64,000 nt of DNA from an uncultured bacterium (GTDB lineage: Bacteria > Desulfobacterota > Desulfobaccia > Desulfobaccales > 0-14-0-80-60-11), in the NCBI GenBank assembly GCA_937943575.1, contig CALEAV010000003.1, positions 1 through 64,000 on the forward strand. Reading direction: 5' to 3'. Made by a program: the position numbers and the translations under genes. The first letter of the stretch is position 1, and each line of letters starts with the position of its first letter. This document shows positions 1 to 64,000 of this stretch, piece after piece. Under the pieces are notes generated by a model. It was not told the DNA's origin. It was given only the letters and a program-made list of their open reading frames with translations, and made no database searches.

Positions 1-63
1 CCCTTACCCCCTCCCCCAAGCCCCCACCCCCAAACCCTTACAGGGTTGGGAGGGGGGCCTGGG

Positions 64-97
64 GGGAGGGCAGGGAACTGTGTTCCCTGGCCCTCCC
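64..97. terminator. Strong stem-loop downstream of agmatinase; no T-tract
   Basis: GGGAGGGCAGGGAAC-tgt-GTTCCCTGGCCCTCCC, about 15 bp stem with one bulge, just past the stop at 107. Confidence 0.4.
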
Positions 98-106
98 ACC
101 AGGAAG

Positions 107-984
107 TTATCCCCGCCGCTGCCGATACATGGCAGCCAGTATTTTGTATACCAGGCGGGCGGCGGTGAATTCGCTCACCCGGTGGCCGGGGAGGGGCGTC
201 AGTTCCACCAGGTCGGCGCCGATGAGGGGTCCCCGGGCTCCCAGGGTGCGGATGATCTCCACCACTTGGCGATAGGTTAAGCCGCCGGGTTCGGGGGTGC
301 CCACCCCGGGCATGGCCGCCGGGTCCAGGGCGTCGGCATCCAGGGTGAGATAGACCGGCCCGGGGATGCCCTGGAGGTGCCTCAGGGCCGCCTGCCAGCC
401 CTCAGGGGTGGCCAGGGCGGCGGCCTTGACGACCGTCATCCGGGGGGCCACCGCCATGAGCTGGTGCTCCTCCTGGGAGTAGGCCCGGACGCCCAGGAGG
501 GTGAGGGGCCGCCCCAGCTCATAGACCCGGCGCAGGGCACAGGCGTGGGAGAGCTTGCTGCCGTCGTAGGTGTCCCTGAGGTCGGCGTGGGCGTCCAGGG
601 CCACCACCTGCAGGTCCGGGTATTTGGTCTGGGCCGCCTGCACCAGGGCCGGGGTGATGGTATGCTCCCCCCCCAGGGCCAGGACCGTCTTCCCCTGGGA
701 GAACCAGGGCTGCACGGTCTTGCGGATCTTGTCCAGCATGGCCTGGGGGCCGGCGGCCTCCGGCGTCAGGGGCGGGGCGGTGGCCAGGGCGATCTTGGCG
801 CTGGGGTCCCACTCGTCCTCTTCGTCCCAGAGCTCCAGGTGCCGGGAGGCCGCCAGGATGGCCTCCGGAGCCTCCCGGGTGCCGGCCCCGTAGGTGGTGG
901 TGGCCTCATAGGGAATGGGGAGGATGACGGCCTCCGCCTCCTTGACCGGCAGATACTTGAGATCGAGAAAGGTGAGAGAGGCCA

Positions 985-985
<1 letters not shown>
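107..985 (-). CDS. speB: Agmatinase / arginase-family ureohydrolase
   Basis: GGEHTIT, ALDAHADLRD and LDADALDPAAMPGVGTPEPGG metal-binding motifs. Confidence 0.9.
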
Positions 986-2352
<1,367 letters not shown>

Positions 2353-2408
2353 AAAAATCACCCGAAGGGGAGTTCCCCCTTCTCCTGAAGCCCAACTTCC
2401 AGGGATGG

Positions 2409-2446
2409 GGGAGGGGGCACGGGCCAGTGGTTCCTGCCCCCCTCCT
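2409..2446. terminator. GC-rich stem-loop in intergenic gap
   Basis: GGAGGGGGCA...TGCCCCCCTCC inverted repeat; no T-tract. Confidence 0.25.
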
Positions 2447-2454
2447 CGCCTCCA

Positions 2455-3120
2455 TCACAGACTGTCCAGCCAGCCCACGATGACCCGGCTCACTTCGTCC
2501 AGGGTCTCCGCGGCGATGGTTTGGCCGCTTTCAAAGGAGTGGCCCAGCCCGGGGAGCACGTGCAGGTCGGTGCGCACCGGGATTCGGGCCAGAACCGGCC
2601 CCAGGCGGTCGAAGTGGCAGAAGGGATCGCTGGAGCCCTGGATGAACAGCACCGGGCAGGGCAGGGCATACAGGGGCCGGTCCCGAAGCTGCTCCGGCCG
2701 CCCCGGCGGGTGGAGGGGGTAGCCCAGAAACACCAGGCCGTTGACCCCCAGACCCTGGGCGGCCAGCTGCGCGGCGATGCGGCCCCCCATGGACTTGCCG
2801 CCGAGAAACAGTCCCAGGCCCCTGAACTCCTCCAGCTCGCTCAGGTATTCCGCCACCAGGCGGAAGACCCCCTCCAGGACCGGGTCCGGGTCCGGATGCC
2901 GCTGCCCGGCTTCGCTGTAGGGGAAATTGAAGCGGGCGGCCACCACCCCCTCCCGGGCCAGTCTCTCTGCCACCCCCTGGATGACCGGGTGGTCCATGGT
3001 GTTGTTGGCCCCGTGGGCCAGAACCAGGAGGGCCTCCATGGAGGCGGTGCGGGGCACGGCCAGCTCCAGGCTGATGCGCCGATCCGGGGCCACGGGCAGG
3101 GTGAGGCGGCGCTTTTCCAT
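2455..3120 (-). CDS. Alpha/beta hydrolase (Tex30/KANL3 or dienelactone hydrolase-like)
   Basis: LVLAHGANNTMDHP, GKSMGGRIA nucleophile elbow, PVLFIQGSSDPF, LPGLGHSF; start MEKRRLTL at 3120. Confidence 0.8.
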   Translation of the reverse strand: MEKRRLTLPVAPDRRISLELAVPRTASMEALLVLAHGANNTMDHPVIQGVAERLAREGVVAARFNFPYSEAGQRHPDPDPVLEGVFRLVAEYLSELEEFRGLGLFLGGKSMGGRIAAQLAAQGLGVNGLVFLGYPLHPPGRPEQLRDRPLYALPCPVLFIQGSSDPFCHFDRLGPVLARIPVRTDLHVLPGLGHSFESGQTIAAETLDEVSRVIVGWLDSL

Positions 3121-3133
3121 CTCCTGTCCTCCC

Positions 3134-3817
3134 TCAGGCGGGCCGAGGCGGCCACAGCTCCACCTCCTCCAGGAGCCAGCGCCGGGGGGCCAGGTCCGCC
3201 AGCCGATCAAAGAGATTGCCTTGCGGCTCCCGGGGGGCCAGATGCTCCCAGCCGCCCAGGTGCACAAGCCGGGGAAACCGGCGCCACAGACGCCTGAGGC
3301 GCCGGGCCATGGCCTCCTCCCGCTGCCGGATCTCCTGAAGGCCCTCCCCCGTCGGCCAGACCAGGGGGCGCCGGGCGCTGTGCCGGGCCCGGCGGTATTC
3401 CCCGCTCACCCATGCCGCGAGGGAGCCGTCGGGCAGGGTGGCCAGGGCGCGCAGGTTCTCCGGGCTCAGCAGCTCCCCGGCGTAGGCCGGCAGATGCCGC
3501 CGGGCCGGGGCGCTGGAGTCCACGGCCACCACCACTGCCCCATGCCGACGGCCGAAAGCCGCCGCCGCCTGCCATTCATATGGAAGCCTTACAGCGGCGG
3601 CCAGGCGGCGCACCGCCAGGTGGCGCCCCACCGCGGGCGGCAGGGCCGCCAGGGCCTGCCGGAGGAGGCGCCGCCACCGGAGCTCATGGCGCCCCCGGTA
3701 GCGCACGGAAAAGGGGCTGATCTCCACGGTCACCGCCTGGGGCCGGACCTCCTCCAGCAGCCGCCGGACCCGGACATGCCCCCGGGGGTCGCCGTGCACC
3801 GTGCCCACCAGAAACAT
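3134..3817 (-). CDS. TraB/PrgY-like family protein
   Basis: N-terminal MFLVGTVHGDPRGHVRVRRLLEEVRPQAVTVEISPF resembles TraB-type GT.H motif; rest poorly recognisable. Confidence 0.45.
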   Translation of the reverse strand: MFLVGTVHGDPRGHVRVRRLLEEVRPQAVTVEISPFSVRYRGRHELRWRRLLRQALAALPPAVGRHLAVRRLAAAVRLPYEWQAAAAFGRRHGAVVVAVDSSAPARRHLPAYAGELLSPENLRALATLPDGSLAAWVSGEYRRARHSARRPLVWPTGEGLQEIRQREEAMARRLRRLWRRFPRLVHLGGWEHLAPREPQGNLFDRLADLAPRRWLLEEVELWPPRPA

Positions 3818-3905
3818 CCCCGGAGTCCCCGGCGGTCCGGCCTCCCCGGGGTCCTCCCACACCGGGGGCAGAAGCGGGCGCTCCGGAGCCGGAATTGCCC
3901 CGGCC

Positions 3906-4433
3906 TCAATGCGATTCGCCGTGGCGGCCATAAATGTTGTAGCTGGGCAGATCCTCGAACTTGTAGAGCCAGCGGGCGCCGGAGACCTCCGGGGCCAGGT
4001 CCCGGTAGTTGCCCCAGTTGATGAGGTGCAGATCCGCCAGGTCGGGATCGGGGTTGGCCCCCACCTCCCGGCCGTTGAAGGCCGGCGCATGGGCGTAGAT
4101 GAGGAGCCGGGCCGCCAGGTCAATCTCCTGGGCCCAGACCTCCCCGGAGGGGGTGGACAGCCCTGCCAGCCGGCCCACATAGAGGCTCAAAGGGTGAAAT
4201 TCGGGCTCGGCCTCCCAATACTCCCGTTCGGCCCGGAGTTTATGGGCGAATGTGCCTTCATCGGTGGTGCCCAGATACAGGAGCACCTCCTCGCCATAGA
4301 GGGGGTGGTTGCCATAGACCTGATAGATGCCGTAATCCGAGCTGCGGTCGTCCAGCTCGTCCAGCTCATCAAAGGAATACGGCCCGTCCCAGTCGATGTA
4401 GATGAAACGCGGCGTCATGACGTGGCCTCGCAA
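3906..4433 (-). CDS. Small protein with GIY-YIG-like signature
   Basis: DYGIYQVYGNHPLYGEEVLLYLGTTDEGTFAHKLRAERE resembles GIY...YLG...R nuclease-core pattern. Confidence 0.5.
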   Translation of the reverse strand: MRGHVMTPRFIYIDWDGPYSFDELDELDDRSSDYGIYQVYGNHPLYGEEVLLYLGTTDEGTFAHKLRAEREYWEAEPEFHPLSLYVGRLAGLSTPSGEVWAQEIDLAARLLIYAHAPAFNGREVGANPDPDLADLHLINWGNYRDLAPEVSGARWLYKFEDLPSYNIYGRHGESH

Positions 4434-4439
4434 AAAAGA

Positions 4440-5969
4440 TCAATCCTGCACAAATTCCCGGCCCTCTTTCAGGGCCAGCTCCGCCCGGGCGAGCTGGCGG
4501 CCCAGGTACATGGCATGGTTGATATCGGACAGGGCCAGGTCCCGGGCGAGCTGGTGCTGCAGGCTGACGGCGCTTTTGCCCCGGTAGGTGGCCAAGGTGG
4601 CATCCCCGTAGCGGTGCTCCACCAGGATCTCCTCCCCGTCCAGGGTGATGCGGAAGTAGCCCATGGGGTCCAGGCGCAGGCGCCAGCGGCGCTTGGCGGC
4701 CACCGCCAGGGCCCGGTCCAGCTGCCGGGGATCCAGGGAAAGGGAGTGGCTGAACACGGTGATGGCCCCGGGGGGCAGGCCCGCCCGCTCCGCCACCTCC
4801 CGCTGCAGGCGCATAAGCCCGTAGAAGTTCAGGAGCCAGGCGTCCAGTCCGTTGTGGGTGCGGAAGGTGGCGGTGAGGGTGAGGCGCCCCTCGAACTTCC
4901 GGGCATACACCGACACCAGGCAGGGCCGGCTCTCGGTCCCGGTGAGGTCCCGGCAGTTGTCCCACAGGGTGAAATAGGCCTTGCGGTCCTCGGGGTCGGC
5001 CTGCAGCCGGGCCGCCAGGGCCGCCGGCGCATCCACCCCGAAGTAGCGGCGCAGGCGGTGGCCGTAAGTGTAGCTGGCATCCGGGGGCAGCTCCCCCCTG
5101 AGGAAGTCCCGGTAATAGCCCTCCACCCGCGCCGGATCCAGGTTGAGCTCATGGAGCTGCTCCGGGGCGGCCTGGTGGGGCTTTTCCACCACCACCCGGA
5201 CGTTCTGCAGCTCCAGGCGCTCCCCTTTGGCCAGGGTGACCCGGCGGCCGAACCGCCTGAGGAGATGGACCAGCTCCAGCCAGGCCTCCAGGGGGGTGTC
5301 CTGCACCACCTGGTGGGCCCGGGGGTTGCTGGGGAAATGCTCGATCTGCACCTGGGGGAGGGGCGGCACGGCGGCAGGGCGGCTTAGCCCCTCCAGCAGC
5401 GGCGGCCGCCAGGCGGCCCAGGCGGCCCGCACCCGCTCCAAGGCCCCCTCCCCCTCGGGGGAGCCCAGGTCCACCAGCCGGGGCGGGCGCACGAAGTGTC
5501 CGGGAGTCACCAGGCCGTCGATGAGGCGGTGGGTGCCGATGATGCGCCAGGGGTGCCGGGGCCCGCCGTCCCCACTGAGATACTGGATGGCGGCTTCCGT
5601 CACCGGCTCCAGGCCGTAGCGGAAGAAATTCAGGAGCTCGGTGCGGGACCCGGAGAGATCCCGGCCGCACAGCCACAGCTCCTGAATCTGCGGGTTCCAC
5701 AGGAGGTTGCGCAGCATCTCCCGCAGGCCGTTGCCGTAGAGGGTGCCGATGACCGCCACCGGGCTGGTGGCCGGGTCCAGGTCCACCCCGGCCGTCTGGA
5801 GGCGGTCCCGGACATACTCCGGCCGGGACCACAGGGTCACCACCCCCAGGACTCCGGCAGGGTTGATCACCAGGAGCTTGTCGCCGAAATACAAGGGATC
5901 AAAACGGAGTGGACCCGTCATGGGATCTCTGGGCAGGGGGAATGGGCGCCTCTGACTCATTGATACCAT
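4440..5969 (-). CDS. Thymidylate synthase-like protein with N-terminal DUF4346/MtrA-like region
   Basis: C-terminal half carries ThyA-like pattern (RPCLVSVYARKFEGRLTLTATFRTHNGLDAWLLNFYGLMRLQREVAERAGLPPGAITVFSHS); N-terminal VIGTLYGNGLREMLRNLLWNP-LWLCGRDLSGSR. Start may be 5921. Confidence 0.6.
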   Translation of the reverse strand: MVSMSQRRPFPLPRDPMTGPLRFDPLYFGDKLLVINPAGVLGVVTLWSRPEYVRDRLQTAGVDLDPATSPVAVIGTLYGNGLREMLRNLLWNPQIQELWLCGRDLSGSRTELLNFFRYGLEPVTEAAIQYLSGDGGPRHPWRIIGTHRLIDGLVTPGHFVRPPRLVDLGSPEGEGALERVRAAWAAWRPPLLEGLSRPAAVPPLPQVQIEHFPSNPRAHQVVQDTPLEAWLELVHLLRRFGRRVTLAKGERLELQNVRVVVEKPHQAAPEQLHELNLDPARVEGYYRDFLRGELPPDASYTYGHRLRRYFGVDAPAALAARLQADPEDRKAYFTLWDNCRDLTGTESRPCLVSVYARKFEGRLTLTATFRTHNGLDAWLLNFYGLMRLQREVAERAGLPPGAITVFSHSLSLDPRQLDRALAVAAKRRWRLRLDPMGYFRITLDGEEILVEHRYGDATLATYRGKSAVSLQHQLARDLALSDINHAMYLGRQLARAELALKEGREFVQD

Positions 5970-6359
5970 GGGGCGGCCCTTTTGTCAAAATGATAAGGAA
6001 TTTTTATTTTGAGAAAGAGGGGAGGACAAGGGTGCTGCGGAAGGACGGTGGAAAAAAATTCCTTGGCGCCGCGATCCTCCACGCAGGAAATGTGCTACCC
6101 TCGGAACAGGCAGGACAAAGGCGGCGAAGGCGCGCAAGGCAAGGGGGGAGGCTGGCGGACACCGCTTTTTTCGGAAGGCTCCCTGCCTCGCCCTTTTATG
6201 CCTCGGGCAGGAGATCCTGCCCCTTCCCCCCAAGGGCAGGACGAGGGGGGTGGGCTGCCGCCCCCCGGTCTTTCGGGCCGCAGCCGCCGGTCCAGGGCCG
6301 GGCGAGGCCGCGTCGGGCGGAAAAAACGGGGCGAAGCCCCCGGGAAACGGAGGTGAGCC

Positions 6360-7121
6360 ATGACCACCAAAATGGCAGGCGTGCTGCTGGCAGCTGTGCT
6401 CGCTGTGGCGGCCTGGCCGGCGGAAGGCCGGGCCTGGGGGGATGCCCCCACGCATTTCAGCATCTGCGGGGAGGAATCGGTCCAGGTCAAGTTTGCAGGG
6501 AAATTCGACGCCGACCTGTTCCCCCTGTTCGTGGAGGGGGCGGCCGGCCCGGACCTGGCCTGGACCCCCCTCTTTCGGGCCGCCGGCCGGGATTATGTGC
6601 ATGATCCGGCCTTTCTTGCGGCCATGGATTATGTGGCCTCCCACCCCCGGGACCGGCGGTGGAGGGCCGCCTGGCGCCCCAGCTGGCCGGTGACCGCCGC
6701 CGCCTGGCGGGCCCATCAGGCCGCCGACGGGGTGGCCCACGGCCAGTATGTGCCGAAGGATCCGGTGACCCATACCCTGGTGGAGACGGCGGTGGACACC
6801 TGCGTCTATTACCAGAAGCCGGTCCCCCAGGAGCTGGGGGATTCCTGGGAGGAGGTGAACCTCAGGGAGGCGGCCTGCGACCCCTGGCTCATTTACTGGG
6901 CCTCCGTTCTCTACACCAAAGGCTTGAGGCCGGTCTATCCCTGGATGACCCGGGAGGCCCTGGGAACCCTCAGGCAAGGCATCGACCGGAGTTACGAGCT
7001 GAGCAGGGCCGCCGGCGGCCCGGACAGCTCTGAAAGGCTCCTCCGGCTCCTGGTTCCCGGCAAGGACTGGCGAACCTCTTATGACGCCTCGGTGGCCGCA
7101 GTCCTGAGCTCCCTGCCGTAG
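6360..7121 (+). CDS. Secreted zinc-dependent phospholipase C / S1-P1 nuclease-fold-like protein
   Basis: Signal peptide, then WGDAPTHFSIC, RAHQAADGVAHG and HTLVETAVDTC (HxxxD / HxxxExxxD spacing). Confidence 0.55.
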   Translation: MTTKMAGVLLAAVLAVAAWPAEGRAWGDAPTHFSICGEESVQVKFAGKFDADLFPLFVEGAAGPDLAWTPLFRAAGRDYVHDPAFLAAMDYVASHPRDRRWRAAWRPSWPVTAAAWRAHQAADGVAHGQYVPKDPVTHTLVETAVDTCVYYQKPVPQELGDSWEEVNLREAACDPWLIYWASVLYTKGLRPVYPWMTREALGTLRQGIDRSYELSRAAGGPDSSERLLRLLVPGKDWRTSYDASVAAVLSSLP

Positions 7122-7190
7122 GGGGAGCCGGGGCGTCCCGACAGGGCGGGGGCCGGCGCCTGGATGCCGGGCGGCGAGGGGGAGGCCGCT

Positions 7191-9596
7191 TTATGGCACC
7201 CGTCCCTCCGCCGTCCGGGTCCGGGCGTCCGGGGCCAGTTCCGCCGCCAGCTCGGTGAGGAGGCGCTGCAGGACCTGGCCCTCGGTGGCGGAGATCCAGG
7301 CCAGCCGCAGGCGCCGGGGGTCCTCGCCCTTGGCCGCCAGCTTCTTCTGCAGGCGCTCCACCCGGGCCGCGGCCCTCAGGTTGCCCGTGAGGTAATGGCA
7401 ATCCCCCGGCGGGTGGCAGCCGGCCACCAGCACCCGGCCGGCGCCTTTGTTCAGCGCATAGGTGAGCAGCCTGGCCCCCACCCGGCCGCTGCACGGGGTG
7501 CGGAGGATGCGCACGTTGGGAGGGTAGGGGAGGCGGGCCACGCCGGCGAAGTCGGCCCCGGCGTAGGCGCACCAGTGGCAGCAGAAGGCCAGGATCTTGC
7601 CCTCCGGGGCCTCGGCCAGGGCGGCGTCGATCTGGGCCATCAGCATGGCGTCGGTGAAGCCCAGCAACTGGGCGGCCCCGGTGGGACAGGCCCCGGCACA
7701 CACCCCGCAGCCTTTGCAGGCCGGGGTCACCACCCGGGCCCGGGCCTCCTTCCCTTCCCCCTCCAGGGAGACGGCCTGGTACGGACACTCCTGGACGCAG
7801 CGCCCGCAGCCCACGCAGGCCTCCGGGTCCACCACCGCCACCAGGCCGGGCTGGGTGAGGGCCTCATGGGCCAGGAGGCCGATGACCTTGCCCGCCGCGG
7901 CGGTGGCCTGGGTGCAGGTCTCCGTCAGGTCTTTGGGCCCCTGGCAGGTGCCCGCCAGAAAGACCCCGTCCAGCACCGTCTCCAGGGGCTTGAGTTTCGG
8001 GTGGGCCTCCAGAAAGAAGCCGTCCGGCCCCTCCGGCAGCCTGAGGATCGGACGCAGATCCGAGCCGCCCCCGGGTCTAAGGCCCACCGCCAGCACCGCC
8101 AGGTCCACCCGGTCAGCGGTGGGCCGCCCGAGGATCTCGTTCTCGGCCCGAATCATCACCTTGCCGGAGGCCTCCGGCACCACCTCAGTCACTCGCCCCC
8201 GCAGGAAAATCACCCCCGCCTCCCGGGCCGCAGTGTAGAGGGCCTCCCCGGCCGGCTTGGGGGTGCGGATGTCCCGGTAATAGAGGCGGATGCGGGACTG
8301 GGGGAGCCGTCGCTTCACCTCCAGGGCCTGTTTCAGGGCGGTGGCGCAACAGATGCGGGAGCATTCCCGGAAGCCCTCCTCCTCCCGGGAGCCGACGCAC
8401 AGGAGAAAGGCGATGTCCCGGGGTTCGCCGCCCAGCCCCGGGGGCAGCAGCCGCCCTCCCGTGGGGCCGTCAGGGGCGAGCAGGCGCTCCAGGGCCGCGG
8501 TGGTGATGACCTGGGGGGCGCCGGGCCACGAAGACCCGGGATCACCCGACGGGTCGTAGGGCAGCGCGCCGGTGGCCACCACCACTGCGCCCACCGAGAG
8601 CTCCTCCTCCAGGGCGCCGGCCTCCAGCCGGATGGCCCCCTGCGGGCAGGCGGCCACACAGGCGCCGCAGCGGCTGCAGGCCTCCCGGTCCACCACGGCT
8701 TGGGGCGGGAAGAGGCGGGGGGAGGGGAGCCAGATGGCCCGCCGCTCGGTCATCCCAGCCTGGAAGTCATCGGGCAGGCTGACGGGGCAGACCTCCAGGC
8801 AGGCGCCGCAGCGGTCGCAGGCTTCATTGACCCAGGGCACCTGCCGCCGCAGGCGCACCCGGTAATTCCCCACATAGCCCCCGAACTCAATAAGTTCGGC
8901 CTCGGTGAGGACCCGGAGGCGGGGGTGGCGGCTCGCCGCGGCCATCAGGGGGCCCACCAGGGTGGCGGCGTGCCGGCGGTCCGGAAAGGTGCGGTGCCAG
9001 CGGGCCGCCAGACCGCCCAGCACCGGGCGGCGCTCCACCAGGACCACCTCGTGGCCGGCGTGGGCTATTTCCAGGGCCGCCTTGAGGCCGGCGGGGCCGC
9101 CTCCCACCACCAGGGCGCGGCGGGTCACCGGCACCCGGCGTTCCGTCAGCGGCCCTGCCAGCCGGGCTTTGGCCACCCCCATGAGGATGAGCTCCCACGC
9201 CTTGGCCTCGGCCTCCTCCGGCTCCAGGGCATGCACCCAGGTGCACTGCTCCCGGAGGTTCACCATCTCCACCAGATAGGGGTTGAGGCCCTGCTCCTTG
9301 AGGAGGCGCTGAAAGGTGAGCTCGTGCATGCGGGGGGAGCAGGCCGCCACCACCACCCGGGTGAGGTTGGCCGCAGCAATATCCTGGGCGATCTCCCGCT
9401 GCCCGGCCTCGGAGCAGGAATAGAGCTGGTGGCGGCAGACCACCACCTCGGGCAGCTCCTGGCCGCGGCGGGCCAGCTCCGCGGGCGAGATCACCCCGGC
9501 GATATTGAGGCCGCAATGGCAGATATACAGCCCGAGGCGCAGCTCCCCGGCGGGGCGGGGTGGGGGGGACGGGGGGCGGGGCGGCTCCGCACTCAT
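7191..9596 (-). CDS. hdrA: HdrA-MvhD fusion (FAD/FeS heterodisulfide reductase subunit A family with C-terminal MvhD/FlpD domain)
   Basis: YICHCGLNIAG, VVAACSPRMHE, LVVGGGPAGLKAAL, several CxxCxxCxxxCP motifs; C-terminal FCCHWCAYAGADFAG...RTPCSGRV...GCHPPGDCHY typical of MvhD. Confidence 0.9.
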   Translation of the reverse strand: MSAEPPRPPSPPPRPAGELRLGLYICHCGLNIAGVISPAELARRGQELPEVVVCRHQLYSCSEAGQREIAQDIAAANLTRVVVAACSPRMHELTFQRLLKEQGLNPYLVEMVNLREQCTWVHALEPEEAEAKAWELILMGVAKARLAGPLTERRVPVTRRALVVGGGPAGLKAALEIAHAGHEVVLVERRPVLGGLAARWHRTFPDRRHAATLVGPLMAAASRHPRLRVLTEAELIEFGGYVGNYRVRLRRQVPWVNEACDRCGACLEVCPVSLPDDFQAGMTERRAIWLPSPRLFPPQAVVDREACSRCGACVAACPQGAIRLEAGALEEELSVGAVVVATGALPYDPSGDPGSSWPGAPQVITTAALERLLAPDGPTGGRLLPPGLGGEPRDIAFLLCVGSREEEGFRECSRICCATALKQALEVKRRLPQSRIRLYYRDIRTPKPAGEALYTAAREAGVIFLRGRVTEVVPEASGKVMIRAENEILGRPTADRVDLAVLAVGLRPGGGSDLRPILRLPEGPDGFFLEAHPKLKPLETVLDGVFLAGTCQGPKDLTETCTQATAAAGKVIGLLAHEALTQPGLVAVVDPEACVGCGRCVQECPYQAVSLEGEGKEARARVVTPACKGCGVCAGACPTGAAQLLGFTDAMLMAQIDAALAEAPEGKILAFCCHWCAYAGADFAGVARLPYPPNVRILRTPCSGRVGARLLTYALNKGAGRVLVAGCHPPGDCHYLTGNLRAAARVERLQKKLAAKGEDPRRLRLAWISATEGQVLQRLLTELAAELAPDARTRTAEGRVP

Positions 9597-9599
9597 GGC

Positions 9600-10466
9600 T
9601 CAGCGCTTCGAGGTGCCCAACAGCCGGGCCACCGCCTGCTCCCAGGCGTGGGAGTAGCTCCCTTCCCGGGCCACCACCTCTTCCCGGATGAGGGTGACTG
9701 CGTCCTGGTCGCAGATGGCCTGGCAGATCCCGCAGAGACTGCAGGTCTCCCGGGCCATATACACCCGGGGCCCCTCCCGCACGATGATCTTCACGGGACA
9801 GAGGCTAACGCACTTCAGGCACTCCGGCGGGCATTTGCGGTCATCGATCTTTACCCGGCCCCGGAACTGGGGCGTGACGCACAGTGACCCGTGTTCGCAG
9901 ACGTCCAGACACTGCTGGCAGCGCAGGCACAGGTCGGGCTCCGGCCGGGGGCGGCCACTGTCCGCCTCGGGCACCAGGGCCTGGCGGGGGCAGGCCTGAA
10001 GGCAGCGGCGGCACTCCTTGGGACATTCCGTGAGGTCGTTGGGCACCAGCTTCCGTTGGGCCCGGCACCAATGCTCCTCGCCCTCCGGGAGCGGCGGGCA
10101 GGGCTCCGGGCACTTCTCCGGGTCCAGCTCCACCTTGGGGTGAAAGGGCGCCAGGGCCTGGTGGCTGGCCAGCACCGTCTTGGGCCGCCCTTTATAGGTG
10201 AGGGTGATGGCCCCCACCGGGCAGAAGTGGGCACAGACCTCGCAGAGCACGCAGAGCCAGGGGTCGATGGTGATCTCCAGGCTCTCCTCCCCGGGGAGAA
10301 GCCGCACCGCCTGCCGGGGGCAGACCACGGCGCAGACATCGCAGCGGATGCAGCGACCCTTGTCCAGTTCCAGGCGCACCTCTTCGGCAAAGAGACGGAG
10401 GGTGAGCGTCAGCGCAGTCTCGGTCTCCCGCAGGCGAAGAGGGGGCAGGCGATCCATCCGGCGCAT
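9600..10466 (-). CDS. Poly-ferredoxin (FwdF-like, about six 4Fe-4S sites)
   Basis: Repeated CxxCxxCxxxCP motifs across 288 aa. Confidence 0.8.
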   Translation of the reverse strand: MRRMDRLPPLRLRETETALTLTLRLFAEEVRLELDKGRCIRCDVCAVVCPRQAVRLLPGEESLEITIDPWLCVLCEVCAHFCPVGAITLTYKGRPKTVLASHQALAPFHPKVELDPEKCPEPCPPLPEGEEHWCRAQRKLVPNDLTECPKECRRCLQACPRQALVPEADSGRPRPEPDLCLRCQQCLDVCEHGSLCVTPQFRGRVKIDDRKCPPECLKCVSLCPVKIIVREGPRVYMARETCSLCGICQAICDQDAVTLIREEVVAREGSYSHAWEQAVARLLGTSKR

Positions 10467-10484
10467 CCGGGGGCCAGGGCAGGG

Positions 10485-10907
10485 TCAGGAATTCTCACCC
10501 TGCAGCTTCAGATGGAATTCCCGGGCCTTGAGCTTCAGCTGCTTGCGGCGCAGATTGGTCTTGACGTCGGGAAACTCCGCCAGGAGGAAATCAAACTTGT
10601 CACAGGCCGCCAGGTCCGGACAGTGGGAGCACTGGGGCAGGCCCCGTTCGATGGCGCAGCACCGGATGGGGCAGGTCTCCATGCCCCGGCTGCCCTTGCA
10701 GCCCGGACAGTCGGTGTGGCTGAGGAACCACTCCAGGCCTTTGCGGAATTCGTTGAAGTCAAAGCCTTCATTTGCCGGGAAGCAGTGCACCCACCAGTTG
10801 GCCCGGAAACGGAGGAGGTATTCCTGCATCTGGCGCACGGTCTTCAGGAATTCCGGGTGCCCCAGCTGGCAGTCGTCACACAGGCCGCAATAGCTTTCCC
10901 GCACCAT
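10485..10907 (-). CDS. DUF3795 cysteine-rich protein
   Basis: YCGLCDDCQLG start and CPGCKGSRG...CPIRCCAIERGLPQCSHCPDLAAC pattern. Confidence 0.75.
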   Translation of the reverse strand: MVRESYCGLCDDCQLGHPEFLKTVRQMQEYLLRFRANWWVHCFPANEGFDFNEFRKGLEWFLSHTDCPGCKGSRGMETCPIRCCAIERGLPQCSHCPDLAACDKFDFLLAEFPDVKTNLRRKQLKLKAREFHLKLQGENS

Positions 10908-10958
10908 CTCTTCTCTCCTCCCCCGGGGGCCGCCTGTGGGGGCCGGGCCCCACCGCCC

Positions 10959-13900
10959 TCAGGCCTCCAGGGCGGCAATGATCTGGGCCAGGATCTCCGC
11001 CTCCGTGGCCCGGCTGAGGTGGATGGCCCGGGCCGGGCAGGCGGTGGCGCACAGGCCGCAGCCCCGGCAGGCCTCCAGCACCACCTGGGGGCGGCCGGCC
11101 GGACCCAGGCGCAGGGCGTGATATGGGCAGATGCCCATGCAGGTGAGGCACCGGCGGCAGTGGGCCGCCTCCACCCGGGCATAGAGCTCGCCGCTCACGA
11201 TCGCCGGCCGGGAGAGCAGCGCCGCCGCCTTCAGGGCCGCTGCCCCGGCCTGCATCAGGGATTCGCCCAGACTCCGGGGGGAATGGGCCAGGCCGCACAG
11301 GAACACCCCCTCCACCACCGTTTCCACCGGCCTCAGCTTGGCATGCGCCTCCTGCAGGAAACCCTCGGGGCTGAGGGGCACCCCCAAAAGCCGGGCCGCC
11401 TCGGCGCCGCCGGGATGGGGCTCCACCCCGGCACTCAGGACCAAAAGGTCCGCCTTGAGGCGGATCTCCCGCTTAAGAGGCTCATTCCATACCCGAAGGT
11501 CCAGGGGGCGTTTCCGGGGCAGGGCCACCTCCGGGGGGCGGCCGGGGTCATACGGGAGAAACCGCACCCCCAGCTCCCGGGCCTCCTGATAATACACCTC
11601 CCGGCGGCCATAGGCCCTCAGGTCCCGGTAGAGCACGGTGATCTCCACCGCAGGCCGCCGTCTTTTCAGCAGGATAGCATTTTTCAGGGCATGGGAGCAA
11701 CACAGGCGGCTGCACCAGGGGCGGTCCGGCTCCCGGGAGCCGACGCACTGCAGCATCACCAGGTGATAGAGGCGGTCCAGGTGCGGGTCCTCGGCGGCCA
11801 GGCGCTCCTCCAGCTCCAGCTGGGTGAGCACCCGGGGGTCCTGGCCGTAGCCGAAGCGGCCTGCCGGCCGGAACTCCCGGCCGCCGGTGGCCAAGAGCAC
11901 CACGCCGTGCTCCACCATAAGCTCCCGCCCGCCCCGGCGCTGCAGGCGGCTCCGGAAACGCCCCACCTGCCCGGAGACGTGCACCACCTCGGTGGCGGTG
12001 AGGATCTCCACGTTGGGGTGGCCATAGGCCGCAGCCTCCAGATCCTGAAGGAGCCGCCGGGGGTCGGTGCCCTCCAGGGTGTAATTGAGGCGCCGGGCCA
12101 TGCCCCCCAGCTGCGCTTCCCGCTCCACCACGTAGGTATGGAAGCCCTGGTCGGCCAGAGCCAGGGCGGCGGTGAGCCCCGCCGGGCCGCCCCCGATCAC
12201 CAGGGCCCGGGGCATCATGGGAAAGGTGAGGACCTCGATGGGCGGCACCACCCAGGCCCGCCGCACCGCCATGGCCACCAGATCCCGGGCCGTGGCCAGC
12301 GCCGCCTCCGGATCGTGCTGGTGCACCCAGGCGCATTGCTCCCGCAGATTGGCAAAGCACAGGAAACCCGGGTTGAGGCCGGCCTGCGCCAACACCTCCC
12401 GGAAGACGGCTTCATGGGTGCGGGGGGTGCAGGCCGCCACCACCACCCGGGTGAGCCCCTCGTCCCGGATGGCCCGGGCCAGCTGCCGGGTGGCGTCGGC
12501 GGAACAGGCAAAGAGGGGGTCAGCCACCCACACCACCCCGGGCAGCTTCTGCACCTGCACCGCCAGCCGGGCCAGATCAATGGTTTTGGCGATGTTGGTG
12601 CCGCAATGGCAGAGATAGACCCCGATGCGGGGCGGGCCGCAGGCCTCCGGCGCCGGGGGCGGCAGGACGGCCACGGGGAGGCTCTGCCGGGGCGCCAGGG
12701 CCAGCCGGGTGGCCGCCGCCTGGGCCGCGGCCGCCGCGGAGGTGAGGGAGTCGGTGATGTCCCCGGGCTCCCGGGCGGCCCCCGCCACCCAGAGGCCGGG
12801 CCGGGGAGTCTCCCAGGGCTCCACCCCGGTGGGGGGGACATATTGCCCCGGCCCCAGGGGGAGACCCAGGCGTCGGGCCAGTTCCGTGAAGCCCGAAGCC
12901 GGCCGCTGCCCCACCGCCAGGACCGCCAGGTCCACCTCCAGCTCCCCCCGGCGGCCGCGGGCGTCGGTGAAGAGCACCGCCACTAGGCCTCCGGGCCGCG
13001 CCTCCACCGCCGCCGCCCGGGAGCGGATGACCCGGATCCCCCGGGCCAGGGCCCGCTCGAGATAGCCTTCCTGGCCTTTGCCGGGGGCTCTCAGGTCCAT
13101 GGCGAAGATATAGGCCTCCAACCCGGGGGGGCCCGACTCCGCCGCCAGCACCGCCTCCTTGAGGCTGGCCAGGCAGCAGTGGCTGGAGCAGAACGGCGCC
13201 CCGTGCTCCGGCTCCCGGGAACCGATGCACTGCAGAAAGGCCAGCCGCCGGACGGGAGCCCTGTCTCCGGGACGCACCAGCCGGCCCTCCGTGGGGCCGG
13301 TGGCACTGAGGAGGCGCTCAAACATGAGGCTGGTGAGGACCCCGGGGAGGGCGGCGCCGGGGAAGTCTTCCACCGGGGCCGGGGAGAGGCCGCTGGTGAG
13401 GAGCACTGCCCCCACGTGCCGCACCAGGGTCTCGGGCTCCTGGGAGAGGTCCACGGCCCCGGCGGGGCAGACCTCCACGCAGGCTCGGCAGGGCCGCCCC
13501 TGGAAGTGGCGGCAGACCTCCGGGTCCACCACCGCCGCCTGAGGCACGGCCTGGGGAAAGGGCACCCGGATGGCCTTGGCCCGGCTCAATCCCAGATTAT
13601 AAGGGTCCGGCAGGCTGCGGGGGCAGACCCGGGTGCACTCCCCGCAGGCGGAGCAGCGCTCCAGGCTTACATACCGGGGCTGCCGGCTCAGGGTGGCCAC
13701 AAAATCCCCCGCCTCCCCCGCCAGGGTGGTGAGGGTGGTCAGGGTGAGGATTTCCACCCGGGGATGGCGGGCCGCCTCCAGCATCCGGGGCGAGAGGATG
13801 CACATGGCGCAGTCGTTGGTGGGGAAGGTCTTGTCCAGTTGCGCCATCAGCCCGCCCACCGACGGCCCCTGCTCCGCCAGGGTGACGGGGAACCCCAGCT

Positions 13901-13997
13901 CCGCCAGGTCCAGGGCGGCCGTCAGCCCGGCGATGCCGCCCCCCACCACCAGGATGCGGGGGCTCGCCACCCGGGGCAGGGGACTTACCGGCGCCAT
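10959..13997 (-). CDS. Tandem double HdrA (two FAD/FeS HdrA-type modules in one 1012-aa polypeptide)
   Basis: Two Rossmann motifs (ILVVGGGIAGLTAALDLAE; ALVIGGGPAGLTAALALAD), two CIGSRE/CVGSRE motifs, internal VYLCHCGTNIAKTID, several 4Fe-4S motifs. Confidence 0.9.
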   Translation of the reverse strand: MAPVSPLPRVASPRILVVGGGIAGLTAALDLAELGFPVTLAEQGPSVGGLMAQLDKTFPTNDCAMCILSPRMLEAARHPRVEILTLTTLTTLAGEAGDFVATLSRQPRYVSLERCSACGECTRVCPRSLPDPYNLGLSRAKAIRVPFPQAVPQAAVVDPEVCRHFQGRPCRACVEVCPAGAVDLSQEPETLVRHVGAVLLTSGLSPAPVEDFPGAALPGVLTSLMFERLLSATGPTEGRLVRPGDRAPVRRLAFLQCIGSREPEHGAPFCSSHCCLASLKEAVLAAESGPPGLEAYIFAMDLRAPGKGQEGYLERALARGIRVIRSRAAAVEARPGGLVAVLFTDARGRRGELEVDLAVLAVGQRPASGFTELARRLGLPLGPGQYVPPTGVEPWETPRPGLWVAGAAREPGDITDSLTSAAAAAQAAATRLALAPRQSLPVAVLPPPAPEACGPPRIGVYLCHCGTNIAKTIDLARLAVQVQKLPGVVWVADPLFACSADATRQLARAIRDEGLTRVVVAACTPRTHEAVFREVLAQAGLNPGFLCFANLREQCAWVHQHDPEAALATARDLVAMAVRRAWVVPPIEVLTFPMMPRALVIGGGPAGLTAALALADQGFHTYVVEREAQLGGMARRLNYTLEGTDPRRLLQDLEAAAYGHPNVEILTATEVVHVSGQVGRFRSRLQRRGGRELMVEHGVVLLATGGREFRPAGRFGYGQDPRVLTQLELEERLAAEDPHLDRLYHLVMLQCVGSREPDRPWCSRLCCSHALKNAILLKRRRPAVEITVLYRDLRAYGRREVYYQEARELGVRFLPYDPGRPPEVALPRKRPLDLRVWNEPLKREIRLKADLLVLSAGVEPHPGGAEAARLLGVPLSPEGFLQEAHAKLRPVETVVEGVFLCGLAHSPRSLGESLMQAGAAALKAAALLSRPAIVSGELYARVEAAHCRRCLTCMGICPYHALRLGPAGRPQVVLEACRGCGLCATACPARAIHLSRATEAEILAQIIAALEA

Positions 13998-14018
13998 CCC
14001 GGCCCTCCCCGGACGCCG

Positions 14019-14507
14019 CTATTCCCCCTCATGGCCGGTCTCCATCTCCTTCAGGGCGCGGGCCAGCGCCTGCCGGGGGGACATATCCCCTGCACCGGGG
14101 GCGGTCAGCCGCTCCAGGGTGCGCCGCCTCAGGGCGGCCAGCAGGCTCTCGGCCTCCAGGAGCGCCTGGGCCACCTCCGGGGGGACATACCCCTCTTCCA
14201 CCGCCAGCCGCCTCAGGGCCTGGATGATATCCAGAAACCGCACCTCCTGGGGGCAGAAATGGGAGCAGCGGGCGCAGCGGGCGCACTGCCAGATAAGCGG
14301 CGAACCCAGGACCTCCCCCCTCAGGCCCAGGAGCACCTGCCGGAGGACAAGGCCGGGGCTGAATTCCGGGTGAACGGCGCTCACCGGGCACACGGCAGTG
14401 CAGGTGCCGCAGCCCACGCACCGCCAGAGATTCCCGCAGCCCGGTTCCCGGGACACTGTCTCCGGGAACCAGGGATCCGACTCTTCCAGGCTCAGGGGCA
14501 TATCCAT
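14019..14507 (-). CDS. hdrC: HdrC-like 4Fe-4S dicluster protein
   Basis: CVGCGTCTAVCPVSAVHPEFSP...CARCARCSHFCPQEVRFLDIIQALR. Confidence 0.8.
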   Translation of the reverse strand: MDMPLSLEESDPWFPETVSREPGCGNLWRCVGCGTCTAVCPVSAVHPEFSPGLVLRQVLLGLRGEVLGSPLIWQCARCARCSHFCPQEVRFLDIIQALRRLAVEEGYVPPEVAQALLEAESLLAALRRRTLERLTAPGAGDMSPRQALARALKEMETGHEGE

Positions 14508-14551
14508 TTACGCCCATCCACACGGGTGTGATCCCACCGGGCCTTGGGGCT

Positions 14552-15004
14552 TCAGCGCAGGGTGATGGCCTCAGCGGGACAGTGCTCGGCGCATTTGCTG
14601 CACTTCTCCGCCGCCTGCAGGAGGCGCACGCACAGCTCCTGGTTCACCACCCGGACCAGGCCGTTCACCACCCGGAAGATCACCCGGTCGCCGGGCCGGG
14701 GGCCCCGGCCGGCCCGGGCCTCTGGCACCTGGGCCAGATGGTGCTCGCACATGGCCACACAGATGCCGCAGCCGATACAGCGCTCCGGGTCAATGGCCAT
14801 GCCCCGGGCGGCGGCCGGCGCCGCGGCCAGGAGCTCCTCCAGGGCCTCGATGAAGCCGGCATACTCCGGCTCATGCAGCACCGGACAGTCGGCGGGCGCA
14901 AGGTCCCGGCTGAGGAGCAGCCCGGCAAAGTCGGCGCAGGTCATGCCGCACTGGCCGCAGTCCGTGCGAGGCAGAAACTCCAGGAGCTCCTCCGCCGTGA
15001 GCAT
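14552..15004 (-). CDS. 4Fe-4S protein with N-terminal FeS (PF04060-like) domain and dicluster ferredoxin
   Basis: TDCGQCGMTCADFAGLLL; CIGCGICVAMCEHH; CSKCAEHCPAEAITL. Confidence 0.78.
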   Translation of the reverse strand: MLTAEELLEFLPRTDCGQCGMTCADFAGLLLSRDLAPADCPVLHEPEYAGFIEALEELLAAAPAAARGMAIDPERCIGCGICVAMCEHHLAQVPEARAGRGPRPGDRVIFRVVNGLVRVVNQELCVRLLQAAEKCSKCAEHCPAEAITLR

Positions 15005-15007
15005 CTC

Positions 15008-16354
15008 TCAGACCTCGGCCCAGGGGCCGCCCAGCTGCTCCACGGCCCAGAGGGTCTCCGGCCGGAGGCTGAAGGAGCGGCTCAGCTCCCCAAACAGGGG
15101 CGTCTCGGAGGCCTGGGGGTTGCGGAACAGCGTCTGCCGGGGGACCTCCGGGTCCACCAGGACATAATCCCGGATGACCGCCCGGCCGGCCTTGAGGAGG
15201 GTGCGGCAACGGCCCAGGGCCTCAAGCCCGGCCCCCGGTGGCAGGTCATAGAGGGCGATATCGGCCCGGGCCCCCGGGGTGAGGCGCCCCCGGCCGGGCA
15301 GGCCCAGGAGCTCCGCCGGCAGCAGGCGGGTGGCGTAGGCCCAGTCAAACAAAGTCCAGCGCCGGGGCCCGGCTGCGGCCTCCAGTTCCGGCGGCCGTTG
15401 CTCCGGGTTTCCCAGCCAGGCCAGAAAGCGGGGGAAATCCTCCGCCAGCCGGGAGAGCGGCCCCGAGGTGGAAAAGGCCAGCCGCCGGGGGAAGTCCAGG
15501 GCCAGCTTCACCGCCCGGGCCACCTCCGCCGGACCCGGCCGGGCGGTGAGACAGCGGGGAGAGGAACCTCCCACCTCCACCCACACCGGCAATCCGGCCA
15601 GCCTCGAATGGGTCAGACCCAGATCGCCGGTGGCCCCGGCGGCAAGGAGCCGGGCGGCCTCCCGGGCCTCCGCCTCGCCCGTAAGACCCCGGCTTAAGCC
15701 GGAGAGATGAAAATGGGCCGGCTCCGGGAGATGCCAGGAGAGCAGCTCAGGGGAGGCCTCCAGGAAGAGGCGGCACCCCAGCCCCTCCGCCAGCCGCGCC
15801 AGAATCTCCAGGGCCTGCGGCCCCGGCAGGGTGCGGTGCGCATAGTAGTCCTGGCGGTAGTGCACAAAGGGCTCCGCCACACTGAAACCCAAGGTGCGGG
15901 TGCGGGCCTGGAGGAGCCGGAGGGTCTCCACCACTTCGGGAAGACGGGCCGGGTCCTTCAGGGCCAGGTCCAGGTCCCTTAAGTTCACCTCCAGGGAAAC
16001 GGAGGCGTCCACCACTTTCAGGGCCGCCAGCTGCCGGTGCGCGGCCCCGGCGAAGGCCATGGCGGAACCGCACACATGGATGTGGGTATATCCCAGCCGG
16101 GCGTAGAATTCCCCCACCTCCTCCAGGGGCGGGGACTCCTCCCGCAGTGGCAGGAGATGCCCGCCGAAGCCCGCCAGGGGAGCCCTGAGTTCCACCCCGG
16201 CGGCCAGCACCGCCCGGCCCTTGGCCTCCAACACCTCATCCACCTCGGGCAGGGGCGGCACCAGCCGCTCCCCCTCCAGGTAGAGGTCGCCCTCCTCGCC
16301 GTTGAGGCCCAGGGCAGGGTCAAAGATCCGGCCGCCGGCGATCCTGAGCCGCAT
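15008..16354 (-). CDS. Formylmethanofuran dehydrogenase subunit A-like amidohydrolase homolog, apparently lacking metal ligands
   Basis: FwdA-like layout (MRLRIAGGRIFDP, GYTHIHVCGSAMAFAGAAHRQL, GARADIALYDL) but HxH replaced (VELRAPLAG). Confidence 0.78.
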   Translation of the reverse strand: MRLRIAGGRIFDPALGLNGEEGDLYLEGERLVPPLPEVDEVLEAKGRAVLAAGVELRAPLAGFGGHLLPLREESPPLEEVGEFYARLGYTHIHVCGSAMAFAGAAHRQLAALKVVDASVSLEVNLRDLDLALKDPARLPEVVETLRLLQARTRTLGFSVAEPFVHYRQDYYAHRTLPGPQALEILARLAEGLGCRLFLEASPELLSWHLPEPAHFHLSGLSRGLTGEAEAREAARLLAAGATGDLGLTHSRLAGLPVWVEVGGSSPRCLTARPGPAEVARAVKLALDFPRRLAFSTSGPLSRLAEDFPRFLAWLGNPEQRPPELEAAAGPRRWTLFDWAYATRLLPAELLGLPGRGRLTPGARADIALYDLPPGAGLEALGRCRTLLKAGRAVIRDYVLVDPEVPRQTLFRNPQASETPLFGELSRSFSLRPETLWAVEQLGGPWAEV

Positions 16355-16369
16355 GACACCCTGCCTCCC

Positions 16370-16903
16370 TCAGCGCGGCTCCCCCTCCACGTAGGCCTTC
16401 AGGATGACCTCCTCCTCGTAGGGGACGTTCTGATGCTGTTCCCGCACGGTCACCGGCTTGGAGGCCAGGATTTCCAGGAGATGGAGGCCGGAGATGACCC
16501 GGCCGAAGACCGCATAGCCGAAATTCACCGGCTCCGGACCCTTGTGGTCCAGTTTCGGGTTGTCCGCCAGATTGACGAAGAACTGGGCCGCGGCGCTGTT
16601 GATGGGGTAGGCCCGGGCCATGGCGATGGTGCCCCGCTTGTTCCGGAGGCCGTTGTCCGCCTCATTTTTGATGGGCGGGTGCGTCGGCTGCCGGTAGACC
16701 ATGCCGGGCTCATAGCCCCCGGTCTGGACCACGAAATTCTGCACCGCCCGGTGGAAGATGAGGCCGTCGTAAAACCCCTCCCGCACATAGGTGAGGAAAT
16801 TGTCCACCGTGACGGGGGCCTTGTCGGGCCACAGCTCCAGTTTGATGGTGCCCATGGTGGTCTCCAGCACCACAATGGGGTAGTTCGGTTTATCCTCAGG
16901 CAT
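16370..16903 (-). CDS. ppiB: Peptidyl-prolyl cis-trans isomerase (cyclophilin type)
   Basis: FHRAVQNFVVQTGG, INSAAAQFFVN, YAVFGRVISG. Confidence 0.93.
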   Translation of the reverse strand: MPEDKPNYPIVVLETTMGTIKLELWPDKAPVTVDNFLTYVREGFYDGLIFHRAVQNFVVQTGGYEPGMVYRQPTHPPIKNEADNGLRNKRGTIAMARAYPINSAAAQFFVNLADNPKLDHKGPEPVNFGYAVFGRVISGLHLLEILASKPVTVREQHQNVPYEEEVILKAYVEGEPR

Positions 16904-16913
16904 GCAGCACCTC

Positions 16914-18188
16914 TCAGGCGGAGATTTCCAGCAACCTCGTCAGCACCTGGTGGGCGGCCGGGGCCGGCGCCGGCAGGACGGGCCGGAGGAAGAGGGGGAG
17001 GCCGTCCTGGCGGCAGGCCACCTCCTCCACCTCAATGCCTTCCAGAGCCGCCGGCAGGCCCACCGCCGCCTGGGCCGCGGTGCGGTCCTCCCAGGGCCCC
17101 ACCGCCACCACCGGCACCTGGCGGCGGCTAAGCTCCCGGCGGGTCCCCTCCGGGAGCAGCCAGAAGAGATCGGCCCCGGTGACCAGGACGGCGTCCACCT
17201 CGCCCCAGTCCACCGGCTCCCAGTGGCACCGCGGGGGATCTCCCTCCCTGAAGTCCGGGGCCCCGGGGCTTCCCAGGCGGGTGAGGAGGAGGTGGTAGAG
17301 CCCGGCGCTGTTGAAGTCGCTGGCCAAGGGGAAAAGGAAGTAGCGCCGCTCGGGCCTCAGGTCCCGGACCAGGGCCGCCAGGGCGGCAAAGCGCGCCCTT
17401 GCCCCCTCACCGTAGGCCAGGCCCCGGCCGGCGAAGATCACCCCCACCTCCCCCTGGCGCAGGAAATCCGCCAGCCGGCTTGCCCCTTTGACGGCCTGGG
17501 CGGCGCCTCTCCCGGCCACCAGGTCGTGCACCGCCCGGATGAGCTCCAGGTCCCGCCCCGGAGCCGTCTTGACGAAGACCTGGCAGAAGCGGGCCAGCTC
17601 GGTGCGGTGCAGGTCCACCGCCGCCAGCCGCCGGTCCTCGGCCCCCCGCTCGGTGAAGCGCCCCCGGGCAAAGAAGGCATAGCGGGTCAGGTGCCGGGGG
17701 CAGGCATGCAGGGGGTTGGCCCCCCAGTAGATGACCGTGTCGGCCTCATCCCGGAGGAAGTCCAGGGGCGCATGATAGATCTCTTCGGTGAGGAGGGCCT
17801 GGTAGTAGGGGGCCATGAGGTGCAGGTCGGCGGGCTCCAGGCGGGCCCGGAAGCGCCGGGCCAGCGCCATGGCCGCCTCCTGGGCCCGGCAGCCTGAGGC
17901 GGTGAGGCCGAAGACCACCGGCCGCCGGGCTTGGGCCAAAAGCTCCACCGCCCGCTTTAGGGCTTCCCCCTCGCCCACCTCCCGGCGCCGGCCCCGGTGC
18001 CGGATGAAGGGCGCCGTCAGCCGGCGCCGGGGCTCCCCGGGGTGGAATTTTTTGGTGCCCAGGAATTTGGCGGCGCCCCAGGCGCAGACATTGTGGACTG
18101 TCACCCCCTGCTCTGCCTCCACCAGGTCAATGTCATCGCACAGGCAGGCACAGCCGGGGCAGATGTGGGATTCCCAGGGTCCGGGCAT
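16914..18188 (-). CDS. Formylmethanofuran dehydrogenase subunit B-like molybdopterin-family protein
   Basis: CPGCACLCDDIDL...NVCAWGAAKF FeS motif; VIYWGANPLHACPRHLTRYAFFARG FwdB hallmark. Start ATG 18188 after AGAGG; ORF track opens at TTG 18206. Confidence 0.85.
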   Translation of the reverse strand: MPGPWESHICPGCACLCDDIDLVEAEQGVTVHNVCAWGAAKFLGTKKFHPGEPRRRLTAPFIRHRGRRREVGEGEALKRAVELLAQARRPVVFGLTASGCRAQEAAMALARRFRARLEPADLHLMAPYYQALLTEEIYHAPLDFLRDEADTVIYWGANPLHACPRHLTRYAFFARGRFTERGAEDRRLAAVDLHRTELARFCQVFVKTAPGRDLELIRAVHDLVAGRGAAQAVKGASRLADFLRQGEVGVIFAGRGLAYGEGARARFAALAALVRDLRPERRYFLFPLASDFNSAGLYHLLLTRLGSPGAPDFREGDPPRCHWEPVDWGEVDAVLVTGADLFWLLPEGTRRELSRRQVPVVAVGPWEDRTAAQAAVGLPAALEGIEVEEVACRQDGLPLFLRPVLPAPAPAAHQVLTRLLEISA

Positions 18189-18223
18189 GTGACCTCTGCA
18201 CCCCAACGGGTCTAAACATCACC

Positions 18224-18252
18224 ATTGTAGCAGTTTTGAGAAGGGGTTTGAA
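18224..18252 (-). promoter_or_regulatory. Putative sigma-70 promoter for the Fwd/Hdr-like operon
   Basis: Minus strand TTCAAA-17 nt-TACAAT upstream of the FwdB-like start. Confidence 0.45.
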
Positions 18253-18404
18253 GGAAAAAGCAGGTGAAGGCCGGCCCGGTCCGGCGGGACAGGAAAGGAC
18301 CGCCCCAGACCGGCGGGTCGGGAAATGCCCCGCCCGGCCGGGGAAGGGCCGCAATGGGAGCCTTCCCCGGGCCCGGGGGATTCCCGGCGGCGGGCCCGGG
18401 GGGA

Positions 18405-18569
18405 CTACCGGAGGCGCATGAGCCAGATGGCCAAAGCCACCACCGCCAGGGCAGCCACAAATACCAGGTGGGGATGATCGAAAAAGCGGGAGAAGGCCGT
18501 GTGCAGGAGGGAGGAGGCCTCCGTCACCAGGCTTTTCCCCAACGCGCCCAACATCAGGAGATATTCCAT
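18405..18569 (-). CDS. Small single-TM protein (54 aa), not in ORF track
   Basis: MEYLLMLGALGKSLVTEASSLLHTAFSRFFDHPHLVFVAALAVVALAIWLMRLR*, GGAG upstream of ATG. Confidence 0.5.
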   Translation of the reverse strand: MEYLLMLGALGKSLVTEASSLLHTAFSRFFDHPHLVFVAALAVVALAIWLMRLR

Positions 18570-18889
18570 GTGCTTCTCCGGAGTGTGCCGATGCCGTGGC
18601 GAACTGCGCCTGGCGGAAGTGGGCCCGGGCCACCGAATTTTTCCCGGCAGGGCAGGGGAACCCAGGCCGGGCGTCCCCCCTGACGCTCCTTGCCCCCCTG
18701 CCGGCCGCTGCGGCGAACAGGGCCGGCGGTCACAAGCCCGGAAGCACCGATGTCACCCCCCTGTCCTTCCGCCGCCGACGCCCGCCGTTTCAGGGCGGCA
18801 GGCGCCCTGGCTGCCAAGCCCGTGGGCCCCGGGGAGGGCGCGGGGGCCCTGGCCTGATTATACCCGACCGGACAGCAAAGCAAGAGTCC

Positions 18890-19279
18890 TCACCGGTCCG
18901 GAGGGGTCATCATCCAGGTATCAATGGGCAGATTGAAATGCTGGATGGTGGTGTTGAGGCGCAGCCAGTATTTGTAGTCCGTCTCCTTTTCCAGGATGAG
19001 GACGATGCCGGCCCTTTTCCCCGTCTGCAGGCTGTAGTAGAGGGCCTGGCCGATGGCCTCCGCCCATTTGGGACCGAAGTCGAACTCCACCGCATGGGTG
19101 TCGGTGAGACAGTCACACCGGGTCTTGTCCGGCAGGAGGTATTCCACGATGCCCTGGTGTTCCCGGCACCATTGGCGCTGATACCAGGATTCCGGGAGCT
19201 GGCGGGCCCCCAGGACGGGGAGCGCCGGGGCCAGGATCAGTGCCAGGATGACGGCGAGGGCCCATTGCTGCGGTCGCAT
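18890..19279 (-). CDS. Secreted small protein, possible PD-(D/E)XK nuclease-like fold
   Basis: Signal peptide MRPQQWALAVILALILAPALPVLGA; THAVEFDFGPKWAEAIGQALYYSLQTGKRAGIVLIL. Confidence 0.55.
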   Translation of the reverse strand: MRPQQWALAVILALILAPALPVLGARQLPESWYQRQWCREHQGIVEYLLPDKTRCDCLTDTHAVEFDFGPKWAEAIGQALYYSLQTGKRAGIVLILEKETDYKYWLRLNTTIQHFNLPIDTWMMTPPDR

Positions 19280-19558
19280 GGGGGTCTCCTTTTTTGCGCC
19301 TTCCGGGCAGCGCAGGCGGCCGCCCCCGCCGTCGTGGCGACAGCAAGGCCGCAAACGTCCGGTGGGGACCCGGCCCGGCCTCAGCCCTTCCGGGCAGGAG
19401 GGGAGCTCCCGGCATGGCCGGGGCGGCTGCCGGCCGGTCTTTTTCCCCCCCCTGCCTCAGTCTCTTATTATCCCAACTTCACGGCGGAGGCCAGCAGGAA
19501 AGAGGGGATTCCCTAAATGAGTTTAAGTTAATAATTGGAGTAGTCCGATAAAAAGACA

Positions 19559-19646
19559 GACAGTCCCATCTGCACATGGGCGGAGAGTGCGACCTGGGCC
19601 GGGTCCGGTTCGGCCTGCGACAGTCCCATCTGCACATGGGCGGAGA
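19559..19646. repeat. Two identical 28-bp direct repeats with 60-bp period
   Basis: GACAGTCCCATCTGCACATGGGCGGAGA at 19559-19586 and 19619-19646; each contains CCCAT-N6-ATGGG. Confidence 0.9.
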
Positions 19647-19653
19647 ACTCAGG

Positions 19654-22600
19654 ATGTCAGCAGTTCCTGCCAGTGCCGGCTCCAGGGAAAAACTGGCGGA
19701 CAGGGTGGCGCTTCCTTCCCTGTGGCCGCAGGTCCTGGAGTCCGCCGGCATCTGCCTGTGGCTGGTGGCCTTGGAGGAGGCCGGCCCCCGGACGCTGTTC
19801 CTCACTTCGGCGGCCAGCGGTCTGCTGGGACGGCCCCGGGAGAGCCTGCTCCTGGATCCGGGCTATGCCTGGGAGGCGGTGCACCCCGAGGACCGGGGCC
19901 GGGTGCGCCAGGCATGGGAACAGCTCCTGCAGGGCCGCCCCGTCTCCGGGGAGGTGCGCCTCCTCACCCCCCGCCGGGAGATCCGCTGGGTCAGGGTGGA
20001 GGCCATCCCTCTCTTCGGGGAGACCCCCGAGAGCCGCTTGGTGGCCGTCTGGGCCATCGATCTCACTCCCCTCCGACAGGCCCTCAACCAAGGCCGGGAG
20101 GCCGAAGCCCGCCTTCGGGCAGTCTTCTCCCTCCCCTCCTTGGGGGTGGCCGTCCTCTCCCCCCACGGGGACGTGGTGGAGGCCAATCGGGCCTTTACCG
20201 ACATGCTGGACCCCGGCGGGGTGCTCCTGGAGACCTGCCGTCAGCTGTTTGAGGCCCTCTGTCATTCCTCCGAAGATTTTCAACAGGTGGAAAAGCGGTA
20301 TCTCCGGGCCGACCACCAGACGGTCTCTGTCCGGGTGAGCCTCAGCCTGGTGCGGGATGAGGCCGGGGCCCCGGTGGGGGGTCTGGCCCTGGTGGAAAAC
20401 CTCACCGGCCAGCGCCGCACCGAGGAGGCCCTGCGCCAGAGCCGGGAGCGCTTCCGCCTCCTCTATGACCGGGCGCCGCTGGCCTACCAGACCCTGGATG
20501 CCGACGGCCGCCTCCTGGATGTCAACCAGACCTGGCTGGAGATGACCGGTTACTCCCGGGAGGAGGTCCTGGACCGGTGGTTCGGCGCCTTTCTCACCCC
20601 CGAGTCGGCGCCCCTCTTTGAACAGGTCTTTTTTGCCCTGAAACAGGGCAGCGAGATCACGGAGGTGGAGCTGACCCTGGCCTGCCGGGACGGCCGGCAC
20701 CTGCCGGTGGCCCTTGCCGGCAAACGGCTGACGGATGAAGCCGGGCGATTCCAGCAGGCCCTGTTGTTGGCGGCGGACATCTCCCGGCGCCAGGAGGCGG
20801 AGGAGGCCCTGAGGCGCTCGGAGCTGCGCTACCGCACCCTGGTGGAGCAGATCCCGGCCATCACCTACACCGCCCGGGCCGACGACTTCACCGCCAAGCT
20901 CTTTGTCAGTCCCCAGGCCCAGACCATCCTGGGCTTCTCCTGGTCCGACTATGAGCAGGACCCGGATCTGTGGCGCCGGCGGCTGCACCCGGAGGACCGG
21001 GAATGGGTGCTGGCCGACATGGCCCGGTGCCAGGCGGAGGGCACTCCCTTTGCGGCGGAATACCGCATGCTCACCGCCGACAACCGGGTGGTCTGGCTCC
21101 GGGACGAAGCCCGCCTCATCACCGATGTGGATGGCCGCCCCCTGGTGCTCCAGGGGGTCATTCTGGACATCACCGCCCGGCGGCAGGCGGAGAGCGAGCG
21201 GGAGACCTACCATCAGCTCCTGACCGCCACCTTCAATGCCTTCCAGGACCTCATCGTGGTGGTGGACCGGGATCTCAAGGTGGTGATGAGCAACTGGCGG
21301 CCCGGTTTTCATGGTCCGGAGCCTCTCCCCCAGGCGTTGTGCCTCCAGGTGTTTGCCCAGCGCACCGAGCCCTGCACCCCCTGTCTGGTGCAAGAGGTCT
21401 TTTCCCATGGGCGCATGCAGGTCCGGGAAGTCATTGTCGCCGATGGCCGTCACCTGGAGATGCGGGTCTTCCCGGTCACGGATGAGCATGGGCAGGTGAA
21501 CCTGGTGGTGAAGCAGGTGGTGGACATCACCGCCCGGCGCCGGTCGGAGGAGGCCCTCAGGCGCAGCGAAGAGAATTACCGCCTCCTGGTGGGCAGCATC
21601 CCCGGAGTGGTCTTCCGGGGCTATGCCGACTGGCGGATTGAGGTCTTCGATGACCAGGTGGAGAAGCTCACCGGCTACCCCCGGGAGGACTTCACCTCCG
21701 GCCGCCTGAAATGGTGCGACCTGATCCTGCCCGAGGATCTGCCCGAGGCCCGGCGCCTCTTTCTGGAGGCCCTGAAGGGGGACCGCTCCTATGTGCGCTC
21801 CTACCGCATCCGCCACCGGGAGGGGCACCCGGTGTGGGTCCAGGCCCGGGGGCAGATCATCCTGGATGCCGACGGGCGCCTCGACCACGTCATCGGCGTC
21901 TGTTTCGATATCAGCGCCCAAAAGAAGATTGAAGAGCAGCTGGCCACCGAAAAGGAACGCCTGGCGGTGACCCTGCGCTCCATCGGCGACGGGGTGATCG
22001 CCACCGACACCCGGGGGGGCATCGTCCTGATGAACGATGTGGCGGAACGCCTCACCGGCTGGACCCAGGCCGGGGCCCAGGGACTGCCGGCCACCCGGGT
22101 GTTCTGTCTGAATGGGGAGAAGGATGGCCACCCGGTGGACCCGGTCCATGAGGTGATCCGCACCGGCCAGCCCTTGAGGCTGCCCAACCACGCCCTGTTG
22201 GTGCCCAGGGACGGGGAGGCCCGGAGCATCTCCGTCACCGCCGCACCCATAGTGGACCGGGGGGGCCGGGTGGACGGGGTGGTCCTGGTCTTTCAGGACA
22301 TCACCGTGCGCAAGCAACTGGAGGCGGAATTCCGCAAGATTGAAAAGCTCTCCTCCCTGAGCATCCTGGCGGGGGGGATTGCCCACGATTTCAACAACAT
22401 CCTCACCGGCATCCTGGGGAATCTCTCTCTGGCCATGATCGCCCACCAGGATCCGGACCTGCTTCTCCCCCGGCTGGCGGAAGCGGAGCGGGCCGCCTTG
22501 CGGGCCCGGGACCTGGTGCAGCAGCTCCTCACCTTTGCCAAGGGTGAGGCGCCGGTGAAGGAGGTGGCCTCGCTGCCGGACCTTATCCGGGAGAGCGCCA

Positions 22601-23457
22601 ACTTTACCACCCGGGGCTCCCCCGCCCGGGTGGTCTTCTATTTGGCCCCGGACCTGAAACCGGCGGAGGTGGACCCGGCCCAGTTCAGCCAGGTCATTCA
22701 GAACCTTATCCTCAATGCGGTGCAGGCCATGCCCCAGGGGGGCACCATCTGGGTGACGGCGGACAACATCCACCTGGGGGCGGACAGCGGCCTGCCCCTG
22801 CCGGAAGGGCCCTACATCCGGATTGCCGTCAAGGATCAGGGGGTCGGCATCCCCCAAAACTATCTCTCCAAGATCTTCGACCCCTATTTCTCCACCAAAC
22901 CCAAGGGGAGCGGCCTGGGGCTGGCCACCGCTTATTCCATCATCAAGAATCACGGCGGCTACATGACGGTGTCCTCCCAGGTCGGACAGGGGACGGTGTT
23001 CCACCTCTATCTGCCCGCCTCGGCCAAGGAAGCCCCGCCCCCGCGCCTCCGTTCCCCGGCGGAGCCCATCCCGGGTCAGGGCCGGGTGCTGGTCATGGAC
23101 GACGACGAGATGGTGCGCAGCGTGGCCGGCAAGATTCTCACCCACCTGGGCTATGAAGCCGACTTCGCCGGGGACGGCGAGGAAGCCCTCAGCCTCTATG
23201 CCGCCGCCCAGGAAGCGGGCCGCCCCTTTGATGTGGTGATCATGGACCTCACCATCCCCGGAGGGCTGGGCGGCAAGGAAGCCATCCGCCGGCTGCTGGC
23301 CCTGGATCCCCAGGCCCGGGCCATCGTCTCCAGCGGCTACGCCGATGACCCCATCCTGACCAATTATCAGGAGTACGGCTTTAAAGGGGTCATCCGCAAA
23401 CCTTACCGCATCCACACCTTCAGTCAGGAACTGGCCCGGGTCATCAGCCTCTCCTGA
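19654..23457 (+). CDS. Multi-PAS hybrid sensor histidine kinase with C-terminal receiver
   Basis: Several PAS/PAC repeats; GGIAHDFNNILTGILGNLSLA H-box; GVGIPQNYLSKIFDPYFSTKPKGSGLGLA; REC VLVMDDDEMVR...VIMDLTIPGGLGG. Start at 19654 preferred; ORF opens at 19576. Confidence 0.92.
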   Translation: MSAVPASAGSREKLADRVALPSLWPQVLESAGICLWLVALEEAGPRTLFLTSAASGLLGRPRESLLLDPGYAWEAVHPEDRGRVRQAWEQLLQGRPVSGEVRLLTPRREIRWVRVEAIPLFGETPESRLVAVWAIDLTPLRQALNQGREAEARLRAVFSLPSLGVAVLSPHGDVVEANRAFTDMLDPGGVLLETCRQLFEALCHSSEDFQQVEKRYLRADHQTVSVRVSLSLVRDEAGAPVGGLALVENLTGQRRTEEALRQSRERFRLLYDRAPLAYQTLDADGRLLDVNQTWLEMTGYSREEVLDRWFGAFLTPESAPLFEQVFFALKQGSEITEVELTLACRDGRHLPVALAGKRLTDEAGRFQQALLLAADISRRQEAEEALRRSELRYRTLVEQIPAITYTARADDFTAKLFVSPQAQTILGFSWSDYEQDPDLWRRRLHPEDREWVLADMARCQAEGTPFAAEYRMLTADNRVVWLRDEARLITDVDGRPLVLQGVILDITARRQAESERETYHQLLTATFNAFQDLIVVVDRDLKVVMSNWRPGFHGPEPLPQALCLQVFAQRTEPCTPCLVQEVFSHGRMQVREVIVADGRHLEMRVFPVTDEHGQVNLVVKQVVDITARRRSEEALRRSEENYRLLVGSIPGVVFRGYADWRIEVFDDQVEKLTGYPREDFTSGRLKWCDLILPEDLPEARRLFLEALKGDRSYVRSYRIRHREGHPVWVQARGQIILDADGRLDHVIGVCFDISAQKKIEEQLATEKERLAVTLRSIGDGVIATDTRGGIVLMNDVAERLTGWTQAGAQGLPATRVFCLNGEKDGHPVDPVHEVIRTGQPLRLPNHALLVPRDGEARSISVTAAPIVDRGGRVDGVVLVFQDITVRKQLEAEFRKIEKLSSLSILAGGIAHDFNNILTGILGNLSLAMIAHQDPDLLLPRLAEAERAALRARDLVQQLLTFAKGEAPVKEVASLPDLIRESANFTTRGSPARVVFYLAPDLKPAEVDPAQFSQVIQNLILNAVQAMPQGGTIWVTADNIHLGADSGLPLPEGPYIRIAVKDQGVGIPQNYLSKIFDPYFSTKPKGSGLGLATAYSIIKNHGGYMTVSSQVGQGTVFHLYLPASAKEAPPPRLRSPAEPIPGQGRVLVMDDDEMVRSVAGKILTHLGYEADFAGDGEEALSLYAAAQEAGRPFDVVIMDLTIPGGLGGKEAIRRLLALDPQARAIVSSGYADDPILTNYQEYGFKGVIRKPYRIHTFSQELARVISLS

Positions 23458-23774
23458 CCACCCCGGATCAGGACCAGGCGGAAGAAGGCATGACGGTGTC
23501 AGGGGCCGGTCATCCCTGCCCTGAAGCCCGGATTTCTCCCGGACTGGCCCCCTGGGTTACTGAGGCCTCCGGATCTGGCGGGCAGCGGGGCTGTCCCCCG
23601 CCTTGCCGCCGGTCTCACGGTCCAGGCCCGCCGCCGGGCCCGGAGTTGGGGCCGCGTCGGCATGCCGCCCCTCCCGGACATCCTCCCCGCCCCTCATCGT
23701 CGCCTGCGCCTGACCTCGCCTAAAGTTTTCCCCCAAACCAGCCGATGGGGGAAATGGGAGGCGGGGAGAGAAGC

Positions 23775-24845
23775 ATGAGCCGGAGGCGCGCTTCCTATAG
23801 CCTGTTTCTGGTTCTGGGGCTGAGCCTGGCGGCGCTCATCCTCCTGGGACTGGCGGGCTGGTGGTGGTTCAGCCGGCTGGCGGCGCTGGCGGACCTGGCC
23901 CCGGCCGCTCCAACCGGCCCGGGGATGGGGCCGCTGCGGGAGCTTAAGGAGACGGCGGCGGGGGCCCGGAGGTGGTTTCCCCTCCTCGCCCTGGCGCTGA
24001 CGATCCTTCTGGGAGGCTGGGGCGGCTGGTCGGTGCGGCAGGCGGCCCGTCATCTGCACCGCCGGGAGAAAGAGTGGTGGGCCAGCGCCGAGCAGGTGGC
24101 GGCCGCCTCCCGGCAGGTGGCGGCGGCCAGCGAGCATCTGGCGGTGGGGGCCCAAAAACAGGCCGCCTCCCTGGAACAGGCCGCGGCGGCGGTGGCCGAG
24201 ATCACCACGCTCATCCAGCAAAACGCCCAAAACACCCTGGAGGCCGCCCGGTTGGTGGACAATTCCCGGGCCTCCATGAAAAGCAGTCATAAATTGCTGC
24301 GCAGCACCAAGGACACCATCGCCCGCATCCGGGAGGCCGGGGAGAAGATGGCCGCCATCGTCAAGGCCATTGACGAGATCGCCTTCCAGACCAACCTCCT
24401 GTCCCTCAACGCCGCGGTGGAGGCGGCCCGGGCCGGAGAGGCCGGCAGCGGCTTTGCGGTGGTGGCCAACGAGGTGCGCCGCCTGGCGCAGCACAGCGCC
24501 AGCTCGGCCCAGGAGACGGAAGGCCTCATCCGGGACAGCCTCCGGGCCATCCAGGAAGGCTGGCAGCTGGTGGAGGATTCTCTGAAGGAATTCTACCGCA
24601 TGGGGGATGATGCCAAACTGGTCTCCGAGCTCTTCTCCGTCATCAGTCAGGCCTCCGGAGAGCAGCAGGCCCGGATTGAGGAGATCAACCGGGCCATGGG
24701 GGACATCACCCAGGTGATGCAACAGGTGGCCGCCAGCGCCCAGGAGACCAGCTCCGCCTCCCAGGAGCTCACCGCCCAGGCGGAGCAGATGCGCCGCAGT
24801 CTCGCCCACCTTCTGGAGGAGACACCGGACCATTCCGGAAAGTGA
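23775..24845 (+). CDS. Methyl-accepting chemotaxis-type signalling protein with short periplasmic loop
   Basis: Two TM segments; [41 protein letters not shown] hairpin tip. Confidence 0.9.
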
Positions 24846-25106
24846 CACGAAGCCTCCCGGAGGTTCCTTTGCCTTCTACCCCCGCAGCTGAGAGCCAGGC
24901 GAGGTGAGTTGTCATCCGAGCCCCCGGGCGTCCGGGTCCTTTGCGCGGTATCACGGCAGCCGCCAGGCAGGGGCCACCCCCGTGGGAGAAGCGCAGCCGG
25001 GGCCAAGGAGGCCTCTTTCCCCCTGCCTGGTCTGGGCGCCGCCGTCTCGCCGCCGGAAGCAGACGGTCTGGTGCCGGCCGCGCCTGCCGGGAGGCCGGCC
25101 GCATTT

Positions 25107-25865
25107 TTAATCCCCCTCCCCATTGATCTCCTCCAGAACCTGCCACAGTCGCCTGAGCTTGGGGTGCAGGTGCCACTCCTCCGGCCGGGTGGCGTAGCGC
25201 TCCCCCTCGCCGATGAATTTGTAAAGATACACCACGCAGCCGCGGTATTCCTCCTGGCCGCCGGCCCAGCGGGTGAAGGCGCCGGGGAAGATGCCCGCCA
25301 CCTGCCAGCCGCCGCCGTACTTCAGGATGGAGGTCTGGGTGATGGTGTGCCAGGTCTCCAGAAAGGTGGTGAGGTATTCCGCCCCCGAGGCCTCCGCCAG
25401 GCGGTGCATCATCTCCCCCAGCAGATACATCAGCCCCCGGCGGCGGAACTCCGGATGGGTGGCGGCGAAACTGAACTCGATCTGCAGGTTGCGGTCCATC
25501 TTGGTCATCAGGGTGGCGGCCGCCAGCCGGCCGCTTGGTCTTTCCTCCGCCACCAGCATGAGGCAGGGCTTGCGGCCGGCGTCCTCCTCCCAAGCGTCCT
25601 GCAGGGCCACCCGGGCGGCAATCTCCTCAGGGAACAGGAGAAAATCGTGCACCGAGCCATAAAGTTCCGGATAGGCGGTGCGCCAGAGCTCCGCCGCCGC
25701 CGCCAGGTCCTGCCGCCGGGGGAGCCGGGCCAGGAAGCGGCCGTCCCGGCTCATCTGCGGCTCCGGCCGCACCCACCGGAGCCGTTTCTCCCGGATGGGG
25801 CGGGTTGCACACATGCGGGCCATCTCCCGGAAAGGACGATAAGGGGTCATATCCAGGTATCGCAT
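25107..25865 (-). CDS. GNAT-family N-acetyltransferase
   Basis: ATHPEFRRRGLMYLLGEMMHRLAE acetyl-CoA loop; start MRYLDMTPY at 25865. Confidence 0.75.
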   Translation of the reverse strand: MRYLDMTPYRPFREMARMCATRPIREKRLRWVRPEPQMSRDGRFLARLPRRQDLAAAAELWRTAYPELYGSVHDFLLFPEEIAARVALQDAWEEDAGRKPCLMLVAEERPSGRLAAATLMTKMDRNLQIEFSFAATHPEFRRRGLMYLLGEMMHRLAEASGAEYLTTFLETWHTITQTSILKYGGGWQVAGIFPGAFTRWAGGQEEYRGCVVYLYKFIGEGERYATRPEEWHLHPKLRRLWQVLEEINGEGD

Positions 25866-26061
25866 CCCCTGGCCTCCAAGAAGAGGGTGGAATTTCCTCC
25901 GGTTATAAGATAAAAAAAGGCAAAAGCCCAGACGGCCGGCCTGAAGGACATCTTTGGCCGCGCCGGATATGGTGCGCCGGCTCATACCGTCGGCAGGATT
26001 TTTCGGGAATCCCGGGAAACGCCGGAACCGGGCACGCTCAGCCCAGGGAAGGAGAAGACGC

Positions 26062-28116
26062 ATGCGGAGCCGGGACTGTGTTTGGCTGATATTCGCGGTG
26101 CTCTGGTGGGGGGTGATCCCGGGGCCGTTGTCGGCACAGGGCGCGGCCTTAAAGGATGCGGAATCGGCCAGCCATGCCGATACCGCCGCCACCTACCAGG
26201 TCGTCCAGGTCTATTCCTACCCCGGCTACCGCCTGGTGCAGTTCAATCTGGCAGTGCTGTCCCACTACTCCTATCTCCTGGTGAGCGGCAAGGAGGCCCT
26301 GGCGGTGGACCCCGGCCGGGATGTGGACGCCTACCTGGAGTGGTGCAGGAAGGAAGGGGTGAAAATCACCGGGGTCCTCCTCACCCACAACCACGCCGAC
26401 TTTGTGGCTGGCCACCTGGAGCTGGCCAAGGCCGCCGGCTGCCCCATCTATGTGAGCGCCCAGGCCGGGGCCGCCTTCCCGCATAAGCCCCTGAAGGAAG
26501 GGGACACCCTGAAGGTGGGCGAGGCGGTGGTGAAGATCCTGGAGACCCCGGGGCACACCCCGGAAGGCCTGTGCGGGCTGGTGGCCAACAAAGCCAAACC
26601 CCAGGAGCCGCACCTCCTTCTCACCGGGGATACTCTGTTCATCGGCAGCGTGGGCCGGCCGGACCTCATGGGCGGCACGCTCTCGGCCGCCGCCCTGGCG
26701 GGGATGCTCTTCGACACCTGGTGGCAGAAGCTCTCCAAGCTGCCGGACCATTTGGCCCTCTTCCCGGCCCACGGCGCCGGCTCCCTGTGCGGGGTGCACC
26801 TGAGCGATGAGCCCACCTCCACCCTGGGCGTCCAGAAGCAGGTCAACCCGTATCTGAAATACCGCAGCAAAAGCGAGTTCATCGCCGCGGTGCTGGAGGG
26901 GCTGCCCGCCGCGCCGCAGTATTTCCGGCACAACGCCGCCCTGAACAAGAAAGGCCCGGAGCCGGTCAACTGGCAGGCCGGGCCGGTGCTCCTCAAGCCG
27001 GAGGCGGTGCTTGCCGAACCCAAGGAGTTTCAGGTAGTGGACCTGAGGGACGCCAGGGAGTACGCCGCCGGCCACCTTCCCAACGCCCTCAACATCGGCG
27101 TGCGGGGCCGCCTGGAGACCTGGGTGGGCACCATGGTCCCCTGGGGCAGCCGGGTGGTGGTGACGGGCTCACCGGAGGAGGTCCGGGAGGCCTGGCGGCG
27201 GCTGCACCGCATCGGCTACGTGGTCCAGGGGCTGATATGGGAGGAATGGCGCCGGGCCAAGCTCCCCCAGGCCCAGATCGGGCTGATCCCCCCGCAGGAG
27301 CTGCATGCCCGGCTGCAAAAAGGGGAGGCCCCCCTCATTGTGGATGTGCGCCTGCCCCAGGAATGGCAGGCCCTCAGGATCGGCCCCGCCGTCAATCTGC
27401 CCCTGGACCGGCTGGCCGAGCTGGCCCCCCTGAAGCTGGAACCGGAGCAGCCGGTGGTGACGGTGTGCAACTCCGCCTACCGCTCCAGCCTGGCGGCGGG
27501 GGTCCTCAAGCGCCTGGGCTTCAAGCAGGTGGCCAGCCTCGACGGCGGCAGCGAAGCCTGGATCGCCGCAGGGCTGCCCACCCTTGGGCCGGAGGCCGTG
27601 CGGCCGGCCGGGGCGGCGACGCCGGCGGCCGCCAGCCCTCCCCCCGCCGCCGCCCCGCCGCCTCCCCTCCGGGATCTCCGGCTGCCGGAGCGCCTGGCCC
27701 CGGTGGAGCTGAAGCGCCTGCTGGTGGACCTGCCCGGCACCTTTGAGCTGGTGGATCTCCGGCCGCCGGCGGCCTTTGCGGATTATCATCTGCCCGGAGC
27801 CCGCAATGTGGCCATCGAGGAATTGCTGAAGGATCCGGGCCTGCCCACCCGGCCGGGGGCCCTCATCCTGGTGGACCGGGACGGCACCCTGGCCATGGCG
27901 GTGGGGGGCATCCTGAGCCAGAAGACCACCCGTCCCGTCAAGGTGCTGCACGGGGGCCTGGCGGCCTATTGGAGTGAGGTGGAATTCCCCTCGGTGAGCG
28001 GGGCGCCGCCCTCCGGAGCCACCACCCCGGGGATGCGGCCTCCGGAGCCCGTCCCCGCCGCCCCGGCGGCCCCGGCTCCCCCCGCCCCTCCCCGGAGAAA
28101 GCCTGCGGGGTGCTGA
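26062..28116 (+). CDS. Exported MBL-fold hydrolase (persulfide dioxygenase-like) fused to three rhodanese-like domains
   Basis: Signal peptide; LLTHNHADFVAGH, ETPGHTPEGLCG, LTGDTLFIGSVGRPD; three rhodanese-like segments; ggaaggag upstream of ATG. Confidence 0.88.
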   Translation: MRSRDCVWLIFAVLWWGVIPGPLSAQGAALKDAESASHADTAATYQVVQVYSYPGYRLVQFNLAVLSHYSYLLVSGKEALAVDPGRDVDAYLEWCRKEGVKITGVLLTHNHADFVAGHLELAKAAGCPIYVSAQAGAAFPHKPLKEGDTLKVGEAVVKILETPGHTPEGLCGLVANKAKPQEPHLLLTGDTLFIGSVGRPDLMGGTLSAAALAGMLFDTWWQKLSKLPDHLALFPAHGAGSLCGVHLSDEPTSTLGVQKQVNPYLKYRSKSEFIAAVLEGLPAAPQYFRHNAALNKKGPEPVNWQAGPVLLKPEAVLAEPKEFQVVDLRDAREYAAGHLPNALNIGVRGRLETWVGTMVPWGSRVVVTGSPEEVREAWRRLHRIGYVVQGLIWEEWRRAKLPQAQIGLIPPQELHARLQKGEAPLIVDVRLPQEWQALRIGPAVNLPLDRLAELAPLKLEPEQPVVTVCNSAYRSSLAAGVLKRLGFKQVASLDGGSEAWIAAGLPTLGPEAVRPAGAATPAAASPPPAAAPPPPLRDLRLPERLAPVELKRLLVDLPGTFELVDLRPPAAFADYHLPGARNVAIEELLKDPGLPTRPGALILVDRDGTLAMAVGGILSQKTTRPVKVLHGGLAAYWSEVEFPSVSGAPPSGATTPGMRPPEPVPAAPAAPAPPAPPRRKPAGC

Positions 28117-28117
28117 G

Positions 28118-28630
28118 ATGACTCCTTCCGGCAAACCCCCCATGAACCCCTACGCGGCAGGGGTGTTTCTGGGCTTGGTGCTGACGGCCTCGTATGCCGT
28201 GCTGGGCGCAGGCTTGGGGGCCTCCGGCGGCCTGGCCCGCCTGGCCGCGGCCCTCTCCCACCTGGCGGCCCCGGCCCGCACTCAGGCCAGCGCCTACTTC
28301 GGGGCCTGGGCGCCCCATTACCTCTCCTACTACCTGGTCTTTATGCTCCTGGGCATCTTGGTGGGGGGCTTTCTCTCCGCTGCGGCGGCGGGGCGGCTCC
28401 AGCCCGGCCTGGAGCGGGGCCCCGGCTGCCCGGCGGCGAAGCGGGCCTTTCTGGCCCTCACCGGCGGGGTGCTGGTGGGCTTTGCCAGCCGGCTGGCCCA
28501 GGGCTGCACCTCCGGCCAGGCCCTGAGCGGCGGCGCGCTGCTCCTCACCGGCAGCCTCATCTTCATGGCCGCCCTGTTTGCCGCCGGGTTTGCGGTGGCC
28601 CGTTTTTTCCGGGGGCAATGGTATGCTTAG
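28118..28630 (+). CDS. YeeE/YedE (TsuA-like) sulfur transport family, N-terminal half
   Basis: GFASRLAQGCTSGQALSGGALLLTGSLIFM with multiple TM segments. Confidence 0.85.
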   Translation: MTPSGKPPMNPYAAGVFLGLVLTASYAVLGAGLGASGGLARLAAALSHLAAPARTQASAYFGAWAPHYLSYYLVFMLLGILVGGFLSAAAAGRLQPGLERGPGCPAAKRAFLALTGGVLVGFASRLAQGCTSGQALSGGALLLTGSLIFMAALFAAGFAVARFFRGQWYA

Positions 28631-30614
28631 CACCTTCTATGGCACCGACCGGCTGGACAGCCCCGCGGCCTGGGCCGCCGCCTTCGTGCTGGGAGTGCTC
28701 TTCGGGGTGGCCCTGGAGCGGGCGGGCTTCGGCAGCTCCCGGCGGCTGGCGGCCGTCTTTTATCTGGACGACCTGGCGGTCATCAAGGTGATGTTCACCG
28801 CCCTGGTGACCGCCCTGCTGGGCCTCGTGATCCTCACTGGCAGCGGCCTGTTGCCCCCCGACCAGCTCTTTTATCTCCCCACCGTCTACGGCGCCCACCT
28901 GCTGGGCGGCCTCATCCTGGGGGCCGGCTTCGCCATGGGCGGCTGGTGCCCGGGCACCGCGGCGGTGGGCCTGGCCTCCGGCAAGCTGGATGCCCTGCTG
29001 TTTCTGGCGGGGGGGATTGCCGGCTGCATCCTCTACAACGAGCTCTTCCCCTGGCTTCAGCCCCTGGCCGTCTGGGGCGAGGCCGGGGTGGATTTCCTCT
29101 ACCCGCACCTGGGCCTGAGCCAGGGGGCCGCCGCCTTCTATGTCAGCCTGCTGGCGGTCCTGGCCTTCTGGGGTTGCGAGATCCTGGAGCACCGCCGGGG
29201 GGTGGGGGGCAGACTGCTGAGCGGGCGCTTCCTGCCCACTTTCAGCCTGGCCCTGCTGGCCGCGGCGGCGGTGGCCTACCTGGTGGCGCCGGTGGACATG
29301 GCGCCGGTGAGCGCCGCCGGCCCCTCCCGGGAGGCGGAGCTCCTGGCCCGGATTGAGGCCGGGGCCGATCATCTCGAGCCGGAGGACCTGGCCGACCGGC
29401 TGCTGGCCCGGGAACCGGGCCTGGTGGTGGCGGATGTCCGGAGCGAAGCGGAGTACCAGGCCTTTCATATCCGGGGGGCCCTCCATGCGCCTCTCCCCCA
29501 GGTGCACGAGATCCTGGCGCCTTACAAGAACAAGGGGCGCATTGTCCTCTACTCCGGGGGCATGACCCATGCCGCCCAGGCCCGGGACTCCCTGGCCCGG
29601 CAGGGGTTTCGCAATGTTTACCTCCTCAGCGAGGGCCTGGCGGGTTTCCGGGAGCGGGTGCTCAAGCCCGTCTCTCTCAGAGACGAGCCCCTGGATCCGG
29701 AGAAGGCCGCCCGCATCAACGCTTGGCGGGCCTTCTTCCTGGCCGCTCCGGCGGCTGTCGGGCCGGAGCCGGCGGAGATGCCCCAGCCCCTTCCCGGCCT
29801 CATCGAGACGGAGTGGCTGGCCCAGCACCTGGGCAAACCCTGGCTCAAGATCATCGACCTGCGCAGCCAGCCGGAATACAACACCGGGCACATTCCCGGA
29901 GCCGTCTACCTGAACTATGACAGCCTGAGGGGGGTGGTGGGGGGCGTGTCCTCCATGCTCCTCCCCGCGGAGCTGCTGGCGGGTCACTTCTCCCTGTTGG
30001 GCATCACCCCCCGGGACCTGGTGGTGCTGGTGCCGGGGGAAAGGATGCACGACGCCACCCTGGTGGGCATGGCGGCGGAGCGCCTGGGGCACCGGCGCTA
30101 TGCCATTGTGCAGGGGGGCATGGCCAAGTGGCTGAAGGAGAAGCGGCCTCTCACCACCGCCCTGCCGGCGGCCGCCCCTCCCAGCTACTATCCCGTCAAT
30201 CCCGGCGCCGATGATTTCACCGTGGAGGCCCACACCGTGCTGGAGGCCAGCCGGACGGGACGGCCCCTGATCCTGGATGTGCGGCCGGTGGAATACTTCC
30301 GGGGGGAAAAATCCGAGGAAGCCCGGGCCGGCCATATCCCCGGGGCCAAAAACCGGCCCTTCAGCGAGGATGTGGCGGCGGGCCCCGAGGGGATCTTCTT
30401 CAAGCCGGCGGCGGAGCTGGCCGCGGCCTATGCCCGGCTGCTCCTGGACAAAGAGGCGCCGGTGATCGTCCACTGCCGCACCGGCCATCAGGCCAGCCAG
30501 ACCTTCTTTGTCCTGAAGCGCCTGCTGGGCTACCGGAACGTCAAGTATTACGATGCCGGCTGGAGCGAATGGGCCTCCCGGCCGGAGCTGCCGGTGGCCG
30601 CGGCGGGGAAGTGA
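28623..30614 (+). CDS. YeeE/YedE C-terminal half fused to three rhodanese-like domains
   Basis: GFAMGGWCPGTAAVGLASGKLDALLFLAGGIAG; three rhodanese-like segments, last with PVIVHCRTGHQAS; start at 28623 overlaps previous stop. Confidence 0.88.
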   Translation: MLSTFYGTDRLDSPAAWAAAFVLGVLFGVALERAGFGSSRRLAAVFYLDDLAVIKVMFTALVTALLGLVILTGSGLLPPDQLFYLPTVYGAHLLGGLILGAGFAMGGWCPGTAAVGLASGKLDALLFLAGGIAGCILYNELFPWLQPLAVWGEAGVDFLYPHLGLSQGAAAFYVSLLAVLAFWGCEILEHRRGVGGRLLSGRFLPTFSLALLAAAAVAYLVAPVDMAPVSAAGPSREAELLARIEAGADHLEPEDLADRLLAREPGLVVADVRSEAEYQAFHIRGALHAPLPQVHEILAPYKNKGRIVLYSGGMTHAAQARDSLARQGFRNVYLLSEGLAGFRERVLKPVSLRDEPLDPEKAARINAWRAFFLAAPAAVGPEPAEMPQPLPGLIETEWLAQHLGKPWLKIIDLRSQPEYNTGHIPGAVYLNYDSLRGVVGGVSSMLLPAELLAGHFSLLGITPRDLVVLVPGERMHDATLVGMAAERLGHRRYAIVQGGMAKWLKEKRPLTTALPAAAPPSYYPVNPGADDFTVEAHTVLEASRTGRPLILDVRPVEYFRGEKSEEARAGHIPGAKNRPFSEDVAAGPEGIFFKPAAELAAAYARLLLDKEAPVIVHCRTGHQASQTFFVLKRLLGYRNVKYYDAGWSEWASRPELPVAAAGK

Positions 30615-30616
30615 CC

Positions 30617-30862
30617 ATGCGGGACGACGCGGTGGTGCTGGAGGTCTTCCCCAGCCGCCTCCTGGCGGAGATGGCGGCCCAGCTCCTGGCCCAGGAGGGC
30701 ATCGACTGCCTGATTCTGGCCGATGATGCCGGGGGCGCTTATCCCCCCCTGCAGGCCATCCGGGGGGTCCGGCTCCTGGTGGATGCCGCGGATGCCTTCC
30801 GGGCCCGGCAGCTTCTGGAGGCTGCCCCCCTGCCGGAGGAAGACATCCCTCCGCCTGACTGA
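30617..30862 (+). CDS. DUF2007-like small protein
   Basis: VVLEVFPSRLLAEMAAQLLAQEGIDCLILADDAGG...GVRLLVDAADAFRARQLLE. Confidence 0.65.
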   Translation: MRDDAVVLEVFPSRLLAEMAAQLLAQEGIDCLILADDAGGAYPPLQAIRGVRLLVDAADAFRARQLLEAAPLPEEDIPPPD

Positions 30863-30948
30863 GCCTGGGCCGGCAAGGGACCCTCGGGGACAGTCGCCGA
30901 CCCTCTTAAACGGCGGCTTTTCCAGCAAATTCGCTTCAGGGAGACGGC

Positions 30949-32364
30949 ATGCTCTTTCAGGGCTGTGAAATCGGGGTGGCGGGCCTGGGCGTCATGGGCC
31001 GCAATCTGGCCCTCAATCTGGATGACCATGGCGTGGAGGTGGCGGTCTACAACCGCACCCCGGACAGAACCCGGGAGTTCCTGGCCAACGAGGCCGCCGG
31101 CCGGCGCATCCGGGGGGCCTACGACCTGAAGGAATTCGTGGGGCTGCTGCGCAAACCCCGGGCGCTCCTTCTCATGGTCAAGGCCGGGCCGCCGGTGGAC
31201 CAGATGCTCCGGGAACTCCTGCCCCTGCTGGAGGCCGGGGACCTGGTCATCGATGGCGGCAACTCCCACTTCACCGACACCGCCCGCCGGGAGCGCATCC
31301 TGGCCAAAAAGGGTCTCCTGTACCTGGGGTTGGGGGTCTCCGGGGGCGAAAAGGGGGCCCGCTTCGGCCCCAGCCTCATGCCCGGGGGGGCCCGCAAGGG
31401 CTATGACCGGGTGGAGCCCTTCCTCACCGCCATCGCCGCCCAGGTGAACGGCGAGCCCTGTGTCACTTATCTTGGCACCGGCGCCGCCGGCCACTACGTC
31501 AAGATGGTGCATAACGGCATCGAGTATGCCCTCATGCAGCTGTTGGCGGAGTGCTATGACCTCCTGAAGCGGGGGCTGGGCTTCACCGCCCCGGAGCTGG
31601 CCCGGGTGTTCGACTCCTGGCAGCAGGGGCGCCTGCAGTCCTTCCTGGTGGAAATCACTGCCAACATCTTCCGGAGACAGGACGACCTCACCGGCCAGCC
31701 CCTGGTGGAGCTGATCCTGGACGCTGCCGGCGCCAAGGGCACCGGCAAGTGGTCCTCCTGGGACGCCATGGACCTCATGGTACCCACCCCCACCATCGAC
31801 GTGGCGGTGACCATGCGGGACCTGTCCGCCCACCGGGAGGAGCGCCAGGAGATCGCCCGCCTCCTGGGCCCGCCGGCGCCCCAGGATCAGGTGGAGCGGG
31901 AAGAATTCCTGCGCCGGCTGGAAAACGCCTTTTTCGCCGCCATGGTGGTCTCCTACGCCCAGGGGCTGGCCCAGATCCGGCAGGCCTCCCTGGCCTATCA
32001 CTTCGGGGTCAATCTGGAGGCGGTGGCCCGGGTCTGGCGTGGCGGCTGCATCATCCGGGCCCGCCTGCTGGAGGACATCCGCAGCGCCCTGCAGATCCGC
32101 TCAGACCTCCCCAACCTGCTCCTCGACCCCCATCTGGGGGAGATGGTGCGAGCCTGTGAGGCGGACTGGCGGGCGGTGGTGAGCCAGGCCGTCTCCTGGG
32201 GTCTGCCGGCGCCGGCCTTCATGGTCTCCCTGGCCTACTACGACGCCTTCCGCAGCCCCTGGCTGCCCGCCAACCTCATCCAGGCGCAGCGGGATTACTT
32301 CGGGGCCCACACCTACGAGAGGGTGGACCGCCCCGGCACCTTCCACACCGACTGGGAGGAGTAA
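30949..32364 (+). CDS. gnd: 6-phosphogluconate dehydrogenase, decarboxylating
   Basis: GLGVMGRNLALNL, LGLGVSGGEKGARFGPSLMPGG, KMVHNGIEYALMQLLAE, GTGKWSSWDAM. Confidence 0.95.
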   Translation: MLFQGCEIGVAGLGVMGRNLALNLDDHGVEVAVYNRTPDRTREFLANEAAGRRIRGAYDLKEFVGLLRKPRALLLMVKAGPPVDQMLRELLPLLEAGDLVIDGGNSHFTDTARRERILAKKGLLYLGLGVSGGEKGARFGPSLMPGGARKGYDRVEPFLTAIAAQVNGEPCVTYLGTGAAGHYVKMVHNGIEYALMQLLAECYDLLKRGLGFTAPELARVFDSWQQGRLQSFLVEITANIFRRQDDLTGQPLVELILDAAGAKGTGKWSSWDAMDLMVPTPTIDVAVTMRDLSAHREERQEIARLLGPPAPQDQVEREEFLRRLENAFFAAMVVSYAQGLAQIRQASLAYHFGVNLEAVARVWRGGCIIRARLLEDIRSALQIRSDLPNLLLDPHLGEMVRACEADWRAVVSQAVSWGLPAPAFMVSLAYYDAFRSPWLPANLIQAQRDYFGAHTYERVDRPGTFHTDWEE

Positions 32365-32382
32365 GCGGCAGGGGAGGGGGGC

Positions 32383-33168
32383 ATGTCCGGGAGGGGGGCG
32401 ACGGGCGAAGAGGTGCCGGGCGGCAGGCAGGTCAGGGTGGAGGTCTTCCCGGATAGTGAGCGGCTGAGCGCCGCCGCCGCCTCCCTGGTGGCGGCCCAGG
32501 CGATCGAAGCCATCCGCGCCCGGGGGCGCTTTTTGTGGGCCCTGGCCGGCGGCACCACCCCGGCCCGCACCTATGAGCGCCTGGCTGAGCCCCCTCACCG
32601 GGAGCAGATCGACTGGGGAAAGGTGGAGGTCTTCTTCGGGGATGAGCGCTGCGTGCCCCCGGCGGATCCCCGGAGCAACTACCGGCTGGCCGAGGAGAAG
32701 CTCATCTCCCGGGTGCCTCTGCCGGCGGCCCAGGTGCACCGCCTGGCCTGCGCAAGCGACCCGGAGGGGGAGGCCCGGCGGTACGAGGGCCTGCTGCGGC
32801 GCACGTTCCAGGGACGGCCCTGGGGTTTTGATCTGGCGCTTCTGGGTTTGGGCGCCGATGGCCATACCGCCTCCCTCTTCCCGGGGCTGCTGCCCCCTGC
32901 CGGACCATGGGTGGCGGTGGTGGCCCGGCCCGGGGAGGACTTCCGGCGCCTCACCCTCACCCCGGCGGCCCTGAATCAGAGCCGCCTCCTGGTCTTTCTG
33001 GTGACCGGCCGGGAAAAGGCCGAGGCCCTGCAAGCGGTGCTGAAAGGTGAGGAGGCGATGGCCGATTCGCCGGTGCCTCTGCTCAGGCCCCGGGCCGGGG
33101 AGATCCTTTGGCTGGCGGACCGGCAGGCCGCGGCCTTGCTGCCCCTGGATTGGACGCCCTTTCGATAA
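32383..33168 (+). CDS. pgl: 6-phosphogluconolactonase
   Basis: ALAGGTTPARTYERL, FFGDERCVPP, LGLGADGHTASLFPG. Confidence 0.93.
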   Translation: MSGRGATGEEVPGGRQVRVEVFPDSERLSAAAASLVAAQAIEAIRARGRFLWALAGGTTPARTYERLAEPPHREQIDWGKVEVFFGDERCVPPADPRSNYRLAEEKLISRVPLPAAQVHRLACASDPEGEARRYEGLLRRTFQGRPWGFDLALLGLGADGHTASLFPGLLPPAGPWVAVVARPGEDFRRLTLTPAALNQSRLLVFLVTGREKAEALQAVLKGEEAMADSPVPLLRPRAGEILWLADRQAAALLPLDWTPFR

Positions 33169-33181
33169 AGAGTGATTGCCC

Positions 33182-33892
33182 ATGAAACACCTGATCTCCG
33201 CCTCCATCCTCTCCGCCGACTTCGGCCGCCTGGCGGAGGAGATCCACCGGGCTGAGGAGGCCGGGGTGGACTGGATCCACGTGGACGTCATGGACGGCCA
33301 CTTTGTCCCCAACCTCACCATCGGCGTGCCGGTGGTAAAGGCCATCCGCAAATGCACCCGCCTGCCGTTGGATGTGCACCTGATGATCAGCAACCCGGAG
33401 CAGTATCTGGAGGCCTATGTGGACGCCGGGGCCGACTGGCTGGGCATCCACGTGGAGGCCGCCGTGCACCTGGAGCGCCAGGTGGCCCGCATCCGGGAGC
33501 TGGGGGCCAAGGCCACCGTCACCCTCAACCCCGCCACCTCCCTCACCACCCTGGACGTCATCCTCCCGGAGGTGGACATGGTGCTCCTCATGACCGTCAA
33601 TCCGGGCTTCAGCGGCCAGAAGTTCATCCCCGCCACCCTCCCCAAGATCCGGCGGCTGAGACAGATGATCGATGAGCAGGGCCTCAAGGTGCTCCTGGAG
33701 GTGGACGGCGGGGTGCACCGGGACACCATTGCGGCCATCGCCGCCGCCGGTGCCGATGTCATTGTCTCCGGCTCCGGCATCTTCAATGACCATGATATCC
33801 GGGACAACGTCCGCTTCTTGCGGGAGGCCCTGGCCCGCCACGGCCGCCGGGAGGGAAATTCAGGCTTGGGGGTGACACATGCCCGCGGCTGA
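33182..33892 (+). CDS. rpe: Ribulose-phosphate 3-epimerase
   Basis: ISASILSADFGRLAEEI, HVDVMDGHFVPNLTIG, LMTVNPGFSGQKF, EVDGGVHRDT. Confidence 0.95.
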   Translation: MKHLISASILSADFGRLAEEIHRAEEAGVDWIHVDVMDGHFVPNLTIGVPVVKAIRKCTRLPLDVHLMISNPEQYLEAYVDAGADWLGIHVEAAVHLERQVARIRELGAKATVTLNPATSLTTLDVILPEVDMVLLMTVNPGFSGQKFIPATLPKIRRLRQMIDEQGLKVLLEVDGGVHRDTIAAIAAAGADVIVSGSGIFNDHDIRDNVRFLREALARHGRREGNSGLGVTHARG

Positions 33893-35456
33893 TCCCCCTG
33901 AGGGAGCCTCGACTGTTGCCACAATCCAGGCCCAAGCCCCCGACCTGGGGCTTCCGGAGGAATTCTGCCTCTTCACCGGCCCTTTGGACCCCTGCATCCT
34001 GGTGATCTTCGGCGCCTCCGGCGACCTGGCCGGCCGCAAGCTCCTGCCTGCCCTCTTTTCCCTCTTCCGCCAGGGTGCCCTTCCCCGGCCCTTTCTGGTG
34101 GTGGGCTGTGCCCGCACGGAGTTCAGCAGTGACTCCTTCCGGGTCGCTGTATGGGAGAGACTGCAGGCCCAGGGAGCGGCGGAGGGCGCCGCCTGGGAGC
34201 ATTTCGCCCCCCATTTGCACTATCTCTCCTTTGATTACTCCTCCCTGGCGAGCTACGTGCTCCTGAACAATTTTCTGCAGGAGCTGGAAAAGCAGCACCA
34301 CACCCGGGGCAACCGCATCTTCTACCTGGCCGTGCCCCCATCCCTCTATCAGGAGGTGGCCCTCCTTCTGCACCAGGCGGGGATGGCGGAGCAATGGGTG
34401 CGGGGCCAGGGCTGGGCCCGCATCGTGGTGGAGAAACCCTTCGGTCGGGATCTGGCCAGCGCCGTGGAGCTCAACCGCACCCTGCGCCAGGGCTTCGGCG
34501 AGGAGCAGATCTTCCGCATCGACCATTACATGGCCAAGGAGACGGTGCAGAACGTCCTCATCTTCCGGTTCGCCAACACCATCTTTGAACCCCTCTGGCA
34601 CCGCCACTACATCGAGCAGGTGGGCATCATCGCCGCGGAGACCCTGGGCGTGGAGCAGCGGGCCTCCTTTTACGAGGAGACCGGGGTGCTCCGGGACATG
34701 TTCCAGAACCATATGCTCCAGCTTTTGGCCCTCATCGCCATGGAGCCGCCGTCGCTCTTTGAAGCCCAGCGGGTGCGGGATGAAAAGGCCAAGGTCTTCC
34801 GCTCCCTCAAGCCCCTGGAGATGCCCTTGGCCCCGGGGACGGTGGTCCTGGGCCAGTACACTGCCGGGGAGGCCAACGGCCGGCGGGTGCCCGGTTACCG
34901 GGAGGAGCCGGGGGTGAGCCCCCACTCCCTCACTCCCACCTTCGCCCTCCTCACCGTCCACCTGGACAACTGGCGCTGGCAGGGCGTGCCGTTTTATCTC
35001 CTCTCCGGTAAGCGCCTGGCCAAAAAGATCACCCGCATCGTCATCCAGTTCCGGGAGGTGCCCCATTCCCTCTTCCGCAACGTGCACCTGGGCCCCATCC
35101 AGCCGAACCGCCTCATCATCGGCATCCACCCGGAGGAGAACATCACCCTCACCTTTGAGACCAAAAACCCCGGCGCCGTGGTCTGCCTGCGCCGGGTCAC
35201 CATGGAGTTCCCCTATTACCAGAATTACCGGGGGCCCATCCTGGAGGCGTACGAAAAATCCCTCCTGGACGTCATCCAGGGGGACCAGATGCTCTTTTGG
35301 CGGCAGGACGCGGTGGAGCTGGCTTGGCAATACCTGGACCCCCTCGTCCATGCCTGCGAAAGCTGCCCAGACCTGGCCCACCTCCTCAGGTTCTATCCCG
35401 CCGGCTCCTGGGGCCCGCCGGAGGCGGCCGCAATGAGCGCGGGGTGGGGGCTCTGA
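33879..35456 (+). CDS. zwf: Glucose-6-phosphate 1-dehydrogenase
   Basis: VIFGASGDLAGRKLLPAL, VVEKPFGRDL, RIDHYMAKETVQN. Confidence 0.95.
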   Translation: MPAADPPEGASTVATIQAQAPDLGLPEEFCLFTGPLDPCILVIFGASGDLAGRKLLPALFSLFRQGALPRPFLVVGCARTEFSSDSFRVAVWERLQAQGAAEGAAWEHFAPHLHYLSFDYSSLASYVLLNNFLQELEKQHHTRGNRIFYLAVPPSLYQEVALLLHQAGMAEQWVRGQGWARIVVEKPFGRDLASAVELNRTLRQGFGEEQIFRIDHYMAKETVQNVLIFRFANTIFEPLWHRHYIEQVGIIAAETLGVEQRASFYEETGVLRDMFQNHMLQLLALIAMEPPSLFEAQRVRDEKAKVFRSLKPLEMPLAPGTVVLGQYTAGEANGRRVPGYREEPGVSPHSLTPTFALLTVHLDNWRWQGVPFYLLSGKRLAKKITRIVIQFREVPHSLFRNVHLGPIQPNRLIIGIHPEENITLTFETKNPGAVVCLRRVTMEFPYYQNYRGPILEAYEKSLLDVIQGDQMLFWRQDAVELAWQYLDPLVHACESCPDLAHLLRFYPAGSWGPPEAAAMSAGWGL

Positions 35457-35551
35457 GAGAGGGCCCGGTGCCCCGATGTGCCGGAGGGGGCGGGCGGGGG
35501 CTGCCGTTGGGCCGGCCTGCCCGCAAAATCAGTTTCCGGCCCCGGGCGTGA

Positions 35552-36283
35552 TCAGCCCTTCACCCCCACATGGATCACGGCGATGCCCCGGGTGAGGGGA
35601 ACCCAGGTGACCCGGCTGAAGCCCAGTTCGCTGAGGAGGGCGGCCAGCTCCGGGGCGGTGGGGAAGGCCCGGATGGAAGTGGTGAGGTAGGCATACGCCT
35701 GGGCATTGCCGGCGATGATTTTCCCGGCCAGGGGGATGAGGAAGCGGGAATAGAGCTCATAGAGGCGGGCAAACCAGGCCGGGGTGGGATGGGAAAACTC
35801 CAGGCAGACCAGGCGGCCGCCGGGCTTGAGCACCCGGTGCATCTCCCTCAGTCCCTGGGCCATGTCTGCGAGGTTGCGGACCCCGAAGCCCACGATGACC
35901 CCGTCCAGACGGTCGTCGGGCAGGGGAAGGCGCAGGACGTCGCCCTGGATGGGGTGGATAAGGTGCCCCCCGCAAGTGGCCGCCGCCTTCTCCCGGCCCA
36001 CCCCCAGCATCTCCCGGGTGAAATCAATGAGATACACCCGGCCGTGGGGGGCCACCCGGGGGGCGGCCAAGATGGCCAGGTCCCCGGTGCCGCCGCACAG
36101 GTCCGCCACCCGGGCCCCGGGCTGGAGCTTCAGACAGCGCACCGCCTGCCGCTTCCAGGCCCGCTGCACACCGAAGCTCAGAATGTCATTGGCCAGGTCG
36201 TAGCGCCGGGCAATGGCCCCGAAATAGCGCCGCACCGCCATCGCCTTGCCCGGCCCCGGCGCCTGGGCCTCCGTGTGTCCCAT
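35552..36283 (-). CDS. ubiE: Demethylmenaquinone / ubiquinone biosynthesis methyltransferase
   Basis: VADLCGGTGDLAIL, GVRNLADMAQGLREMHRVLKPGGRLVCLEFS. Confidence 0.92.
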   Translation of the reverse strand: MGHTEAQAPGPGKAMAVRRYFGAIARRYDLANDILSFGVQRAWKRQAVRCLKLQPGARVADLCGGTGDLAILAAPRVAPHGRVYLIDFTREMLGVGREKAAATCGGHLIHPIQGDVLRLPLPDDRLDGVIVGFGVRNLADMAQGLREMHRVLKPGGRLVCLEFSHPTPAWFARLYELYSRFLIPLAGKIIAGNAQAYAYLTTSIRAFPTAPELAALLSELGFSRVTWVPLTRGIAVIHVGVKG

Positions 36284-36491
36284 GGGTGAGCGTCGCAGAA
36301 GGGTTTTTGCGGGGGGACGGGGGCTCGGGCCCACCGCCTTCCTCAAGCCCCCTTACCCCCCGGGTAGTTGGGGGAGAGCTGGGGGAGACGGAGCCGAGGG
36401 ATTGGCAAACCCGGACCTCCCTCCCACGGGCTCATTATACCACTCCTGGTCGCCGGAGGCAGATCGTGGTCAGGAAAAGCGAGGGAAAATA

Positions 36492-36944
36492 ATGGCGGAG
36501 CGGGAAAGGTTGCTGGAGGTGATCCGGCATCTCCTGGATTCTCAGCCGCTGGCGGTGCTGGCCACCCAGAACCAGGGGCAGCCCTATGCCAATCTCATGG
36601 CCTTTGCCGCCACCGCGGATCTGCGCCAGGTGATCTTTGCCACCCGGCGGGATACCCACAAGTTCGCCAACCTGCTGGCCGACCCCCGGGTGGCGCTGCT
36701 GGTGGACAGCCGCACCAACCGGCCGGAGGATTTTCGCGACGCCGCCGCGGTCACCCTCCTCGGCCGGGCCCGGGAGCTCATCGGCCGGGAGCGTCAACCG
36801 CACCTGGAGCTTTACCTGGCGAAGCACCCGTATCTGGCGGAGTTCGTGGCCCAGCCCGGGTGCGCCCTCCTCATGGTGGCGGTGGAGCGCCTGGTGCTGG
36901 TGACCCACTTCCAGGAGGTGCATCAGCTTCACCCGCCCTTCTAA
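36492..36944 (+). CDS. Pyridoxamine 5'-phosphate oxidase-like flavoprotein
   Basis: PLAVLATQNQGQPYANLMAFAAT...KFANLLADPRVALLVDSR. Confidence 0.8.
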   Translation: MAERERLLEVIRHLLDSQPLAVLATQNQGQPYANLMAFAATADLRQVIFATRRDTHKFANLLADPRVALLVDSRTNRPEDFRDAAAVTLLGRARELIGRERQPHLELYLAKHPYLAEFVAQPGCALLMVAVERLVLVTHFQEVHQLHPPF

Positions 36945-36950
36945 GCCGCC

Positions 36951-39005
36951 TCACAACTGGCACAGCCCGTGGATGGAATCGCAGGTCTGGGCATAGAGGC
37001 GCCCGATCCAGTCCTCGGGGCGCAGGTAGGGGGCATAGGCGGCGGCCGCCGGCAGGGCGGCAGTCTTCGCCCGCTGCCTGAGGAAGCGGTGCACCGTGGT
37101 GACATAGGTGGCGTGGCTCCAGGTGAGGGGCGAAACCGACAGGGGCTCCCCGGTCAGGGGATGGAGCTGCTCCGCCAGAACGCCGGAGGGCAGGGCATGG
37201 TCCGCCACCCAGGAGAGAATCCCCAGGGCCTCCTCCTGGCCGGCTTCATCCCCCCGTTCCAGGAGGTAGTCCGCCAGCCACAGGGTGCAGATGAACCACG
37301 GGTTGCCCGGGCCGTCCGGGCTCACCCGGTGGTAGGGGTCGCCCTCATAGCGGGCCAGGCCCCCCACCGGCCCCGGCACCCGGAGGCGTTCCCTCAGACA
37401 GGCCATGGTGGCGGTGATGCGGGGGTCCTCGGCGGTGAACAGGCCGAAGGCGAACAGCCCCCAGAGGCTGGCGTCCGGGGTCAGGTCCGGGGCCAAGGCG
37501 CCGTCGGGCCCCCGGCAGAGCCTGCGGGCGAAGCGCCCCGCTTCGGGCCGCCAGAGATGCCGGGAGGCGGCATCCCGGATCTCCGCCGCCACCTGACGGT
37601 AGCGGGCCGAAAGCTCCTCCTCGCCGAAGACCATGCAAAACAGGGCTGCGGCGGTGAGGCCGCCGAAGACCGCACCCACCGTGAAGGCGGAGATGCCCCG
37701 CCGCTCCTCCCACAGGTCGTAGGAGGGGGCCGGCAGGCCGGTGTCGGGGTCCCGGTAGGCGCACATGAACTCCGCCGCCTTCTTCACCAGCGGCCGATAC
37801 AGGGGCTTGATGACGTCCAGGTCCCGGTAGGAGACGAAGTGCTGCCACAGGGCCCAAACCACCAGGGCGGTGGAGTCCTCCTGGATGGGGAGCTGCGGCT
37901 GGCCGTCCTCATACCACGGATGCCAGGAGGAGGCCAGGGTGCCATCGGGGTTGTATTTGTGCAGGAGGCAGCCCTCGGGCTCCACCAGCCGGGCCATGAA
38001 GCGGAAGAAGTTGCGGGGGGCGGTGGGGTGGCCGGCCAGATCCAGGGCATGGGCCACCAGGGCGCCGTCCCGGGGCCAGATGTAGGAGTAGGTGTCCCGG
38101 TTGAAATGGATGACGTCTGAATCATTGCCGGCCAGGATGCCTCCCTGGGCATCGGTCTGGGTGCGCAGAATCAGGAGGCTGCGGCGATAGAGCTCCCCCA
38201 CCTTGGCCGGCAGGAACTCCAGGGGCGGCGATTCCTTCCTGATCCACAGAGTCCAGTAATCCCCGGTGCGTTTGAGGAGCCGGGCCGGGTGGCGGGATTT
38301 CACCAGGTTATCCAACCGCTGCACCTCGGCCCGGTTTTCCCCGGCGGCCAGCCAGAAATAGGCCGGGCGCCGCTCCCCTGCGGGCACCCGCAGGCTCACC
38401 CCCAGGACCGAATCCACCGAGCCCTGGGCGATGGGGTTGCCGGAGAGCACCCCGTCCTCCGCATCCCGCCAGGTGCCCTCCCTGCCGGGGAGCCCCTTCT
38501 CCCCCACGGCAAACTGCTCCAGGCCGTCAGGGCTGTCGCCCCAGGCGTTGGCCAGGAAATAGCGGGCGCCCTTGTAATGCAGGAGGCCGCCGCTTTTGGG
38601 GTCGAAGGCCGCAGTGTCCCCCACGTTGTTGCCGGAGATGCTCAAATCCAGGGTGAAAAACAGCCGCACCTCCCGTTCCTGGGGGGCCAGGTTTTCCACC
38701 AGCACCTCCCGGAGCCAGAGGTCCTCATGGAAGTCCACCGCATCCCGGCAGCGGAGCCGGATCTGCAGGGAGTCATGGGCGAGGCGGACGTCGGTGACCA
38801 GGGTGTCGGGGGCATAGCGGAGCTCCCGGCCCCACTCCTCCCCCACCCAGGCGAAGCGCCCCGCCACCCACACCCCCAGGCGGCAGCGGGCCCCCAGAAC
38901 GTGATTTTCCTGGCCCACGTGGGGGAAAGAGAGGTCCCGGAGGCAGTAGTCCCGATCAAAACAGAGGAGCAGGCGGCCGTTGGACAGGGGCAGATCCCGG
39001 GGCAT
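36951..39005 (-). CDS. Glycoside hydrolase family 15 (glucoamylase-like)
   Basis: DTYSYIWPRDGALVAHALDLAG, WHPWYEDGQPQLPIQEDSTALVVWALW, SVSPLTWSHATYVTTVHRFL. Confidence 0.88.
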   Translation of the reverse strand: MPRDLPLSNGRLLLCFDRDYCLRDLSFPHVGQENHVLGARCRLGVWVAGRFAWVGEEWGRELRYAPDTLVTDVRLAHDSLQIRLRCRDAVDFHEDLWLREVLVENLAPQEREVRLFFTLDLSISGNNVGDTAAFDPKSGGLLHYKGARYFLANAWGDSPDGLEQFAVGEKGLPGREGTWRDAEDGVLSGNPIAQGSVDSVLGVSLRVPAGERRPAYFWLAAGENRAEVQRLDNLVKSRHPARLLKRTGDYWTLWIRKESPPLEFLPAKVGELYRRSLLILRTQTDAQGGILAGNDSDVIHFNRDTYSYIWPRDGALVAHALDLAGHPTAPRNFFRFMARLVEPEGCLLHKYNPDGTLASSWHPWYEDGQPQLPIQEDSTALVVWALWQHFVSYRDLDVIKPLYRPLVKKAAEFMCAYRDPDTGLPAPSYDLWEERRGISAFTVGAVFGGLTAAALFCMVFGEEELSARYRQVAAEIRDAASRHLWRPEAGRFARRLCRGPDGALAPDLTPDASLWGLFAFGLFTAEDPRITATMACLRERLRVPGPVGGLARYEGDPYHRVSPDGPGNPWFICTLWLADYLLERGDEAGQEEALGILSWVADHALPSGVLAEQLHPLTGEPLSVSPLTWSHATYVTTVHRFLRQRAKTAALPAAAAYAPYLRPEDWIGRLYAQTCDSIHGLCQL

Positions 39006-39143
39006 GGCAGTCTCCACACGAGGTGAGGGGAGGCCGGGGGCCACCCCGCCCTCCCTTCAACCTCTCCCCCTCCTAATGGGGTTTGCAGGTGAAGGCCCCG
39101 GTGGAAAGGGAGAGGCTTCTTCGAGCCCGTCTCCCCCGGGGCC

Positions 39144-40130
39144 TCAGCCCACGAGGCGGATGGCCTCCCGAATCATCTGATTGGTGTAGCCCCACTCATT
39201 GTCGTACCAGGCCATGACCTTCACCAGGTCGCCGTCCACCACCTGGGTCATGCTGAGCTCCACCACCGAGGCCCGGGGGTCCTGGATGATGTCGGAGGAC
39301 ACCAGAGGATCGTGGCTGACGCCCAGGATGCCCTGATAGCGGGGGGTCTCCGCCTCCTCGATGAGGATGTCATTCACCTCCTTGACCGTGGTGGGCCGCT
39401 CCATGAGCATGGTGATGTCGGCCAGGGAGCCGCAGGGCACCGGCCCCCGCACCGCCACGCCGTCGAATTTGCCCTGATACTGCGGCAGGATTTCGGTGAC
39501 CGCCTTGGCCGCACCGGTGGTGGTGGGGACGAAGTTGGCGGCTCCGGCCCGGCCCCGGGCCCATTTCTTGGCCGGCCCGTCGACGATGAGCTGGCTGGAG
39601 GTGTAAGCATGGATGGTGGTCATGATGGCCTTTTTGATGCCGATGCGGCGGCCCAGCACCTCGATGACCGGGGCGATGCAGTTGGTGGTGCAGCTGGCGC
39701 AGGAGAAGGCCTGCTCGCCCTCGGGCTGGGTGACGCCATGCACGATGGTGCACAGATTGTCCTTGGGGGGCGCCGAGAGCAGGGCGTATTTGGCCCCCGC
39801 CTGCAGGTGCTTGGTCAGGCCCTCGTAGGTGGTGAAGACGCCGGTGCACTCAAAGACCAGGTCCACCCCCAGGTCCTTCCAGGGGAGCTGGGCCGGGTCC
39901 TTGACATTGAAGGTGCGGATGATCCTGCCGTCCACCGCCAGCTGACCGTCGACGGCCTCCACCTTGCGGTGATAACGGCCGTACACGGTATCGTAGCGCA
40001 GGAGATACACCAGGTTGTCCAGGGGCATGAGGTCATTGACCGCCACCAGCTCCAGTTGCGGAGTGTCCATGATAATGCGCAGTGCCGCCCGGCCGATCCG
40101 GCCCATGCCGTTGATGGCTACCTTGCCCAT
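39144..40130 (-). CDS. gap: Glyceraldehyde-3-phosphate dehydrogenase
   Basis: INGMGRIGRAALRI, SCASCTTNCIAPV, WYDNEWGYTNQM. Confidence 0.95.
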   Translation of the reverse strand: MGKVAINGMGRIGRAALRIIMDTPQLELVAVNDLMPLDNLVYLLRYDTVYGRYHRKVEAVDGQLAVDGRIIRTFNVKDPAQLPWKDLGVDLVFECTGVFTTYEGLTKHLQAGAKYALLSAPPKDNLCTIVHGVTQPEGEQAFSCASCTTNCIAPVIEVLGRRIGIKKAIMTTIHAYTSSQLIVDGPAKKWARGRAGAANFVPTTTGAAKAVTEILPQYQGKFDGVAVRGPVPCGSLADITMLMERPTTVKEVNDILIEEAETPRYQGILGVSHDPLVSSDIIQDPRASVVELSMTQVVDGDLVKVMAWYDNEWGYTNQMIREAIRLVG

Positions 40131-40300
40131 AACTCCCTCCTTGAGGCGCGAGTGTGCGAAGGGCCTGTGCCTGGGGGTGGGCGGTCCAACCGCCGTGACC
40201 CCGTCCCCGGGCCCGATCCCTCCTCAGTATTGCGGTGTTTGCCTTAAGTTAGCACGAAGGGGTGGGGTCTGCAAGGCGGCAAGGGGTTCCCCCGGCCCGT

Positions 40301-40828
40301 TCAGGTTGCGGGGGCGGCCGCATCCGGCCGCAGCCAGCGGGCCGCCCGCTTCAGGAGGCGTTTCCAGACAAAATAGGCGGGAATGTAGCAGAGAATGAAG
40401 GCCCCGATAAAGCCCAGGGAGAAGCCGGTTCCCGGCAGAGGGATGTCCACCCCCAGGAAGCGGTACTGCATCCAGGCCAGGGCCAGGGGCGCCGGCCAGA
40501 AAAAGGCGCCGGAGAGGGCCAGCTGCTGGAAAAAGGACTTGCTGAAAGCCTCGTTGGCCAGCTTGTTGGCGGCTTCATAGGCCGCCTTGTCCCCGGCCTT
40601 CAGGGCCTCGATGGAGAGGTCATGATAATGTCGGGCCCTGGCCGCAGTCTCCTCCAGGTACCGGCCCACCAGCCGCCGGGCCAGCCAGAGGCTCAGCTCC
40701 CCCAGGGCCAGGGTGTGGAGGGCCAAAACAAAGGTGCCGAGGTAAAAATCCAGCAGCGCCCAGCCGGTGAGGCGGTAGAACCGGATGAGGTAGGGATCCA
40801 GGGCCAAAAAAGGCCACGGCATGTCCAT
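40301..40828 (-). CDS. Uncharacterised membrane protein
   Basis: Four hydrophobic segments; no recognised family. Confidence 0.6.
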   Translation of the reverse strand: MDMPWPFLALDPYLIRFYRLTGWALLDFYLGTFVLALHTLALGELSLWLARRLVGRYLEETAARARHYHDLSIEALKAGDKAAYEAANKLANEAFSKSFFQQLALSGAFFWPAPLALAWMQYRFLGVDIPLPGTGFSLGFIGAFILCYIPAYFVWKRLLKRAARWLRPDAAAPAT

Positions 40829-40965
40829 GACGGCGGCAGATGAGGGCGTAAGAGGTTAGCGACGGATCATGGTCTCGGGAGAGCCGAGGCCGGACCTCGA
40901 GGCCCGGCCTCGCCGCTTTGCAGAATCTACCGGGGCCGGAGATTCACCCCCGGCCTCCGTGCACA

Positions 40966-42270
40966 TTACAGGCCCGGCAGCCAGGACTTGCCCAGGAAGC
41001 CCTTGGTGACGTAGCCGATGCCCACATACAGGGCCAACACCACAAAGAGGCGCTTCAGCCAGACCTCCGGGATCTTTTTGGAGGTGACCGGACCCAGCAC
41101 GGAGCCGATGGCGATGCCGATGAGCTCGGTGAAGATGAGGAGGAAGTCCACCGGCACCTGCCGGACCACCATCATGTTGAAGATGTTGACGATCATGCCC
41201 ACCAGCACCGCCAGGGCGGAGGTGCCGGCCACGATGAACATGGGCAGGCCCGCCACCGAAGTGAGGAAGGGCACATAGAGAAAGCCGCCGCCCACCCCGA
41301 TGAGGGCCGAGATGCCGTTGATGACAAAACCGCCCAACAGCGGCCAGATGGGGTTGAAGGAGAATTCCACCCCATAGAAGGTGAAGTGAATGCGGCTGGG
41401 GCTCCACTGGGTGACCCTGACCCCGGCGGCGTGTTCCGCCACCACCTCCGCGGTCTTGCGGATATGGGCGTCCTCAAAGGCCTTGGCCGCCGCCCGGGCC
41501 GCCTTGCGGGCCTCCATGCCCATGGGCGTGGTCTCATAGAAGAGGACAAAGGCCACGGCAAAGACCGCCAGCCCGAAGATGCCGGTGTAGGCGCCCACCT
41601 CCAGCTTGCCCACGGTGAGCAGCGGCACCAGATAGCCGGCCAGGAGGCCGCCGATGGCCAGACACAGCCCCAGAGGCAGCACCAGCCGGCCCATGCGCCA
41701 GTAGGTAAAAGAGGAGATGAGGGCCGAGAGAGCCACCAGATACTGGTTGCTGGTGCGGATGGAGTCGGTGAGCAGCTTGTTCAGCGTGGGGCTGGTTTTC
41801 TTGAAGGTGGCGGCGTAATCCGACAGCCCGAAGACCGTGATGTGGCCCACCCCGGCCATGATGCCGCCGAAGGCGCCCACCGAGGAGAAGATCCAGCCCA
41901 CCCAGGTGCCCCAGAGGATGTACCAGAGCCAGAAGTGCCGGGGTGCACCGGGAATGCCCATGAAGCCTGTGGGGGCATCGGGGTTGATCTCGCCTTTACC
42001 GGTGCCCTTGGGAGTCTTGGCGATGGCCTCCTCCAGCTTGGACATCTTCGCCGCCGGGGCCGCAGGCTTCGCTGCCTCCGGGGCCGCCGGGGCCGGCTTG
42101 GCGGCCTCCGGCGCCGGAGCCGGGGGTGCCGGGGGAGCGGGCTGCGGGGCCGCCGACGGCGGGGCGCTTTCAACAGTCGGGGCCTTGCCTGCCTCCTGGG
42201 CCAAAACCGGCAGCCCGGCCAGCGCTAGGCAGGCGAACAGGGTGACCACTGCCAGATACTTGTTTTTCAT
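40966..42270 (-). CDS. TauE/SafE-family permease with signal peptide and Ala/Pro-rich N-terminal extension
   Basis: GVGGGFLYVPFLTSVAGLPMFIVAGTSAL; EAAKPAPAAPEAAKPAAPAAK low-complexity region. Confidence 0.85.
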   Translation of the reverse strand: MKNKYLAVVTLFACLALAGLPVLAQEAGKAPTVESAPPSAAPQPAPPAPPAPAPEAAKPAPAAPEAAKPAAPAAKMSKLEEAIAKTPKGTGKGEINPDAPTGFMGIPGAPRHFWLWYILWGTWVGWIFSSVGAFGGIMAGVGHITVFGLSDYAATFKKTSPTLNKLLTDSIRTSNQYLVALSALISSFTYWRMGRLVLPLGLCLAIGGLLAGYLVPLLTVGKLEVGAYTGIFGLAVFAVAFVLFYETTPMGMEARKAARAAAKAFEDAHIRKTAEVVAEHAAGVRVTQWSPSRIHFTFYGVEFSFNPIWPLLGGFVINGISALIGVGGGFLYVPFLTSVAGLPMFIVAGTSALAVLVGMIVNIFNMMVVRQVPVDFLLIFTELIGIAIGSVLGPVTSKKIPEVWLKRLFVVLALYVGIGYVTKGFLGKSWLPGL

Positions 42271-42538
42271 CCAAACCTCCTGAGAGTGGCGTCAATATCA
42301 ACACACCGGGAAGTTCCGGCGACGTTGTTGCCCAGATCGGGCCGGCAGGCCGCCATCTTCCTGAAAGTTACCAAAGAAAAAAGTCAACGGCTGTTTCACG
42401 AGGATGCAAATAAGTTATTTCCCTCTCCGCCGGTGCTGGAAGCCTGACGGGAGCACCCTCCCGGCCGGCGCCTTGCCCCCCGATCCCGCCCGGAGGAGAA
42501 CGCCCCCTGTCCGGCCGCCCCGTCGGAAGGCTGCCTGC

Positions 42539-43078
42539 TCACGGCTGCCGGGGCCGGGCAAAGACCTGGGTGGCCCGGATGGCGTGCCCCTGCCGGGCCA
42601 CCCCCACCCCCATGTCCGTGAAGGCGGGGTTCAGAAGATTGGCCCGGTGCCCCGGGCTGGCCAGCCAGGTGTCCACGATGATGCGGGGCAGGCGCTCCGC
42701 CTCCAGGGGCTGGTCGCCCTGGGCGCCCCAGAGGTTCTCGCCGCTGCCGGCCAGGGCATAAGAGACGCCGTCCTTCACCCGCTCATGGGGAGTGCGGCCC
42801 TCCGGGCTCTCGTGCCGGAAATAGCCCCGCCGCAGCATGTCGGCGCTGTGGGCCCGGGCCACCCGGGCCAGGGCCGCATCCCAGCTGAGGGCGGGCACCC
42901 CCTGTCGGCGGCGCGCCTCGTTGGTGAGCCGGAAAATACCCCGCTCCACCTCCCGAAGATACTGGATGTCAGCCGCCGCCGTTGAGCTTGGCCCCGGGCC
43001 TGCCCGGCGCTCGGCCGCGCCCGCCCCCGGAACCAGGAGGAGGGCCACCACCACGGCGATGATGGGGGCGGTTTTCAT
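42539..43078 (-). CDS. CAP/SCP-domain exported protein
   Basis: LTNEARRRQGVPALSWDAALARVARAHSADMLRRGYFRHESPEGRTPHERV...GENLW...SPGHRANLLNPAFTDMGVGVA. Confidence 0.92.
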   Translation of the reverse strand: MKTAPIIAVVVALLLVPGAGAAERRAGPGPSSTAAADIQYLREVERGIFRLTNEARRRQGVPALSWDAALARVARAHSADMLRRGYFRHESPEGRTPHERVKDGVSYALAGSGENLWGAQGDQPLEAERLPRIIVDTWLASPGHRANLLNPAFTDMGVGVARQGHAIRATQVFARPRQP

Positions 43079-43175
43079 GGAGCCCAGGCCCTGGCAAGCC
43101 ACCCCCCTCCGGCTTGGGCGGGGGGACTCTCTGCCCCCGGGGCCCGGAACGCCCCGCTTGCGTCCACAGTGCGCC

Positions 43176-46100
43176 TCATTCCAGGTAGGCGAAGGGCGCC
43201 GCCAGGGACTCGGCCCGCCGTTCCCGGGCGCAGGCCGGGCACAAACGCCGGAGCACCGGCTTGTCCATCACTTTTTCGATGCGGTGGTTGACATACTCCA
43301 GGTAGCGAGGCGGCACGAAAGGCCGGCCGCAGCGGGCGCAGCGGGGCGCCTCCAGGCGGTTGAACACCGTGCCGCACAGGCGCACCTCCCGGAAATCCGG
43401 ACCTTCCACGTAGTCGATGGCCTGGGTGGGGCAGGCCAGGGCACAGGCCCCGCAGGCGATGCAGCGCTCCGCCGCCCGGGGGTAGTCCACCAGCACCCGC
43501 TCAGTGGCGCTGATCTGGCGGAATTTCAGGGCCGCCACCTTCATCTGGTCCCGGCAGGTCTGCTCGCAGATGCTGCAGCGGATGCAGACGTCGCAGCGCA
43601 GACAGCGGGCCGCCTCGGCCCGGGCCTGCTCCTCGGTATAGGGGAGCTCCACCGGCTCAAAGCTCCGGCAGCGCACCGCCGGGGGCAGCATGGGCACCGG
43701 ATGGCGATGGTTGGCCAGCTTCTCCGGGGCCGGGGTGACCTGGAACGGCAGCCGCAGGCGCTTCTGGAAGCGCATCCGGGGGGTCGGCCCGTCGTTGCCC
43801 GACAGGTAATGGTGGATCTCCAAAGCGGCCTGCTTGCCCTGAGCGATGGCCTCCACCACCGTGGCCGGCCCGGTGACTGCGTCCCCACCGGCAAAGATGT
43901 CCGGCACCGTGGTGCGTTTGGTGGGCTCCTCGGTGACAATGGTGCACCAGGGGGTGGTGGCCACCGGCGGTTCCGGGAAGGGGCAGAAGTCCGGCTGCTG
44001 GCCGATGGCGGTGATCACCGCGCCCACCTCCAGGCGGAAGTTGCTCTCCGGGATGGGGATGGGGCGCCGCCGGCCGCTGGCGTCGGGCCGCCCCAGCTCC
44101 GCCTGCAGGCACTCCAGATACTCCACCCGGCCCTCCCCGCCGATGCGGATGGGGATGGTGAGGAAGTGGATCTGCACCCCCTCTTCCAGGGCCTGCTCCA
44201 CCTCCTCGGGGTGGGCCGGCATCTCCGCCCGGGTGCGGCGGTAGGAGACGTGCACCTCGGAGCAGCCCAGCCTGAGACACGTGCGGGCCGCGTCCATGGC
44301 GGCATTGCCGCCGCCGATGATCACCACCTTGTCGGCGGGTTTTTCCCGATTGCCGAGATAAACCCGGCGTAAAAACGAGATGACGTCCATCACCTGGGGG
44401 TAGTCGGTTTCGCCTTCAATCTTCAGGCGATAGCCCAGGTGCGCCCCCACCCCCAGAAAGAAGGCCTCATAGCCCTGGGTCCGGAGCTCCTCCAGGGTCA
44501 CATCCCGGCCCACGGTGATGCCGGTTTTGATCTCCACCCCCAGGGCCTTGACCAGCTCGATCTCCCTGCCCACCACCCGGCGGGGCAGGCGGTAGTCGGG
44601 GATGGCCTCCACCAACAGCCCCCCGGGCTGCTCATGGGCCTCGAAGATCGTGACCGCATGCCCCTTCAGGGCCAGGAAATAGGCGCAGGTGAGACCCGCC
44701 GGCCCCGAGCCCACCACCGCCACCTTGTGGCCGGTGGGCGGGGCGGGGCGGGGCGGGGTCATCTCATCGTGCCGGTCCACCCACTCGGCGGCAAAGGCCT
44801 TGAGATAGCGGATATTGATGGGCTCATCCAGATTGCCCCGCACACAGGCCCGCTCGCAGGGATGCGGGCAGATGAGGCCGCAGACCCAGGGGAAAGGGTT
44901 GTCCTGGCGCATCACCTCCCAGGCCTCCTTGTGACGGCCCTGGGCGATGAGGGCCAGAAAGCTGGGGATGTCGATGCCCGCCGGACAGGCCAGGTGGCAG
45001 GGGGCCGACAGCAGCTTGGGGCACACGTGGGCGTCGCAGTAGTGGTTCTCCACGTGGGCCAGGTATTCGTCCCGGAAATAGGCCAGGGAGGTGAGAAGGG
45101 GGTTGGCCGCCTGCCGGCCCATCTGGCAGGAGCCCTTGCGCTTCAGCTCCTGGGCCCGGCGCTCCAGCTCGTCGATGGTCTCCCGGGTGCCGCTGCCGTC
45201 CACCACCCGGTCCAGGAGGGCCTTGAGGTCCCGGAGGAGGGGGGCGCACCCCGGGCAGTGGGCCCCGGGCTGCTCCAGGATAAAGGCGATCTGGCGCCGG
45301 ACATGGTCCACCACGCAGTGGCGTTCGTCCAGGGCCTCGATCAGCCCCAGGGCCAGAGAGCCTCCCATCTCCCGGATGGTCTCGTGGTGCAGGGTGAGGT
45401 TCTGCAGGGAGGCGGGGAAGAGCCCGCCGGTGGGGCCGCCCACCAAAACACCCTTGGGGGTGCGGCCGTGGCGCCAGCCGCCGCCGATCTCCGTCACCAC
45501 CTGCCCCAGGGTGGCGGTGAGGGGCACCTCCACAAACCCGGGGCGCTCCACTGCGCCGGCCAGCCGGAAGATCATGGTGCCGGGGGCGCACTCCAGCCCC
45601 AGCTTCCTGAACCAGGCCACCGGCTGCTGGGCGATGAAAGGCAGCGAGGCGATGACCATCAGGCTGTGGCAGAGAAAGGTGGGCTTGGGGTGGCGCTCGA
45701 AGAAGTCCGGGGGCAGGCTGCCGCTGACACTCCGCACCAGGAGCTCCTCGTCGTCCATGAGATAGGTGCCCTGCCCCTGCACGATGTGGAGGCGCACCGG
45801 CGGCTCCTTGGCGGGCCACAGGCGGGAGGCCTGAAAGGCCTTCCAGGACTCCCTCAGGCGGCTGGCGGCCAGCTCCGCCCGTTCGTGGAGATACACCACC
45901 GCCTCATTCACCTTGAGGGTCTGGGTGGCCAGGAAGATGCCCTCCAGCACCTGATGAGGCAGGGCCTCCAGGAGGAACATCTCCGGGGTGGCGCCCTCCA
46001 AGGGGGGGGCGGCATTCACCACCAGGACGGGGTGCTCCTTTTCCACCCGGATTTCGCACCACTTGGGCCCTACCGGCCGGATGGTGAGGAGGCCGAACTC

Positions 46101-46580
46101 GCAAAACCCCGCCGCCACCACCTTCTGGAGAAAGGAATCGAACCCCTGGCTGAAGAAGGTGCGCAGGCCCTTGTAGCCGTCGTAGTCCTGGTACTCCTCC
46201 CAGGAGAGGGGGTCGATCCTGCCCGCCAGCTCGGAGATGTAGGGCTTCTGGGATTCGTAGAACTCCTGGAAGTCCTTCCCCACCAGCCACTGGCTCAGGG
46301 GGCGGCCGTCGTCGAGGTGGCTGGCCAGAATCCGGGGCACCATGTCCGGGGTGACCAGCTCATAGAGGTGGGAGCCCAGCCTGTCCCGGATTTCCACCAT
46401 CACGTCCTTGCCAGCCACCCCCCGCCAGCCCACCAGGCGGACGGTCACCTCCCCCAGCTCGTCCAGGGAGCGACGCCGGATCTCCTCGTGAAAGGCATTC
46501 TCCACCTCCAGGGCCGGGGTGAGATCCGCACCCGGAAAGGTGGAGATACTGACGGTCATGATATGTCGGTTGGGGGCCAT
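43176..46580 (-). CDS. NuoE/NuoF-like plus GltD-like NAD(P)H oxidoreductase fusion with C-terminal 4Fe-4S and zinc-ribbon-like motifs
   Basis: NuoF-like N-terminal half; HLACPAGIDIPSFLALIAQGRHKEAW, VAVVGSGPAGLTCAYFLALKGHAVTIFE, VIIGGGNAAMDAARTCLRLG; C-terminal CxxC clusters. Confidence 0.85.
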   Translation of the reverse strand: MAPNRHIMTVSISTFPGADLTPALEVENAFHEEIRRRSLDELGEVTVRLVGWRGVAGKDVMVEIRDRLGSHLYELVTPDMVPRILASHLDDGRPLSQWLVGKDFQEFYESQKPYISELAGRIDPLSWEEYQDYDGYKGLRTFFSQGFDSFLQKVVAAGFCEFGLLTIRPVGPKWCEIRVEKEHPVLVVNAAPPLEGATPEMFLLEALPHQVLEGIFLATQTLKVNEAVVYLHERAELAASRLRESWKAFQASRLWPAKEPPVRLHIVQGQGTYLMDDEELLVRSVSGSLPPDFFERHPKPTFLCHSLMVIASLPFIAQQPVAWFRKLGLECAPGTMIFRLAGAVERPGFVEVPLTATLGQVVTEIGGGWRHGRTPKGVLVGGPTGGLFPASLQNLTLHHETIREMGGSLALGLIEALDERHCVVDHVRRQIAFILEQPGAHCPGCAPLLRDLKALLDRVVDGSGTRETIDELERRAQELKRKGSCQMGRQAANPLLTSLAYFRDEYLAHVENHYCDAHVCPKLLSAPCHLACPAGIDIPSFLALIAQGRHKEAWEVMRQDNPFPWVCGLICPHPCERACVRGNLDEPINIRYLKAFAAEWVDRHDEMTPPRPAPPTGHKVAVVGSGPAGLTCAYFLALKGHAVTIFEAHEQPGGLLVEAIPDYRLPRRVVGREIELVKALGVEIKTGITVGRDVTLEELRTQGYEAFFLGVGAHLGYRLKIEGETDYPQVMDVISFLRRVYLGNREKPADKVVIIGGGNAAMDAARTCLRLGCSEVHVSYRRTRAEMPAHPEEVEQALEEGVQIHFLTIPIRIGGEGRVEYLECLQAELGRPDASGRRRPIPIPESNFRLEVGAVITAIGQQPDFCPFPEPPVATTPWCTIVTEEPTKRTTVPDIFAGGDAVTGPATVVEAIAQGKQAALEIHHYLSGNDGPTPRMRFQKRLRLPFQVTPAPEKLANHRHPVPMLPPAVRCRSFEPVELPYTEEQARAEAARCLRCDVCIRCSICEQTCRDQMKVAALKFRQISATERVLVDYPRAAERCIACGACALACPTQAIDYVEGPDFREVRLCGTVFNRLEAPRCARCGRPFVPPRYLEYVNHRIEKVMDKPVLRRLCPACARERRAESLAAPFAYLE

Positions 46581-46697
46581 AGGCTCACTTCACCCGCCGT
46601 GGGGCGGTTTTGCAGACAAATATGCAAGGTTCCTTCCGGGGCGCTGCAAAGGGCACCCCTAAGATGCCCTTAGGGAGGTTGCCGGGCGCCGGCGCGC

Positions 46698-47222
46698 CTA
46701 GCGGGCGCTCACCAGCTCGGTGAGCTCAAAGGCCACGGTCCTGGCGAAGCGCTCCCGGCGGCTCTGTTCCAAACGGTCGGCCCGGCCGAAGCTCAGGCAG
46801 TGGGTGACGCACTTGGCCACACAGGCCGGCTCCAGGCCCTGGTCCACCCGGTCCATGCAGTAGTCGCACTTCACCACCTTGCCGGTCTCCGGGTTCCACT
46901 GGGGGGCGCCCCAGGGACAGGCGATGATGCAGCTCTTGCAGCCCACACACAGGGACTGCTCCACATAGACGATGCCGTCCTTGGGCCGCATGCGCATGGC
47001 CCCGGTGGGGCAGGCGGGCACGCACCACGGCTCGCTGCAATGGAAGCAGGGCATGAAGACAAAGGCCTGCCGCGGCTGCTGGTTGATCATTTTGGGGCCC
47101 ACCGGGATGATCTGCCCCAGGCGCGGGCCCAGGGGCAGGCCCTTGTTGCTCTTGCAGTGCACCTCGCAGCTCAGGCAGCCGATGCAGCGCTTCTGGTTCT
47201 GCAACAGGTAATACTGGCTCAT
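46698..47222 (-). CDS. 4Fe-4S electron-transfer subunit (HycB/CooF/PhsB-like)
   Basis: CIGCLSCEVHCKSNKGLP, CFHCSEPWCVPACPTGAM, CVGCKSCIIACPWGAP, CDYCMDRVDQGLEPACVAKC. Confidence 0.9.
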   Translation of the reverse strand: MSQYYLLQNQKRCIGCLSCEVHCKSNKGLPLGPRLGQIIPVGPKMINQQPRQAFVFMPCFHCSEPWCVPACPTGAMRMRPKDGIVYVEQSLCVGCKSCIIACPWGAPQWNPETGKVVKCDYCMDRVDQGLEPACVAKCVTHCLSFGRADRLEQSRRERFARTVAFELTELVSAR

Positions 47223-47304
47223 GCGTCCTCCATGTCGAGGGGAACCAAGGCTCCCTTGCTCCCGCAGCCGCCCCGGAATGGCGGCGGCTGCCCTCCGGGA
47301 GGGT

Positions 47305-49392
47305 TCATTTGGCCGGCCGGACCGTGATGAAGGTGTCCTCATAGGCCGGGCTGCCGCCCACCATGTCGGAGAGGTTCTCCTGCAGCACCGCGTCGCTGGC
47401 CCCCTTCTGGTAGGCCCGGGTCTGGGCCGGCACGGTCTTGCCGAAGCCGTGCAGCATGAAGACCGCCTCGGGGTGGATGAATTCCGTCACCCTGGCCTTG
47501 ATCCGGCCCCGGCCCACGGCGGATTCCACCTCCACATAGGCGCCGTCCTGCACCCCCAGCTGGGCGGCCGCCTGGGGGTGGATCCAGAGTTCGTTTTCCG
47601 GCACCAGCTCATGCAGGTAAAGGTTGTTCTGGGTGGAGCAGTGGGTGTGGGCGGCGCAGCGCCCCACCAGGAGGCGGAAGCGCCCCTCCGGCGGCCGGGC
47701 CGGCGGCTGATAGGGCGGGAAGGAGGGGAAGCCCGCCTTCTCCAGCAGCGGGCTCACCAACTCGATCTTGCCGGATTCGGTTTTGAATGTGAGCCCGTTT
47801 TGGCGGTCCCAGAGGATGGGGTCCTTGCTCAGAGCCACAAAGCCCTTGGCGTCGAAGTCAGAGAGGCTCACCCCCATATCCTTGAGCTGGAAATTCCAGA
47901 TGTCTTCGATGGTCTCATAGGGGAGATAGCTGCCGATGCCTAAGCGGTCCGCCAGCTTCTTGAGGATCTCCCAGGCAGGCTTGGTGTCATAGCGGGGGCT
48001 CACGGCCTGGCGGCGGATGAAGAGCTGGGGCTTGAGGCCGCTGGCCAGCTGGATGGAGTCGGCCCGCTCCAGATAGATGGACTCCGGCAGGATGACATCA
48101 GCAAACCAGGCGATCTCGCTGAAATTCACGTCAATGGCCACAATCAGGTCCAGGGTGTCCAGGGCCTTGCGCATGGTGTTGCTGTCGGCGATGGACTGCA
48201 ACGGCTCGATGCGGTTGAAGATGGCCGCCTTGATGGGGTAGGGGTCCTGGCTGAGGATGGCCCTGGCCAGCTGCTGGGGATTGCCGTGGGAGGCGTCCGC
48301 CACCGGGAAGAGGCCGCCGCCGGAGCCGTCAAAGCGGGGCGCGGTGATCTTGGGGAATTCCTGGTTGACATACTTGCCGATGTCCCCCCGGCCCGCGGCC
48401 TTGGGCCCCTTCTTGATGATGAGGCCGCCCTTGGCCTCGATGCTCCCCAAAAGCGCATTGAGAATGATGAGGGAGCGCCGGAAATAAATTTCATTGGTGT
48501 GGTGGGCCCCCCGGTAGCCGTAGTGAAAGACCACCTGGGGCTTGGCGGCCGCCGCCTCCCGGGCGATCTGCACGATGGTCTCCGCCGGGATGCCGGTCTC
48601 CTCGGCGGCCCAGGCGGGGGTGTAGGGCTCCACAAAGGCCCTGAGCTCGTCCAGGCCCGCCACCCAGCGGCTGACATAGTCCTTGTCGTAGAGACCCTCC
48701 TTGAGAAGGGTGTGGATGAGGGCGTAGTTGAGGGCCAGATCGGTGCCCGGCCGGATCATGAGATAGCGGTCGGCCTTGGTGGCGGTGACGGTGACCCGGG
48801 GGTCGATGTACACCAGCCTGGCGCCCTTCTCCATGGCGTCCAAAAGGTTGTTGATGGGCCGGATCTCCAGGGATTCGAAGATGTTGCGGCCATAGAGGAC
48901 GATGTAGCGGGTGTTGGCGTAGTCAATCCCGATTTCGGCGTCGGTGTAGCCGGTGAGGCTGCGGAAGGCGGTGTTCACCGAACCTTTGCAGAGGGCGTCG
49001 TGGGTGAAGTGGTTGGGGGAGCCCAAGGCCTTCATGAAGGTCTTGCTGATGTGGGTGTTCAGATTGGTGCGCTCGCCAAAGACCACGCTCTGGGGGCCGT
49101 GGGCGGCGACGACGGCCTTGAGTTTCTCCGCGGTGTAATCCAGGGCTTCGTCCCAGGAGGCCTTGCGCCACTGGCCGGCCCCCCTCTTCCCGGTGCGGAT
49201 CATGGGATACTGGGGCCGCTCCTGGTCATGGAGGAGGGCCAGCCCGGCCGACCCTTTGGCGCACAGGGCCCCTTCCAGCCCCGGGACGTGGGGGTTCCCC
49301 TGAATCCAGACCACATCATCGTCCACCACCCGCACCAGGATGGGGCAGCGCACGGTGCACATGAAACAGATGCTCCAGACGTCCTTTGCCAT
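47305..49392 (-). CDS. Molybdopterin-dependent oxidoreductase (bis-MGD family, PhsA/PsrA-like), no TAT signal
   Basis: CFMCTVRCPILVRVVDDDVVWIQGNPHVPGLEGALCAKG FS0 motif; HDALCKGSVNTAFRSLTGY; HGFGKTVPAQTRAYQKGASDAVLQ. Confidence 0.88.
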   Translation of the reverse strand: MAKDVWSICFMCTVRCPILVRVVDDDVVWIQGNPHVPGLEGALCAKGSAGLALLHDQERPQYPMIRTGKRGAGQWRKASWDEALDYTAEKLKAVVAAHGPQSVVFGERTNLNTHISKTFMKALGSPNHFTHDALCKGSVNTAFRSLTGYTDAEIGIDYANTRYIVLYGRNIFESLEIRPINNLLDAMEKGARLVYIDPRVTVTATKADRYLMIRPGTDLALNYALIHTLLKEGLYDKDYVSRWVAGLDELRAFVEPYTPAWAAEETGIPAETIVQIAREAAAAKPQVVFHYGYRGAHHTNEIYFRRSLIILNALLGSIEAKGGLIIKKGPKAAGRGDIGKYVNQEFPKITAPRFDGSGGGLFPVADASHGNPQQLARAILSQDPYPIKAAIFNRIEPLQSIADSNTMRKALDTLDLIVAIDVNFSEIAWFADVILPESIYLERADSIQLASGLKPQLFIRRQAVSPRYDTKPAWEILKKLADRLGIGSYLPYETIEDIWNFQLKDMGVSLSDFDAKGFVALSKDPILWDRQNGLTFKTESGKIELVSPLLEKAGFPSFPPYQPPARPPEGRFRLLVGRCAAHTHCSTQNNLYLHELVPENELWIHPQAAAQLGVQDGAYVEVESAVGRGRIKARVTEFIHPEAVFMLHGFGKTVPAQTRAYQKGASDAVLQENLSDMVGGSPAYEDTFITVRPAK

Positions 49393-49441
49393 GAGCGGCC
49401 GCCTTTCCTCAATTAAAGGGTGATTATTATCTAATATTTTT

Positions 49442-49470
49442 TGAATAACAAAACCCGGCCGATTTGACAA
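49442..49470 (-). promoter_or_regulatory. Putative sigma-70 promoter for molybdoenzyme operon
   Basis: Minus strand TTGTCA-17 nt-TATTCA about 50 nt upstream of the start. Confidence 0.5.
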
Positions 49471-49721
49471 GCGGGCAGGCCCTTGTCGTCCTGAAAACCC
49501 CCAGGTGGGGTCCTGGCCGGTGGGCATGGATTTTAACTATACCCACCTTGTGACCAAATGCCAAGAGGTTTGTGGCCGGGGGAGGAGCCTGCGGCCGATT
49601 TCCCTGGCGGCGGGACGGCTTCCGGGAAATTGTCGGGGGAGCGGGGACCGGGGCGGGGTCCGCCCTGCCGGGAGGCCATCCCCATCTCGACAATGCTCCC
49701 ATTCTGCGCTAATAGATAGAC

Positions 49722-51521
49722 ATGAGCGACGCCGATGTGGCTGCCATCGAGACGGAGCCGTCTCCGGCGCCCTCCCCCAAGGAGCTCATCGAGGGGGAGG
49801 CCAAAAAAGAGCGGCTGGGGCAGTGGTATGCCACCGCCATCTGCGGCAACGACATCACCTCCTCCTGCCTCTACGTGTCCGCCATCGCCACGGTGTATGC
49901 CCAGACCCTGGCGCCCCTGGCCCTCCTCATCGTCGCCGGCATCCTCTACCTCTACCGCAAGATCTACACCGAGGTGGTGGAGGCCCTGCCCTTAAACGGC
50001 GGGGCCTACAACTGCCTTTTGAACAGCACCCGGAAGTTCACCGCCGCCCTGGCCGCCTGCCTCACGCTGCTCTCCTATCTGGCCACCGCGGTGATCTCTG
50101 CCAAGACAGGCGCGGAGTATCTGGACAACCTCCTGCCTTTTCTGCCGGCCATGGAGACCACCGCCGGGGTGCTCATCGTCTTTGCCGCCCTCACCATCCT
50201 GGGGATCACCGAGTCCGCCCGGGTGGCTTTGACCATCTTTCTCATTCACCTGGCCAGCCTCACCCTGTTTGTCCTCTTCAGCCTGCCCCAGGTAATCCAG
50301 ACCTCCCCCGCCTGGGTGGAGAACCTCAGCCTCCTGGGGGAGATGCATTGGCCCACGGCCCTGTTCCTGGGGGTGTCGGCGGCCCTTCTGGGGGTGAGCG
50401 GCTTTGAAAGCTCCGCCAACTTCGTGGAGCAGCAGGAGCACGGCGTCTTCCGCAAGACCCTGCGGAACATGTGGGTGGCGGTCACCGTCTTCAACCCCCT
50501 CCTCGCCTTTCTGGCCCTGCGGCTGATGCCGGTGGAGAGCATCCGGCAGCACCAGGATGACCTGCTCTCCTGGCTGGGGCTCCAGGTGGGCGGCAAGCTT
50601 CTGCATGACCTCATTGTGGTGGACGCCTTCCTGGTGCTCTCCGGTGCGGTGCTCACCAGTTACGTGGGCGTCACCGGTCTGGTGCACCGCATGACCCTGG
50701 ACCAGTGCTTCCCCCAGTTTCTCCTCCAGACCAACCGCCGGGGCACCTACCACCGCATCATCCTGGGCTTCATGGGCCTGTGCATCTCCATCCTCTACCT
50801 CACCGGCGGGCGGCTGCTCTCTTTGGCCGGGGTCTACACCATCTCCTTCCTGGGGGTCATGACCCTCTTCGGCATCGGCAATATCCTCCTCAAAATCAAC
50901 CGCCGGGAGCTGAAGCGCACCTACCGGGCTTCCTGGGGCACCGTGATCCTGGGGACCCTGGCCACCGCCACCGGCATCGTGGGCAACATCATCATCGATT
51001 ACCGCTTCCTCCTGTATTTCATGGTGTATTTCATCCCCGCCGTGGTGGTGGTGGGGATCATGTATGCCCGCATTCCCATTTACAAGGGGATCCTCCTCCT
51101 CATCAACGAGGCCTTCGAGCGCCTCTTCATCTGGCGCAGCATCATCATCGACAAGATCACCGACATCACCAACATCCGCCTGGTGCTCTTTGCCCGGGGG
51201 GGCAGGCTCTACCGGCTGGCCAAGGCCTTCGCCTATATCGCCCAGAACGAATCCAGCCGCAAGATCACGGTGGTGCGCCTCTACCGGACCTTTGACCCGG
51301 CGGAGGAGGCGGAGATGCAGGAGAGCCTGAAGGTGATGCGGGAGCTCTATCCGGATCTGCAGATCGACTACCTCGCCCGGGAAGGGGCCTTCGGGCCGGA
51401 GATGGTGGAGGCCATCGCCCAGGAGCTCAAGGTCCCTAAAAACAACATCTTCATCGGCGCCCCGGAGGAGAAGCACCGCTTCTCGGTGGAGGACCTGGGT
51501 GGGGTGCGGGTGATCTTCTGA
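49722..51521 (+). CDS. APC-superfamily permease with C-terminal cytosolic (Usp-like) domain
   Basis: GNDITSSCLYVSAIA, LNGGAYNCLLN, GVSGFESSANFVEQQEHGVF; C-terminal NIRLVLFARGGRLYRLAKAFAYIAQ... soluble domain. Confidence 0.85.
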   Translation: MSDADVAAIETEPSPAPSPKELIEGEAKKERLGQWYATAICGNDITSSCLYVSAIATVYAQTLAPLALLIVAGILYLYRKIYTEVVEALPLNGGAYNCLLNSTRKFTAALAACLTLLSYLATAVISAKTGAEYLDNLLPFLPAMETTAGVLIVFAALTILGITESARVALTIFLIHLASLTLFVLFSLPQVIQTSPAWVENLSLLGEMHWPTALFLGVSAALLGVSGFESSANFVEQQEHGVFRKTLRNMWVAVTVFNPLLAFLALRLMPVESIRQHQDDLLSWLGLQVGGKLLHDLIVVDAFLVLSGAVLTSYVGVTGLVHRMTLDQCFPQFLLQTNRRGTYHRIILGFMGLCISILYLTGGRLLSLAGVYTISFLGVMTLFGIGNILLKINRRELKRTYRASWGTVILGTLATATGIVGNIIIDYRFLLYFMVYFIPAVVVVGIMYARIPIYKGILLLINEAFERLFIWRSIIIDKITDITNIRLVLFARGGRLYRLAKAFAYIAQNESSRKITVVRLYRTFDPAEEAEMQESLKVMRELYPDLQIDYLAREGAFGPEMVEAIAQELKVPKNNIFIGAPEEKHRFSVEDLGGVRVIF

Positions 51522-51564
51522 GCCGGGGCCCCTGGGAGCTTCCCTCCCCGGGAAAGGGAAAAGG

Positions 51565-51747
51565 TTTCCTTTCAGGCTGCATCAGGCAGGTTCATGGCAA
51601 CCAGGTCCTGAACAACGTGGCCGATGCCTGCTTCCCGGTTCCCTCAAGGTTGCATCAGGCAGGTTGAGGGCAACAGCCGGGGCCTCATGCCCCTCCGGGC
51701 GGCACCTACCTTGTCTTCAAAGGTTTCTCAGGCAGGTTGAGAGCCGC
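51565..51747. repeat. Three degenerate ~37-bp repeats with exact 73-bp period; CRISPR-like remnant
   Basis: Units at 51565-51601, 51638-51674, 51711-51747; shared core TCAGGCAGGTT; unit 2 has CCCTCAA...TTGAGGG dyad; 36-bp intervals. Confidence 0.6.
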
Positions 51748-52066
51748 GGCCTCCCAGGGCCCGGGAGACCGGCAGTCTCCCCGGTCGCCGGGGCCGGAAA
51801 TCCGTGCCCCGTGGTGAGCTTGGGGGGAAGCTCTGCGGCGCCCATACTGCCTGTCGGCGGAGCCGCGGAAGACCCGCCCGGGGCCCCGGCCCGGGGCGGG
51901 AGGGCCGGTGCCTGATTTTCTTGGGCAAGCTGGCGCGGCCTGAGGCCTTCCCCCACCCCAGCCGGGAGAGGGGCCGCCGAGCGGTCTGAGGGGTGCGAAG
52001 GTCATCGGCGGCTGCGGCCGCCGGCAGGGGAGGGGGCAGGAGAGAGGAGACCTGCCCCCGGATGCT

Positions 52067-53134
52067 TCAGATGGTGCGGGTAAAGCCGGTGAAGCGGTAG
52101 AGATCCCCCATGAGTTCCTCATATTCGCCCTTAAGCTTCTGGTAGAGCCGGGCGTTTTCCATGGCCAGGGCCGCCTGTTCCGCCAGGGAGGCCATGAAGG
52201 TGATCTCATCGTCGGTGAAATCCCGGGGCTCGCTGGTGTAGAGGCGCATGACCCCGATGACCTTGCCTTTGAGGGAGATGGGCACCGACAGGATGGAGCG
52301 GATGCCCTCCTCCGCCAGCTCCTTGGGGTAGGAGGCCCGGGGGTCGCTGGCCACGTCGTAGATGGACACCGCCTTGCCCATCATGGCCTCGGTGATGGAC
52401 TTGTCCGTGGTCACCGGGCCTTTGTTGATGTAGCGGTCGCTGAGGCCGTAGGAGGCCACCAGCTCCATCCTCTGGCGCTTTTCGTCCAGCAGGCGCACCG
52501 CTGCGGCCTTGATGTCCAGGGAGGTGGTGGCGGTCTTCACCAGCAGGTGCAGGACTTTCTTGACGTCCAGGGCGGAGTTGATGGCCTTGGAAACCTCCAG
52601 CATGCCCTTGAGGAAATTGAGCTCCCGGGTGCGGGCTTCATACATCTGGGCGTTGGCGATGGCCTGGGCCCCCAGGTCCGCCACGGCGCAGGCGAAATCC
52701 ACCTCATCCATGGTGAAGTCGTGGGGCTCGGAGGTCAGGAGGCGCATGACGCCGATGACCTTGCCCTTGGAGACCATGGGGATGGCCAGCATGCTGGCGA
52801 TGCCCTCCTCCTTGGCTTCCTGGGGGTACTGGATGCGGGGGTCATTGACCACATCCAGGATGGCCACCGGCCGGCCGCTCAAGGCGTCGGCGATGCTTCT
52901 GTCCATGTCCACGGGGCCCTTGTTCAGGTACTTTTCGCTCAACCCGAAGGAGGCTGCCAGCTCCAGGGTGTTGGTTTTGGGGTTGACCAGGCGGATGGTG
53001 GCCCCCTTGAGCCCCATGGCCTCGGTGATCTGACGCACAATGGTGTCCAGGACCTCGCTCACCGCCAGGGTGGACCCCAGAGACTTGCTGATTTCCTGGA
53101 AACTCCTCAGATACAGGCGTTCTTTGAATGACAT
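52067..53134 (-). CDS. Tandem GAF-domain protein
   Basis: Two internal repeats (KGATIRLVNPKTNTLELAASFGLSEKYLNKGPV / KAAAVRLLDEKRQRMELVASYGLSDRYINKGPV). Confidence 0.88.
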   Translation of the reverse strand: MSFKERLYLRSFQEISKSLGSTLAVSEVLDTIVRQITEAMGLKGATIRLVNPKTNTLELAASFGLSEKYLNKGPVDMDRSIADALSGRPVAILDVVNDPRIQYPQEAKEEGIASMLAIPMVSKGKVIGVMRLLTSEPHDFTMDEVDFACAVADLGAQAIANAQMYEARTRELNFLKGMLEVSKAINSALDVKKVLHLLVKTATTSLDIKAAAVRLLDEKRQRMELVASYGLSDRYINKGPVTTDKSITEAMMGKAVSIYDVASDPRASYPKELAEEGIRSILSVPISLKGKVIGVMRLYTSEPRDFTDDEITFMASLAEQAALAMENARLYQKLKGEYEELMGDLYRFTGFTRTI

Positions 53135-53250
53135 CCTTCAGCCCTCCTTCTGGTATGGGGCTTCATTATACCGGAGTACGGTTCAGGGCGCCAGCGGCAA
53201 CTTGCCCCGGGGACACCCGCCCCCGCCCCCGGAACACTTTTCTCCCCGCG

Positions 53251-53754
53251 TCAGTCCCGTTGCGGCAGCAGCCGCACCGTGAAGCCCGCGGTGTAAAAGT
53301 CCTCCGGGAGCCTCTCCCGGACCCAGGCCACCAGGGCGGCCAGGGTGCGGGCCCAGGCGGCGGTGTGGTCCTGGCCGCTCATGAGGTGGGCCAGCTCATG
53401 GCACAGGGTGAGGAGGCGCAGGCCCGGCGGGTAAAAGGTGATGCGCCCCTGGCCGTGGTGGGCCTCGGCCAAAAGCAGCTTGGCGTTCAGCGGCAGAAGC
53501 TGGGGTTCCGCCTCCGGGGGGGACTCCTCCAGCTCCAGGGTGGGGGGCGGAAAACCGAAGGCGGCGCAGATCTGGCGGTTCCAGTCGCCCAGCTCCTCCA
53601 GGGTGCGGGGAACGAGGAGCAGACGCGGATAGTAGTGGCACAGGTCGCAGAAGATCTCCCCGTCGCACACCAGATCGGCGTGGCGCCGGGGGTCCAGCTC
53701 CCGGCCGCAGGCGGCGCAGACCAGCTTGTCATTCAGGTTTGAATGGGAGGCCAT
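53251..53754 (-). CDS. Zinc-ribbon plus zincin-like putative metalloprotein
   Basis: CAACGRELD...CDGEIFCDLC; CHELAHLMSGQDHTAAWARTL (HExxHxxxGxxH). Confidence 0.6.
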   Translation of the reverse strand: MASHSNLNDKLVCAACGRELDPRRHADLVCDGEIFCDLCHYYPRLLLVPRTLEELGDWNRQICAAFGFPPPTLELEESPPEAEPQLLPLNAKLLLAEAHHGQGRITFYPPGLRLLTLCHELAHLMSGQDHTAAWARTLAALVAWVRERLPEDFYTAGFTVRLLPQRD

Positions 53755-53831
53755 GGTGCCCAGGACCGTCTTCCCTTCCTTTTTCAAATAATACCCTTTG
53801 ACTCGGAAAAGATTAAGTTGATAATAATGCC

Positions 53832-55373
53832 ATGCCGGGAAAAGTGTATCTGGTGGGGGCCGGGCCCGGGGATCCCGGCCTCATCACGGTGAAAGGCCGT
53901 GAGGTCCTGAGGCGGGCCGGAGTGGTAATCTACGACCAGCTGGCCAGCCCGGAGCTCTTAAAGGAGGCCTCGGCCGACGCCGAGCTCATTTACGTGGGCA
54001 AGAAGGCCGGGGCCCACGCCCTGCCCCAGGAGGAGATCAACCGCCTGCTGGTGGCCAAGGCCAGGGAGGCCGCCGTGGTGGTGCGCCTGAAAGGCGGCGA
54101 CCCCTTCGTCTTCGGCCGGGGCGGGGAGGAGGCCGAGGCCCTGGCCGCGGCCGGGGTGCCCTTCGAGGTGGTGCCGGGGGTGACCTCGGCGGTGGCGGTG
54201 CCCGCCTATGCCGGCATCCCGGTGACCCATCGGGGCTTGGCCGCCCTGGTGACCTTCGTCACCGGCCACGAGGACCCCACCAAAGGCAAGAGCGACATTC
54301 CCTGGGAACACCTGGCCCGCCTCCCCGGCACCCTGGTCTTTCTCATGGGGGTGAAGAACCTGGCGGAGAACTGCGCCCGGCTCCTGGCGGGCGGCCGGGC
54401 CCCGGAGACCCCGGCGGCCCTCATCCAGGAGGGCACCCTCCCCACCCAGCGCACCGTCAGCGGCACCCTGGCCGACATCGCCCGGCGGGCCGAGGAGGCG
54501 GCCGTCAGCCCCCCGGCCATCCTGGTGGTGGGGGAGGTGGCGGGCTTGCGGGAGCGCCTTAAGTGGTGGGAGACCCGGCCCCTGTGGGGCAAGGTGGCGG
54601 TGGTGACCCGCACCCGCCAGCAGGCCGGGGCCCTCTCCCGGCGGCTCCGCGAGCTGGGGGCCCGGGTGGTGGAGATTCCGGCCCTCATGATCCTGCCGCC
54701 GGAGGACTTTGCCCCCCTGGATCAGGCGTTGACGTCGCTGTGGGACTTTCACTGGCTCATCTTCACCAGCGCCAACGGGGTGGAGGCCTTCTTCCGGCGT
54801 CTGTGGGAGCAGGGCCGGGATCTGCGGGCGGTGGGGCATCTCAGGCTGGCGGCCATCGGGCCGGCCACCGCCCAGGCCCTGGAGCGCCGGGGCTTGAGGG
54901 CGGATATTGTCCCCGGGAGCTTCGTGGCCGAAGAGCTGGCCCAGGCCCTGCTGCCCCACGTGAGGCCCGGGGACCGGGTGCTCCTTCCCCGGGCGGCCCA
55001 GGCCCGGGAGGCCCTGCCGGACATCCTGCGCCAAGGCGGGGTCAGGGTGGAGGTGGTGCCGGCCTACCGCATGGCGCCGCCCCCGGACATCCCCCCCGAG
55101 GCCCGGCCGTTTCTGGAGGAGGGGCGGGTGGATATCCTCACCTTCGCCAGCTCCGCCACGGTGCATCACTTCGCTGCCCTGGTGGGCCGGGAAAGGTTCA
55201 TCGCCCTGGCCCGGCAGGCGGTGGTGGCCGCCATCGGTCCCATCACCGCCGCCAGTCTGGGGGAATATGGCATCACCCCCCAGGTGCAGCCGCAGGAATA
55301 CACCATCCCGGCCCTGGCGGAGGCGGTGGCGGCGCATTTCCAGGCCCGCCGGGAAAAGGAGGAGGCAGGATGA
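53832..55373 (+). CDS. cobA-hemD: Fused uroporphyrinogen-III C-methyltransferase / uroporphyrinogen-III synthase
   Basis: YLVGAGPGDPGLITVKG, RLKGGDPFVFGRGGEEAEAL; C-terminal HemD-like domain. Confidence 0.93.
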   Translation: MPGKVYLVGAGPGDPGLITVKGREVLRRAGVVIYDQLASPELLKEASADAELIYVGKKAGAHALPQEEINRLLVAKAREAAVVVRLKGGDPFVFGRGGEEAEALAAAGVPFEVVPGVTSAVAVPAYAGIPVTHRGLAALVTFVTGHEDPTKGKSDIPWEHLARLPGTLVFLMGVKNLAENCARLLAGGRAPETPAALIQEGTLPTQRTVSGTLADIARRAEEAAVSPPAILVVGEVAGLRERLKWWETRPLWGKVAVVTRTRQQAGALSRRLRELGARVVEIPALMILPPEDFAPLDQALTSLWDFHWLIFTSANGVEAFFRRLWEQGRDLRAVGHLRLAAIGPATAQALERRGLRADIVPGSFVAEELAQALLPHVRPGDRVLLPRAAQAREALPDILRQGGVRVEVVPAYRMAPPPDIPPEARPFLEEGRVDILTFASSATVHHFAALVGRERFIALARQAVVAAIGPITAASLGEYGITPQVQPQEYTIPALAEAVAAHFQARREKEEAG

Positions 55374-55780
55374 GCCGGGGCGGACTGGGGCGAGGGGTCC
55401 CGTGGGTTATCCGGGGCCTTGCCCTGCTTGTCGTCATGGGGTTTGCGGCCGGAGGGAGCATGCTGGAGCTCACGGAGCAGGACTGCGGCGGGGAGAGGGA
55501 GGTCAGGGCCGGCGGGCTGCTCAGGCTGAGGCTGCCGGAGCCGGGCGCCACCGGCTATCTCTGGGAGACCCGGCACCTGGACCCGGCACGCCTGGAGCTG
55601 CTGGAGACCACCACTGCCCGGCGGGGGGACAAGGAGCTTTTGGGCGGGGTGCATGACCGCCTCTTCCTCTTCCGGGCGCTGACCCCCGGAAAGGTGCGCC
55701 TCACGCTGGAGCTGCGCCGCCCCTGGGAAAAAGGGGAGCCGCCCCTGAGGACCTGCAGCATCACCTTGAATATCCAATAG
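55370..55780 (+). CDS. Chagasin/I42-family cysteine protease inhibitor-like exported protein
   Basis: LPEPGATGYLWE, GGVHDRLFLFRALTPGKVRLTLELRRPWE; ATGA overlap with preceding stop. Confidence 0.75.
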   Translation: MSRGGLGRGVPWVIRGLALLVVMGFAAGGSMLELTEQDCGGEREVRAGGLLRLRLPEPGATGYLWETRHLDPARLELLETTTARRGDKELLGGVHDRLFLFRALTPGKVRLTLELRRPWEKGEPPLRTCSITLNIQ

Positions 55781-55873
55781 AATTTCTAGGCTATTCCTTG
55801 TCAGGGGCTGGGGGCTGTGGTAATAAATTGCCCATCATCACATGGGAACGTTCTCATTTGGGGGAGGGGGGAC

Positions 55874-56455
55874 ATGACCCGCTTTCGGGCCGGCAGCGTC
55901 ACTCTGGCAGTCATCCTCCTGGTGGGCCTCTGGCAAGGCACCGCCGCTGCCGGCCACTTCCATTGGTCCGACGTCCGGTATGAGGCAGGCCTGCGCCTGG
56001 TTTATGGCAAAAGCACCCGGAGCGCCGATGTCCGGGTGGTGGGAATCCTGCCCCGCTTCGGCTGGGTCCTGGTGAAGCCCGGCAGCCCCTGGCTGGCCGG
56101 CTTGGGGGTCTCCTTCGTGCTGGAGGGCATCTTCACTGCGGTGCAGGCGGAGAAAAACGGCGTGGAACTGGGACTCACGCCCCTGCTTCGTCTCACCTAC
56201 CCCTGGGGGCGGCCGCTCCTGGTCTTCGTGGAAGGCGGGGCCGGGGTGATCGGGGAGTTCTTTGACAGCCCGGCGGTGCCGCACACCTTCAATTTCACCC
56301 CCCAGGTCGGGGGCGGCCTGGAGGTGTCGCTGGCCCGCAACCTGGGACTGGTGCTGGCCTACCGCTACCGGCATTCCTCCAACGCCGGACTCTACGAGGA
56401 CAACCCCGCCTTTGATGTTCACCTCTTCCAGGCCGGGCTGAGTTATTTCTTTTGA
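55874..56455 (+). CDS. PagL-like outer membrane acyloxyacyl hydrolase (lipid A 3-O-deacylase family)
   Basis: Signal peptide; FNFTPQVGGGLEVSLARNLGLVLAYRYRHSSNAGLYEDNPAFDVHLFQAGLSYFF. Confidence 0.75.
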   Translation: MTRFRAGSVTLAVILLVGLWQGTAAAGHFHWSDVRYEAGLRLVYGKSTRSADVRVVGILPRFGWVLVKPGSPWLAGLGVSFVLEGIFTAVQAEKNGVELGLTPLLRLTYPWGRPLLVFVEGGAGVIGEFFDSPAVPHTFNFTPQVGGGLEVSLARNLGLVLAYRYRHSSNAGLYEDNPAFDVHLFQAGLSYFF

Positions 56456-56643
56456 TTTCCCCGGCAGCCTGCCGGGAGCAGAGCGGGGAAGGCAACCCTC
56501 TTCCCGCCCTTGCCGGCGGGAGAGGAGCAGGGGCTGACTCCTGCGGCTTCAGGCTCTGGGGCGGCCGCCTGCGACCCCGGGCGGGGTCCGCCGATGTGCA
56601 CCTTTTTCCCCTGTTCAGCCGAAAATTCCTTGACAGGACCAGG

Positions 56644-56653
56644 AATAATTATT
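56644..56653. promoter_or_regulatory. AT-rich palindrome upstream of Fur-family gene (possible operator)
   Basis: AATAATTATT perfect 10-bp palindrome, 20 bp upstream of ATG and downstream of TTGACA at 56630-56635. Confidence 0.4.
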
Positions 56654-56672
56654 AAAGGATAAAAAACAAGCT

Positions 56673-57092
56673 ATGGAAAACCTCATCAAAAAACTCCGGG
56701 AGCACAAGATTTCCGTGACCCCCCAGCGCCTGGCGGTGTTGGCGGTGTTGGAGAGTCGCCGGGACCACCCCTCCGCGGAGCAGATCTACCAGGAGGTGCG
56801 CCGGCAGCATCCGGCCATCTCTTTCAACACCGTCTACAAGACCCTGGAGATTCTGCACCAGCGGGGCTTGGTCATCAAGGTCAATCCGCTCCACGAAGTG
56901 GCGCGCTATGACGGCCAGGTGCATCACCATGCCCACCTCATCTGCCGGAGCTGTCGCCGCATCTATGACGTGGAGAAGGAATTCCCCGCCCTGGCCCTGG
57001 AACCGGGGGACCTGCCCCCGGGCTTCCGGGTGGAGAGCCAGACCCTGACGCTGTGGGGTCTCTGCCGGGATTGCCAGAAAAAATCGGACTGA
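56673..57092 (+). CDS. Fur-family regulator (PerR-like)
   Basis: HKISVTPQRLAVLAVLESRRDHPSAEQIYQEVRRQHPAISFNTVYKTLEIL; HHHAHLICRSCRRI; CRDC. Confidence 0.92.
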   Translation: MENLIKKLREHKISVTPQRLAVLAVLESRRDHPSAEQIYQEVRRQHPAISFNTVYKTLEILHQRGLVIKVNPLHEVARYDGQVHHHAHLICRSCRRIYDVEKEFPALALEPGDLPPGFRVESQTLTLWGLCRDCQKKSD

Positions 57093-57104
57093 TCAGGAGG
57101 AGCT

Positions 57105-57227
57105 ATGCCGACCAAAGTGGATGAAATTTATCTCTGCAAGATCTGTGGCAACAAGGTGAAGGTGCTGGAGGCCGGCGGCGGCCAGCTGGTGTGCTGCGGC
57201 GTGCCCATGAAACTGGTGGAAAGCTGA
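57105..57227 (+). CDS. Desulforedoxin / desulfoferrodoxin N-terminal-like protein (40 aa), not in ORF track
   Basis: [40 protein letters not shown]; CxxC...CC Fe(Cys)4 pattern; AGGAGG RBS. Confidence 0.88.
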
Positions 57228-57241
57228 ATCGAGGAGGGTGC

Positions 57242-57736
57242 ATGAGCAAGACCACGGAGAATCTGAAGGCGGCATTTGCAGGCGAGTCCCAGGCCAACCG
57301 GAAATATCTGGCCTTTGCGGCCAAGGCCGATCAGGAGGGCTACCCCCAGATCGCCCGGCTCTTCCGGGCGGCGGCCGAGGCCGAGACCATCCATGCCCAT
57401 AATCACCTGCGGGCCCTCAAAGCCATCCGCTCCACCAAGGAGAACCTCCAGGAGGCCATCGCCGGGGAGACCCACGAATTCAAGACCATGTATCCCCAGA
57501 TGATCGCCGACGCCCAAGCCGAGGGCGACAAGGAGGCGGAGCGCTCCTTTGTCTTCGCCAACGAAGTGGAGAAAATCCACGCCCAGCTGTATGAGAAGGC
57601 CCTCCGCACCATGGAGGAGAAGAAGCTGGTGGACGTCTACATCTGCCCGGTGTGCGGCTACACCGTGGAAGAGACGGTGCCGGAGAACTGCCCGGTCTGC
57701 AACGCCAAGGGCAAGACCTTCCGCAAGATCGACTGA
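57242..57736 (+). CDS. rbr: Rubrerythrin
   Basis: LKAAFAGESQANRKYLAFA, EAETIHAHNHLRA, C-terminal CPVCGYTVEETVPENCPVCNAKG. Confidence 0.95.
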   Translation: MSKTTENLKAAFAGESQANRKYLAFAAKADQEGYPQIARLFRAAAEAETIHAHNHLRALKAIRSTKENLQEAIAGETHEFKTMYPQMIADAQAEGDKEAERSFVFANEVEKIHAQLYEKALRTMEEKKLVDVYICPVCGYTVEETVPENCPVCNAKGKTFRKID

Positions 57737-57761
57737 ACCGGCAGGGTCGCCGGAAGAATGG

Positions 57762-57794
57762 GGGCCGGGGGCAGAACTCCCCGGCCCGGTTTTT
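57762..57794 (+). terminator. Rho-independent terminator after rubrerythrin
   Basis: GGGCCGGGG-gcagaact-CCCCGGCCC then GGTTTTT. Confidence 0.85.
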
Positions 57795-57833
57795 CTGGGG
57801 AGCGGGCCATCGCCATCTTTGCCGCCCCCGCCG

Positions 57834-58568
57834 CTAGTCTGCGGCCTGCGCCCCGTCCCCCCGGGCCAGGGCTGCCAGGGCCTGCCGGGCGGCCTCCTGC
57901 TCCGCCGCCTTTTTGCTGGAACCCACCCCTTCGGCCACCGTCCGCCCGTCCAGCCTGAGGGCCACCCGGAACCTGCGGGCGTGGCTGGGGCCGCTCTCCT
58001 CCAGCACCACATACTCCGGGGGGGGCTGTCCCCGGGCCTGAAGCCATTCCTGCAGGCGGGTCTTGGCGTCCTGGACATCCTGCTCCTCCTGGGCGGCCAG
58101 CAGAGGCCCCAGCCAGGTCTCCACCAGCCTGGCGGCCGCGTCCAGCCCCTGGTCCAGATAGACGGCGGCCAGGACGGCCTCCAGGGCGTCCGCCAGGAGG
58201 GAGGGCTTGTTTCGGCCGCCCTGGCGTTCCTCCCCTTTGCCCACCAGGAGGAAGTCCCCCAGCTGCAGGCCCCGGGCCACCGCCGCCAGGGTGCGGGCGT
58301 TGACCAGGGCGGCCCGGCGCCGGGACAATTCTCCCTCCGGGCTGTGCGGAAAGGCCTTCAGGAGCAGGTGGCTCACCGTGAGGGAGAGGACGGCATCCCC
58401 CAGGAACTCCAGCTGTTCGTTGCTGGGACCCTCGTCCGGGTTCTCATGGGCATAGGAGCTGTGCCGGAGGGCCTGGTGCAGGAGCCTGGGGTCCCGGAAG
58501 ATGAGCCCCAGACGGGCCTCCAGTGCCGCCAGCCCCACAGAGGTCCGGCTGCGGTCAGGGGGAGGCAT
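57834..58568 (-). CDS. rnc: Ribonuclease III
   Basis: NEQLEFLGDAVLSLTVS signature; C-terminal dsRBD (AEGVGSSKKAAEQEAARQALAAL). Confidence 0.95.
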   Translation of the reverse strand: MPPPDRSRTSVGLAALEARLGLIFRDPRLLHQALRHSSYAHENPDEGPSNEQLEFLGDAVLSLTVSHLLLKAFPHSPEGELSRRRAALVNARTLAAVARGLQLGDFLLVGKGEERQGGRNKPSLLADALEAVLAAVYLDQGLDAAARLVETWLGPLLAAQEEQDVQDAKTRLQEWLQARGQPPPEYVVLEESGPSHARRFRVALRLDGRTVAEGVGSSKKAAEQEAARQALAALARGDGAQAAD

Positions 58569-58598
58569 GGCCCCCCCGAGGGATAGGGAAGCGGGGAC

Positions 58599-58629
58599 TT
58601 GACATTTCCTCCTCCTCGTTTATTATAAT
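58599..58629 (+). promoter_or_regulatory. Promoter / putative Fur-box upstream of second Fur-family gene
   Basis: TTGACA at 58599-58604; TATTATAATA palindrome at 58621-58630 with overlapping -10. Confidence 0.5.
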
Positions 58630-58660
58630 AGCAATTTAAACTCAATAAAAATTGGGCCGC

Positions 58661-59125
58661 ATGAAGTCCGAACTGGAGATTTTCCGGGAGTATATCCGGC
58701 AGCGTGGATTCCGGCGCACTCCGGAGCGGGAGGTCATCCTGGCGGAGATCTTCGCCACCCACGGGCACTTTGATGTGGACAGCCTCTACCTCAGCCTGCG
58801 GCAGAAGGGGGTGAAGATCTCCAAGGCTTCCATCTATCGGGCCTTGCCGCTGTTCATCGACTGCGGCCTCATCCGGGAGGTGGACTTCAGCGACGGCCAT
58901 TGGCATTACGAACATATCTACGGCCATGAACAGCATCATCACCTGCGCTGCCTGACCTGCGGCGAGGTGCTGGAATTTGAAGAGCCGGGCCTGGGCTGCC
59001 TGGGCCTGCGCCTCCTGCAGGAATACGGCTACACGGTGGTGAGTCATCATTTGGATGTGAGGGGCTACTGCCGGGCCTGCCGGGAAGCCGAACCCTCGGC
59101 GGCCCTGGGGAAGGAGACTCCGTGA
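58661..59125 (+). CDS. fur: Fur-family ferric uptake regulator
   Basis: GFRRTPEREVILAEIFATHGHFDVDSLYLSLRQKGVKISKASIYRAL; HEQHHHLRCLTCGEV; CRAC. Confidence 0.93.
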   Translation: MKSELEIFREYIRQRGFRRTPEREVILAEIFATHGHFDVDSLYLSLRQKGVKISKASIYRALPLFIDCGLIREVDFSDGHWHYEHIYGHEQHHHLRCLTCGEVLEFEEPGLGCLGLRLLQEYGYTVVSHHLDVRGYCRACREAEPSAALGKETP

Positions 59126-59379
59126 TGGTCAATTCAGGGATACCGGCCGGACAGCCCCTGGCCTCCTTCTCTCCCGGGCAGCGGGTGCGCATCACCGGCT
59201 ACCACGGGGGGCGGATGCTCAGGGCCCGGCTCATGGCGTTGGGGTTGAATCTGGGACAGGAAGTGGAGATCATTCAGAATCACCGCGGCCAGGTCATCGT
59301 GGGCGTCAACGGCGGCCGGGTGGCCCTGGGCCGGGGGGTGAGCCAGAAAGTGCTGAGCGAGCCGGTCCATCAGGCGTGA
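59122..59379 (+). CDS. feoA: Ferrous iron transport protein A
   Basis: FSPGQRVRITGYHGGRMLRARLMALGLNLGQEVEIIQNHRGQVIVGVNGGRVALGRGVSQKV. Confidence 0.88.
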   Translation: MMVNSGIPAGQPLASFSPGQRVRITGYHGGRMLRARLMALGLNLGQEVEIIQNHRGQVIVGVNGGRVALGRGVSQKVLSEPVHQA

Positions 59380-59407
59380 TTAATCGGGCCGCCTCGGAGA
59401 AAAGACA

Positions 59408-59440
59408 GGGGTACCGCCGCCGCGCTACCCCCGTTTTTTT
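59408..59440 (+). terminator. Rho-independent terminator after feoA
   Basis: GGGGTA-N12-TACCCC followed by CGTTTTTTT. Confidence 0.75.
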
Positions 59441-59477
59441 GCCGCTGGGGGAAGGAGGTCGCTTCCCCCGTCAAGGT

Positions 59478-60950
59478 TTAGCGCCAGAGGGAGGGGGCCA
59501 CGCTGAACTCGTCGAACACCCGCCCGATCTGGTCCCCGCTGGCCTGGATCCCCTGGGCGCTCATGCCATGCCCCCGGTTCACCTCCACCACCATGATGGA
59601 GCGGAAACGGTTCTCCTCAAAGGCGGGGATCAGGCCGGTGTTGGGCGAGGCGGGGGGGTCCGTGGCGCTGCGGTAGTTGTTGCCGATGCTGGCCGCCTCG
59701 ATGAAATGGATCACCCGCCCGGGGGCATACTCCCACTCATAGCGCTCATACACATGGGAGTGGCCGTAGCTCACCGCATTGACCCCATACTTCTCCATCA
59801 GGGGCAGGAGGTCCCGCAGCAGGTAATCGTTTTCCGCCGGGTAGGTGGCCACTCCGTCCACGATTACCGGGTCGGTAAAGGGCACCGCCACGTCCCAGCC
59901 CCGGTTCAGGGTGTGCCAATGCTGGGTGATCCAGATGTATTTCTGGTTTTTCGCGGTCTTCAGGTCATGCTCCAGCCACTGGTATTGGGGGCTGCCGGCC
60001 TGGATATCGTCAAAGAGATACCAGCCGGGAGGGGTCGCGGCCGGGTAGGCGAACCAGCGGAAGATGGAGAGGCTGATGAGGTGCACATCCCCGAAATCCA
60101 CGGCGTACCAGTGCCTGCCGTTGGGGCCGTATTCCTGCTCCGGGTAGAGGGGGCGGAACAGCTGCAGGTAAATCTTCATGGTCATCCGGTCCCGGCCCTC
60201 CACGGGGGTGCGGAGCAGGCTCTGGTCGTCGATCTCATGATTGCCGGGGGTGGGATAGATGGGGACATACTGCAGGAGGCGGCACCCGTCCCCCCACTGC
60301 TGCATGACGTTGAACCAGCGGTGGGTGTCGATCTCATCAGTGGAGGCCGGGTTCACATCTGCCGGGAAGACCTGGCCGGGCACGGTGAACCACTCCCCGG
60401 AGCGCTCGGGGTTCCGGGAGCCGAAGTCGCCGTTGTAGATGATGAAATCCACCTCCTGCTGCCCCGCCAGGCGCACCGTCTCGGGGACCTGGGCCTTCAT
60501 CTGCAAATCGGAGAGGAGCACAAACTTCACCGGCCGGCCCGGGTTGGGCGCAGTCCTGAAGTCGTAGCCCATGGTGGCCACCCCGTCGCTCACCGCCCGG
60601 TAGTAATAGCGGGCGCCGGGCTTGAGGCCCTTGAGGTGGACGATCTGCTGATACACCGGCAGGGGCACGGTATAGCGGCCCTGAGCGTCGGTGGTCTTGA
60701 AGCCCTCGATTTCATAGGTGGCGGCCCGGACGCGGGTGCCGTAGCCGGGGCCGAATTCCACATAGGACTCGGTGGTGGGAGTGGACGTGAACCAGATGAT
60801 ATACATGGAATGGTGGGGGGTGGGGCTGACCAGGTAGGGTTGGGTGTAAAAGGGGGCCTCGTTGACCGGGTAGGCGCCCCATCCCAGCCCCGGCAGCAAT
60901 GCCAGGGCCGCCGCCGCAGCCAGCAGTGCCAGGTAAAGACGTCTGCCCAT
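59478..60950 (-). CDS. Exported metallophosphoesterase with N-terminal purple-acid-phosphatase-like FnIII domain
   Basis: Signal peptide; LKGLKPGARYYYRAVSDG; LLSDLQ, YNGDFG, PTPGNHE, GHSHVYER. Confidence 0.85.
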   Translation of the reverse strand: MGRRLYLALLAAAAALALLPGLGWGAYPVNEAPFYTQPYLVSPTPHHSMYIIWFTSTPTTESYVEFGPGYGTRVRAATYEIEGFKTTDAQGRYTVPLPVYQQIVHLKGLKPGARYYYRAVSDGVATMGYDFRTAPNPGRPVKFVLLSDLQMKAQVPETVRLAGQQEVDFIIYNGDFGSRNPERSGEWFTVPGQVFPADVNPASTDEIDTHRWFNVMQQWGDGCRLLQYVPIYPTPGNHEIDDQSLLRTPVEGRDRMTMKIYLQLFRPLYPEQEYGPNGRHWYAVDFGDVHLISLSIFRWFAYPAATPPGWYLFDDIQAGSPQYQWLEHDLKTAKNQKYIWITQHWHTLNRGWDVAVPFTDPVIVDGVATYPAENDYLLRDLLPLMEKYGVNAVSYGHSHVYERYEWEYAPGRVIHFIEAASIGNNYRSATDPPASPNTGLIPAFEENRFRSIMVVEVNRGHGMSAQGIQASGDQIGRVFDEFSVAPSLWR

Positions 60951-61277
60951 AGCCACATCCTCCTTGAGACGGATTTTGGCCTCACCATACCCCCGCAGGA
61001 TTGCCTGAAGGTCAGATGTCCACAAATTTTCTCTGAACTACGGCTTCATCCGGGGTGAAAATCTGGTATTTTTTTCATAAAAACCCGGGTCCAAGGAGGG
61101 AGAGACAGATGCGCGCCCTCCTGTGGGGGGGTCTGCCGGGGAGACAGGGGGGATCCTGCCGCCTCCGGGTCCCCGGGCGGGGCTGAGCCCCCTGCCCGGC
61201 GGCTCCCGGGCGGGCCCGCCGGCACGCCCTCCAGGCACACCCTGGCCATCCCTTCGTCTTGTCTGCCGGGAAAATCA

Positions 61278-63515
61278 ATGACCTCGAACCGCCTGCCTGA
61301 AAATGCTGATTCGGCCGCCGAACCGCTGATGGCGCTGGAGGGAGTGGTGGAGCGGGTGGTCTTCGCCGCGCCGGAGGACCACTATGCCGTCCTGCGCTTC
61401 CGGGCCCGGGGGCGGCGCCAGCCCGTCACCCTGGTGGGGGCCCTCGCCGGGGTCCAGGAGGGGGAGGAGCTCCAGGTCAGGGGCCGCTTTGAGCATCACC
61501 CCCGCTTCGGGGAGCAGTTCCGGGCGGTGTGGTGGTATGCGGTGCTGCCGGCCACCGTGGCGGGCATCGAAAGGTATCTCTCCAGCGGCCTCATCAAGGG
61601 CGTGGGGCCGGAGACCGCCCGCCGCCTGGTGGAGCACTTCGGCGCCCAGACCCTGGAGATCATCGACCGGCACCCGGAGCGCCTGCGGGAGGTGAAGGGC
61701 CTGGGACCCAAGCGCCTCGAGCAGATCGTTCGGGACTGGCAGGAGCACCAGGGGGCCAGGAAGTCCCTGGTGGCCCTCCAGGGCCTGGGGCTGGGCATGG
61801 CCCTGGCCACCAAAATTTACCAGCATTACGGCGACCAGGCGGTGGAGGTGGCCACCACCAACCCTTACCAGCTGGTGCTGGAGGTGAGCGGCATCGGCTT
61901 TGCCACCGCGGACCGGCTGGCCCGCCGCCTCAACCTGGACCCCCTGGCCCCGGCGAGGCTGGCCGCGGGGCTCCTGCACGTATTGGAGGAGGCCGCCGGC
62001 GACGGCCATGTGTTTCTGCCCCGGGAGCGCCTCCTCAAGGAGGCCGCGCAGCTCCTGGAGGTGCCGGAGGATGCCCTTGTGCCGGCGCTCGCGGCCCTGG
62101 AGCGGGAGGGCCGGCTGGTGAGGGAGGCCCACCCCGGGGGCGAGGCGGTGTACCGCAAGCCCGCCTTCCTGGCAGAGGTGGGGGTGGCCAGGGCCCTGGC
62201 CAACCTGCGCCTCAGCCCGGGCAAGCCCGCGCCCTTGCACCTGCCGGAGATGCTGGAGGAAGTGCAAAGAGAGCGGGGCCTCACCCTCTCCCCGGAGCAG
62301 GCCCAGGCGGTGATGGCCGCCTGCCGGGAGAAGGTGCTGGTCCTCACCGGCGGCCCCGGCACCGGCAAGACCACCATCGTCAGCCTGATTCTGGACCTCT
62401 ACCGCCGGTGGGGGGCCAAAGTGCTCCTCATGGCCCCCACCGGCCGGGCCGCCAAGCGCCTCAGCGAGACCACCGGCGCCGAGGCGGCCACCATTCACCG
62501 GGCCCTGGAGTTCTCCCCCCAGAGCGGGGGCTTCCGCCGCCACGCCGGCGAGCCCCTGAAGGCCGACGTGGTCATCGTGGATGAGGTCTCCATGGTGGAC
62601 ATCTATCTCATGTACCACCTGCTCCGGGCCGTGCCCCCGGAGGCCCGCCTCATCCTGGTGGGGGACGCCCACCAGCTGCCCGCCGTGGGGCCGGGGAATG
62701 TCCTCAAAGACCTGCTGGATGCCGGGGTGGTGCCGGTGGCCCGCCTCACCCAGATCTACCGCCAGGCCCGGGAGAGCCTCATCGTGGTGAACGCCCACCG
62801 GGTGAACCAGGGGGCCTACCCCGTGCTGCCCCGGCGCTTCGGCGAGGGGGACTTTGTCTTTCAGGAGGTGGACGACCCCGAAGAGGCCCACCGCCACCTG
62901 CTGGAGCTGGTCTGTGAGGTGCTCCCCCACCGATATGGCTTCGACCCGGTGAAGGACATCCAAATCATCACCCCCATGCATCGGGGGGCCCTGGGGGTGG
63001 CGGCCCTGAACCACGATCTGCAGGAGCGCCTCAATCCCCACAGCCCCGTCTATCCCTTCGGGGAGCGGGCCTTTCGCCGCCTGGACAAGGTGATGCAGCT
63101 GAAAAACAATTATGTCAAGGAAGTCTTCAACGGCGACGTGGGGCAGGTGTGGGATTATGAGAAAGAGACCGGCCGCCTGCTGGTCGATTTTGACGGCCGG
63201 CTGGTGCCTTATGAGCCCGGCGAGCGGGAGGAGCTCACCTTGGCCTACGCGGTGACGGTGCACAAGGCCCAGGGGAGCGAATTCCCGGCGGTGGTGCTGG
63301 TCCTCACCACCCAGCACTATATGCTCCTGCAGCGCAACCTGCTCTACACCGCCCTCACCCGGGGCCGGCGCCTCCTGGTGCTCCTGGGAAGCAAAAAGGC
63401 CCTGGGGATGGCCATCGCCAACGACCGGCCGGTGCGCCGCTTCACCCGCCTGGCGGAGAAGCTCCGGCAGGCCGCCGGAGTGGGTCTTAAGCCTGCGGGA
63501 GCCGGGGCGGGGTGA
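61278..63515 (+). CDS. recD2: RecD2-type ATP-dependent DNA helicase
   Basis: KGVGPETARRLVEHFG, LTGGPGTGKTTIVSLIL, DEVSMVDIYLMYHLL, GDAHQLPAVGPGNVL, VTVHKAQGSEF. Confidence 0.95.
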   Translation: MTSNRLPENADSAAEPLMALEGVVERVVFAAPEDHYAVLRFRARGRRQPVTLVGALAGVQEGEELQVRGRFEHHPRFGEQFRAVWWYAVLPATVAGIERYLSSGLIKGVGPETARRLVEHFGAQTLEIIDRHPERLREVKGLGPKRLEQIVRDWQEHQGARKSLVALQGLGLGMALATKIYQHYGDQAVEVATTNPYQLVLEVSGIGFATADRLARRLNLDPLAPARLAAGLLHVLEEAAGDGHVFLPRERLLKEAAQLLEVPEDALVPALAALEREGRLVREAHPGGEAVYRKPAFLAEVGVARALANLRLSPGKPAPLHLPEMLEEVQRERGLTLSPEQAQAVMAACREKVLVLTGGPGTGKTTIVSLILDLYRRWGAKVLLMAPTGRAAKRLSETTGAEAATIHRALEFSPQSGGFRRHAGEPLKADVVIVDEVSMVDIYLMYHLLRAVPPEARLILVGDAHQLPAVGPGNVLKDLLDAGVVPVARLTQIYRQARESLIVVNAHRVNQGAYPVLPRRFGEGDFVFQEVDDPEEAHRHLLELVCEVLPHRYGFDPVKDIQIITPMHRGALGVAALNHDLQERLNPHSPVYPFGERAFRRLDKVMQLKNNYVKEVFNGDVGQVWDYEKETGRLLVDFDGRLVPYEPGEREELTLAYAVTVHKAQGSEFPAVVLVLTTQHYMLLQRNLLYTALTRGRRLLVLLGSKKALGMAIANDRPVRRFTRLAEKLRQAAGVGLKPAGAGAG

Positions 63516-63624
63516 ATTTCTTGCAGCTTTTTCCCTCACTACCGGCCATAATAGTTTCCATAACATCAATCCCCCCGGCTCTCTCTAACATGGGAAAATC
63601 TGCATGGGGGGTCAGTCGCGGCAC

Positions 63625-64000
63625 ATGAACCAAACCCGCAAACTCTTCGGCACCGACGGCGTCAGAGGCGTGGCCAACGTCTTTCCCATGACCGCGGAGG
63701 TGGCCCTGCAGCTGGGCCGGGCTTTGACCTACGTGGTGCGCTACGGCCCGGAACGCCCCCGCATCGTGGTGGGGAAGGACACCCGCCTGTCGGGGTACCT
63801 GCTGGAATATGCCATCACCGCGGGCATCTGCTCCATGGGCGGGGATGTGCTGCTGCTGGGGCCCATGCCCACCCCGGGGATCGCCTACATCACCCACTCC
63901 ATGCGGGCCGATGCCGGGGTGGTCATCTCCGCCTCCCACAACCCCTACCAGGACAACGGCATCAAGTTCTTCAAGGGCGACGGCTTCAAACTGCCCGACG
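63625..64000 (+). CDS. glmM: Phosphoglucosamine mutase (partial, truncated by window end)
   Basis: [34 protein letters not shown]...[14 protein letters not shown]...[18 protein letters not shown]. Confidence 0.95.

Follow-up and report, generated by a model that had tools for sequence, protein, structure and literature searches.

Loss of the ancestral metal site predicted in a conserved FwdA-like protein encoded beside Hdr proteins in the order Desulfobaccales

FwdA of the tungsten formylmethanofuran dehydrogenase (TIGR03121; PDB models 5t5i, 8rja, and 7bkb) carries a binuclear metal site ligated by four His, one Asp, and one carboxylysine (PMC11656701). In the methylotroph FhcA/FhcB formyltransferase/hydrolase complex (PDB model 6s6y), FhcA retains its metal site and acts together with FhcC and FhcD; FhcB, a FwdB homologue without the W/Mo ligand, is described as a non-catalytic scaffold (PMC10100899). 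In the methanogen Hdr-Fwd/Fmd supercomplex (7bkb), HdrA, HdrC, an FlpD domain, and a FwdF-like polyferredoxin are found together with FwdA and FwdB. HdrA type II clusters of ANME and Methanosarcinales archaea encode a Cys-lacking subunit of molybdopterin fold (MopB), proposed to be structural; its clade lies nearer to FdhG/FhcB and partners with FdhB, and the available text of PMC12054007 does not mention a dead FwdA. The locus described here, in a 64,000-nucleotide window (the whole stretch of DNA analyzed) from an uncultured Desulfobaccales bacterium, shares features with each of these systems and departs from all of them.

The gene in question (positions 15008 to 16354, minus strand) begins with ATG, has no internal stops, and encodes 448 amino acids. 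Among curated families it matches FwdA best (TIGR03121, E = 9.6e-18), at 63.7 bits compared to a curated cut-off of 392.75 bits, and the top matches among PDB sequences were FhcA (6s6y, 1.8e-14) and FwdA (5t5i, 4e-10; also 9sfi). An AlphaFold2 model built from 28 homologues (pLDDT of 90, pTM of 0.91) returned only FhcA and FwdA chains at ranks 1 to 8 in Foldseek (TM of 0.76 to 0.82 by query length), with other amidohydrolases far behind. Judged by this model, the protein has the FwdA/FhcA fold. A preliminary description made from the sequence had proposed an intact frame with the fold-level landmarks of FwdA, and the frame, the model confidence, and the eight leading structural matches all bear this out. 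No second FwdA gene scored in a family search of the source genome. As in the tungsten enzyme, the protein has the overall fold, the N- and C-terminal sequence motifs, and a neighboring fwdB; unlike it, the protein is about 100 residues shorter, with a reduced β-5/β-6 region, has all six ligands replaced, and occurs without FwdC or a methanofuran pathway.

Ligand columns were read against the canonical bacterial FwdA of family f34, and none of the six binuclear-site ligands is retained. The HxH motif of β-1 is replaced by Arg57-Ala-Pro59 (codons 57 to 59, 16178 to 16186) and the Asp of β-8 by Ser297 (15464 to 15466); these two columns agree between MAFFT, hhalign, and HMM alignments to PDB chains. 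Ser158 (15881 to 15883) takes the place of the carboxylysine in both MAFFT and hhalign. The His of β-5 and β-6 correspond to Glu199 (15758 to 15760) and Gly219 (15698 to 15700), respectively, by MAFFT through intermediates of family f40 only, a route taken because HMM searches against PDB left this stretch unaligned; hhalign was unreliable there. The replacements read from the letters in the preliminary description therefore hold up in alignment: AGVELRAPLAG aligns to GGVEIHSHVAG with both His gone, LEASPELL occupies the place of MHTSPEL in f40, and FSTSGPL aligns to LSTDHPN. The carboxylysine and the β-6 His, which that description had not read, are lost as well. On these alignments, the ancestral metal site is lost from the FwdA-like protein.

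The partner protein has been altered in a similar way. The FwdB-like protein (16914 to 18206, minus strand; 430 amino acids) aligns to M. wolfei FwdB along its whole length (E = 3e-54), but Leu130 stands where catalytic FwdB has its Cys or Sec ligand of W or Mo, and the following His is Met131. The N-terminal [4Fe-4S] cysteines (Cys16, Cys19, Cys23, and Cys41) are kept. Across the order, all 16 Desulfobaccales FwdB-like sequences that cover the site have Leu, Phe, or Trp instead of the tungsten Cys, and the four iron-sulfur Cys are present in each sequence that covers them. In one relative (G012; locus L028, 11593 to 12909), the FwdB frame is split by an in-frame TAG, which may reflect either an assembly error or decay.

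Both genes lie in a nine-gene operon on the minus strand with intergenic gaps of 3 to 51 bp. The FwdB gene is followed by a cyclophilin-type peptidyl-prolyl isomerase (16370 to 16903), found within the operon only in some genera, the FwdA-like gene, and a 150-amino-acid iron-sulfur protein (14552 to 15004) with an N-terminal FeS domain (PF04060) and two [4Fe-4S] ferredoxin motifs, whose gene adjoins FwdAB-like genes in every clade except the canonical f34. Residues 2 to 58 of this protein resemble the FeS domain of the ACDS gamma subunit CdhE (NF003195, E = 4.9e-7). Next come a soluble HdrC-like protein with two CxxCxxCxxxC motifs (14019 to 14507), a 1,012-amino-acid HdrA-HdrA tandem fusion (10959 to 13997), a DUF3795 protein with 12 Cys (10485 to 10907), a 288-amino-acid FwdF-like polyferredoxin (9600 to 10466; NF042909, E = 6.7e-24), and an 801-amino-acid HdrA2-like protein with a C-terminal FlpD/MvhD domain (7191 to 9596). 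The operon thus places HdrA, HdrC, FlpD, and FwdF-like genes together with fwdA and fwdB, the gene content of a Hdr-Fwd system as known here from genes; unlike the methanogen supercomplex, it is bacterial, lacks HdrB (the heterodisulfide site), FwdC, FwdD, and FdhAB, and has its catalytic head apparently silenced. No obvious electron-donor enzyme is encoded among the operon genes. Downstream lies a gene for a 509-amino-acid protein (4440 to 5969, minus strand) in which a methanogen-type thymidylate synthase region (TIGR03283) is joined to a pterin-binding DUF4346/MtrA-like domain. A 1,293-amino-acid hybrid sensor kinase (19576 to 23457, plus strand), in which several PAS domains are combined with a receiver, is divergent from the operon and lies beside it in two relatives of the same genus too.

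Family searches, on which the genome-wide absences rest, found no FwdC, Ftr, or Mch in the source genome or its relatives; all three were present only in f34. Neither Ftr nor Mch was detected in any ligand-poor genome tested, and no FwdC scored above cut-off outside f34. Weak FwdC matches in ligand-poor genomes were disregarded: they covered only a short part of the model and fell mostly inside frames of 600 to 1,550 amino acids that probably encode glutamate synthase. With these genes absent, no methanofuran substrate is expected. The source genome has ACS, so a Wood-Ljungdahl route that does not use methanofuran is probable in this organism. In families f40, f74, and f3, the module of FwdB and the 150-residue iron-sulfur protein adjoins the archaeal-type CODH genes CdhA/CdhB (L077, 9723 to 14848; L079; L083; L091, 12358 to 15628). 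FwdA is included in the module in f40 and f3, and in f3 an ACS (CdhC) gene lies between module and CODH. This arrangement hints at a possible redox link to CODH.

Comparison between families indicates how the two active sites may have been lost. In f34, the FwdA and FwdB sites are both kept alongside FwdD, FwdC, Mch, and Ftr. The f40 homologue of FwdA keeps the full set of H, H, K, H, H, and D in five of six genomes, with Gln for the β-6 His in the remaining one, beside a FwdB without its tungsten Cys. Elsewhere the remnants are scattered: in f3 either the HxH or just its first His survives, f71 has the second His of that motif alone, and f13 has nothing but the β-6 His. FwdA-like proteins of Desulfobaccales have essentially none, the stray matches being a His in L035 (position 57) and, at the β-8 position, an Asp in L033. 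From the residues retained, the series from f34 (both sites kept) through f40 (FwdA intact, FwdB dead) to Desulfobaccales (both dead) is one of stepwise loss. The preliminary description had regarded homologues with an HxH in the same type of operon as evidence against its reading; such homologues do occur in the related operon of f40, but not in Desulfobaccales. Because f40 keeps six ligands beside a dead FwdB, loss marks lineages rather than the operon type. The FwdA tree, midpoint rooted with long branches and poorly resolved in places, fits a position of f40 next to f34 and leaves the number of losses unproven.

We consider it probable, with moderate confidence, that neither the FwdA-like nor the FwdB-like subunit works as a catalyst any longer and that both persist as scaffold and electron relay at the core of a soluble Hdr-type iron-sulfur flavoprotein complex, itself predicted from its genes and derived from the methanogen Hdr-Fwd supercomplex. 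The retained parts carry electrons and hold subunits together (the FeS cysteines of FwdB and the iron-sulfur motifs of the FwdF-like and HdrA proteins); the lost ones perform chemistry (the W ligand, the binuclear site, the FwdC channel subunit, and the methanofuran enzymes, with no FwdD in the operon). We propose that the FwdF-like protein conducts electrons between the HdrA flavins and the FwdB cluster and that they would then continue from FwdB to the 150-residue iron-sulfur protein in place of a tungsten center, with FwdA bracing both. A headless Hdr-Fwd complex of this kind would be the simplest reading, with its donor and acceptor likewise conjectural. In its favor are the loss of six of six FwdA ligands from an intact fold, the loss of the tungsten Cys from a FwdB that keeps its FeS cysteines, the absence of FwdC, Ftr, and Mch, the tight operon shared across the order, the occurrence of the FwdA-like gene in 18 of 22 good genomes, and low dN/dS. 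FhcB (PMC10100899) and the Cys-lacking MopB protein from HdrA clusters of methane archaea (PMC12054007) are published precedents. Against it, a conserved HxH (below) may hint at a role for the FwdA pocket, the conserved polar residues His91, His93, Ser118, and Glu161 seem to exceed the needs of pure scaffolding, and the operon has neither HdrB nor an obvious electron donor.

An alternative hypothesis, which we regard as unlikely, is that the amidohydrolase barrel has moved its metal site, so that a new mononuclear site formed by His91 and His93 on β-2, perhaps with Glu161 at the end of β-4, now catalyzes a different reaction inside the Hdr electron-transfer complex. In the homologue alignment, this second HxH (codons 91 to 93, H-I-H, 16076 to 16084) is invariant in all 26 ligand-poor homologues, which come from four clades and are otherwise 26 to 79% identical to the query; the corresponding residues are T-x-F in canonical FwdA and H-x-N in f40, where the old site is retained. 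Strand periodicity suggests that both His point into the barrel, on either side of the Val or Ile at position 92. In D-aminoacylases, a Cys on β-2 is a metal ligand. Glu161 is kept by 25 of the 26 ligand-poor homologues, but it also co-occurs with the old site in f40, and the two His could be merely structural. Because the β-2 HxH is conserved in all ligand-poor homologues, we do not term the protein metal-free: of the preliminary proposal of a "metal-free pseudo-amidohydrolase," the loss of the ancestral site stands at all six positions, while absence of metal is unproven given the conserved HxH and the β-4 Glu.

The same conserved polar residues could instead belong to a ligand-binding or sensing subunit, whose barrel pocket would take up a small molecule (e.g., formate or a C1/acetyl intermediate), perform no catalysis on it, and thereby gate the flow of electrons. 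The FwdAB-FeS module beside archaeal-type CODH genes in some other families, with ACS as well in f3, would suit such a role, but no CODH gene lies near the operon in the Desulfobaccales loci examined, and we think this explanation improbable.

It is very improbable that the gene is a relic in decay that merely travels with the operon. The lost catalytic residues and the stop inside the FwdB frame of G012 might be read that way, but conservation largely contradicts it. The FwdA-like gene occurs, with a frame free of internal stops, in 18 of the 22 good genomes of the order, and gene order is kept across Desulfobaccales apart from the cyclophilin, with variants carried by f71 and f40, although several neighborhoods in this comparison are cut by contig ends. 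A profile search of genome contigs with a 15-sequence alignment recovered 18 loci, nearly all labeled Desulfobacca, Syntrophobacterales, or Deltaproteobacteria; a search of plasmids for homologues gave no match. Pairwise dN/dS, a check that the preliminary description had called for, was below 0.4 in all 14 comparisons by both NG86 and YN00, well below 1 and similar to the FwdB and HdrA genes of the same operon. Between the window gene and its nearest relative it was 0.31 (NG86) or 0.07 (YN00, with dS near saturation). The gene is therefore under purifying selection. The earlier view that selection retains the scaffold and not the hydrolase chemistry agrees with the kept fold, the lost ancestral site, these ratios, and the missing methanofuran pathway, though its metal-free component is not established. 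An Fhc-like formyl hydrolase still using a furan coenzyme is hardly credible: although FhcA is the closest solved fold and FhcB is likewise a dead FwdB (PMC10100899), it is contradicted by the loss of all metal ligands and by the absence of FhcD/Ftr, FhcC, and Mch from the genome. Unlike in Fhc, subunits A and B are both dead and C and D are missing.

A dead FwdB is already known from FhcB, and it is the death of both halves beside Hdr proteins that appears to be new. In the literature searched, we came across no account of catalytically dead FwdA-like and FwdB-like proteins that share an operon with Hdr proteins and are conserved with them across an order, and nothing relevant on pseudo-amidohydrolases. 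With the series from f34 through f40 to Desulfobaccales, one can test directly how an enzyme turns into a scaffold or relay. Annotating such genes as formylmethanofuran dehydrogenase would falsely predict a methanofuran route of CO2 in these bacteria. Our analysis instead suggests that in Desulfobaccales, an order of anaerobic bacteria, an enzyme core has been put to new use, as a scaffold and a wire for electrons.
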